In this document: positions 1 to 44,350 of the stretch, piece by piece
Numbering within the stretch: the first letter of the stretch is position 1
Layout of the letters: each line of letters opens with the position of its first letter
NCBI GenBank assembly: GCA_030627285.1
Contig: DAOUSJ010000005.1
Span: forward strand, 1 to 44,350
Reading direction: 5' to 3'
DNA length: 44,350 nt
DNA from: Methylococcaceae bacterium
GTDB lineage: Bacteria; Pseudomonadota; Gammaproteobacteria; Methylococcales; Methylomonadaceae
Translations under genes and position numbers: made by a program
Notes under the pieces: generated by a model
What the model saw: only the letters and a program-made list of their open reading frames with translations
Databases searched by the model: none
Told to the model about the DNA's origin: nothing

Positions 1-1148
1 AAAATTCGATGACGGAAACTCATTTTAAAAATATTCAATTGCAAGTGGATGCAAATCTTAAAGAAATAAAATTAACTAAATTGAATTTGCAAGATGCTGA
101 TACTGGCACTTTAACAAGCTCTGGTTTAGTGAATTTAAATGCAGATAAAAATTTTCCAGTTAAAATAAATTTATTATTTAAGCATTTGCAATTGGCAAAT
201 AGTCCAAAATTGAATACTCATATGAGTGGTAAATTAAATTTAACTGGTAATATTGAAAAAGCTTTATTGAAAGGTAATTTAGCTGTTGATGATTTCCGCT
301 TCATTTTGCCTTCTTCTGCTGGAAAAAAGTCAATTCCTGAATTAGAAATTATTGAAATAGGCGGTAATAATAGAGTTAAAAAATCTAAAACAAATAAAAA
401 TGTAGCGGTTAAAACTACTAAACCCAAAAAAGATTTAGCTTTACAATTAGATGTGAGAATTAAAATAGAGAACCAATGTTTTATTAGTGGTCATGGACTT
501 GAATCTGAATGGTATGGCGATCTTAGTGTTAAAGGTTTTGCAAATGCACCCCAAATTTTAGGACAAATTCAAACTAAACGTGGGTCTTTGGAATTATTAA
601 ATAATATGTTTGTGTTTAATAGAGGTTTAATTGATTTTAATGGAGCTTTTCCACCAATACCAAGTTTGGATATTCAAACAGCTGCTGAAACTGATGCAGG
701 CAAGGCATTAATCAACATTAGAGGGATGGCAAACAATCCAAAATTGGTTTTAAGTCATGACCCAGTAATTCCTCAAGATGAAATTATTTCGAATTTATTA
801 TTTAAGCAAGATAAAAAAAGTATTTCACCTATGCAAGCTCTACAACTAGCAGATGCAGTTAATTTAATGGCAACTGGTGGCTTTGGTGGTTTAGATGGTT
901 TAAGCAGTTTGCGTAGTGGTTTGGGTTTAGATCGTCTAAGTGTGGGTGGAGATAATTTTGAAACTGCTGCGGTTAAAGCTGGAAAATATGTAACTGATAG
1001 TATCTATATTGAAATTGAACAAGGTTTAGGTAGTGAATCTAGCACTGCAACTGTAGAAATTGATTTATTCCCAGACATTAAGGCTGAGGTTGAATTTAGC
1101 CAACAATCTGATAGTGCAGTAGGGATAAAATGGAAACATGATTATTAG
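1..1148 (+). CDS. tamB: TamB C-terminal part (translocation and assembly module), 5' end outside window
   Basis: This is the C-terminal region of TamB, the inner-membrane-anchored periplasmic bridge protein that, with the Omp85 protein TamA, serves outer-membrane assembly and lipid traffic. The reading frame is open to the window edge, so the first in-frame ATG at base 9 is probably internal; TamB proteins usually exceed 1,000 residues. The visible 379 residues are beta-rich, with alternating polar and hydrophobic residues. They end with the typical DUF490 features: an asparagine/glycine-rich FNRGLIDFNG segment, the SHDPVIPQDEIISNLLF segment, a glycine-rich stretch and a final amphipathic strand. 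A TamA gene, if adjacent, lies upstream outside the window. Family assignment is firm; the start is unknown. Confidence 0.9.
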   Translation, partial: NSMTETHFKNIQLQVDANLKEIKLTKLNLQDADTGTLTSSGLVNLNADKNFPVKINLLFKHLQLANSPKLNTHMSGKLNLTGNIEKALLKGNLAVDDFRFILPSSAGKKSIPELEIIEIGGNNRVKKSKTNKNVAVKTTKPKKDLALQLDVRIKIENQCFISGHGLESEWYGDLSVKGFANAPQILGQIQTKRGSLELLNNMFVFNRGLIDFNGAFPPIPSLDIQTAAETDAGKALINIRGMANNPKLVLSHDPVIPQDEIISNLLFKQDKKSISPMQALQLADAVNLMATGGFGGLDGLSSLRSGLGLDRLSVGGDNFETAAVKAGKYVTDSIYIEIEQGLGSESSTATVEIDLFPDIKAEVEFSQQSDSAVGIKWKHDY

Positions 1149-1168
1149 GCTGAATTTATTGATAATAC

Positions 1169-1197
1169 TGAATAAAAATAGCAGACAGAGTTATAAT
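1169..1197 (+). promoter_or_regulatory. possible sigma70 promoter of sbcC
   Basis: A perfect TATAAT lies at 1192-1197, 17 bases after a weak -35 (TGAATA, 1169-1174) and about 38 bases before the sbcC ATG. Only the -10 is convincing, and such hexamers occur by chance in A+T-rich DNA. Confidence 0.35.
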
Positions 1198-1235
1198 AAT
1201 GCCCTCTATATTGTATGAGATAAGTTTGTCATCGC

Positions 1236-4200
1236 ATGAAAATTCTGAATATTTATTTTAAAAACTTAAATTCTGTTGCTGGTGAAACCCGCATTAATTT
1301 TCAGAAAGGTGCATTATCCAAAGCTGGTGTATTTGCCATTATTGGACCTAATGGATCGGGAAAATCTACGATTCTAGACGCTATTAGTTTAGCGTTTTAT
1401 GGTGAAACTTTTAGGTTTCAACAAGATAATGAACCAATTATGACCCATGAAACTATGGAAAGCGTAGCGCAAGTAGATTTTAGTTTAAATAATAAAACTT
1501 TTCGTACCCGCTGGCAATTACATAGAACTGATAATGAATTTTCAAGTCCGCGCATGGACTTATTGGCTCTGGATTTAAAAACTGAGACTATATTAGAACA
1601 AACTCCAACTGCGGTAATTGCAAAAATAACCAATATGATTGGAATGGATTTTCATAATTTCAGTAGATCTATATCCTTGGCGCAAGGTGATTTTGCTACA
1701 TTCTTAAATGCTTTGGATGCAGAAAGAATGGAAATTTTAGAAACTATGAATGGCACTGATATTTATGCTGAACATAAACAATTATTACAAGATAAGTATC
1801 AGCAATCTGAAACCGCATTAGCCTCAGTAAATCAAGAATTAGATTTATTGCAAATTATGGATGCGGAAACTTTGGCGGCTTCAGAAGCAGATTTAGTAGA
1901 TTTTAGACAGCAAGTAAAAGTTCAGAAAACAGAATTAAATGCCATTAAAGAGAATTCTGCATGGTTAACTCAGTTAGATTCTTTAAGTCAAAATTTAGAT
2001 AATCTAGCTCAACAAAAGCAAAAATTGCAGAATCAATTTCAAGCTAATCAACAGCAACTGGATACAATTGTAGATAATGCGTCAGTTTTAGAATTCAAAC
2101 CCGCTATAGAACAAATCAATCGTCAGCAAAAACAATTACGTCAAACAAAACATAGTCTTGATGAGTCAAATAGTGAATTGTTGGCATTAAAGCAGCAATT
2201 TGGACAACTGCCAGCAGTAGATGAGGCTTTGTTTGCAGAGTATAAAAATCAATCTCCAATTGAACAAAAACAGCATCTGGATGAATTTAAATATCAAGCC
2301 AGCCAATTAAAATTAGCTTTAGAGGCTGAAACTAAAGCTGAAAAAAACTTGCAAGAACAAATTAGCAAGCATCAAATATCTTTTGATGAGGTTGGTGCTT
2401 GGATGGAAATGCATAATAGTGAGCAGACTTTAGCGGATATTGGCGTACCTAAACTTAAAGAATTAAGAATTTTAACTGCGAAACTTGCTTCTTTAGAAGA
2501 AATTCATGAAGTTCTGCAACAACAAGCTAAAATTAACGGACAAGTTTTGGCGAAAAATTCAGCTGAAACTGTTAATTCACAGCAAAAAATTCTTGCTTTA
2601 GAAAATAAGTCAAAAAATTCTGAACAGTTGTTGAAAGATTTATCTAGTGATAGGGATATGGCAAAAGTTGAATTTTGTATTCTTGAACAGCAAGAACGGT
2701 TGGCGCAATTTAAAGCTATGTATGGGTTAGCTAAAAAAAGTCAAGAAACTAATAATTCTGGAATTTTTGGGTTTTTAAGATCTACTCCAGTAGAGTTGAT
2801 TGGTATAGAAGATTTGGAATCTAAAGCCGATGGTTTAGCAACTGAAATTGTTGAATCTCAGACTTTAATTAAGACCTTGGAACAAGCAATTAAAAATGAA
2901 ATTTTAATTCGTAAATTGTTGCCTCACAGAATTGATTTAATACCAGATTCTCCATGTCAATTATGTGGTGCTTTGGAACATCCTTTTATTATTAATCCAC
3001 CAAATGAAAATATAGATTCTAAACCATTGTTAATCAAGCAAAAAAGTCATTTAAAGTCGTTAATGTTGGAAGCGAATAAATTGCAGTTGCAAATTACTAA
3101 TGCGCGTAAAAAAGATTTGTCGAAGCAAGAAAATCAGCGTCAAATTCAGCAAAATCAAGCGCAATGGAGTTTATTGGCTAATCGTTTGAATGTGGCTACA
3201 GCAGATTTAACTGTGGAAAATTTGGATTTTATGCGGCAGTTGATTAAACAAGCTGAAGTTGAATTAAAGGATTTGCAAACTTTATTAACTAGTTATAAAA
3301 CTTTGTATAAACAAATAGCTGAATTCAAACAAAATATTTTGCAAGAAACTGAAATTGTTGATGCTTTGCAAGTGAAAAAAATAACTCTGGATACTGAAAC
3401 TGAGCAATTGCCAGCACAAATTATAACGGATGAAGCGGAATTGCTAGCGTGTAGAGAAGAAGAAGCTAGTTTGCGTAAGGAAGTTTTAATGCAGTTGAAT
3501 TTACTTGGTGAAAGTATTCCTGAGTTAGAGCAAGAAGCAGGCTTATTGGAGATTTTTACTGCAAAACAACAGGAGTATAAATTATATGAGAATCGTTATC
3601 AGCATTTAAGTGAAGTTTTAGCTCCATTTAAGCCTCAACAAGCTTCGTTAACTACAAAAATCAATCAATTAACGCAACAATTAAATCAGCAAACTACTGC
3701 ATTGGAGCAACATAAGGCAATGAATTTGTATTTGTTGATTGCAGATAAAGAAGTTTTGCAAATTGAAAAACAACAACAACTTCAGCATCAAGAGCAAGAA
3801 TTACAGCAGTTTCAACAAGTTTTAGTGAAGCAATTAGCTACCACTAAATATACTGCAATTAAACAACTTAAAACTGCTTTGCAACAGCAGGATGAGCAAC
3901 CAACATTTGAGCGTCAAAAAACTGCTTTGCAACATCAATTAGATACTTTGGATACAGAATACAATACATTAGCCGCGCAATTGGCTGCTGAACAAGCACA
4001 AGCTTTAACTGATTTTAGTGCAGAAGAGTTAATGGCGCAACAACGTGGGTTGCAAGAGAAAATTAATATTGCGCAGGCTGAAATTCAACATTTAGTGCAA
4101 AAACATCATAAACAAGAGCAGTTTAGAGAGCGTTTTACAGTATTAACTGCAACTCGAAAACAACAATTACACGCAGTTACAGAAACTCAAGCTGCGGTTT

Positions 4201-4682
4201 TACAAAGTGAAACTGATGGTTTAGTTTTTCGTCGGCGGGTGCAATTGCATTTGTCTACGCAATTATTGACTCAAACTAATAAAGTTTTGGAAAAAATTAG
4301 TGGACGTTATTATGTGCGTCAAGCACCTAGTAATCAGGGCTTGGCTTTGGAAATTGAGGATACTTTACAAAATAATAGTCGTAGATCACCGCAATCATTA
4401 TCTGGTGGTGAAAGTTTTGTTATAAGTTTGGGCTTGGCTTTAGGCTTAGCAGAAATGGCAGCTGCTGGTAATACTATAGATTCGTTATTTTTAGATGAAG
4501 GTTTTGGCAATTTAGATGCTGAAGCGTTAGTGATGGTGGTTAGTGCATTGCAAAATTTACATACGCATGGCAAGACTGTTGGGGTGATTTCGCATGTGGA
4601 AGGAGTTAGAAAACGCATTAAAACTAAGATTGAAATGGTTAAAAAACCTAATGGCTTTAGTCAATTGAAAAAAGTATCGTAA
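1236..4682 (+). CDS. sbcC: SbcC exonuclease subunit (Rad50-like ATPase)
   Basis: SbcC is the SMC-like ATPase of the SbcCD nuclease, which opens hairpins and processes DNA ends and blocked breaks. The protein has 1148 residues, typical for the family. A Walker A motif GPNGSGKST is at 37-45. Long glutamine-rich coiled coils follow, with a Zn-hook CQLC at 574-577. The ABC signature LSGGES (1055-1060) and Walker B with D1087-E1088 are in the C-terminal lobe, and all key ATPase residues are intact. The nuclease subunit gene sbcD, usually directly upstream, is absent here: the upstream gene is tamB. There is no clear Shine-Dalgarno sequence before the ATG. The gene ends 2 bases before the next start, suggesting co-transcription with the membrane protein downstream. 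Confidence 0.95.
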   Translation: MKILNIYFKNLNSVAGETRINFQKGALSKAGVFAIIGPNGSGKSTILDAISLAFYGETFRFQQDNEPIMTHETMESVAQVDFSLNNKTFRTRWQLHRTDNEFSSPRMDLLALDLKTETILEQTPTAVIAKITNMIGMDFHNFSRSISLAQGDFATFLNALDAERMEILETMNGTDIYAEHKQLLQDKYQQSETALASVNQELDLLQIMDAETLAASEADLVDFRQQVKVQKTELNAIKENSAWLTQLDSLSQNLDNLAQQKQKLQNQFQANQQQLDTIVDNASVLEFKPAIEQINRQQKQLRQTKHSLDESNSELLALKQQFGQLPAVDEALFAEYKNQSPIEQKQHLDEFKYQASQLKLALEAETKAEKNLQEQISKHQISFDEVGAWMEMHNSEQTLADIGVPKLKELRILTAKLASLEEIHEVLQQQAKINGQVLAKNSAETVNSQQKILALENKSKNSEQLLKDLSSDRDMAKVEFCILEQQERLAQFKAMYGLAKKSQETNNSGIFGFLRSTPVELIGIEDLESKADGLATEIVESQTLIKTLEQAIKNEILIRKLLPHRIDLIPDSPCQLCGALEHPFIINPPNENIDSKPLLIKQKSHLKSLMLEANKLQLQITNARKKDLSKQENQRQIQQNQAQWSLLANRLNVATADLTVENLDFMRQLIKQAEVELKDLQTLLTSYKTLYKQIAEFKQNILQETEIVDALQVKKITLDTETEQLPAQIITDEAELLACREEEASLRKEVLMQLNLLGESIPELEQEAGLLEIFTAKQQEYKLYENRYQHLSEVLAPFKPQQASLTTKINQLTQQLNQQTTALEQHKAMNLYLLIADKEVLQIEKQQQLQHQEQELQQFQQVLVKQLATTKYTAIKQLKTALQQQDEQPTFERQKTALQHQLDTLDTEYNTLAAQLAAEQAQALTDFSAEELMAQQRGLQEKINIAQAEIQHLVQKHHKQEQFRERFTVLTATRKQQLHAVTETQAAVLQSETDGLVFRRRVQLHLSTQLLTQTNKVLEKISGRYYVRQAPSNQGLALEIEDTLQNNSRRSPQSLSGGESFVISLGLALGLAEMAAAGNTIDSLFLDEGFGNLDAEALVMVVSALQNLHTHGKTVGVISHVEGVRKRIKTKIEMVKKPNGFSQLKKVS

Positions 4683-4684
4683 TT

Positions 4685-5731
4685 ATGAGTCAAATTAATA
4701 TTATTGAACCAGATACTGCGGAAGATATTCCCCAAGCAGTTTCATTTAAGGTTTTGTTAGGATTTTATCTAATTATTCCGTTATGCTTAGGCATTCAAAT
4801 TATAGATAGCCAAGTTTATGCTGGCGAATTACTTACTATTTTGCCTAGTAGTCCAGCGCATTTTGTCTTGTTGCAAGTATTATTAGGTACGCCGCATATT
4901 ATTGCTAGTGCAATTTTAGTGACTAGTAATCGTGAATATTTAGCGCGTTACAAAAGTAAATTACTTTGGATGTCGGGTTTAATATTGCTGGTATTTGGTT
5001 TTGGAAGTTTAATTATTCCACATAAAGTTTTATACATAATTAGTGCTTGTTGGACTGTGTATCACGTATTAAAACAACAACAAGGCATTGGTAGAGGTTT
5101 ATATAAGCTTCCAAATCGAGAATTTTATTTAATTCTATGGTTAAGTATTTTGGCTGGAATTTTTATTTATATGGGGATTTTTCTAAAAAATAGCTTAACT
5201 GTGCAACAAACTGAATGGATTAAACATCTTGCCGCTAGTTTTACCATTGGTTTGGTATTAACCAGTTTCTTAGCCCAAAGATATATTTATACCAAGCTTG
5301 GGAAGTATTTTTTATGGGCAAATACTATTTTGATTGTAAGCAGTTTTTATTTATACGATCAAAAATATTATTTCCTCGCAATTTTAATTCCACGTCTAAT
5401 TCATGATGCTAGTGCATACTTGTTTTATATTACCCATGATTACAATAAACATCATCTGCAAGCCCAAAATAAGATATACAAATTTACTCAAAAGCTCCGC
5501 TTGCCGATTATTTTAGTGTTACCAATAATATCTATTGGTTTAACTATAGTTTTGCAATTATATGGCGATGCATGGATTAATTTTCTTGGGCAAGCAATAT
5601 TTAACATTGAAATTCGCAAAGCTATTACTTTAGGCTTAATTGGGTATTTATCTCTAATGCATTATTATAGTGAAAGTTTTCTATGGCAACGTGGTTCATT
5701 ATTGCGAGCATTCATTAAATTTAAAACTTAG
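4685..5731 (+). CDS. polytopic membrane protein with conserved-looking histidine motifs, function unknown
   Basis: I do not recognise a named family. The 348-residue protein has about eight hydrophobic segments, so it should sit in the inner membrane. Histidines lie in short motifs at or inside the membrane segments: GTPH (H71), WTVYHVLKQQ (H127), PRLIHD (H240-D241), THDYNKHH (H251, H256, H257) and MHYYSE (H326). This spread of His/Asp motifs resembles membrane metalloenzymes such as Brp/Blh carotenoid dioxygenases or desaturase-like proteins, but I cannot show homology. It starts 2 bases after sbcC stops, probably in one transcript, although no functional tie to DNA repair is evident. Its stop overlaps by 4 bases the 3' end of the convergent gene on the other strand. 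Confidence 0.75.
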   Translation: MSQINIIEPDTAEDIPQAVSFKVLLGFYLIIPLCLGIQIIDSQVYAGELLTILPSSPAHFVLLQVLLGTPHIIASAILVTSNREYLARYKSKLLWMSGLILLVFGFGSLIIPHKVLYIISACWTVYHVLKQQQGIGRGLYKLPNREFYLILWLSILAGIFIYMGIFLKNSLTVQQTEWIKHLAASFTIGLVLTSFLAQRYIYTKLGKYFLWANTILIVSSFYLYDQKYYFLAILIPRLIHDASAYLFYITHDYNKHHLQAQNKIYKFTQKLRLPIILVLPIISIGLTIVLQLYGDAWINFLGQAIFNIEIRKAITLGLIGYLSLMHYYSESFLWQRGSLLRAFIKFKT

Positions 5732-6078
5732 TCGGCTACATCTTCAGCAGCAGAATTTTGAAAACCCTTAATTGGCTTATCAAATGTTGCTCTGGCAGGT
5801 TTTAATACCAAAAATTCCGCTGTACGATTAAAAGTATCTGGTGGTGAAAATAAACTTAAAATCGCAGTAACTGGAGCAGTAGCAACAAATACTCCAGCTC
5901 CAACTACAGTTTGGACAAAACTTGGAACCCGTTCAGCCAATTCTATTGCAGTATTCATATGATCTTCAGTAGTTTTTGACTTGGTAGTAACTTCTGGTTT
6001 TGCTACTGGTTCATTTGCATAACAAAAATTATGTGATGTTATTGCAAAAGTTAATAGAACAGCTAAAATTGGTTTCAT
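5728..6078 (-). CDS. small secreted protein of unknown function
   Basis: This 116-residue protein begins with a classical signal peptide: MKP, a hydrophobic core (ILAVLLTFAI) and a likely cleavage site after CYA near residue 21. The mature part has a low-complexity linker rich in K, T, P and E, then an amphipathic region and a hydrophobic valine/alanine-rich stretch (about residues 60-80) that could insert in a membrane. I recognise no domain. It is convergent with the upstream membrane-protein gene, overlapping its 3' end by 4 bases. It lies 29 bases downstream of a 41-residue membrane peptide on the same strand, so the two may share a transcript. Confidence 0.65.
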   Translation of the reverse strand: MKPILAVLLTFAITSHNFCYANEPVAKPEVTTKSKTTEDHMNTAIELAERVPSFVQTVVGAGVFVATAPVTAILSLFSPPDTFNRTAEFLVLKPARATFDKPIKGFQNSAAEDVAD

Positions 6079-6107
6079 AATGTGTAGTTTCTCAAGTGAA
6101 CAAACAG

Positions 6108-6233
6108 TTATTTTTTTACAATTTCTTTAAAGCGTTTTTTGAACTTTTCTTTATCAGAAAAATAATACGGGAGCATAAATAATGCCGGCCATGAAACTAG
6201 TGAAAAAATTTTCAGTAAAGTAAAAAAACTCAT
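6108..6233 (-). CDS. 41-residue single-span membrane peptide
   Basis: This is a small ORF read directly from the minus strand: ATG at 6233, TAA at 6108-6110, 41 residues. A good Shine-Dalgarno sequence (GGAGT, plus-strand 6241-6245) is correctly spaced upstream. The peptide has one hydrophobic segment (about residues 4-24, with SWPALFMLPYYF) and then a strongly basic tail rich in lysine with a C-terminal KK, so the tail should face the cytoplasm. I recognise no family. It lies between the djlA-like gene and the small secreted protein on the same strand. Coding status rests on the ribosome-binding site and the membrane-plus-basic-tail pattern. Confidence 0.55.
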   Translation of the reverse strand: MSFFTLLKIFSLVSWPALFMLPYYFSDKEKFKKRFKEIVKK

Positions 6234-6287
6234 AAAATTTACTCCATAAATATGAACATTCTTTGAGTTTTAAATATACACTTAATT

Positions 6288-7106
6288 TCAAGATTCAGCA
6301 GAATTTTTTCGAGCTTGTTTAATAGCATCATAAGCTTTACTAATTTGTTGAGTTTTTTCCTTAGCTAAAGTCATCATTTCCTCTGGTAAGCCTTTAGCCG
6401 CTAATTTATCTGGATGATGTTGACTAATTTGTTTGCGATAAGCCTGCTTAACTTCTGCATCACTAGCCGTAGTTTGCAATTCCAATACTGCATAGGCTTC
6501 GGATAAATTGCCACGTTGAGTTTTATCTTGATTAGCTTGTTGACGATAATTTTGAAATTTTTGTTGCGCAATTAAACGCCGTTTAATACGTTGATATTGG
6601 GTATCAGAAACTTTTAGTTGTACACAAATTTTTAATAACACGGCTTCTTCTGCAGCTAAAATAGCCCCATCTGCTAAAGCAATTTGAATCTGAATTTCCA
6701 AAAACATGCGCACTAAATGTTTTTGCTGTTGGCAATGTTGTTGAAAATTATTTAATGTATTTGTTAGTGAAAAAGATTCTTGTTTGCCTTGATTAAATAA
6801 TTGAATTGCTTGTTGACGTTTTGCATCTGAGAGTTGCATAAATTGCATAAACTGCTCTGCAAGTTGAATCTCAGCTGCTGAGACTACGCCATCTGATTTT
6901 GCCACGCAGCCCATAATTAAAAATGTAGTATTAAAAAATGTGGTTTGAGTGGTATTTTTTTCATCTGAAATTAAAAAATGCTGTAATTGTTGCATTGCGC
7001 TAGGTTTATCTAATTGATATCCAGCAGCTGCACCGATTAATGCACCTAAAGGTCCGCCAATAAAAAATCCAGTGGCTGCGCCAAAAATTTTGCCTTTCCA
7101 TGCCAT
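6288..7106 (-). CDS. djlA: DjlA-like membrane co-chaperone (TerB domain + J domain)
   Basis: DjlA is a membrane-anchored J-protein that stimulates DnaK at the inner membrane. The 272-residue protein shows the DjlA order. An N-terminal glycine-rich membrane segment (residues 8-31, GxxxG pattern) comes first. A helical TerB-like domain (about 58-175) with two acidic DG motifs (KSDGVVSAAE, LADGAILAAE) follows. The C-terminal J domain (about 204-268) carries the essential HPD tripeptide at 231-233. The gene is divergent from purC with only about 70 bases between coding starts, so the two promoters must be close or overlapping. Confidence 0.85.
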   Translation of the reverse strand: MAWKGKIFGAATGFFIGGPLGALIGAAAGYQLDKPSAMQQLQHFLISDEKNTTQTTFFNTTFLIMGCVAKSDGVVSAAEIQLAEQFMQFMQLSDAKRQQAIQLFNQGKQESFSLTNTLNNFQQHCQQQKHLVRMFLEIQIQIALADGAILAAEEAVLLKICVQLKVSDTQYQRIKRRLIAQQKFQNYRQQANQDKTQRGNLSEAYAVLELQTTASDAEVKQAYRKQISQHHPDKLAAKGLPEEMMTLAKEKTQQISKAYDAIKQARKNSAES

Positions 7107-7175
7107 GCTTACTTATCCCCTCTGGTTTAAAAGATGATAGAATCACCCTCATTTTTTGAAATTTGTTGGGATATT

Positions 7176-8090
7176 ATGACTGTTCCTGTGGCTGTTTACG
7201 ACTCTTGTATTACTTCTTTAAAGCTGATAGCACGTGGAAAAGTGCGGGATATGTATGCTGTTGATGCTGAAACCTTATTAATTGTGACTACGGATAGATT
7301 ATCAGCTTTTGATGTTATTTTGTCAGAACCAATCCCAGAAAAAGGCAAAGTTTTAACTTCGGTATCTAATTTTTGGTTTCAAAAACTACAAAATATTATT
7401 CCAAATCATTTAGCCAATATACCTTTAACCCAAGTATTGCCAAATGCTAATGAACGTGAACAGGTTTTAGGGCGTGCGATTGTGGTAAAACGCTTGCAAC
7501 CAGTGCCAATAGAGGCAATTGTGCGAGGTTATTTAATTGGTTCTGGTTGGAAAGATTATCAAAACACTGGCTCAGTTTGTGGCATTAAAATAGCATCTGG
7601 TTTGCAACAAGCAGAAAAATTACCTCAAGCTATCTATACACCATCTAGTAAAGCTGCCGTTGGCGAGCATGATGAAAATATTTCTTTTGCCGATACAGTA
7701 TCTTTGGTGGGTTTAGAAATAGCTACCCAAGTGCGTGACATAAGTTTGAAATTATATACTGAAGCGGCTGCATATGCTTATCAACGTGGCATTATTATCG
7801 CTGATACTAAATTTGAATTTGGTTTAGATACACAAGGTAAACTATTTTTAATTGATGAAGTTTTGACTCCAGATTCTTCCAGATTTTGGCCAATTGAAGC
7901 TTATAAAATTGGAATTAGTCCGCCCAGTTTTGACAAACAATATATTCGGGATTATTTAGAAACTTTGGCTTGGGATAAAACTGCTCCAGCCCCTAAATTA
8001 CCTTTAGAAGTACGAGAATTTTGTGCGCAAAAATATCGTGAAGCGGAACTTAAATTAACTCAAACTAGTGAGTGTAATGACAACAGCTAA
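7176..8090 (+). CDS. purC: SAICAR synthetase (purine biosynthesis)
   Basis: PurC joins aspartate to CAIR using ATP to form SAICAR in de novo purine synthesis. Family motifs are clear: the ATP-binding ARGKVRDMY near the N terminus, [43 protein letters not shown] and the C-terminal [15 protein letters not shown] chose the ATG at 7176 (304 residues), because the 14 residues in frame upstream (from 7134) do not look like the family and 7176 has a GGGA-type site 6 bases upstream. The stop lies inside the polA start region, so the two genes are translationally overlapped by 14 bases, or 23 if polA starts at the GTG at 8068. Confidence 0.95.
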
Positions 8091-10812
8091 TAGACTGATT
8101 TTAATAGATGGTTCGTCATTTTTATTTCGTGCCTATCATGCAGTACCACCATTAACTAACGCGTCTGGATTGTCTATCAATGCAGTTTATGGGGTGGCAA
8201 ATATGTTGCGTAAATTAATCAAAAGTTATAAAAGTGAATATTTTACGGTAGTTTTTGATGCTAAAGGTAAGAATTTTCGGCATGAATTATATCCTGAATA
8301 TAAAGCTAATCGTCCTGCTATGCCAGCGGATTTGGTGGAACAGATTCAACCATTACATGCATTAATTCGTTGCATGGGTTTGCCATTAATTATGCATTCT
8401 GGAGTAGAGGCAGATGATGTTTTAGGAGCTTTAGCGCAGCAAGCTGAAGCCCAAGGTTTTCAAGTGGTGATTGCTACTGGTGATAAGGATATGGCGCAGT
8501 TGGTTAATGAAAATATTAGCCTTGAAAATAGCATGTCGAATACTAAATTAGATGTGCAGGGTGTGATAGATAAATTTGGGGTGCGACCTAATCAAATTAT
8601 TGATTACTTAGCTTTAATGGGCGATAGTTCAGATAATATTCCTGGAATTCCTAAAGTTGGGGCAAAAACTGCGGCAAAATGGTTGGCTAAATATGGCGAT
8701 ATTGTGACAATTATGGCACGAGCTGAGGAAATTACAGGCAAAGTAGGTGAAAGTCTGCGCACGAATTTTGACCAATTATTATTATCACAGCAATTAACTA
8801 CGATTAAAACGGATTTGAATTTAGGTTATAGCATGGATGATTTGAAATCTAAGCCTGCGGATTTAGAGGCTTTAAAGGTGCAGGTTGCAACTTTGGGGCT
8901 TAAAACTTGGCTGAAAGAATTAAATGCTTTACCAATTGTAGTTGCGATTCCAGAGCAAATAATTGCATTTGAACCGCCTGCTGAAATTGTAGAAACTGAA
9001 TTAAAACCTAAATATGAGACTATTTTAACTCAGCAACAATGGGATGTTTGGTTATTAAAACTTAAGCAGGCGCATATGTTTGCGTTTGATACTGAAACCA
9101 CCAGTTTAAATTACACTGAAGCTAAAATTGTTGGCCTATCTTTTGCAACTGAAGTTGGTGTGGCAGCATATTTGCCGTTGATGCATGATTACCCTAATGT
9201 GCCAACACAATTAAATTTAGCCGCAGTATTAGCCAGTTTGCAAGCTATTTTAGAAGATCCTAAGAAATTTAAAGTGGGACAAAATTTAAAATATGATGCG
9301 CATGTATTGGCAAATCATGGCATTCAGTTACGTGGAATCCAAGATGACAGTATGCTGGCTTCGTATGTGTTAAATAGTGTTGCTACCAAGCATAATTTAG
9401 ATGATTTAGCCCAACATTATTTGCATATTAAGACTATTCATTATGCAGATGTGGCTGGAAAAGGTGTAAAACAAATTCCATTTGCACAAGTGGAATTGGA
9501 GCTAGCAAGTGAATATGCGGCTGAAGATGCAGATATTAGTTTGCGTTTGCAAGAATTTTTTACGGAAGAATTAACTGCGATACCTAAGTTAAATGATATT
9601 TATCGAAATTTAGAATTGCCGTTATTGTCGATATTAAAAAAAATTGAATCTCACGGCGTATTATTAGATTGTGAATTTTTAGCGCAACAAAGTTTAGAGT
9701 TAGCCAGCGAAATTCAACTACTGGAGCAGCAAGCGCATGATTTAGCTGGGCATACATTTAATTTAAATTCTCCTAAACAAATTGGGGAAATTTTATATAT
9801 TGAACAAGAAATGCCAGTTCTTAAAAAAACTCCTAAGGGGCAAGCTTCTACTGCAGAAGTGGTCTTGCAAGAATTAGCATTAAATTATCCATTACCAAAA
9901 TTGATTTTAACTTATCGACATTTGAGTAAATTAAAATCTACTTACACTGATACTTTGCCGCAACAAGTTAACCCAAATACTGGTAGAGTGCATACTTCTT
10001 ATAATCAAGCTGGTACAGCTACAGGGCGTTTATCTTCGTCAAATCCAAATTTTCAACATATTCCTATTCGTACTGCTATTGGTCGTAAAATTAGGCAAGC
10101 TTTTATTGCACCCAAAGGTTATAAGATTGTAGCGGCAGATTATTCGCAAATTGAATTAAGGATTATGGCGCATTTATCCCAAGATGAAAATTTGTTAACT
10201 GCGTTTGCAACTGGTAAAGATATACATACTGCAACTGCGGCAGAAGTTTTTAATCTTGAATTGAATGCAGTAGATATGGAATCACGTAGAGCTGCCAAAG
10301 CAATTAATTTTGGTTTGATTTATGGAATGTCGGCGTTTGGATTAAGTCAGAAATTGGGAGTTGAACGTAAACAGGCGCAAGCTTATATTGATTTATATTT
10401 TCAACGGTATCCGAAAGTTAAAATTTATATGGATAATATCCGCGCAATTGCTAATAAACATGGTTATGTTGAAACTTTATTAGGTCGACGTTTATATGTG
10501 CCAGAAATAAATTCTCGAAATGCTCACAAACGTCAAGCTGCTGAACGTACAGCAATTAATGCAGCTCTTCAAGGAACTGCCGCAGATATTATTAAGTTAG
10601 CTATGTTGGCAACTGATAAATGGTTACAACAAGAGCAACCGCAGGTTAAAATGCTGATGCAAGTGCATGATGAATTGGTGTTTGAAGTTGCGATAACCCA
10701 GTTAGATTCTGCCTGTGAAAAAATTAATCAATATATGTCAGCGGCAATGAAATTAGACGTACCGTTGGTAGTTGAAGTTGGTGTGGGGAATAATTGGGAT
10801 GAAGCGCATTAG
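8077..10812 (+). CDS. polA: DNA polymerase I
   Basis: This is DNA polymerase I for Okazaki-fragment maturation and repair, 911 residues from the ATG at 8077; a GTG at 8068 is an alternative start. All three domains are present. The N-terminal 5' nuclease has [16 protein letters not shown] and the EADD and GDSSDNIPG motifs. The proofreading 3'-5' exonuclease appears active, with D338 and E340 in FDTETTSL and a YAAEDAD motif near its end. The polymerase has motif A (DYSQIELR, D688), the O-helix [16 protein letters not shown] and motif C HDE (D865). It overlaps the end of purC. Confidence 0.97.
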
Positions 10813-10843
10813 GTTATTTTTATTAACATAAGGAGTGATAAAT

Positions 10844-11395
10844 ATGCAGGGTATATCTTTGCAAGATCAATTATTAAAATCAGGCTTAATTAGTAAAGGC
10901 AAAGCTAAAACAGTTAAAACTAATCAGCGTAAGCAGGCTAAACAGGCACGGAAGCAAAAAAATGTAGAGCTTGTTGATGAGACTAAGTTACTTGCGCAAC
11001 AAGTAAAGTTGGAACAGCTTAAAAAAGATCAGGCTTTAAATCAACATAAGCAACAATTGGCTGCAGAAAAAGCGGTGTTGGCACAGATTAAGCAGTTGGT
11101 ACAGAAAAATAAACTAGCGCAAAATTTGGAGGGTTGTGAAGCCTATAATTTTACTGATGGAAATAAAGTTAAAAAAATTTATGTATCCGAAAAAATGCGA
11201 CAGGATATTGGTAATGGGGCGGTGGCAATTGTAAAAATTGCTGCTGCATATGAATTGGTGCCAGCAATAATTGCGCAAAAAATTGCAGAACGCAATGCAA
11301 CTTATGTTTTGTTGTTAAATGTGGCTGTAGAAGATGTTTCTGTTGATGATGATCCATATGCTGATTATCAAATTCCTGATGATTTGATGTGGTAA
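10844..11395 (+). CDS. DUF2058 family protein (YaiL-like)
   Basis: This 183-residue protein matches the DUF2058 family of gammaproteobacteria, whose function is not established. The N terminus has the typical SLQDQLLKSGLISKGKAK motif, followed by a lysine/glutamine-rich basic helical region suggestive of RNA or ribosome contact (inference). A compact beta-rich C-terminal domain ends in a DDPYADYQIPDDLMW acidic tail. The start at the ATG 10844 is fixed by a strong AGGAG at 10831-10835; the in-frame GTG at 10835 overlaps that site and is unlikely. It lies 31 bases after polA and is followed by a perfect dyad. Confidence 0.88.
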   Translation: MQGISLQDQLLKSGLISKGKAKTVKTNQRKQAKQARKQKNVELVDETKLLAQQVKLEQLKKDQALNQHKQQLAAEKAVLAQIKQLVQKNKLAQNLEGCEAYNFTDGNKVKKIYVSEKMRQDIGNGAVAIVKIAAAYELVPAIIAQKIAERNATYVLLLNVAVEDVSVDDDPYADYQIPDDLMW

Positions 11396-11413
11396 GCATA
11401 ACTTTTTTGGTTT

Positions 11414-11449
11414 AGGTCTTACGAATCTTATTGATAATGCGTAAGACCT
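11414..11449. terminator. 10-bp perfect dyad in convergent intergenic space
   Basis: AGGTCTTACG (11414-11423) pairs perfectly with CGTAAGACCT (11440-11449), and the loop contains a small TTAT/ATAA sub-hairpin. It sits between the convergent ends of the DUF2058 gene and the 184-residue gene. T-runs on either side are poor, so it is an atypical terminator, but position and stem strength support a shared 3'-end role. Confidence 0.55.
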
Positions 11450-11456
11450 TGAAATT

Positions 11457-12011
11457 TTACTTGTCGTCTTCTTGGTTGTCTTTAGTTATTGGTGTATTCC
11501 ATAAAGGATTTTTTTCGTCTTCAGGATCTAATTTTGCGTGATCTTCTGGGTAAATATGCCAAAAAGATTGGTCAATTGCGCCATCATCATAAGATCCTTC
11601 TTGTTTTTTATTATGTGTGAATGGACACCACCAGTTTTCAACTAATTTTACTAAATAAGAATGCCATTCAAATAAGCCTACGCTGACTGGGCAATACCAA
11701 GTGCAATTTAAAATCCAGTATAATTTAGATTGCGCTAAGCTTAATTTATAAGTGCCTTCCATAGTAATTTGGTTTTTTAAATTATAGCGATGAGTGGCGC
11801 GATCTGGTAGAAAATCTGACCATTTTTTTACATTTTTAGCACCAATTAAAATTAGATGGTAGTAGGTTAAATAGGCACTTACTACTATAAATGGGGCGGT
11901 TAATAAAGGTAAATATACAAATATTAATCCAATTGTACGTCTTAAAAGACTCATTTTGTTGTGATTTGCACCAATTTCAACACGGTGCGAACAGGAGTCA
12001 CAGGCTTTCAT
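11457..12011 (-). CDS. cysteine-motif membrane protein of unknown function
   Basis: The 184-residue protein is not one I recognise. It opens with a CDSC motif (residues 4-7), then has one or two hydrophobic segments (about 27-57). Further cysteines lie in aromatic settings (NCTWYCP, NWWCPF) and the C-terminal tail is long and acidic, with many D and E. The paired cysteines suggest metal or redox chemistry at the membrane, which is inference only. The start is supported by GAGGA about 10 bases upstream. The gene begins 16 bases after a 55-residue CCxxC zinc-ribbon gene on the same strand, so the two are likely co-transcribed and may work together. Confidence 0.65.
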   Translation of the reverse strand: MKACDSCSHRVEIGANHNKMSLLRRTIGLIFVYLPLLTAPFIVVSAYLTYYHLILIGAKNVKKWSDFLPDRATHRYNLKNQITMEGTYKLSLAQSKLYWILNCTWYCPVSVGLFEWHSYLVKLVENWWCPFTHNKKQEGSYDDGAIDQSFWHIYPEDHAKLDPEDEKNPLWNTPITKDNQEDDK

Positions 12012-12027
12012 AATTAAAATATCCTCA

Positions 12028-12195
12028 TTACTGCTTTAAAATAATTTTATCAGGGTTAAGTAACTGATAAATGCTTAAACATCCTAAGCAACAGAAATAT
12101 TTTTTTCCTTGTTTAGATTGCAAGCTAAAGCCGGATATTTTTACATTTTGTTTGCAAAGTTCACAAACAAATGATTCGTTGTTTTTAGCGGGCAT
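12028..12195 (-). CDS. 55-residue zinc-ribbon / metal-binding protein
   Basis: This is a small ORF read from the minus strand: ATG at 12195, TAA at 12028-12030. It encodes 55 residues with CELC at 11-14 and FCCLGC at 34-39, followed by a short helix (LSIYQLL). The CxxC...CCxxC spacing and the helix resemble the small metal-binding N-terminal domain of heavy-metal P-type ATPases and related treble-clef ribbons, here as a free-standing protein. The Shine-Dalgarno sequence is weak. It lies 16 bases upstream of the 184-residue cysteine-motif protein. No metal transporter gene is nearby, so metal delivery is conjecture. Confidence 0.65.
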   Translation of the reverse strand: MPAKNNESFVCELCKQNVKISGFSLQSKQGKKYFCCLGCLSIYQLLNPDKIILKQ

Positions 12196-12318
12196 GAGCT
12201 TATAAACTATGGTTTTTCTGTTAATACAAGATGAATATGGTTTAGGTTAGTTAAATATTAATTGAGGCTAATATAACTGACTAAATTGAGATTGAGATTA
12301 AAGTTTAACATAAAATTA

Positions 12319-12951
12319 TTAAATTAATTCAATATGATAACCAATTATTTTTTGTTTTGGTAAGGCAATTTTAAAACTGAATTCCACAGCTTTAGAGGCT
12401 GGAATTAATCTTTTTGGATTGGAATTTAGATATTCTTTGGCTAAAAAAATTCTTTGTGCAAAAACTTCACCAGTAAAATTTAATAATTTTAATTTGATTG
12501 CTGGATAGGCTTGTGCAAATTGTCCTTGATTACTAATTACCATTTTTAATTCATAATGATTATGGTTAATTATTTGTAATTCATTATGCATTATTTCAAA
12601 ATCATCTGGTTGTTTATATGTTTTCAGAGGACATTGAATAGCGATTAATTTACATGCTTGTTGAAGCCTTAGTCTAATTTCTGGTCGTTGACTAACTTGC
12701 TGCCATTCAAAAAAAACTAGCTGTCCAATTAATACTAATATGCCAACAATTATGCCTAAACCCCAAAATGATGTGTGAATACTTTTGGGTTTATTTGTAG
12801 AGTTTAAATTAATAAAACTCGAGCCAAAACGTTTTAATCGACCTAGCATTTCTTCGCAAGGTGAACAGAGTAATTCAGGATTTTTGCGTTTTTTTAACTC
12901 AACAATACTTAAGTGATAAGTTTTTTTACAATGTTGGCATTGAGTTAGCAT
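12319..12951 (-). CDS. zinc-ribbon DUF3426 protein
   Basis: This 210-residue protein has an N-terminal zinc ribbon (CQHC at 5-8, CSPC further on), a linker, one transmembrane helix (about residues 68-88, GLGIIVGILVLIGQLVFF) and a C-terminal beta-rich DUF3426 domain. The topology is cytoplasmic ribbon, single span and periplasmic domain. The family's function is unknown. It starts 4 bases after prmA stops, the usual partner position for this family in gammaproteobacteria, and is probably the last gene of the aroQ-accBC-prmA transcript. Confidence 0.82.
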   Translation of the reverse strand: MLTQCQHCKKTYHLSIVELKKRKNPELLCSPCEEMLGRLKRFGSSFINLNSTNKPKSIHTSFWGLGIIVGILVLIGQLVFFEWQQVSQRPEIRLRLQQACKLIAIQCPLKTYKQPDDFEIMHNELQIINHNHYELKMVISNQGQFAQAYPAIKLKLLNFTGEVFAQRIFLAKEYLNSNPKRLIPASKAVEFSFKIALPKQKIIGYHIELI

Positions 12952-12955
12952 GAAA

Positions 12956-13852
12956 TTACATTGGTGTTTGGGTGATTAATTTATGTCCTTCTAAGCGGCA
13001 CCAGTCAGTTTGAATTGTAGGTGCTTGCATAGTAAATTCTGGCGCATAAGTGTTACTGACTTCTTGTGCTTGCTCAGTTAAAATTCCTGATAAAACTAGT
13101 GATCCTTGCGGTTTTACTAGTGCTGTAATTTGGGGTTGTAACTCAATTAATGGCTTTGCTAAAATATTGGCTAAGACAATATCTACTGGCACAGCTTGAA
13201 AATCTGCCGCTAACATACACTGAATTTTATCAGTTACAGCATTTTTTTCTGCATTAGCTTGGGTGGCTATTAGGGCTTGTGGATCAATATCAACTGCATA
13301 AGCCATTTTGGCACCTAATAATATTGCAGCAATCGCTAAAATACCAGAACCACAGCCGTAATCAATGATAGTTTTGTCGTGTAAATCATGACTAGCTAAC
13401 CATTCTAAACATAATGCGGTGGTTGCATGAGTGCCAGTGCCAAAGGCTAAACCTGGATCTAAAGTTAAACACACAGTTCCGAGTTCTTGTTGTGCTTGAC
13501 CTGTAGGGCAAACCCATAATTTATCCGCGAATTTCATGGGTTTATAATGTTTCATCCATGTGCGTTCCCAAATTTGGTCGGCTAATATTTCTTCATGCCA
13601 ATGTAAAATGTTGGCTTTGGAAAATTGTTGGTATAAGGAGTGTTTAATAACTTTTGGTTCACAATCTAATTCAAATAATCCAATTACTATTGTTTGAGTC
13701 CAGATTTTAGTTTCACCTAGTTTAGGTTCATAAATAGGTTCATCTTTTGCATCCACAAAAGTTACAGAAACTGCACCAGAATCGCTTAAAAAATCCCCTA
13801 TAATTGGTGCGTTATTTTTTTCAGCTGTAATTGAAACTTGATGCCATGCCAT
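12956..13852 (-). CDS. prmA: ribosomal protein L11 methyltransferase
   Basis: PrmA trimethylates ribosomal protein L11 using S-adenosylmethionine. The 298-residue length is normal. The N-terminal substrate domain is followed by the methyltransferase fold. Diagnostic motifs are LDPGLAFGTGTHATT (family-specific), IDYGCGSGILAIAA (SAM-binding glycine motif) and ADIVLANILAKPL-like residues (VDIVLANILAKPL here). It is 52 bases downstream of accC, separated by a small perfect dyad, and its 3' end is 4 bases from the DUF3426 gene. The accBC-prmA order is common in gammaproteobacteria. Confidence 0.95.
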   Translation of the reverse strand: MAWHQVSITAEKNNAPIIGDFLSDSGAVSVTFVDAKDEPIYEPKLGETKIWTQTIVIGLFELDCEPKVIKHSLYQQFSKANILHWHEEILADQIWERTWMKHYKPMKFADKLWVCPTGQAQQELGTVCLTLDPGLAFGTGTHATTALCLEWLASHDLHDKTIIDYGCGSGILAIAAILLGAKMAYAVDIDPQALIATQANAEKNAVTDKIQCMLAADFQAVPVDIVLANILAKPLIELQPQITALVKPQGSLVLSGILTEQAQEVSNTYAPEFTMQAPTIQTDWCRLEGHKLITQTPM

Positions 13853-13874
13853 GAAATACTCCTAAAGACTACAA

Positions 13875-13896
13875 TGCCAAACAGTTTTATTTGGCA
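13875..13896 (-). other. 7-bp perfect hairpin between accC and prmA
   Basis: TGCCAAA (13875-13881) pairs with TTTGGCA (13890-13896) around an 8-base loop. No T-run follows on the minus strand, so it is not a standard terminator. It may act as a processing or stability element that lowers prmA expression relative to accBC. Confidence 0.35.
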
Positions 13897-13904
13897 GCTA
13901 CAGT

Positions 13905-15251
13905 TTAATTATTAATGCCTAATTTTTTCTCTAAAAAGTGAATATTTTGACTGCCAGTAACAAATGCATTGTCGTTCATGATTTCAGTTTGTAAGCTAAT
14001 GTTGGTTTTAATTCCATCAATAACCATTTCACTTAAAGCAGTTTTCATACGCGCAATGGCACTGTTTCTATTTTCGCCATGAGCAATAAGTTTGCCAATC
14101 ATAGAGTCATAATAAGGTGGTACTTTATAACCGTTATAAATGTGAGTTTCACAGCGAATTCCTGGTCCACCTGGCATATGAAATTGTTCAATTACACCTG
14201 GGCATGGCATGAAATTTTTTGGATCTTCGGCATTTAAACGACACTCAATTGCATGCCCAGTAAAAGTTACTTGCTCTTGAGTAAGGGATAATTTTCTACC
14301 AGCAGCAATGCATAATTGTTCTTTCACAATATCAAAGCCAGTAATCATTTCGGTTACAGGATGCTCAACTTGAACTCTGGTGTTCATTTCAATGAAATAA
14401 AACTCACCTTTTTCATATAAAAATTCAAACGTGCCTGCGCCTAAATAGCCAATATCTTTACATGCATTTACACATAATTCACCCATGTAATTGCGTTGTT
14501 CTTCAGTTATTCCAGGTGCTGGAGCTTCTTCAACTACTTTTTGATGTCGTCGTTGCATGGAGCAATCACGTTCACCTAAATGAATTACATTGCCAAAACT
14601 GTCAGCTAATATTTGAAATTCAATATGGCGTGGATCTTCTAAGAATTTTTCCATGTATAAGGTATCATTACCAAAGGCTGTGCCTGCTTCAGCTTTAGTA
14701 AGATTAATTGAATTTATTAATGCTGCTTCAGTGTGTACTGTGCGCATTCCACGTCCACCGCCGCCGCCAGCAGCTTTAATAATTACTGGATAACCAATTT
14801 CATGCGCCATGGCTAAATTTTTATTATTATCCATAGTTAATGATTCGCCATTGCCAGGAACACAGGGAATTCCAGCAGCATGCATGGCTTTTTTAGCTGA
14901 AATTTTATCTCCCATTTTACGAATTGTGTCAGCTCTAGGACCAATGAACACAAAACCGCTTTGGTGTACTTTTTCAGAAAAATCTGCGTTTTCAGATAAG
15001 AATCCATAGCCAGGATGAATGGCTTCTGCATCGGTAACTTCGGCGGCACTAATAATTGCAGGAATATTGAGATAACTATCAGCAGATGCGGCGGGGCCAA
15101 TGCAAACAGATTCATCAGCTAAACGCACATGTTTTAAATCTCGATCTACATCTGAATGTACTGCTACAGTTTTGATACCTAATTCACGACAAGCACGAAA
15201 AATGCGGAGGGCAATTTCGCCACGGTTGGCAATTACAATTTTATCAAACAT
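13905..15251 (-). CDS. accC: acetyl-CoA carboxylase, biotin carboxylase subunit
   Basis: AccC uses ATP and bicarbonate to carboxylate biotin on AccB, the first step of fatty acid synthesis. The 448-residue protein is the standard length. Motifs include the N-terminal [14 protein letters not shown], the ATP-grasp glycine loop [41 protein letters not shown] and the catalytic [14 protein letters not shown]. It lies 11 bases after accB in one operon. No truncation or missing key residue is seen. Confidence 0.98.
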
Positions 15252-15262
15252 TATAAATACCC

Positions 15263-15706
15263 TTATTCAATTATGAACAAAAGCTGATCGTATTCAACCG
15301 GTTCAGCGTTTTCGATCAGAATTTGTTTAATCGTGCCGCTTTTATCTGCCTCAATTGGATTCAAAATTTTCATAGCTTCAATAATGCATAAGGTCTCACC
15401 AGTAGCAACTTTTTGCCCTATTTCCACGAATGGGCCTGCTTCTGGAGATGAAGCTCTATAAAAAGTACCTACCATAGGCGATTTAACTAGATGACCTTCT
15501 GGAATTAGATTTTCTGTCGGTGCTTCAGTAATAGTTGCTGCATTAATAGTTGCTGCTATTGCTGGCTGCACTTGAGTAACTACAGGTGCAACAGTTGCGG
15601 AGTAGCGACTAATGCGAATTGATTCTTCACCTTCATTAATTTCTAATTCGGCAATGTCAGATTGCTCGATCATTTCGATCAATTTTTTAATTTTTCTAAT
15701 GTCCAT
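15263..15706 (-). CDS. accB: acetyl-CoA carboxylase, biotin carboxyl carrier protein
   Basis: AccB carries the biotin that AccC carboxylates and the AccAD transferase uses. The 147 residues comprise an N-terminal helix region ([20 protein letters not shown]), a variable linker rich in A, T, P and V, and a C-terminal biotinyl domain. That domain has the canonical EAMKIL motif, with the acceptor lysine at K113, and the SPMVGTFYR thumb region. It starts 2 bases after aroQ ends and precedes accC, the usual aroQ-accB-accC order. Confidence 0.97.
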
Positions 15707-15708
15707 TA

Positions 15709-16152
15709 TTATTTCTCGGTTAATATCTGGTGTGCTGCTTGTAAAGCTAATTCATATCCATGTGCGCCCAACCCACAAATAATGCCGTGAGCAATATCAG
15801 AAAAATAAGAATGTTTTCTAAACGCTTCGCGGGCATGAACATTGGATAAATGAACTTCTATAAATGGTATTTTGGTAGCTAATAAAGCATCTCTAATTGC
15901 AACGCTGGTGTGGGTGAAAGCGGCAGGATTGATAATAATAAAATCCACATTATCATTAAAAGCTTGATGAATAAACTCTACAATTTCATGTTCAGCATTG
16001 CTTTGCCAAAAACTTAGTTGATATTGATATTGAGCTGCTTGTAAGTGTAAGGATTTTTTTATATCAGCTAGATTTTTATTGCCGTAATGTAAAGGTTCTC
16101 TGATCCCAAGTAAATTAAGGTTAGGTCCATTTAAAACGGAAATATGTGCCAT
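15709..16152 (-). CDS. aroQ: type II 3-dehydroquinate dehydratase
   Basis: AroQ removes water from 3-dehydroquinate in the shikimate pathway. From the ATG at 16152 it has 147 residues, normal for the dodecameric type II enzyme. Motifs are [15 protein letters not shown] near the N terminus with the catalytic tyrosine (LHYG), [17 protein letters not shown], and [17 protein letters not shown] with the catalytic histidine. A TTG four codons upstream (16164) is a less likely start. There is no strong Shine-Dalgarno sequence. It heads the accB-accC-prmA run. A TTGCAT-type -35 with TATATA-rich DNA lies in the 133 bases upstream, but no promoter is clear. Confidence 0.95.
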
Positions 16153-16285
16153 AAGAGTTATCAAAAGTTATATAAGCCGTCAATTTTCGCTAATTTACAC
16201 AATTTTGTCTAGGTATATATATTACAATGCAATCTAAGTTAGATATTTTGATAACTAAAGCTGTTTTTGGCCGGATATTTATTTT

Positions 16286-16813
16286 TTAATCAATAAGCAA
16301 ACTTTTTATATATTGGTATAATAGGCGTGCGTATTTTGGGGCTTGATTATTGGATAATTCTTTTTTAGCTTGGCGTTGTAATTGACGTAATTGTTGAATA
16401 TTTGCCTGCGGGTGTAAATCTAAAAATTCAGTTAAAGCTTTATTTGTGGTATCAGAAATTAATTTATCGCGCCAGTTTTCTGCTTGATGATGTTCTCTAT
16501 CTGCATGTACGCTTTTGCTTTTAATGCGGTCAAATTTTTCTTGAATAGATTCTAAATCAATTTTGTTTAATTGGGCAGCAATATATTTTAGTTGCCTTTT
16601 TCTAGCAGATTTGAGTGGCATCTGCGCAACTTCTGTAATAGCTTTATAAATATTATCTGGTAAGCCTAAACCTTGTAGTTGGATTACGGTTAGTTGGCTC
16701 ATGGTTTCACCTAGAGTAAATAACTCAGATAAATCACGTTTTAGTTGAGTTTTATTGGGTCGAACTGCATAATATTCTTGTTCGTCTTCAATTGTATCGG
16801 AGTTTTCATTCAT
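16286..16813 (-). CDS. darP: ribosome biogenesis factor DarP (YjgA, DUF615)
   Basis: DarP associates with late 50S ribosomal assembly intermediates. The 175-residue helical, highly charged protein has family motifs: RPNKTQLKRDLSEL near the N terminus, the central KSARKRQLKYIAAQL, an EHHQAENWRDKLI region, and the C-terminal RQLQRQAKKE and RLLYQYIK. It starts 2 bases after a small membrane-protein gene, so the two are co-transcribed. Confidence 0.92.
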   Translation of the reverse strand: MNENSDTIEDEQEYYAVRPNKTQLKRDLSELFTLGETMSQLTVIQLQGLGLPDNIYKAITEVAQMPLKSARKRQLKYIAAQLNKIDLESIQEKFDRIKSKSVHADREHHQAENWRDKLISDTTNKALTEFLDLHPQANIQQLRQLQRQAKKELSNNQAPKYARLLYQYIKSLLID

Positions 16814-16815
16814 AT

Positions 16816-17004
16816 TTAAACCAGCATTATTAGGAAAATAACTAACATTATCACTAAAGATATTGGAATTACCAAACTGTTCCAGTCAGATTCTACTTGT
16901 TTGCTTCTGGCTAAACTAGCTTTAATACTAGGAAACATCCAAATTATAACTCCCAAAGCGGTAATTAAAATTAAAATGCTTTCCCATGTAGTAGTTTCTG
17001 GCAT
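16816..17004 (-). CDS. small two-span membrane protein
   Basis: This 62-residue protein has two hydrophobic segments (about residues 8-26 and 43-62) joined by a short polar loop with basic residues, and a nearly absent C-terminal tail. A strong GAGGA lies 5-9 bases before the ATG. I recognise no named family. It is followed directly by darP (2-base gap) and preceded by glnK and a dyad. A role in nitrogen control is not shown. Confidence 0.65.
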   Translation of the reverse strand: MPETTTWESILILITALGVIIWMFPSIKASLARSKQVESDWNSLVIPISLVIMLVIFLIMLV

Positions 17005-17069
17005 GATTTCCTCTAATGATGGTATTTATGTAACACAATATCTAAACTAATGCAGTTGAGGTTAGAATC

Positions 17070-17099
17070 CAAGCAGTATTAGCATTATTTTACTGCTTG
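17070..17099 (-). terminator. 9-bp perfect dyad after glnK
   Basis: CAAGCAGTA (17070-17078) pairs perfectly with TACTGCTTG (17091-17099) around a 12-base loop, just past the glnK stop. In glnK's direction the following DNA is poor in T, so termination may be partial; read-through into the small membrane gene and darP is possible. Confidence 0.45.
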
Positions 17100-17103
17100 A
17101 GTT

Positions 17104-17466
<363 letters not shown>

Positions 17467-17526
17467 TTATGAATAAAAATAAATCTGCTAAAGCATCAAT
17501 AATAGAGAATTACGTTACAAGATACA

Positions 17527-17552
17527 AATAACTTCTGTGCCAAAATGGGGCA
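17527..17552 (-). promoter_or_regulatory. degenerate sigma54/NtrC-like element upstream of glnK
   Basis: On the minus strand TGGCAC (17542-17537) is a perfect -24 half, but the -12 half reads TTATT instead of TTGCW. The overlapping dyad TGTGCC-N5-GGGGCA (17536-17552) resembles an NtrC site with 9 of 12 half-site bases. Either reading implies nitrogen control; neither is strong. Confidence 0.3.
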
Positions 17553-17558
17553 ACGCAC

Positions 17559-17596
17559 AAAAAACGCCGATAAACTTATTAGTCTATCAGCGTTTT
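17559..17596 (-). terminator. rho-independent terminator of amtB
   Basis: The arms at 17561-17572 and 17585-17596 form a 12-bp stem with one G.U wobble in the minus-strand transcript, a 12-base loop, and a run of six T (plus-strand A 17559-17564) after the stem. It lies just past the amtB stop and isolates glnK downstream. Confidence 0.85.
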
Positions 17597-17619
17597 AAAA
17601 ATGTTGGATGTGAAAAAAC

Positions 17620-18873
17620 TTATCCTTTACTGGAATCAGTAAATTCTGGGTAAGCTTCCATGCCACATTCAGAGAAGTCAACACCTTGATATTCATGTTC
17701 TTCACTGACACGAATACCTATTATTACTTTAAGTAAATACCAAACTCCAAAACTGGTAGCAAATACAAATGTAAAAATTGTGGCAATGCCAGTTAATTGC
17801 GCTCCAAAAGTGGCATCAGTATTAGAAAAACATACGGCGATTAAACCCCAAGTTCCAACTACACCATGTACTGAAATAGCCCCGACTGGATCATCAACTT
17901 TAATTTTATCTAAACCAATAATTGCAAAAACTACAATTATTCCAGCTATTATGCCGATAATGGTAGCTAATAATGGACTTGGGCTAGCAGGATCAGCGGT
18001 AATTGCTACTAAGCCAGCTAATGCACCATTTAAGGTCATGGATAAATCAGCTTTGCCAAATAAAATATGCGCGGTGATTAATGCAGAAACTACTCCGCCA
18101 GCTGCGGCAGCATTAGTATTTACAAATACCATTGCCACTGTATTAGCTTCAGAAATGTTTGAAATAATCAATTCTGAACCACCATTAAATCCAAACCAAC
18201 CCATCCATAAAATGAAAGTTCCTAAAGTTGCCATGGGCATATTACAACCGGGAATAGGTTGAATTGAACCATCTTTACCATATTTACCTTTTCTTGCTCC
18301 TAATAAAACTACTCCAGCTAAAGCTGCGCTTGCACCACAAAGATGCACAACACCAGAGCCAGCAAAATCATAAAATCCTAGTTCATCTAAAAAACCACCA
18401 CCCCATTTCCAATAACCTTGTAATGGATAAATAAATCCGGTCATAACTACAGCAAAGGCTAAAAATGCCCATAATTTCATTCTTTCGGCAACTGCTCCAG
18501 AAACAATTGACATCGCAGTAGCTACAAACACTACTTGGAAGAAAAAATCCGCCATATTTGAATAAACTGTATCACCGCCAGATGCAATTACATCAGCAGC
18601 AACATTATCTTCACCTAGCAAAAAACTTATTCCAGGCCAAAAACTGTTCACGGCTTCAGCTGGGTACATGATGTTATAACCAACCAACATATACATAATG
18701 CAGGCAATAGCAAATAAGACTACATTTTTAGTTAAAATTTCTGTGGTATTTTTGGCGCGGACTAAACCAGCTTCCAACATAGCAAAACCGGCTGCCATCC
18801 ACATTACTAATGCTGCACTCATAAGTAGATAAAATGTATCTAGTGCATAACTTAGTTCTATTATTTTTTCCAT
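17620..18873 (-). CDS. amtB: ammonium transporter AmtB
   Basis: AmtB is a trimeric inner-membrane ammonium channel, blocked by GlnK when nitrogen is plentiful. The 417-residue protein has about 11 membrane helices. The twin pore histidines are visible as H177 (GSGVVHLCG) and H336 (ISVHGVVG), and the conserved D169 precedes the first. The glycine-rich GYWKWGGGFL and FGFNGGSE motifs are present. The N terminus shows no obvious separate cleavable signal before the first helix. It starts 24 bases after the P-II gene at 18898-19236, the classical glnK-amtB pair, and ends at a strong terminator. Confidence 0.96.
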   Translation of the reverse strand: MEKIIELSYALDTFYLLMSAALVMWMAAGFAMLEAGLVRAKNTTEILTKNVVLFAIACIMYMLVGYNIMYPAEAVNSFWPGISFLLGEDNVAADVIASGGDTVYSNMADFFFQVVFVATAMSIVSGAVAERMKLWAFLAFAVVMTGFIYPLQGYWKWGGGFLDELGFYDFAGSGVVHLCGASAALAGVVLLGARKGKYGKDGSIQPIPGCNMPMATLGTFILWMGWFGFNGGSELIISNISEANTVAMVFVNTNAAAAGGVVSALITAHILFGKADLSMTLNGALAGLVAITADPASPSPLLATIIGIIAGIIVVFAIIGLDKIKVDDPVGAISVHGVVGTWGLIAVCFSNTDATFGAQLTGIATIFTFVFATSFGVWYLLKVIIGIRVSEEHEYQGVDFSECGMEAYPEFTDSSKG

Positions 18874-18897
18874 TATCTTAAGCCTTTAGAGTTATTT

Positions 18898-19269
<372 letters not shown>

Positions 19270-19281
19270 TCAACTTTATTA

Positions 19282-19297
19282 AGCATAAATTATGCCG
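19282..19297 (-). promoter_or_regulatory. sigma54-type -24/-12 promoter of the P-II/amtB operon
   Basis: The minus strand reads CGGCATAATTTATGCT. GG and GC are spaced exactly as in TGGCAC-N5-TTGCW, with GGCA and TGCT matching and three mismatches at less critical positions. It lies 46-61 bases upstream of the P-II start. Confidence 0.55.
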
Positions 19298-19356
19298 AAA
19301 TTTATACAAGGGATATTTATTACATGTTTTAATATAGGTAGTGTTTGTTATCAAAA

Positions 19357-19373
19357 TGCACTAATTTGGAGCA
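19357..19373. promoter_or_regulatory. NtrC-like enhancer dyad
   Basis: TGCACT-AATTT-GGAGCA matches 10 of 12 half-site bases of the NtrC operator TGCACC-N5-GGTGCA. It lies about 95 bases upstream of the expected leftward start and about 190 bases upstream of the rightward one, a normal enhancer distance for sigma54 promoters on both sides. Confidence 0.55.
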
Positions 19374-19531
19374 TTGAATATTTCAAATAATTGTTTAAGA
19401 GCAGATTTGGATAATTTTATTAACATGGTTTGTGTTGTTAAAAGGCAATAATTTTAATTTAAGTAGATATATTTGGTATAATTATAAATTGAGTTATATA
19501 AGTAACTGTATATAAAGGTAAATTATTTGCA

Positions 19532-19547
19532 TGGCTTGATTAATGCT
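19532..19547 (+). promoter_or_regulatory. possible sigma54-type promoter of the torF-type porin
   Basis: TGGCTTGATTAATGCT has TGGC and TGCT with the exact GG-N10-GC spacing of sigma54 promoters, and mismatches at three positions. The predicted start would lie about 25 bases before the ATG at 19584, leaving room for the GAAGGA ribosome-binding site. Confidence 0.4.
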
Positions 19548-19583
19548 AATAATTTTTCAGTATATTAGTCGAAGGATAATAGG

Positions 19584-20981
19584 ATGAAAAAGATACCCTT
19601 GGCCATTTTTTGTGGTCTATTTGCAACACAATCATTTGTATTAGCTGCGGAAGAAGATAATTCTTTTTATGGTTTTTCAGCATCAGCAAGTGCAGCATTA
19701 ACTACGGATTATATTTGGCGTGGGGTTTCACAATCAGATAAAGATCCTGCCATGCAAGGTTCTTTTGATTTAAGTCATGAAACTGGATTTTATTTAGGTG
19801 CATGGGCATCAAGCTATGAATTTAGTGATAATGCTAGTTTAGAGTTAGATCTTTATGCTGGATTTAGTCGTGAAACAGATTTTGCTGGCTATTTACCATT
19901 TGCTTTGACCTATGATGTAGGTTGGTTGCGTTATGAATATACCGATCAATCAGATTTAAATTTCACTGAATTGTATTTTGGTGCTTCAGTATCGCCACTA
20001 GAAAATTTTAATTTTAGTGCTTATTATTATTATGGTTTAAAAATAGAACATACTTTACCAGGTGAATATACTGACTTGGCGGTAGATTACACATTGCCAG
20101 CTGCATACGGAGGCATTACTTTATTAGCTCATGCTGGTTATTACAATCGTAAAGGTGGCGCAGATGATTATTGGGATTGGAAAATTGGTGCATCTAGAGA
20201 TTTAGGCGGTTTTAATTTGGAAATTGCTTACACTGATACTGATGATTCTGGTGCTGGTGATTTGGATGATTCAAGGTTTGTGGCAACAATTTCTAAAGAA
20301 TTAGGCGGACAAAATGAAAGTAAAGCCTTATTGCCAGAAGGTTTTGATACCAGTGTTAGCGTAGCTTTAACTACAGATTATGTTTGGCGTGGTGTCTCCC
20401 AAAATAGAAACAATCCTTCATTGCAAGCATCATTTGATATTGCGCATGATTCTGGGTTTTATGTTGGTGTTTGGGGCGCAAATGTTGATTTTGGCGGACA
20501 AACACCTCCAAGTCTTGAGTTAGATGCTTATTTTGGCTACGGTAATGAAACTGATTTTGATGGATTTCTACCCTTGCCTGTTAGTTACGATATTAGTTAT
20601 TTGTTGTATGTATATCCATCTAGTTCTAGTAGTGATGTAAGTGAAATTATTTTTGATCTTGGGGTCTCGCCACTTGAAAATCTTAATTTAGGCATAAGTT
20701 ATGCTTACGGTATAGAAGTTGAGCAAGCATTATTAGGCGAATATAGTAATGTTGCGGCAGATTACACTTTGCCAGATGAATTAGGTGCAATTACAATTTT
20801 ATCCCATGTTGGTTATTACAATGTAAAAGATGGTACTGATGATTATTGGGATTGGAAAGCAGCTGTTGCCAAAGATTTTGGCGCATTTAATTTTGAATTA
20901 GCTTATACAGATACAGATGATGCTAATTTTGGTAGTTTAGATGATAGTAAAATTATTGGAACTATTTCTACTACGTTTTAA
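19584..20981 (+). CDS. TorF-family putative porin, tandemly duplicated
   Basis: This outer-membrane beta-barrel belongs to the TorF/Gcw_chp-type putative porins, often found beside amtB. A signal peptide covers about residues 1-22 (cleavage near VLA-A). Usual members are some 220-250 residues; this one has 465 and contains two full copies of the domain. The motif TTDYIWRGVSQ starts at residue 40 and returns as TTDYVWRGVSQ at 263, an offset of 223. Further pairs are VSPLENFNF/VSPLENLNL, DDYWDWK in both, and AYTDTDD in both. Each copy ends in a strand, the last with a C-terminal phenylalanine typical of barrel proteins. The Shine-Dalgarno sequence is good. Context implies a role in nitrogen-compound uptake, which is inference. 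Confidence 0.85.
   Translation: MKKIPLAIFCGLFATQSFVLAAEEDNSFYGFSASASAALTTDYIWRGVSQSDKDPAMQGSFDLSHETGFYLGAWASSYEFSDNASLELDLYAGFSRETDFAGYLPFALTYDVGWLRYEYTDQSDLNFTELYFGASVSPLENFNFSAYYYYGLKIEHTLPGEYTDLAVDYTLPAAYGGITLLAHAGYYNRKGGADDYWDWKIGASRDLGGFNLEIAYTDTDDSGAGDLDDSRFVATISKELGGQNESKALLPEGFDTSVSVALTTDYVWRGVSQNRNNPSLQASFDIAHDSGFYVGVWGANVDFGGQTPPSLELDAYFGYGNETDFDGFLPLPVSYDISYLLYVYPSSSSSDVSEIIFDLGVSPLENLNLGISYAYGIEVEQALLGEYSNVAADYTLPDELGAITILSHVGYYNVKDGTDDYWDWKAAVAKDFGAFNFELAYTDTDDANFGSLDDSKIIGTISTTF
19668..20981 (+). repeat. internal tandem duplication within the porin gene
   Basis: Two diverged copies of about 650 bases (near 19668-20312 and 20337-20981) are still recognisable at DNA level around the TTDYxWRG, DDYWDWK and AYTDTDD codons. 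The duplication is in frame and joined by a short linker. Confidence 0.8.
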
Positions 20982-21007
20982 CATTAGCATTACAAAAGCC
21001 ATTTTTT

Positions 21008-21036
21008 TTGTTGAATACCCAAAAAAATGCTACATT
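21008..21036 (+). promoter_or_regulatory. sigma70 extended -10 promoter of glnA
   Basis: TTGTTG (21008-21013), a 17-base spacer and TACATT (21031-21036) preceded by TG-C form an extended -10 promoter about 50 bases before glnA. I found no GG-N10-GC sigma54 element in this 106-base gap. Confidence 0.5.
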
Positions 21037-21087
21037 AAACCCGTTTTTAATAACTATTAAAACTCATCACACTCTGGAGCAAAATTA

Positions 21088-22497
21088 ATGTCGGTAGCAA
21101 ATGTTTTAAAAATGATTGAAGAAAATGAAGTCAAATATGTTGATTTTCGTTTTTGTGATACCCGTGGTAAAGAACAGCATGTGACTTTTCCTGCACATTC
21201 AATTGATGAAGATACTTTTGAAGAAGGAAATATGTTTGATGGTTCATCAGTTGCTGGTTGGAAAGGTATTAGCGAATCTGACATGATTTTGATGCCAGAT
21301 CCAGATACTGCGGTATTGGATCCGTTTTTTGATGAAACAACTTTAATTATTCGTTGTGACATTATTGAACCTAACGATATGCAAGGTTATGAGCGTGATC
21401 CACGTTCAATTGCGCGTCGTGCAGAAGCTTATATGGAATCAACTGGGATTGCAGATACGGCATTTTTTGGCCCTGAAAACGAATTTTTTGTCTTTGACGA
21501 TGTGCGTTGGGGCGAAACTATGGGTAATTCATTTTATAAAGTAGATTCAGATGAAGCTGGTTGGAACTCTGAAAAAACTTATGCAGATGGTAATATTGGA
21601 CATCGTCCAGGTGTAAAAGGCGGTTATTTTCCAGTGCCACCAGTTGATTCTTTACAAGACATGCGTTCTGCTATGTGTTCTGTATTAGAAGAAATGGGTA
21701 TGACTACAGAAGTTCATCACCATGAAGTTGCCACTGCTGGACAGTGTGAAATTGGAGTGAAATTCAATACTTTAGTTAAAAAAGCTGATGAAGTTTTAGA
21801 ATTAAAATATGTTGTAGCTAATATTGCGCATGCTTATGGCAAAACAGCTACTTTTATGCCTAAACCTTTAGTTGGTGATAATGGCAGCGGCATGCATGTG
21901 CATCAGTCTTTAGCTAAAGATGGCGTGAATTTGTTTTCTGGGGATTTATACGGTGGTTTATCTGAAACTGCGTTATTTTACATTGGCGGCATTATTAAAC
22001 ATGCAAAAGCTCTAAATGCTTTCGCTAATGCTTCAACCAATAGTTATAAGCGTTTAGTACCAGGTTTTGAAGCTCCAGTAATGCTAGCATATTCAGCTCG
22101 AAATCGTTCAGCATCTATTCGGATTCCTTTTGTTAATAATCCTAAAGGTCGCAGAATTGAATTACGTTTTGGTGATTCAACTGCAAATCCATATTTGTGT
22201 TTTGCAGCAATGTTAATGGCTGGTTTAGACGGAATTCAAAATAAAATTCATCCTGGTGATGCAATGGATAAGGATTTATATGACTTGCCACCAGAAGAAG
22301 AAAAAGCTATTCCACAAGTAGCATTTTCTTTTGATGAAGCTTTGAAAGCATTAGATGAAGATCGTGAATTTTTAACTCGCGGTGGTGTATTTACTGATGA
22401 TGCTATTGATGGTTATATTGATTTAAAAATGGAAGAAGTGACTCGTTTACGTATGAGTACACATCCAGTTGAATTTGATATGTATTACAGTTTGTAA
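21088..22497 (+). CDS. glnA: glutamine synthetase, type I
   Basis: GlnA makes glutamine from glutamate, ammonium and ATP, the entry point for ammonium taken up by AmtB. The 469-residue length is standard for the dodecameric GSI-beta form. Motifs include [36 protein letters not shown], the ATP-binding [16 protein letters not shown], and the NRSASIRIP region. Y398 in the DLYDLPPEE loop is the adenylylation site, so control by GlnE is expected. A good GGAG precedes the ATG. A clear terminator follows, separating it from ntrBC. Confidence 0.98.
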
Positions 22498-22523
22498 AAT
22501 TACTGCAACTGTTATTTAGTGAG

Positions 22524-22550
22524 AACGCTCCATTATGGGGCGTTTTTTTT
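22524..22550 (+). terminator. rho-independent terminator of glnA
   Basis: AACGCTCC (22524-22531) pairs with GGGGCGTT (22537-22544) in an 8-bp stem with one wobble and a 5-base loop, followed by a run of eight T ending at 22550. Confidence 0.92.
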
Positions 22551-22583
22551 GTCTGGATGCTTAGATATGTGAATAAAAATATA

Positions 22584-22599
22584 TGGTCTATAAATTGCT
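22584..22599 (+). promoter_or_regulatory. possible sigma54-type promoter of ntrBC
   Basis: TGGTCTATAAATTGCT has a perfect -12 half (TTGCT) and TGG at the -24 half with exact spacing, 33 bases before the ntrB ATG. No NtrC dyad is evident nearby, and the sequence could be chance. Confidence 0.3.
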
Positions 22600-22631
22600 T
22601 ATGTACCTACGAGAATACATAGAGGTTAGTA

Positions 22632-23684
22632 ATGCATCAAAAGATACTAGATTCACTTAATGAGGCAGTGTTGCTATTTAATCAGCATTTAAAGTTAATT
22701 TACATTAATAATGCTGGAGAAATACTATTTGATGATAGTAAAAATCATCTTTTGGGTAAGTATGCAGCGGATATTTTTAATCTTACTGCGAATTCAATAT
22801 ATGTGGATTTAAAAAAATGTTTAGTTACTGAAGAAAATTTGGTGGATAGGGAGATTAATCTACAAAAATTAAAACAAAATCTTACCCTAAATTTAAGTAT
22901 TACCTTGACAATTGATAAGTTGGGATTTAAACAATTAATTGTGGAATTGCAACCTTTAGATAGACATTTGCAATTGACCAAGGATGAACAATTAGCTTCG
23001 CAGCAAACAATTAGTCGCATGTTAATTCGAGGTTTGGCACATGAAATTAAAAACCCGTTGGGTGGCTTGCGTGGAGCAGCACAGTTATTGGATTTAGAAC
23101 TTGAAAATGCAGATTTAAAGGAATATACCCAAATTATTATTTCTGAAGCCGATAGATTAACGGATTTAATGGATAAGATGTTAGGTCCAAATAAATTACC
23201 GCAGAAAAGTAAATTGAATATTCATCAAATTTTAGAACGGGTACGCCAATTAGTCTCGGCTGAATTTAGTAGCAATATTCAAATAAAATGTGATTATGAT
23301 CCTAGTATTCCCAAGGTTATGCTAGATAAAAATCAGTTTATTCAGGCAGTGTTAAATATTGTCAGGAATGCAATTCAGGCAATTACAACTGATGGTGTAA
23401 TTATTTTAAAAACTAGGGTGCATCGCTGTATGACTATCGGGCGTAAGTATTATAAATTGCTAGTTAGAATAGATATTATTGATAATGGTGTAGGGATTAA
23501 ACAGGATATGCAGGCACAAATTTTTTATCCTATGATTACTGGTAGGGCTGAAGGTACTGGCTTAGGTTTGTCAATTTCTCAGGCTTTAATTAATCAACAT
23601 AATGGTTTGGTTGAATGTCAAAGCGAACCAGGTAATACGGTGTTTTCAATTTATTTACCTTTGGAGAAAAATCATGCAGTCTAG
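22632..23684 (+). CDS. ntrB: nitrogen regulation sensor kinase NtrB
   Basis: NtrB (GlnL) is the soluble kinase/phosphatase that, under P-II control, phosphorylates NtrC. The 350-residue protein has an N-terminal PAS domain (about 1-115), a dimerisation/phosphoacceptor helix with H137 in GLAHEIKNPLGGLRGAAQLL, and an HATPase domain with the N box (NIVRNAIQAI), G1 (DNGVGI) and G2 (GTGLGLSI). There are no membrane segments, as expected for NtrB. The Shine-Dalgarno sequence is GAGG. Its stop overlaps the ntrC start by 11 bases, indicating translational coupling. Confidence 0.95.
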   Translation: MHQKILDSLNEAVLLFNQHLKLIYINNAGEILFDDSKNHLLGKYAADIFNLTANSIYVDLKKCLVTEENLVDREINLQKLKQNLTLNLSITLTIDKLGFKQLIVELQPLDRHLQLTKDEQLASQQTISRMLIRGLAHEIKNPLGGLRGAAQLLDLELENADLKEYTQIIISEADRLTDLMDKMLGPNKLPQKSKLNIHQILERVRQLVSAEFSSNIQIKCDYDPSIPKVMLDKNQFIQAVLNIVRNAIQAITTDGVIILKTRVHRCMTIGRKYYKLLVRIDIIDNGVGIKQDMQAQIFYPMITGRAEGTGLGLSISQALINQHNGLVECQSEPGNTVFSIYLPLEKNHAV

Positions 23685-25101
23685 TCCAGATAAAGTTTGG
23701 GTGGTTGATGATGACAAGTCTATTCGTTGGGTAATTGATAAAGCTTTAAAAAAAGCCTCAATTGAAAGTAAGAGTTTTTCTGGTGCAAAAAGCTTATTAG
23801 AGGCTTTGAATAGTGAAAATTTACCAAATGCGTTATTAACTGATATTCGTATGCCAGGTATGGATGGCTTGGAATTGTTAGAAAAAGTGCAACGTGAATA
23901 TCCAGATTTACCTATTATTGTGATGACTGCGCATTCTGATTTGGATAGTGCAGTTTCAGCTTTTCATGGTGGTGCGTTTGAATATTTGCCTAAACCATTT
24001 GATATTAAAGAGGTTATTGATATTGCTCAGCGAGCTTGTACTTATAGTCGCCAAAAAATCAATGAAAAGCATAAAAGTGAACAAATTATTCAAGATACTC
24101 CAGAAATTATTGGTGAATCTCCAGCAATGCAAGAGGTTTTTAGAGCTATAGGACGCTTGGCACGTTCGCATATCACAGTATTAATTAATGGTGAATCTGG
24201 AACTGGTAAAGAATTGGTTGCGAAGGCTTTGCATCGACATAGCCCTAGAGTAAATAAACCATTTATTGCCTTGAATATGGCGGCAATTCCAAAAGACTTA
24301 ATGGAATCAGAATTATTTGGTTATGAAAAAGGTGCATTTACGGGGGCGCAGGCACGTAGATCTGGCAGGTTTGAACAGGCAAATAATGGCACTTTGTTTT
24401 TAGATGAAATTGGCGATATGCCAGCGGAATTACAAACTCGTTTATTAAGAGTGTTATCTGATGGTGAATATTATCCGGTTGGAGCTTTAAGAGTAGTTAA
24501 AGTTGATGTGCGTATTATTGCAGCTACACATCAAAACCTAGAGCAATTAGTTATTAATGGTGGTTTTCGAGAAGATTTATTTCATCGCTTGAATGTAATT
24601 AGAATTCATATTCCGCCTTTGCGCGAACGTAGCCAAGATATTAGTTTATTAATTCGGTATTTTCTTAGTCAAGCTGCAACTGAATTGGATACGGAAGTGA
24701 AAACTTTAAAACCTAAAACCGAAGAGTTTTTATCTACTTTAGAATGGCCGGGTAATGTTAGACAATTAGAAAATATTTGTCGTTGGTTGACGGTAATGGC
24801 CGCAGGGCGTGAAATTTATATTGAGGATTTGCCACCAGAATTATTACAAAATAGGGTAGAAACTCCAGCTAATTCGTATGCGCATGAATCCAATTGGGAA
24901 TTATTAATGCAGCAGGATATTGAAGAAAAAATTCAAGTAGGTCAAACTGATATAGCTAAAGATATTATTCCAAACGTAGAAAAAGTTTTGATTCAAGCCG
25001 CATTACATCATACTGCTGGCAAACGCCAAGAGGCAGCAATTTTATTAGGATATGGACGGAATACTTTGACCCGAAAGATTAAAGAACTAGGCTTGGAATA
25101 A
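23674..25101 (+). CDS. ntrC: nitrogen response regulator NtrC (sigma54 activator)
   Basis: NtrC (GlnG) activates sigma54 promoters at low nitrogen. From the ATG at 23674, which has GGAGA just upstream and overlaps ntrB, it has 475 residues. A receiver domain has the acidic pocket VVDDD and phosphoacceptor D57 in LTDIRMPGMDG. The AAA+ domain has Walker A GESGTGKE (173-180), the sigma54-contact loop GAFTGA (220-225) and Walker B LFLDEIGDMP. A C-terminal Fis-type helix-turn-helix follows (GKRQEAAILLGYGRNTLTRKIKELGL). All functional motifs are intact. Likely targets in the window are the P-II/amtB and porin promoters. Confidence 0.97.
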   Translation: MQSSPDKVWVVDDDKSIRWVIDKALKKASIESKSFSGAKSLLEALNSENLPNALLTDIRMPGMDGLELLEKVQREYPDLPIIVMTAHSDLDSAVSAFHGGAFEYLPKPFDIKEVIDIAQRACTYSRQKINEKHKSEQIIQDTPEIIGESPAMQEVFRAIGRLARSHITVLINGESGTGKELVAKALHRHSPRVNKPFIALNMAAIPKDLMESELFGYEKGAFTGAQARRSGRFEQANNGTLFLDEIGDMPAELQTRLLRVLSDGEYYPVGALRVVKVDVRIIAATHQNLEQLVINGGFREDLFHRLNVIRIHIPPLRERSQDISLLIRYFLSQAATELDTEVKTLKPKTEEFLSTLEWPGNVRQLENICRWLTVMAAGREIYIEDLPPELLQNRVETPANSYAHESNWELLMQQDIEEKIQVGQTDIAKDIIPNVEKVLIQAALHHTAGKRQEAAILLGYGRNTLTRKIKELGLE

Positions 25102-25133
25102 GTTTATTTGAGACTATATCAATAAGGTTAAAT

Positions 25134-26399
25134 TTAGAACTTGGCTTTTAAATCAATTTGTAAGGTATCTCTTTCAGTGCCATCAACACCTTCGCCACGA
25201 GTAACATATTCATCAGCTAATAAATATGCTAGACCAAGAGAAAAGTTTTTGCTGATTCCATAGCCTAATTTGATTCTATGACCATTGGATCCAGTAGCAC
25301 CAGCATTAAAGTCCGAATCATTAAAAGTATCAGGCACAGCATTAACTTCAGTATCACGATAGTCATAACTTAGTTTGAAATCTAAGTATTTAGTGCCAGC
25401 ACCGAGCATCCAAGCTGAATCTTCGCCATCTTTAATATTACTGGCAGTATTGACTACGTAGTTACCAAAGATTTTTAAGGGTAATAAACCAGTTTTAATA
25501 TCGACTTTACCTGCAACTTCAAATAATTTGAAATCTGCATCAGGATCGCCATTCATATTGTCGCCACCAAAACCATTTATTTCATCTGGGCAAGTTTTAC
25601 CAGTTTCGCAATTTAAGTAATCATTTATGGTGGTGCCATTATACAAATAAGTGTTAAAACCTAATGCAGCTTTCACCATTTTGTTGAATTCCATTTGCCC
25701 GCTTATGCCTGCGTGATACAAGTTCATATCATCGCTAAAGCTGCCTTTGTCATCATTGGATAAGATGAAATAACCACCAGTTGCAGCTAATTTTACTCCA
25801 GCTATTTTTTGCTCATAAGCTAATGCAATGCCTTCTGGATTTATATCACCATCCCAAATATTGTCAGTAACACGAAACCAAGGTTGTTTGAATTTACCCG
25901 CAGTTACTGAAGCACCATAAGCAAATGTTGGTGTCCATTTTAAAAATGCACGATCAAAAAATATGTCTTTACCACCAAAACCACCTTCCAAAGTTTGATT
26001 GCTAGAAGTTCTACCGCCTGCCGTAACTAAACGAAAGCCTACACCAACTTCATCATTAACTTTAGCTGCAAGACCTAAACGTGCGCGAATTCTAGTACGG
26101 TTTTTTTCAGAAGCTTTAGTATTACTATCACGAAATTCTTGTCTGAAACGCATATCTCCAGTAATTTTAACTCTTGAAGCCCAATCCATAGCTTTTAAAG
26201 TACTTGAACTTACTGCAGATTTTTCAGCTGTTTTTTGTTTTTCTTGAGCAAGTAATTTTTCATATTGAGATTGATTTAATACGCCATTCTCATATAAAGT
26301 TTGCAATAACTCTTTGTCAGAAGCTGAAGCACTATTTACTGCCAATGCTAAACTGCTGTATAAAATAGCCTTGATTGCCAGTTTTAAATTTGCTTTCAT
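25134..26399 (-). CDS. putative outer-membrane porin (Porin_5-like)
   Basis: This is a large barrel protein of 421 residues from the ATG at 26399 (an upstream TTG at 26414 is unlikely). A signal peptide ends near SAS-ASD (about residue 28). A short polar N-terminal helix region with repeated K, Q and E follows, resembling the periplasmic coiled coil of putative porins (LLQTLYENGVLNQSQYEKLL). The barrel has alternating strands and KITGDMRFRQEFRDSN, RTRIRARLGL and FDRAFLKWTP motifs typical of the family. It ends in KAKF, with the terminal phenylalanine expected for a BAM substrate. One Cys pair (NCETGKTC) may form a disulfide in a loop. Substrate unknown. Convergent with ntrC. Confidence 0.85.
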   Translation of the reverse strand: MKANLKLAIKAILYSSLALAVNSASASDKELLQTLYENGVLNQSQYEKLLAQEKQKTAEKSAVSSSTLKAMDWASRVKITGDMRFRQEFRDSNTKASEKNRTRIRARLGLAAKVNDEVGVGFRLVTAGGRTSSNQTLEGGFGGKDIFFDRAFLKWTPTFAYGASVTAGKFKQPWFRVTDNIWDGDINPEGIALAYEQKIAGVKLAATGGYFILSNDDKGSFSDDMNLYHAGISGQMEFNKMVKAALGFNTYLYNGTTINDYLNCETGKTCPDEINGFGGDNMNGDPDADFKLFEVAGKVDIKTGLLPLKIFGNYVVNTASNIKDGEDSAWMLGAGTKYLDFKLSYDYRDTEVNAVPDTFNDSDFNAGATGSNGHRIKLGYGISKNFSLGLAYLLADEYVTRGEGVDGTERDTLQIDLKAKF

Positions 26400-26744
26400 G
26401 GTAAAAATTTCCAAACGTTGTTAAATATCCACGAAGAATACCCGAGCAATATTACAAATATATGACATAGTGGGTATGTGGTATATTGCTATTAATTAAA
26501 GATATTGTACTTCAAATGATTTGCTTTTTGTTTAAAAGTTTAAAATTTAATGTGGTTTTTAAGCAACAGAATTGATATTTATTTTATTTAAACTAATAAC
26601 CAACAAAATTGCATATGCTTCATAATTTAATGTTTAAAATATATATATTGGATTTTTTGTTAGGTGATTTATCTGCAATATTATTTGTTACAATTTTTTA
26701 CAAGCAATTTGAGATGAATTTTGTAAATACTTTGAGAAACATTA
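26400..26744. other. 345-base A+T-rich intergenic region
   Basis: This gap separates divergent starts of the porin and the sulfotransferase. I see no supported gene, terminator or sigma54 element. Two short inverted repeats interleave: ATACCC/GGGTAT and GCAATAT/ATATTGC, at roughly 26440-26490. They could be an operator but are weak. Confidence 0.4.
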
Positions 26745-27350
26745 ATGGTAAACACAATGAATAATATAACTTTAGTGAGTATTCATATTCCTAAAACTGG
26801 TGGAAGTACGTTTACGGCAATTTTAAAACATATTTATGCGGATAAATTGCAATTGGCATATGGAGATCAACGTGATGTTATTAGAACTCATCCACAATGT
26901 TTTCATGGACATAAAATAATTAAGAAATTTAGTCAAGATGTGTATTTATTGGAAAATGCTAAATGGATTACTTTTTTACGCAACCCTCTTAATTCAGCAA
27001 TATCTTTATATTATTATCATTTAGGTAAACGAGTTTTAGATTTAGAACAATGGTTACTGCATGCTGATAAAACTAAAGGATATAACCATAATAGGTATAA
27101 TAAACAATTAGCAAAATGTGGTAAAACTTGGGAAGAATTTGATTTTATTGGTGTGACTGAACATTATGCAGCATCACTGAATAAAATTTCTGAATTATTA
27201 GTTTGGCCAGAAATTAATTATCAGTCAAAAAATATTGGTTCATATACGTCTCCCAATTTGAGTGCAGATGTAGTGGCAGAATTTGAAGAATTAAATCAAC
27301 AAGATTACATTTTGTATAGAAATGCAGTGCAGGCATTATTACACAAGTAA
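26745..27350 (+). CDS. small sulfotransferase-family protein
   Basis: The 201-residue protein looks like a compact PAPS-dependent sulfotransferase of the carbohydrate type. The 5'-phosphosulfate loop PKTGGST is at 16-22 (HIPKTGGSTF), and the 3'-phosphate-binding motif follows R79 (FLRNPLNSAISLYYYH). The rest is shorter than many members, and the acceptor is unknown. A GAGA-type site lies about 7 bases before the ATG. It stands alone between a porin and crcB. It shares the same two motifs with the C-terminal half of the tandem sulfotransferase at 42556-44172, so both may modify the same class of surface glycan (inference). Confidence 0.75.
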   Translation: MVNTMNNITLVSIHIPKTGGSTFTAILKHIYADKLQLAYGDQRDVIRTHPQCFHGHKIIKKFSQDVYLLENAKWITFLRNPLNSAISLYYYHLGKRVLDLEQWLLHADKTKGYNHNRYNKQLAKCGKTWEEFDFIGVTEHYAASLNKISELLVWPEINYQSKNIGSYTSPNLSADVVAEFEELNQQDYILYRNAVQALLHK

Positions 27351-27367
27351 TATTTTTATTATGCTGA

Positions 27368-28078
27368 TTATTTGATATGTATAGCGAACATATAGCTCAG
27401 TATTAAGCATGAACTAGAACCAAATATATTTATTGCAAAAATTTGTGCTATTTGTTGCATGTGATTAGTTAAAGTATAACCGTTGGCAAATACAGATAAA
27501 ATTAAATACACGCTGGATAGGGTAATAAATATACCTATGATAATTAAGCTTAAAGTTGCTTGATGTTCTAGTGATAAGGTAGATTTAGATAATAATAAAA
27601 CTCCGATTAAGCCAATTAAAAACGCCACTAAAGCATTAATTATAATTAATCCATACGGCAAAGCTAATTTTTGGGTGTGAAGCCAACCATTTTGGTTTAA
27701 AAATAATAGTTTGCCAATTAATAATCCTACCCAAACCGCACTTATACATGCAAAAATATTACCAATTATATTGAGAATAGCTTTAGTGAATTGTTGTTGT
27801 TCAATGAGTAAATAGGTATCTAGTGAGAAAGTAGCAAAGGTGGTAAATGCACCTAAAAAACCTACCAAAATTGCAGCTTTGTATTCTGAATTTAAGCCAA
27901 ATTTTTCAATTGTAAGACTTACACTTAATAAGCCCATTAGAAATGAACCGACTATATTAACAGTTAGAGTTCCATATGGAAATTCACGCCCTAACCAGTG
28001 GTAAATTCCATTGGAAACCAAAAATCTTAATACAGCTCCAGATGCACCTCCAAGTGCGATTACAAATAATGTGGTCAT
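27368..28078 (-). CDS. crcB: fused double-length CrcB/Fluc fluoride channel
   Basis: CrcB (Fluc) exports fluoride; normal members have about 125 residues and four helices and dimerise antiparallel. This one has 236 residues. Residues 1-123 are a complete CrcB with GGASGAVLRF, PYGTLTVNIVGSF (N41) and GFLGAFTTFATFSLDTYLL (F81, F84). Residues 139-236 are a degenerate second copy: PYGLIIINALVAF (N148) aligns with the first NIVGSF segment, and GIFITLSSVYLIL aligns with GAFTTFATF, with F81 and F84 replaced by L187 and V190. The second copy lacks helix 1, giving a 4+3 helix count that would invert it relative to the first. It follows orn by 5 bases. No fluoride riboswitch is visible. Confidence 0.85.
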   Translation of the reverse strand: MTTLFVIALGGASGAVLRFLVSNGIYHWLGREFPYGTLTVNIVGSFLMGLLSVSLTIEKFGLNSEYKAAILVGFLGAFTTFATFSLDTYLLIEQQQFTKAILNIIGNIFACISAVWVGLLIGKLLFLNQNGWLHTQKLALPYGLIIINALVAFLIGLIGVLLLSKSTLSLEHQATLSLIIIGIFITLSSVYLILSVFANGYTLTNHMQQIAQIFAINIFGSSSCLILSYMFAIHIK

Positions 28079-28083
28079 GAAAA

Positions 28084-28629
28084 TTAAAATTTAATAAAAT
28101 GTTCGCGATAGTGTTTGAGTTCGTTAATTGATTCAATCACATCATCTAAAGCTTGATGATTAGCAGTTTTTTTGAAGCTATTTTTTACTTCTGGAGCCCA
28201 GCGTCGAGCCAGTTCTTTCAAAGTAGAGACATCTAAATTGCGATAATGAAAAAATAGTTCCAACTTAGGCATATAACGGTATAAAAATCGGCGATCTTGA
28301 CAAATACTATTTCCAGACATTGGCGATTTATTCGGACTTAACCATTGTTTTAAAAAATTCAAGGTTTGTTGTTCTGCGTCACTTTCAGTAATAGTAGAAT
28401 TTTTTACGCGTTCAATTAAACCAGATTGTCCATGATGAGTTTGATTCCATTCATCCATTTTGGCTAAAGTTGCATCAGTTTGATGAATAGCCAGCACTGG
28501 CCCTTGGGCTAAAATATTCAAATTTTTATCAGTTACAATAGTGGCAATCTCAATGATTAAATCATTATCAGGATCTAACCCCGTCATTTCCAAATCTATC
28601 CATATTAAATTACTGGCATCCTGAGACAT
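28084..28629 (-). CDS. orn: oligoribonuclease
   Basis: Orn degrades short oligoribonucleotides left by RNA decay and also pGpG. The 181-residue DEDDh exonuclease shows the first motif [27 protein letters not shown] in the middle, [15 protein letters not shown]-like residues ([16 protein letters not shown]) and the last motif [12 protein letters not shown] with the catalytic His and Asp. Length and motifs are standard. It is followed by the fused crcB after 5 bases, so it probably supplies that gene's promoter, and is divergent from the M48 protease. Confidence 0.97.
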
Positions 28630-28714
28630 TTAATCTTTCCGCTGTGTTAATAAAGTGGCGGTTAGTGTAGCATTAGCTTTTTTGTATATCCATGTCGCAC
28701 TAGCATTTTTACCA

Positions 28715-29968
28715 ATGAATACATTTACTGTTATATTTTTATTTGCCCTTGTAATTTCTTACACCCTACAATTTTGGCTGTCAACACGGCAAAAAAAACA
28801 TGTGTTAGCGCATAGAGGCTCTGTACCTGAAGCTTTCAAAAACTCTATTGATTTACCCACACATCAAAAAGCTGCTGATTACACTGTAGAAAAAGGTCTT
28901 TTGAGTGATATAGATGCTATTTTTGGATTGGGTTTTTTGATAATTCTTACTTTAGGTGGTGGAATTGATGCAATATTTGCATATTGGACTGATTTTTCTG
29001 CATCAACGCTAATTAATGGTTTAGTGTCTATGGCAAGTATTTTTCTAATCATGACTATAATTGAATTGCCGATGAGTTATTATCAAACTTTTGTAGTCGA
29101 AGCAAAATATGGTTTTAATAAAAGCACGCTGCAACAATTTATCCAAGATCAAGCCATGTCAATGGGATTGGTCATAGCAATTGGGATGCCGTTATTAGCT
29201 TTGATTTTATGGATTATGGATAGCATTGGTTCTAGTTGGTGGCTATGGGCATGGGCAATTTTAATGGGAGTTTCTTTATTAATGAGCTGGTTATTCCCAA
29301 CAGTAATTGCACCGCTATTTAATAAATTCACCCCTATGGAAGATGGAACTTTAAAAGATCGGATTCAAGGTTTATTATCTCGTTGTGGTTTCAATAGCGA
29401 TGGCATTTTTATTATGGATGGATCGAAACGTTCAGGACATGGAAATGCTTATTTTACTGGCATGGGCGAGAATAAACGCATTGTATTTTACGATACTTTA
29501 GTTGAATCTTTAGATGATGAAGAATTAGAAGCCGTACTAGCACATGAATTAGGACATTTTAAATGTAAACATGTAATTAAAATGTTAATTGCTTCTTCTA
29601 TAACTACCTTAATAAGTTTTGCAATTTTAGGTTGGTTAATTGATGCGGAATGGTTTTACACTGGTTTAGGTGTGGATTTAGCGCAACAATCCAATGCAGT
29701 AGCATTATTGTTATTTACTTTAGTATCGCCAGTATTTACTCCATTTATGCAACCTATTAGTGCTTATTTTCAACGTAAATTTGAATTTGAAGCTGATGAT
29801 TTTGCTGCGAAAAATGCGCAAGCATCTAAACTTATTAGTGGTTTGGTGAAATTATATAAAGAAAATGCGAATACTCTTACACCAGATCCATTATATTCTG
29901 CATTTCATTATAGTCATCCACCAGCAGCAATTCGAATTAATCATTTAGAATCAACATCTACAGATTAA
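28715..29968 (+). CDS. M48 family membrane metalloprotease (Ste24-like)
   Basis: This is an integral-membrane zinc protease of the Ste24/CAAX-prenyl-protease-1 type, 417 residues from the ATG at 28715; a GTG at 28655 is in frame but adds an atypical extension. Multiple hydrophobic helices precede the catalytic HELGH (H277-H281) in AVLAHELGHFKCKH. Other family features are SKRSGHGNAYFTG before it and a downstream EFEADDFAA segment that supplies the third zinc ligand. The bacterial substrate is unknown; membrane protein quality control is usual for the family. rsgA starts directly after its stop codon. Confidence 0.9.
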   Translation: MNTFTVIFLFALVISYTLQFWLSTRQKKHVLAHRGSVPEAFKNSIDLPTHQKAADYTVEKGLLSDIDAIFGLGFLIILTLGGGIDAIFAYWTDFSASTLINGLVSMASIFLIMTIIELPMSYYQTFVVEAKYGFNKSTLQQFIQDQAMSMGLVIAIGMPLLALILWIMDSIGSSWWLWAWAILMGVSLLMSWLFPTVIAPLFNKFTPMEDGTLKDRIQGLLSRCGFNSDGIFIMDGSKRSGHGNAYFTGMGENKRIVFYDTLVESLDDEELEAVLAHELGHFKCKHVIKMLIASSITTLISFAILGWLIDAEWFYTGLGVDLAQQSNAVALLLFTLVSPVFTPFMQPISAYFQRKFEFEADDFAAKNAQASKLISGLVKLYKENANTLTPDPLYSAFHYSHPPAAIRINHLESTSTD

Positions 29969-30844
29969 ATGCAAACATTATTACAAGGGCAAGTTATTTC
30001 GCATTTAGGGAAAAGTATTGCAGTTGAGCATGCGCAACAGGTGATTTTATGTCAAAGTTTGCGCAAGCTAGAAACTGTAGCTGTTGGAGATGAGGTTTTA
30101 TTTAAATATGTTGCCGATAAACAGGGGCGTATTGAAAAAATTTTGCCGCGCCGATCTACTTTAAAACGTCCAAGTAGATTAGGTAAAACACGAGTAGTAG
30201 CGGCAAATTTGGATAATGTGTATATAGTGTTTGCGCCTGAACCTTATTGCGATTTTTTATTAATTGATCAATATTTAGCAGTATGTGAAAGTAATAATTT
30301 AACGGCGGTATTGGTATTTAATAAACAAGATTTAAATATTAGTTCTGTGCTTGAAACTGAATTACAAGATTATTTATACTTAGGTTATAAATTGCATCGT
30401 GTAAGTGTAATAAATGAAGCTGGGATGCAAGAGTTACAGCAAGATTTACAAGGACATGTAAGTATTTTTACTGGGCAATCTGGAGTCGGTAAATCATCGT
30501 TAACTAATTCTTTGATTCCTGATAAAGATTTAAAGACTAATACAGTTTCAACCATCACTAAACATGGTCGGCATACTACTACTGCTGCTACTTTGTATCA
30601 TTTGCCCACTGGTGGAGATTTAATTGATAGCCCTGGAGTAGCAATTTTTGGCTTGGCAGGTTTAACTGTAACTCAGTTAGCTTGGGGTTATAGAGAATTT
30701 CAGGATTATATTAATAAATGCAAATTTCATAATTGCCGGCATTTAAAAGATAAGGGTTGTGCAGTGCGTTTAGCTGCGGAAACTGGGATTATATCTCCGC
30801 AACGTTATGCTAGGTTTTTAAAATTAATTACTAAAATGCAATAA
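29969..30844 (+). CDS. rsgA: ribosome small-subunit GTPase RsgA
   Basis: RsgA is a circularly permuted GTPase that checks late 30S assembly. The 291-residue protein has an N-terminal OB fold, then the permuted G motifs: G4 (FNKQDL) comes before G1 (GQSGVGKSS, 169-177), and G3 (DSPG) follows. A C-terminal zinc-binding segment has CKFHNCRHLKDKGC. The ATG follows the M48 stop with no gap (TAAATG), indicating coupled translation. The two-gene order M48 protease-rsgA matches common gammaproteobacterial neighbourhoods. Confidence 0.96.
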   Translation: MQTLLQGQVISHLGKSIAVEHAQQVILCQSLRKLETVAVGDEVLFKYVADKQGRIEKILPRRSTLKRPSRLGKTRVVAANLDNVYIVFAPEPYCDFLLIDQYLAVCESNNLTAVLVFNKQDLNISSVLETELQDYLYLGYKLHRVSVINEAGMQELQQDLQGHVSIFTGQSGVGKSSLTNSLIPDKDLKTNTVSTITKHGRHTTTAATLYHLPTGGDLIDSPGVAIFGLAGLTVTQLAWGYREFQDYINKCKFHNCRHLKDKGCAVRLAAETGIISPQRYARFLKLITKMQ

Positions 30845-30862
30845 TTTTATATTGGTTTAAGT

Positions 30863-31753
30863 TTAGTTTTTGCTAGTAACTACTAAATAACCAGCAATAG
30901 AAACTCCGATAAATACCGGAATTAGAATCATTGGTGGTTGTTTGCTATACACTAGAAAATCAATTCCTGCTGCCATCAATGGTTGTAAATAAATGAAAAT
31001 CATTGATTGGCTGGGGGATAAATATTTTAAGGCTTTAAAACTGAGTAAATAAGTAAATGAAGTAGAAATAACAATTTCAAAAATTATCTTACCTAAATTC
31101 ATGTTAGATTCTAATGAATAATCTACAATCACATAAAATTTATCTACTTCCCACATCAATAATGCAAACCCACCAAAAAATAACATACTGGCGGAAATAA
31201 TTGGTGATGGGAAGCCATCTTTAACCAATCTTTTGGTGAGCATGGTTGAAAAACATAAAAATATTACACTTCCAAAAATTAATATGTCACCAAGACCGAT
31301 GCCAACATCACCATTAGATTTAGAAGATGATAAAATTACTACCATCGTAAAACCTATGATACAGCCAATTATTTTGCGCCATGAGAATTTCTCTACGCCA
31401 AATAAGATTGCAATTAAGGCTGCAGTAATTGGAATTAAGTTCATAATCACCGCAGTATTTAGCGGTGTAGAAAGCATTAAACCATTAAGAAACAAAATTT
31501 GGTTAGCAACGTAACCGAAAAATGCAATTGCTAATAATGTTTGGATGTTTTCCATAGCAATGCTACGTACATCTTTGTAATACATAACAAATAATAGGAT
31601 GCCACCGAAAAATCCGCGAACTCCACCTAGTAAAATTGGTGAGACAGTTTGTAAAACATCTTTAGCGACAAAAAAATGTAAACAAAATGTAAATGATACG
31701 GTGAGGCTGCATAAACTCCCGATTAATTTGTTGCTATGACTGATGTTTTTCAT
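30863..31753 (-). CDS. EamA/DMT-family transporter
   Basis: The 296-residue protein has about ten transmembrane helices in two EamA repeats (about residues 8-145 and 155-292), the architecture of drug/metabolite exporters. Helices are glycine- and alanine-rich with few charges, and the short loops carry lysine and arginine. The region PLNTAVIMNLIPITAAL in repeat 1 and YLSPSQSMIFIYLQPLMAA in repeat 2 are typical of the family. The substrate cannot be predicted. It is convergent with rsgA and stands alone. Confidence 0.88.
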   Translation of the reverse strand: MKNISHSNKLIGSLCSLTVSFTFCLHFFVAKDVLQTVSPILLGGVRGFFGGILLFVMYYKDVRSIAMENIQTLLAIAFFGYVANQILFLNGLMLSTPLNTAVIMNLIPITAALIAILFGVEKFSWRKIIGCIIGFTMVVILSSSKSNGDVGIGLGDILIFGSVIFLCFSTMLTKRLVKDGFPSPIISASMLFFGGFALLMWEVDKFYVIVDYSLESNMNLGKIIFEIVISTSFTYLLSFKALKYLSPSQSMIFIYLQPLMAAGIDFLVYSKQPPMILIPVFIGVSIAGYLVVTSKN

Positions 31754-31870
31754 TTAGTGATGGCATCCCTTGTAAATGATTTAGCGTGTTAAAGGTAATT
31801 ATAATACAGTTTGATTTTTTTTAAAGTTATGTCGCCTGATATATAGAAATTTTTTCTATATAAGTAAATA

Positions 31871-32860
31871 TTAAAATATTAAAGTTTTAGAATTTGCACC
31901 AGTTTGTTCTTGAACTAATTTCGGCACTAAATACCCAGGTAAATTTGCTTGCATCTGTTGAAATAATTGGCTGGCAATAGTTTCTGAAACTGAAAAATGC
32001 GCTGTACCTTGGGCTTTATCCAAAATATGTAAATAATATGGTAATACATTGGCTGCAAAAAGTTGTTCACTAAGTTGACATAATTGTTTGGCATCATCAT
32101 TAATGCCTTGTAATAATACCGTTTGATTTAATAAAGTAATATCATGTTGTTTGATTTTTTGGCAGGTTTGTACAACTTCCATGCTCAATTCTTGGCTATG
32201 ATTGCAATGAATTACTATGATAATTTGTTTAGAACTGTATTGAAATCGAGACAATAATGTTGCTGTAATGCGTGCTGGTAAGACCACTGGTAGACGGCTG
32301 TGAAGCCTAATTCTTTTAATGTGGCTTATATTTTCTAATTGGCTCAATAATTGGGCTAATTTATCATCACTAAGTAAGAGTGGGTCGCCGCCGCTTAAAA
32401 TTACTTCACTAATTTCAGTATGTTGTTGAATATATTCAATTGCTTGTTGTTGTTTACTTGGGTTTAGTTGTATTTCTGAGTAAGGAAAATTGCGCCGAAA
32501 ACAATAGCGGCAATGAATTGCACATGCACCAGTAGTTATTAATAACACTCTGCCATGATATTTATGAATTACTCCAAAATCTTTGGTAGCTGCTAGATCA
32601 CCTACTGGATCAGCACTAAAACCAACTTGTTCGATTAATTCAGCGGCATTCGGCAAGACTTGCTTTAATAAAGGATCATTTGGGTTATTTTTTTGCATGC
32701 AGGCAGCAAAACTCTGTGGTACTCGCAAAGTAAAATCTTGTTGGGCTGCTGCTGATGCGATCTTATCGGGATTTAAGTGTAAATATTCACACAGACTTGG
32801 AATGGTTTTAAAGGCAGTATTTAGTTGTTGTTGCCATGTATGCGTGGAAGAAATTGTCAA
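31871..32860 (-). CDS. epmB: EF-P beta-lysylation protein EpmB (lysine 2,3-aminomutase)
   Basis: EpmB converts alpha-lysine to (R)-beta-lysine, which EpmA attaches to EF-P. The 329-residue radical-SAM protein has the 4Fe-4S motif CAIHCRYC (C113, C117, C120) followed by FRRNFPY, and the SGGDPLLL and HSRLPVVLPARIT motifs of the lysine aminomutase family. The C-terminal part has PYYLHILDKAQGTAHF, which supports PLP and substrate binding in this family. It is divergent from efp-epmA, so all three modification components lie within 2.7 kb. Confidence 0.95.
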   Translation of the reverse strand: MTISSTHTWQQQLNTAFKTIPSLCEYLHLNPDKIASAAAQQDFTLRVPQSFAACMQKNNPNDPLLKQVLPNAAELIEQVGFSADPVGDLAATKDFGVIHKYHGRVLLITTGACAIHCRYCFRRNFPYSEIQLNPSKQQQAIEYIQQHTEISEVILSGGDPLLLSDDKLAQLLSQLENISHIKRIRLHSRLPVVLPARITATLLSRFQYSSKQIIIVIHCNHSQELSMEVVQTCQKIKQHDITLLNQTVLLQGINDDAKQLCQLSEQLFAANVLPYYLHILDKAQGTAHFSVSETIASQLFQQMQANLPGYLVPKLVQEQTGANSKTLIF

Positions 32861-32888
32861 GGTTGTTGCCTTTAAAAAATGGATTTAG

Positions 32889-32917
32889 TTTCTATCAACG
32901 AAACGCTCTATTATAAT
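32889..32917 (+). promoter_or_regulatory. probable sigma70 promoter of efp
   Basis: TATAAT at 32912-32917 is a perfect -10, 17 bases after a weak -35 (TTTCTA). It lies about 40 bases upstream of the efp ATG, which has a GAGGA site. Confidence 0.45.
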
Positions 32918-32955
32918 GAGGGATTAAAATTTATGTTGGTTCTTACGAGGAAAAA

Positions 32956-33525
32956 ATGGCAACCTACAGCACAAACGAATTTAAAGCAGGTTTAAAAATC
33001 ATGATTGATGCAGATCCATGCGCAATTATTGAAAATGAATTTGTTAAACCTGGTAAAGGGCAAGCGTTTAGTCGGGTTAAAATTAGAAATTTAAAAACAG
33101 GGCGTGTCATTGAAAGAACTTATAAATCTGGTGAATCTGTTGAAGCTGCTGATGTAGTTGATATGGATATGAGCTATTTATATACCGACCATGAATTTTG
33201 GTATTTTATGGTTGATGAAACTTATGTGCAGTATCAAGCTGATGCAGTTGCAGTTGGGGATGCAATGAAATGGCTTAAAGAACAAGATTTATGTACCATG
33301 ACTTTATGGAATGATGAGCCGTTATCTTTAGTGCCGCCTAATTTTGTTGAGTTAAAAATTACTGATACTGATCCAGGTTTGAAAGGTGATACTTCTGGTG
33401 GAGGCGGTAAACCAGCAACTTTAGAAACTGGGGCAATAGTTAGAGTGCCATTATTTGTCCAAATTGATGAGTTAATTAAAGTTGATACTCGTAATGGCGA
33501 ATATGTATCTAGGGCTAAATCTTAG
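32956..33525 (+). CDS. efp: elongation factor P
   Basis: EF-P rescues ribosomes stalled at polyproline. The 189-residue, three-domain protein has the modifiable loop with lysine K34 ([12 protein letters not shown]), the residue that EpmA beta-lysylates. Other family stretches are [12 protein letters not shown], the domain II motif [12 protein letters not shown] and the C-terminal [29 protein letters not shown]. The stop TAG shares its G with the GTG start of epmA. Confidence 0.98.
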
Positions 33526-34505
33526 TGCTAGCAGCTTGGAAACCTAAATGTGATCTAGCTAAATTAAAGTTGCGAGCGCAGTTATTACATACAATTAGGC
33601 AGTTTTTTCTAGCTAAACAAGTTTTAGAGGTAGAAACACCCTTATTGTGTCATGCGACTGGTACAGATCCACATTTAGATTTTTTTCGGACTAAATACCA
33701 GCAAGGCAAGCATCAGCAAGAATTATTTCTACAAACTTCACCTGAATTTGCTATGAAACGTTTATTAGCGGCTGGAAGTGGCAGTATATTTCAAATTTGT
33801 AAAGCGTTTCGAAATGCTGAATCAGGACGATTTCATAACCCTGAATTTACTATTTTGGAATGGTATCGGTTAGATTTTGCTTTAGAGACCTTAATAGACG
33901 AAGTAATTAGTTTATTAGGGATAATATTTGCACCCAATTTATCTTTACAAGCTAGTGAAAAAATTAGCTATAAAGATTTGTTTTATCAACATACTGGTTT
34001 AAATCCATTGGTTTTTTCTAAAACTGCATATCAAAAATATGCTTTGGAAAATCAACTTTCAGAAGCAATAGATTTGTGTGCAGAACAACATAGTCTATGG
34101 TTAGATTTTATTTTTAGTCATAAAATTCAACCAAGACTAGGTGCAAATAAAATTACTGTGGTCTATGCATATCCAGCTTGTCAAGCTTCATTGGCAAAAA
34201 TTAATTCACAAAATAGTTTAATTGCAGATAGATTTGAAGTCTTTGTGAATGGGGTTGAATTAGGTAATGGGTTTTTAGAATTACAAGATGCTATTGAACA
34301 AGGACAACGTTTTGAAGCTGAAATTGAGCTTCGGAGGCAACAACATTTACCCGCAGTGCAGAAAGATGAGTTGTTTTTAGCGGCGTTAAATGCAGGACTC
34401 CCAGATTGTAGTGGGGTTGCTATAGGTCTTGATCGGATTTTAATGCTACTAGATAATAGTGTTAGTATCGAAAATATATTAGCATTTCCGATAAATAACG
34501 CCTAA
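33525..34505 (+). CDS. epmA: EF-P lysyl-transferase EpmA (GenX/PoxA)
   Basis: EpmA, a truncated class II lysyl-tRNA synthetase homologue, ligates beta-lysine to EF-P K34. The 326-residue protein lacks the anticodon-binding domain, as expected. Motif 2 is CKAFRNAESGRFHNPEFTILEWYR-like, split as FRNAESGRFHNPEF plus TILEWYRLDF. Motif 3 is GVAIGLDRILML. The HLDFFRTKYQ region near the N terminus is also typical. The start is GTG 33525, overlapping the efp stop by one base, so translation is coupled. With epmB divergent next door, the modification set is complete except for the hydroxylase EpmC, not seen here. Confidence 0.96.
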   Translation: MLAAWKPKCDLAKLKLRAQLLHTIRQFFLAKQVLEVETPLLCHATGTDPHLDFFRTKYQQGKHQQELFLQTSPEFAMKRLLAAGSGSIFQICKAFRNAESGRFHNPEFTILEWYRLDFALETLIDEVISLLGIIFAPNLSLQASEKISYKDLFYQHTGLNPLVFSKTAYQKYALENQLSEAIDLCAEQHSLWLDFIFSHKIQPRLGANKITVVYAYPACQASLAKINSQNSLIADRFEVFVNGVELGNGFLELQDAIEQGQRFEAEIELRRQQHLPAVQKDELFLAALNAGLPDCSGVAIGLDRILMLLDNSVSIENILAFPINNA

Positions 34506-34526
34506 GTAATTCCCTGCTGTAGATCA

Positions 34527-34535
34527 TGGTATAAT
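34527..34535 (+). promoter_or_regulatory. extended -10 promoter of bamA
   Basis: TGGTATAAT at 34527-34535 is a perfect extended -10; a weak TAATTC is 17 bases upstream. It lies about 58 bases before the GTG start of bamA. Confidence 0.5.
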
Positions 34536-34592
34536 TTTTGCTCATCATTATTTAATTCCTTAATTTATGCTCTTCAAGTTTCTGGTAATTTT

Positions 34593-36872
34593 GTGAAAAA
34601 TCCTCTTATTGCTTCAATATTAACCTTAACTAGCGTTATTGCTCCAGTTGTAAATAGTGCAGAAAGCTTTATTGTTGAAGACATTAAAGTTAAAGGCTTA
34701 CAACGCACACCTGTCGGTACAGTCTATAATTATTTGCCAGTGAAAATTGGGGATAATTTTGCTCAACATCAGGTTGCAGATACAATTCGGGCTTTATTTA
34801 AAACTGGGTTTTTTAAAGACATTAATTTAGAACGTGAGGGATCACAATTAATAATTAATGTTGTCGAAAGACCATCAATTGCAAAAATAATTTTTGAAGG
34901 CAATGAAGATATTAGCTCCGAAGATTTAACCAAAGAAATGGCGAAAAATGGTTTTGCTGAAGGTAAAATTTTTAATCCGCAAATTTTGGATCAAGTGGAA
35001 CAAGCTTTACGGCGGCAATATTTTAGTCATGGTAAATATGGTTTAACTATTGATACTGAAGTGTCAAAATTAACTCGTAATAGAGTTGGTATTCACATTA
35101 ATATTGCCGAAGGTCAAGTTGCAAAAATCAAACAAATTACTATTGTTGGCAATAATAGTTTTGATATTGGAACTTTATTAAAAAGTTTTGAACTAAGTAC
35201 TAGCAATTTTTTATCTTTTTATTCCAAAGACGACCAATATTCAAAATTAAAATTATCGGCGGATTTAGAACGCTTACGCTCATATTATTTAGATCGCGGC
35301 TATATTAATTATGCAATTGAATCTTCACAAATTACTTTAACACCAGATAAAAAAGAAATTTATATTACTGTAAATACTAACGAAGGTGATGTTTTTACCG
35401 TAGATAAGGTAAAGCTTGCGGGTAATTTGGTAATAGAACCAGAAGAATTATTGAAATTAATGTTGGTTGGGCCTGGAGAAATATTTTCACGTAAAAACGC
35501 TACCGCAACTTCAAAAAATATTTCTGATCGTTTAGGTGATGAAGGTTATGCGTTTGCAAATGTGAATATGGTGCCTGAAATTGATAATGACACCAAAACT
35601 GTAGAAATGACGTTTTTTGTGGATCCAAATAAAAGGGTGTACGTGCGTAGAATTAACATGGAAGGCAATAGTAAAACTAGAGATGAAGTTTTACGGCGTG
35701 AAATGCGGCAAATGGAATCTAGTTGGGCATCTACAGCTAAAATTGAACGTTCTAAAGCTAGATTAGATCGTTTGGGTTATTTTGAAGAAGTAAAAGTTGA
35801 TATGCCGCCAGTAGTTGGGACTGCGGATCAAATTGATGTGAATTATTCTGTAATTGAGAAAGCTTCTGGAAATTTAACTGCTGGAGTTGGTTTTTCCCAA
35901 ACTCAAGGCTTAATTTTTAATGCGAATGTTTCCCAAGACAATGTGTTTGGAACTGGCAAGCAAGTAAGTCTAAGTTTCAATAATAGTGATATTTCAACTC
36001 AATATCAATTTGGTTATTTTGACCCATATTTCACATTAGACGGCGTTAGTTTAGGTTATGATTTAGGTTATCGTTCTCGGGATGCAGAAGAAGCTAATAT
36101 TTCTAATTACACCACTGATGTAATTCATACTGGCTTGAATTTTGGGTTGCCATTAAATGAAAGTGATCGTTTAAGATTTAATTTAGATTTAAAGCATACT
36201 AAGTTGAAAACTTCTAGTTTTTCTTCTGATGAAATCATAGGCTTTATTAATGATGAAGGTGATAAATTTTTAACTTTTTCAGTGGGATTAGGCTGGAGTC
36301 ATGATACTTTGAATCGTTCTATTTTCCCAACTAACGGTGGATTACAACGTTTATCTGCTTTAGCAACTGTACCTGGAAGCGATTTAGAATATTATAAACT
36401 TAGTTATAAACAACAGCATTATTTCCCTATAGCCAAAGATTTTACTTTTAAATTACATGCTGAAGTAGCTTATGGAGATGGTTATTGGGATACGGAAAAA
36501 TTACCGTTTTTTGAACATTATTTTGCTGGTGGAGTGCGTTCAGTACGTGGTTTTGACGATAACACTTTAGGCCCTAGAGATTCAAGAAATGATCCCTTTG
36601 GCGGTACTAGTAAAATTGTTGCTAATGCAGAATTGTTTTTTCCTATACCATTTATAGGTGAAGAAATTAGATCGGTGCGCTTAGGAGCATTTTTTGATGC
36701 AGGCACGGTTAATAATGGTTTTAGTGTAAATAAGATGCGTTATTCGGCAGGTGTTTCTGGAGAATGGTTATCACCTTTTGGAGCGTTAACTATTAGCTTA
36801 GCTAAACCATTAAATGCTGATGACAATGATGAAGAACAAATGTTTCAATTTTCTTTTGGCTCAGGTTTTTAA
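34593..36872 (+). CDS. bamA: outer membrane protein assembly factor BamA
   Basis: BamA is the Omp85 core of the BAM complex that inserts beta-barrels in the outer membrane. The 759-residue protein has a signal peptide (cleavage near VNSA-E, residues 20-24), five POTRA domains (about 24-420) and a C-terminal 16-strand barrel with the VRGF lock motif (GVRSVRGFDDNTLGPRD). It ends in a terminal Phe. The start is GTG at 34593 with a weak ribosome-binding site. It is followed by skp, fabZ and lpxA in the classic order, but without lpxD. Confidence 0.97.
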   Translation: MKNPLIASILTLTSVIAPVVNSAESFIVEDIKVKGLQRTPVGTVYNYLPVKIGDNFAQHQVADTIRALFKTGFFKDINLEREGSQLIINVVERPSIAKIIFEGNEDISSEDLTKEMAKNGFAEGKIFNPQILDQVEQALRRQYFSHGKYGLTIDTEVSKLTRNRVGIHINIAEGQVAKIKQITIVGNNSFDIGTLLKSFELSTSNFLSFYSKDDQYSKLKLSADLERLRSYYLDRGYINYAIESSQITLTPDKKEIYITVNTNEGDVFTVDKVKLAGNLVIEPEELLKLMLVGPGEIFSRKNATATSKNISDRLGDEGYAFANVNMVPEIDNDTKTVEMTFFVDPNKRVYVRRINMEGNSKTRDEVLRREMRQMESSWASTAKIERSKARLDRLGYFEEVKVDMPPVVGTADQIDVNYSVIEKASGNLTAGVGFSQTQGLIFNANVSQDNVFGTGKQVSLSFNNSDISTQYQFGYFDPYFTLDGVSLGYDLGYRSRDAEEANISNYTTDVIHTGLNFGLPLNESDRLRFNLDLKHTKLKTSSFSSDEIIGFINDEGDKFLTFSVGLGWSHDTLNRSIFPTNGGLQRLSALATVPGSDLEYYKLSYKQQHYFPIAKDFTFKLHAEVAYGDGYWDTEKLPFFEHYFAGGVRSVRGFDDNTLGPRDSRNDPFGGTSKIVANAELFFPIPFIGEEIRSVRLGAFFDAGTVNNGFSVNKMRYSAGVSGEWLSPFGALTISLAKPLNADDNDEEQMFQFSFGSGF

Positions 36873-36905
36873 TCGAAGTCCTTTTATTTGATATAGTTTT
36901 TCCAC

Positions 36906-36911
36906 TATAAT
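36906..36911 (+). promoter_or_regulatory. possible -10 box upstream of skp
   Basis: TATAAT at 36906-36911 follows TTTATT at 17-base spacing, in the 101-base bamA-skp gap. It could give skp-fabZ-lpxA-rnhB a promoter of its own. Confidence 0.3.
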
Positions 36912-36973
36912 CCGTTTATAAATTATAACATTACAAAATTTGTTAAATAACATCTTGAAAAATTGGAGATTAC

Positions 36974-37468
36974 ATGAAAAGTAAAATTGCATTATTTTTA
37001 GCCCTAATGCTTACCGCCAACATGAGTTATGCGGAATTAAAAATTGGGTTTGTAAATGTGCCAAAAGTATTAGAAAAAGCTCCTCAAGCTGAGCAGGCAA
37101 AACAACGCTTGGAAAAAGAGTTTTCACCACGAGATAAGCAATTAGCTGCACAAATTAAAGTTATTAAAAGTTTGGAAGAGCAATTGCAACGTGATGCTGG
37201 AGTGATGAGTGCATCTAAACGGAAAGATTTAGAGCGTGATATTATCGCTAAAACTAGAGATGCAAAACGCACGCAACAGGAATTTAGCGAAGATTTTAGT
37301 TTGCGTAGAAATGAAGAATTAGGCAAATTACAGAGTCGAATTATGGATGCAATCAAAGAATTAGCTAAAGAAGATGGCTTTGATTTATTGTTATCTGAAG
37401 GCGTGGTGTATGCAGATGAAAGTATTAATGTAACTTCAAAAGTTCAAGAAAAACTATCTAAATTCTAA
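36974..37468 (+). CDS. skp: periplasmic chaperone Skp (OmpH)
   Basis: Skp is a trimeric periplasmic holdase for unfolded outer-membrane proteins on their way to BamA. The 164-residue protein has a signal peptide (to about residue 20, MSYA-E), the beta segment LKIGFVNVPKVLEKAPQ, long charged helices rich in K, E, Q and R forming the tentacles, and the C-terminal strand FDLLLSEGVVYAD. It lies 101 bases after bamA and 20 bases before fabZ. A GGAG precedes the ATG. Confidence 0.94.
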   Translation: MKSKIALFLALMLTANMSYAELKIGFVNVPKVLEKAPQAEQAKQRLEKEFSPRDKQLAAQIKVIKSLEEQLQRDAGVMSASKRKDLERDIIAKTRDAKRTQQEFSEDFSLRRNEELGKLQSRIMDAIKELAKEDGFDLLLSEGVVYADESINVTSKVQEKLSKF

Positions 37469-37488
37469 AACTATATTGAGATTTTTAT

Positions 37489-37923
37489 ATGATTTTGGAT
37501 AATTTAGCTATTCAAGCATTATTACCACATAGATACCCATTTTTATTGGTGGATAAAGTGTTGGAATGTGAACCTAAACAACATTTATTGGGTTTGAAGA
37601 ACGTTACTTTTAATGAACCTTTTTTTCAAGGGCATTTTCCTCAACAACCAATTATGCCTGGGGTTTTGATTTTAGAAGCTTTAGCACAGGCAACGGCTTT
37701 GTTAACATCTAATAGTATTGATAATGTGGCTGAAAACACTATTTATTATTTAGCTGGAATTGATAAAGCTAGGTTTAGAAAGCCTGTAGTTCCAGGGGAT
37801 CAATTATATTTGGAAGCTAAATATATTAAACATAGACGGCATTTATGGTCGTTTGCATGTCAAGCTACAGTAGAATCAAAAGTAGTTGCGAGTGCAGAAA
37901 TTATGTGTGCGGTTTCAGAGTGA
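37489..37923 (+). CDS. fabZ: 3-hydroxyacyl-ACP dehydratase FabZ
   Basis: FabZ dehydrates beta-hydroxyacyl-ACP in fatty acid elongation and competes with LpxA for hydroxyacyl-ACP. The 144-residue hot-dog-fold protein has [16 protein letters not shown] at the N terminus and catalytic H49 ([14 protein letters not shown]) and E63 (ILEALAQ). It overlaps lpxA by 4 bases (GTGA), giving coupled expression of the two competing enzymes. lpxD, usually directly upstream, is absent. Confidence 0.97.
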
Positions 37924-38696
37924 AATTAATTGATCCTACAGCAATTATTGATCCCAATGCTGAAATTGCTCAAGATGTTAAAATTGGGCCGTATTCAGTA
38001 ATTGGTGCTGAAGTAATAATTGAATCGGGGACAATAATAGCTCCCCATGTAGTGATTAAAGGCCCGGTAAAGATTGGCAAAGACAATAGAATTTACCAAT
38101 TTTGTTCTATTGCTGAAGATCCACAAGATAAAAAATATGCTAATGAAATTACACGCTTGGAAATTGGAAATAGGAATACTATTCGTGAATTTTCAACTTT
38201 GCATAGAGGTACGCAAAAGGATCAAGCACTAACTAAAATTGGCGATGATAATTTACTCATGGCATATACGCATGTAGCGCATGATTGTATACTTGGAAAT
38301 GAAGTTATTATGGCGAATGGAGCTTCTTTAGCTGGGCATGTACATGTGGGTAATCATGCTATTTTAGGCGGTTTTACTTTAGTGCATCAATTTACTCAAA
38401 TTGGTGAATTTAGTTTTTCTGCTATGGGAAGTGCGGTTACTCAAGACATTCCGCCATTTGTAATGGTTGGAGGCAGACCTACACGCCCGCATGGTATTAA
38501 TTCTGTAGGTTTAGAACGTCAAGGGGTAAATCCAGAAATAGTGCGTAAAATTCGTAAGGCCTATAAATTACTCTATAAAAGTAATCTAAGGTTAGATGAT
38601 GCCATTGAAGAAATTGAAGATTTAGCTGGTGAAAGCACTGAAATTTCTACAATGGTAAGTTTTTTACGCAATGTTACTCGTGGAATTTTACGTTAA
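37920..38696 (+). CDS. lpxA: UDP-N-acetylglucosamine acyltransferase LpxA
   Basis: LpxA performs the first step of lipid A synthesis, O-acylating UDP-GlcNAc. From the GTG at 37920 it has 258 residues, the usual length; a longer frame reaching back into fabZ (to 37845) is spurious. The left-handed beta-helix hexapeptide repeats are plain (for example [21 protein letters not shown] split over several turns). The catalytic histidine is H121 in THVAHDC, and [13 protein letters not shown] and [16 protein letters not shown] are diagnostic. It ends 2 bases before rnhB. lpxB, which commonly lies between lpxA and rnhB, is missing. Confidence 0.97.
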
Positions 38697-38698
38697 AC

Positions 38699-39271
38699 AT
38701 GAGCATAATTGCAGGCATAGATGAAGTTGGACGCGGTTGCTTAGTTGGAGCAGTAGTAGCGGCAGCAGTAATTTTAGATCCGAATAAGCCAATTTTAGGC
38801 CTTACCGATTCAAAAAAATTAACTGCCAAAAAACGAGAATTATTAGCGCGACAAATTAAGGAAAATGCTTTAGCGTGGTCAATTGGTAGAGCTGAAGCCA
38901 GTGAAATTGATCGGATAAATATTCTACAAGCATCATTATTAGCCATGCAGAGAGCGTACAATAGTTTAAGTATCAAACCAGATTGGGTGCAAGTTGATGG
39001 TGGGCATTATCCGCCAATTCAATGTGCTGGAGAAAGCATAATTAAAGGTGATTTAACTGAAGCCGCAATTTCAGCTGCTTCTATTCTAGCTAAAGTATAT
39101 CGGGATAAGGAGATGTTATTATTAGATCAATGGTTTCCAGGCTACGAATTTGCACAACACAAAGGTTATCCTACCAAAAAACATTTGCAAAAATTAGCTG
39201 AATTAGGCGTTACTAATTTGCATAGAAAATCTTTTGCTCCCATTAAAAAAATAATTTTATCCACAGCTTAG
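38699..39271 (+). CDS. rnhB: ribonuclease HII
   Basis: RnhB cuts the RNA strand of RNA-DNA hybrids and at single ribonucleotides. The 190-residue protein has the DEDD active site: D8-E9 (AGIDEVGRG), D100 ([10 protein letters not shown]) and D136 (AKVYRD). The usual GRGPLAGPVVAAAV segment reads [14 protein letters not shown], so two conserved prolines are replaced by Cys and Ala, though the catalytic residues remain. It is 10 bases before the large glycosyltransferase gene and could be co-transcribed with it. Confidence 0.94.
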
Positions 39272-39280
39272 GATTAATTC

Positions 39281-42200
39281 ATGTCGAAAAAAAATCACAT
39301 TATTGAGATTCTTTCTTGTAAAGCAGGAACCTTATTGGTGCATGCAAATGTTAGCAATTTTATTGAAGCATATGCATTGAAATGTGGACAGCGTTTATTG
39401 TCATTTACTCCAGCAACTCAGTTATCTAAATTATTGTATCAACAGAATTTGTTAGCAAATACAGATTTTAATGAACAATTGCAACATTGGATTTCTGTAG
39501 ATACTCCAGCGGGAGCGGAAATTGGAGTAGATTGTGCGACTGATTGGCATCTTGAAGCTGGGCATACGGGTTTTGCATGTTTTAATAACCAAATTGATAA
39601 TCTTAAAATTAGGTATCGTGAAAATATATTTCCGCATGGAATTCCAGTAATTGCCCAACAAGCTTATATTGCTTATGGATATTTTGCAGCGCATCGTTGT
39701 GAAGGTGCATTAAGAATTATTTGTTTAGATAAGCATGGAGCAGAATTATCTGTATATGAAGCTGCAATTGTTACAGGACATTTGGGTGGCAAAAAAATAG
39801 AAGAATATCAACAACTAAAGCTATGTTTTACTACCTGTGCAAACACAGCTTTTATACAGTATGAAATTAGAAATACCCAGCAAACTTTACAAGCTCATAA
39901 TCCTGAAATGGGATCCTATTTATTTTTTACTCGCTGCGGATTAATAGCAACTGATAATAAATCTTTTCCAGAATGGCAACCACGACCAAATTTTGTGGCA
40001 CCGCTTTTAGCAACTGCATCTTTGGACGAAAATCCCATATATTCAGTGCAAATAGATGCTGATGCGGCTGCTGAAAAAATGCAACTAGAAATTATTGCGG
40101 TGTCTGAACCTAATGTAGATGCAATTGCGACATTGGAATATCATAATTTAGCTGCTGCAACTGGTAGTATAACTGCGCTTGAAGGGCAACAATTAAAAAT
40201 CACAGTCTTGAATTATGTTGGTGAAGTTTGTTTATTACTGGATAAAAAATTTATTAGTGTTACTAATTTAATTGAATCTGTAGCTCAATTTGTAATTCCG
40301 CCAACTTATTTTGATAATGAAATTCATACTGTAGAAATTCGCGATCAACAAGGTTTAAAAATTATTGCTCGAGATGTAAGAATTTTTCCTTCACGTTCTA
40401 CACCTTGGGAAGCTTTACAAACTCATAGCTCAGCACCGTTACCGTATCAATTAGCTCCAGCAGCACAATTTCGCTATCAAGCTCTGAAGCAACAATTAGA
40501 TGCAATTAATCTAACTAATGATTTACAAGCTCAATTAGCACATTTAGCTATTTTACCGCATTTACATGAGGTATTAAGTCGTGGTTTTGAAAATTTAGGC
40601 ACAATTTTACCGTTAACATTTCCATATGTGCAACAGCCTAAAATTTCGGTAATTATTCCAGTACATAACAAATTTAATGTAACTTATTATTGTTTGTGTG
40701 CCTTATTATTCGCGCCAAATCGCACTACTTATGAAGTGATATTAGTTGATGATGGTTCCAGTGATGAAACGATTAATATTAGTAATTTAGTGCAGAATAT
40801 TACTTATTGCCGACATGAATTAGCCGAAGGTTTTATACGTGCATGTAATTTTGGTGCGCAACATGCACAAGGTGAATATTTAGTCTTTTTAAACAATGAC
40901 ACTGAACCTACTTGCGGTTGGTTAGATGAATTAGTAGACGCTTTTACCCGCTTTGAAAACGTTGGTTTAGTGGGTTCAAAACTCTTATATCCAGATGGAC
41001 GTTTACAAGAAGCTGGTGGAATTGTTTGGAATACTGGCAATCCATGGAATTATGGACATTTGCAAAACCCATGGGAAAGTAAATATTGTTATACTCGAGA
41101 AACTGATTATGTTTCTGGAGCAGCGATGATGTTGCCTAAAGCAGTTTGGGAAACAGTCGCAGGCTTTAGTACTGAATTTGCACCAGCTTATTTTGAAGAC
41201 ACTGATTTGGCTTTTAAAATACGCGCTGAAGGTTTAAAAGTTCTTTGTGTGCCTAGTTCGATTGTGTATCATTTTGAAGGCATTTCCAATGGCACTGATG
41301 TTAATAGTCCCACGAGTTTAAAGCGTTACCAAGAAATCAATCGACCTAAATTTAAACGCAAATGGGCGCAAACTTTATTACATAATGGTGAGCAAGGTAA
41401 AAATCCAGATTTAGCCAAAGATCGTGGCATTATTGGACGGGTGTTATTTATTGATTATCAAACCCCAACCCCAGATATTGATGCTGGTAGTTATGCAGCA
41501 ATTTCTGAAATGCGTTTGGTACAGTCTTTAGGTTATAAAGTTACTTTTATGCCAACCAATTTGTCTTATATGGGGCGTTATACTGATGAATTGCAACGCA
41601 TGGGGATTGAAACTATTTTTGCACCGTTTCATCATTTGTGTGCTGAGTTTATTCAAGCACATGGTGCCGAATTTCAGGTAATTTATTTAACTCGCTATTA
41701 TGTTGCCAAAGATTTAATTAAGCCAATTCGACAATATGCACCCAAGGCTAAAATTTTATTTAATAATGCGGATTTACATTTTTTACGTGAATTACGTGTA
41801 GCTATGCAAACCAAAGCTCCAGAGGCTATGCAACACGCATTGGCAACACGAGAAGAAGAATTAGCGGTAATGCGGGAAGTAGATGTAGTTTTAAGTTATA
41901 ACAAAGTTGAACATGCAGTAATTCAAAGTCATAATTTAGAAAAAAGCACCGTGGTTACTTGTCCATGGGTAGTGGATACTTTGGAGTTTGAGCAGATTCC
42001 AAAATTTTCTGAACGGCAAAATATTGCATTTTTAGGTGGCTATGGACATCCACCGAATCAAGAAGCGGTAGAATATTTTATTCATGAAATAATGCCATTA
42101 TTGCGCCAAGTATTACCAGAAATATGCTTTAATGTTTATGGTTCTAAAGTGCCTGCAAGTCTCAAAGCTTTGGCGTGTAAGGATGTAAATATTATTGGCT

Positions 42201-42553
42201 TTGTGGAAACTGTAGATATTGTATATGCACAAAACCGAGTGTTTATTGCGCCATTATTAACTGGAGCAGGGATTAAAGGCAAAGTTTTAGGTGCATTAGC
42301 GCATGGAATTCCCTGTGTTCTGTCACCTGTAGCATCTGAAGGCACTGGGGTTAAAGATGGCTTTGATTGTTTAATTGCTCAAACCCCAGAAGAATGGACG
42401 AATGCAATTGTACAGGCTTATACTGAAGCAGAAACTTGGGAATCACTATCTAAAAATGCATTGGCTTTTACCAAAAAACAATATTCATTTGCTAGTGGAA
42501 AATTATTAATGCAAGATGCTTTTGAAGCTGCTGGGATTTTTAACAGCCTATAA
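39281..42553 (+). CDS. large dual glycosyltransferase (GT2 + GT4-like) with N-terminal beta-sandwich region
   Basis: The 1090-residue protein has three parts. Residues 1-450 are beta-rich without catalytic motifs. The stretch about 55-220 (ANTDFNEQLQHW ... GSYLFFTRCGL) looks like a galactose-binding or CBM-type jelly roll (inference). Residues 454-720 are a GT2 domain with KISVIIPVHNKF, the nucleotide-binding VDDGSSDET (D490-D491) and NNDTEP, and an acceptor-side YFEDTDLAFKIR. Residues 725-1090 are a GT4-type domain with LGGYGHPPNQEAV (G920 region), ending in the sugar-nucleotide motif LTGAGIKGKVLGALAHGIPCV. Two active domains could add two sugars of a repeat unit. No signal peptide. The sulfotransferase gene starts 2 bases after its stop. 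Confidence 0.85.
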   Translation: MSKKNHIIEILSCKAGTLLVHANVSNFIEAYALKCGQRLLSFTPATQLSKLLYQQNLLANTDFNEQLQHWISVDTPAGAEIGVDCATDWHLEAGHTGFACFNNQIDNLKIRYRENIFPHGIPVIAQQAYIAYGYFAAHRCEGALRIICLDKHGAELSVYEAAIVTGHLGGKKIEEYQQLKLCFTTCANTAFIQYEIRNTQQTLQAHNPEMGSYLFFTRCGLIATDNKSFPEWQPRPNFVAPLLATASLDENPIYSVQIDADAAAEKMQLEIIAVSEPNVDAIATLEYHNLAAATGSITALEGQQLKITVLNYVGEVCLLLDKKFISVTNLIESVAQFVIPPTYFDNEIHTVEIRDQQGLKIIARDVRIFPSRSTPWEALQTHSSAPLPYQLAPAAQFRYQALKQQLDAINLTNDLQAQLAHLAILPHLHEVLSRGFENLGTILPLTFPYVQQPKISVIIPVHNKFNVTYYCLCALLFAPNRTTYEVILVDDGSSDETINISNLVQNITYCRHELAEGFIRACNFGAQHAQGEYLVFLNNDTEPTCGWLDELVDAFTRFENVGLVGSKLLYPDGRLQEAGGIVWNTGNPWNYGHLQNPWESKYCYTRETDYVSGAAMMLPKAVWETVAGFSTEFAPAYFEDTDLAFKIRAEGLKVLCVPSSIVYHFEGISNGTDVNSPTSLKRYQEINRPKFKRKWAQTLLHNGEQGKNPDLAKDRGIIGRVLFIDYQTPTPDIDAGSYAAISEMRLVQSLGYKVTFMPTNLSYMGRYTDELQRMGIETIFAPFHHLCAEFIQAHGAEFQVIYLTRYYVAKDLIKPIRQYAPKAKILFNNADLHFLRELRVAMQTKAPEAMQHALATREEELAVMREVDVVLSYNKVEHAVIQSHNLEKSTVVTCPWVVDTLEFEQIPKFSERQNIAFLGGYGHPPNQEAVEYFIHEIMPLLRQVLPEICFNVYGSKVPASLKALACKDVNIIGFVETVDIVYAQNRVFIAPLLTGAGIKGKVLGALAHGIPCVLSPVASEGTGVKDGFDCLIAQTPEEWTNAIVQAYTEAETWESLSKNALAFTKKQYSFASGKLLMQDAFEAAGIFNSL

Positions 42554-42555
42554 TT

Positions 42556-44172
42556 ATGATGACAACAACTAATACACCACGTCAAGCTATAGTAATCTTG
42601 GGTATGCATCGTGCTGGTACGTCTTTATGCGCCAGAATTTTCGAATTATTAGGTGCGACTGCTGCTAAAACTTTAATGCCAGCAAAAGCGGATAATTCCA
42701 ATGGTTTTTGGGAATCATTACCAATTATGCGTTTTAATGAGGGTTTATTACGCCAAGCAATTCGAGGCTGGGATAAGCCGCAAGCTATTGCAGATTCATG
42801 GTTGAATGCGTCTGAAAGAAGCGCGGATATTGCTAAAATTGTGGAATTAATCCAAGCTGAATTTGCTGATAATGCATTTTTGGTATTAAAAGAACCTCGA
42901 TTTGCGCGTTTATTACCGCTATGGTTGCAAGCATTCCAAATATTGAACATTCAGCCACTATTTATAATTTGTTGTCGGCATCCGCAAGCAGTAACCGCAT
43001 CTTTACAAACACGTGAAACTGAGATGAGTGCGCAACAGGCGGCATCATTGTGGTTGGCGCATATGTTGGATGCAGAACGTTACAGTCGTGCGTATCCGCG
43101 AGCAGTAATTCATTATGAAACTTTATTAAAAGATTGGCGTACAGTAATATCCCAAGCATACAAACAACTTGGATGGAATTCATTTGTAATTACTGCCACA
43201 GTTGCAAAAGCAATTAATGCATATTTAGATCCGCAACAACAACATCATGCTGTAGATATACGAGCTAAATTTAAACCACATTTATTTAGTCAAATTTTAA
43301 CTGAAACTTATGCTATTTATCAGCAAAAGCAACTTAATTCAAATAAAATTGCCTTAGATAAGTTGTACACTGAATGGCAGCAATTAACTGCAAGTTTAGT
43401 GGTTAAGCCCAAGCAAAAGCGCACGGTTATTTTGCATTATCATTTATTTAAAAATGCTGGTACTTCTTTAGATGCAGCCTTTAAAGCTAATTTTAAGGGC
43501 AATGAATGGATCACAGCAGAATTTCCACCTAATTTAATTCAAAATAGACTGCAAGTTAAAAATTGGATTTTGGATAATCCGCAAGCCAAATGTTTTTCTT
43601 CACATACCGCCTCGTTACCACCCCCACAAATTCCAGAGGTGAAAATTTTACCAGTGATATTTGTGCGCAATCCATTAGATCGGATTGTATCAGCATATAC
43701 TTTTGAAAAAAAACAGCATAATGCTACTACGTTTGGATCTATAGTAGCGCAAAATACTAATATAGCTGGTTATATAGCGATTCGATTAGCTATATTAGCA
43801 GATCGACAATGTAGAAATTTTCACTTGCAAAGATTGGCAGTTATGTTTGGTGAAAAACATGGCGATGAATTGACGCGTGCGCAACAAGCACTAGCGACTT
43901 TGCCATTTGTAGGTATAGTAGAAGAATATGCAGTAGCATTAGAAAAACTTCAGCTTTGGTTAAGACAGCAAGGTTTTACTGACCTGAAAATGCAAGCGAG
44001 CGCTAAAAATGTTTCGCAAGACAAAAAAATGAGTTTGGAGCAAAAAATGTTGCGTTTGCAAGCAGAATTGGGAGATAAATTATATGCAGAATTGTTAGTG
44101 GCTAATCAAGCAGACTTAGATTTACATGCAATTGCAAGTGCTAAATTAGCTAATTTTATGGAGTCAAGTTAA
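42556..44172 (+). CDS. tandem sulfotransferase-domain protein
   Basis: The 538-residue protein contains two separate sulfotransferase-like units. The N-terminal unit (about 10-250) has the PAPS-loop motif ILGMHRAGTSLCARI (16-23), then FWESLPIMRFNE and a KEPRFARLLPLW region. The C-terminal unit (about 288-530) has HLFKNAGTSLDAAF (K299-S304) and the 3'-phosphate motif FVRNPLDRIVSAY (R371). The halves belong to different subfamilies, so this looks like a fusion and not a recent duplication. It follows the glycosyltransferase by 2 bases and shares one base with the next start (TAATG), so the three genes are one transcript. Role inferred: sulfation of a surface glycan at two positions. Confidence 0.8.
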   Translation: MMTTTNTPRQAIVILGMHRAGTSLCARIFELLGATAAKTLMPAKADNSNGFWESLPIMRFNEGLLRQAIRGWDKPQAIADSWLNASERSADIAKIVELIQAEFADNAFLVLKEPRFARLLPLWLQAFQILNIQPLFIICCRHPQAVTASLQTRETEMSAQQAASLWLAHMLDAERYSRAYPRAVIHYETLLKDWRTVISQAYKQLGWNSFVITATVAKAINAYLDPQQQHHAVDIRAKFKPHLFSQILTETYAIYQQKQLNSNKIALDKLYTEWQQLTASLVVKPKQKRTVILHYHLFKNAGTSLDAAFKANFKGNEWITAEFPPNLIQNRLQVKNWILDNPQAKCFSSHTASLPPPQIPEVKILPVIFVRNPLDRIVSAYTFEKKQHNATTFGSIVAQNTNIAGYIAIRLAILADRQCRNFHLQRLAVMFGEKHGDELTRAQQALATLPFVGIVEEYAVALEKLQLWLRQQGFTDLKMQASAKNVSQDKKMSLEQKMLRLQAELGDKLYAELLVANQADLDLHAIASAKLANFMESS

Positions 44173-44350
44173 TGACCCAATCTATGATTAAAGTTACTAG
44201 TCCATTATTTCCAAGTTTAGAAGCTTATACCAGTGATTTAGAAGAGATTTGGGCTTCGGAATGGTTATCGAATAATGGCGCAAAACATCAGCAACTAGAA
44301 TTAGCTTTACAAGAATATTTACAAGCACCAAATATTTCGTTGTTTAATAA
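44172..44350 (+). CDS. DegT/DnrJ/EryC1/StrS sugar aminotransferase, N-terminal part (cut by window end)
   Basis: The first 59 codons are in the window, from the ATG at 44172 overlapping the previous stop. The sequence IKVTSPLFPSLEAY ... WLSNNGAKHQQLE ... EYLQAPNISLFNN matches the N-terminal region of PLP-dependent nucleotide-sugar aminotransferases, which make amino-deoxy sugars such as 4-amino-4,6-dideoxy sugars. The catalytic lysine lies beyond the window. It implies that the adjacent glycosyltransferase and sulfotransferase act on a glycan containing an aminosugar (inference). Confidence 0.85.
   Translation, partial: MTQSMIKVTSPLFPSLEAYTSDLEEIWASEWLSNNGAKHQQLELALQEYLQAPNISLFN

Follow-up and report, generated by a model that had tools for sequence, protein, structure and literature searches.

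The window, that is, the whole stretch of 44,350 nucleotides of Methylococcaceae DNA that was analysed, carries a fused crcB gene at positions 27368–28078 on the minus strand. The gene starts with ATG 5 bases past the stop codon of orn and forms one open frame of 236 codons without internal stops, and its 236-residue product has seven predicted transmembrane (TM) helices. A sulfotransferase-like gene (26745–27350, plus strand; PF03567, 1.2e-5) is convergent with crcB and lies 17 bases from its 3' end. Around crcB, neither a fluoride riboswitch nor any other Rfam family matched at the gathering score, and only chance-level matches appeared at a relaxed threshold.

Three parts were distinguished in the protein, all encoded on the minus strand. 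Copy 1 (residues 1–124, 27707–28078) is a complete four-TM CrcB/Fluc domain, in which residues 6–119 match the CrcB profiles PF02537 (E = 8.4e-28) and PRK14195 (E = 8.7e-37). All of the pore residues, R18, T37, N41, F81, F84, D87, N103, and N107, are present, and its Phe box, F81-A82-T83-F84 (27827–27838), corresponds by alignment to F80 and F83 of the Fluc Ec2. Among 148 fused sequences, only the window protein has Ala, not Ser, between the two Phe residues, at A82 (27833–27835). The linker (residues 125–140, 27659–27706) comprises the end of TM4 and a remnant of the TM1–TM2 loop. Copy 2 (residues 141–236, 27371–27658) is a pore-dead half with three helices, TM2', TM3', and TM4', predicted to be inverted. 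It retains the TM2 Asn at N148 (27635–27637), and the alignment of the 148 fused sequences places its lost Phe box at L187-S188-S189-V190 (27509–27520).

Residues 140–236 alone match PRK14195 (E = 0.0014) and, used as a query, found CrcBs of the ordinary single-domain type in a further 64 genomes of the class (E ≤ 0.001), mostly in frames of 124–200 aa. The best of these matches has E = 1.2e-6 and 38% identity, and the alignments start at the P of PYG. Since the second half aligns with single-domain CrcBs from PYG onward, it represents a CrcB that starts at TM2, and an origin unrelated to CrcB is ruled out by these matches. TM1 of copy 2 is absent in every fused relative, and the TM1–TM2 loop is kept. 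The linker reads YPWLGHGFPY in sister proteins and thus resembles the loop of copy 1 (YAWLGRGFPY), indicating that TM1 was removed cleanly with the loop left in place. These results agree with the first-pass annotation, which had described a full CrcB copy fused to a decayed one that keeps PYG and N148, lacks helix 1, and has L187 and V190 in the places of F81 and F84; the complete copy spans residues 1–124 and the CrcB-derived three-helix half about residues 141–236.

Our search for further long bacterial CrcB proteins returned 148 distinct fused homologues of about 235 residues from across Methylococcales, with a length of exactly 235 aa in 107 of the collected proteins. So many homologues of nearly constant length exclude a frameshift artefact or a chimeric open reading frame. 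Matches were found in 58 of the 61 relatives searched, mostly in fused frames of 235–240 aa, and order-wide in 287 of 311 genomes, where the best approximately 150 listed were all fused. The second-half scan of genome contigs gave 80 loci, nearly all labelled Methylococcales (Methylobacter, Methylomonas, Crenothrix, Methyloprofundus, Methylovulum, and Methylomicrobium among the genera) and a few of them unclassified metagenome-assembled genomes. Among the matches listed for families f7 and f8 (about 5 and 2 genomes, respectively), the matches end at residues 123–142 and are single-domain, and elsewhere in the phylum the CrcB open frames are mostly 120–170 aa. The window genome contains a single CrcB match, and the fused gene is likewise the only CrcB match in most relatives. 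No fused CrcB match was obtained in one complete genome of the same family (G014, 5.1 Mb), although further genomes of that genus contain such a match. Apparently split genes in G914, G1007, G1047, and G928 were set aside, as they coincide with contig ends, masked bases, or a possible assembly error. One genome (G870) carries a decayed extra crcB with in-frame stops and frameshifted stretches (L148, 1438–2124, minus strand), and a different contig of that genome has an intact fused gene. The open-licence literature yielded no description of bacterial CrcB fusions, although one may exist elsewhere, and a review of the field names no forms other than single-gene homodimers, gene pairs, and the FEX proteins of eukaryotes (PMC11139923). 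The fused CrcB is a lineage-wide architecture of Methylococcales that is apparently undescribed in the open-licence literature.

The two copies differ markedly in their pore residues. R18, T37, N41, F81, F84, and N103 of copy 1 are each conserved in 148/148 sequences, and across all 148 positions 87 and 107 vary only between E and D and between S and N, respectively. Copy 2, by comparison, has lost the Thr (L144), both Phe, and the Glu (I193), so that nothing of the pore-residue set (T, N, two Phe, E/D, and the TM4 polar track) remains in it except two Asn. Position 187 is L in 99/148 sequences and F in 12/148; position 190 is L in 136/148, V in 5/148, and F in 2/148. N148 is N in 112/148 and is gone from the more diverged members. 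Other positions of copy 2 are well kept: P141 in 137/148, G182 in 139/148, S188 in 133/148, and N217 in 135/148. The loss of both Phe, the Thr, and the Glu is in line with the initial proposal that the pore of copy 2 itself is dead.

An AlphaFold2 model of one chain, built from 85 fused sequences (pLDDT 88, pTM 0.83) and replacing a 15-sequence run with pTM 0.46, contains seven membrane helices, as had been proposed. Copy 1 in the model shows the TM3 break of Fluc at residues 78/81 and aligned to the Fluc structure 5nkq with Z 18.5 and 1.4 Å over 123 residues. The helices of copy 2 span residues 142–164, 170–198, and 207–235, and TM3' is unbroken. On this predicted topology of four helices followed by three, copy 2 must be inverted relative to copy 1, and the earlier suggestion that the second half lies upside down thus stands as an inference from topology. 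The model aligned to the Candida FEX structure 9op1_C over residues 1–126 only (Z 9.2, 123 aligned). A FEX-like pseudo-dimer should align over both halves, and the restriction to copy 1 may speak against a FEX-like placement of copy 2, a placement that is judged from which residues of a single-chain model align to FEX. Among the structure matches listed, none pairs copy 2 with a second Fluc subunit, an absence that in itself is no evidence. Thus, copy 1 has four TM helices, the broken TM3, and the fold of 5nkq and 5a43, whereas the chain as a whole, with 236 residues and seven helices, departs from the 120–130 residues and four TM helices by which Flucs are described (PMC3755343); the fused chain is a variant of the CrcB/Fluc family and not a canonical member.

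Four genomes of family f6 (G058, G804, G805, and G806) carry two adjacent, convergent fused crcB paralogues in which copy 1 is intact in both partners. In G058 (L037) the two genes lie at 1046–1759 (plus strand) and 2059–2787 (minus strand) with a DUF190 gene between them (PF02641, 1.2e-11), and the arrangement of the two crcBs is the same in the other three genomes. The partners differ in the sign of their K+R bias, which is +5/−5, +3/−8, +3/−4, and +3/−4 in the four genomes. The bias of the single fused CrcBs is near zero (mean −1.3; 0 for the window protein), as is typical of dual-topology proteins (compare the table in PMC3962082). In the copy 1 tree, which includes three of the pair genomes, the minus-bias paralogues (L037, L132, and L134) form one clade (100/99) and the plus-bias paralogues (L037b, L132b, and L134b) another (97/89). 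Judged from these sequences, the opposite biases are the pattern classically seen when a dual-topology gene has split into two genes for an obligate antiparallel pair, and the split here apparently concerns the fused chain as a whole.

Copy 2 has been lost in two lineages, represented by G960 and G057, the only losses counted. In G960 (95% complete; L170, 1501–1875, minus strand), a stop codon directly follows R123, unrelated DNA lies behind it, and copy 2 is gone. In the near-complete G057 (L045, 1044–1523, plus strand), the protein is 160 aa long and copy 2 is reduced to one helix. Both genomes have one CrcB match each, with all of the copy 1 pore residues kept, which suggests that the channel can do without copy 2. 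Both losses sit within fused clades of the copy 1 tree.

The Phe residues bear directly on how the chain may assemble. Each Fluc pore is formed with Phe80 from one subunit and Phe83 from the other (PMC4969038), so a half that lacks both Phe impairs each of the two pores of a dimer. Because copy 2 is without both Phe, a pair of copy 1 and copy 2 would have Leu in both pores (Val in one, for the window protein), and neither cross-half Phe box is complete. A pair of copy 1 with copy 1 of another chain would, from the residues present, have two complete Phe boxes. F81 in a one-chain channel would line the dead pore of copy 2 and would be expected to drift, as the Phe residues of the dead pore of FEX have done (PMC5417652); its invariance would follow from pairing between the copy 1 domains of two chains. 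Together, the invariance of F81, the opposite-bias pairs, the losses of copy 2, and the FEX alignment limited to copy 1 point to a two-chain channel based on copy 1.

Hence, we consider it probable that the conducting unit is a double-barrelled Fluc formed by copy 1 of two antiparallel chains, with copy 2 as a retained, inverted, pore-dead structural half. An ancestral CrcB/Fluc gene would have undergone tandem duplication and fusion, in which the second TM1 was lost, and copy 1 of one chain would pair antiparallel with copy 1 of another. The channel would thus be a homodimer of dual-topology seven-TM chains in most species; in some members of one family, it would be an obligate heterodimer whose two fused chains have opposite orientations. 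Copy 2 would be non-conducting and kept by purifying selection, probably packed beside the channel. The charge bias of the paralogues and the logic of the Phe box lend indirect support to the antiparallel two-chain assembly and fluoride conduction. Several considerations weigh against this two-chain reading. FEX tolerates the loss of a single Phe, so a fused channel with Leu could still be active; charge biases of opposite sign could arise by drift between chains that each work alone; G960 and G057 could compensate for their losses in unseen ways; and copy 2, if dispensable, would still need a role, given its near-universal retention and its dN/dS of 0.12.

The first-pass annotation had instead proposed an antiparallel Fluc built into one chain, with one live and one dead pore. 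Copy 2 would then replace the second Fluc subunit, and the pore of copy 1 (T37, N41, F84, D87, N103, and N107) would work with Leu in place of the partner Phe. The arrangement of four plus three helices supplies the inversion that such a channel needs, N148, G182, T186, S188, and N217 are kept in copy 2 of most members, and FEX is a precedent for a single chain with one dead pore, in which F96A is impaired only 11-fold and F330A 1.4-fold (PMC5417652). However, the F80L and F83L mutants of Ec2 are both null for transport (PMC5636608, Table 1), which, with each pore taking one Phe per half, speaks against a live pore in this arrangement. In addition, a one-chain channel leaves the invariance of F81 without a reason and is disfavoured by the opposite-bias paralogue pairs, by the loss of copy 2 in G960 and G057, and by a copy 2 that has no TM3 break in a model aligned to FEX over copy 1 only. 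We therefore regard the one-chain channel as unlikely. A mean-field coupling analysis of the 148 sequences (effective 86) gave scattered pairs between the halves, too noisy to decide.

The conservation of copy 2 bears on whether it has any function at all. Its mean identity is far lower than that of copy 1 (40% vs 65%), which, together with the nesting of both losses in fused clades, would fit a functionless evolutionary remnant that is slowly decaying and not yet lost. Its dN/dS, however, is 0.12 (vs 0.08 for copy 1), indicating that copy 2 is under purifying selection, the length is nearly constant at 235 aa over many genera, and P141, G182, S188, and N217 are each kept in at least 133 of the 148 sequences, so that a mere remnant appears quite improbable. 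We infer that the role of copy 2 is structural beside the channel, e.g., in packing, insertion, or stability. A loss of fluoride-channel function in the fused protein, at which the lack of any Rfam match near the gene, including a fluoride riboswitch, might hint, is extremely improbable, since the channel residues of copy 1 are all invariant and the fused protein is the only CrcB match in the window genome and most relatives.

Flucs, the textbook dual-topology proteins, are regarded as displaying all stages on the way to inverted-repeat transporters. The present data add a whole bacterial order that carries a fused CrcB, in which the parity problem is solved by deletion of TM1. In one family, a duplication of the fused gene seems to have followed, giving partners of opposite orientation, and the second half was dropped again in at least two lineages. 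Methylococcales thus offer a natural series for testing the origin of inverted repeats, the decay of a pore after fusion, and the keeping of an inverted half for a purpose other than the pore. Should the doubtful one-chain arrangement hold after all, bacteria would have arrived at an analogue of FEX by deletion and not addition of a helix, with a less strict Phe box and a pore that conducts with a single Phe.

Compared with the Fluc/CrcB homodimers (Ec2, 5a43; Bpe, 5nkq), copy 1 has the same fold (1.4 Å over 123 residues) and every pore residue, and the fused chain adds an inverted, pore-dead three-TM half. The heterodimer gene pairs of Fluc, e.g., La1/La2, have their likeness in the adjacent opposite-bias paralogues of four genomes of one family, the window genome having a single copy; here, each partner is a fused seven-TM chain, and the genes are convergent, with the DUF190 gene between them in G058. 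FEX (yeast Fex1p and Candida FEX, 9op1) likewise has two inverted CrcB domains per chain with the pore of one domain dead. Descriptions of prokaryotic Flucs cover single four-TM proteins and gene pairs, and a captured linker helix was considered necessary for fusion (PMC3755343). FEX reaches the inversion by such an added linker helix and has TM1 in both halves, whereas the fused CrcB has no linker helix and its copy 2 lacks TM1, so that the anticipated deletion of helix 1 in place of the FEX linker helix agrees with all of the fused relatives. The working pore of FEX combines T, N, the second Phe, E, and the TM4 track of one domain with the first Phe of the other (PMC5417652). The Phe residues of FEX were thus lost in cis, leaving one pore intact, whereas the fused CrcB has lost both Phe of one half, that is, in trans. 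Finally, the two-domain fusions of DUF606, for which Lolkema 2008, as cited in PMC3962082, gives a course from a dual-topology gene through a gene pair to a fused antiparallel form, are a similar case in a different family; in contrast to DUF606, the fused CrcB chains appear to have become a gene pair themselves.
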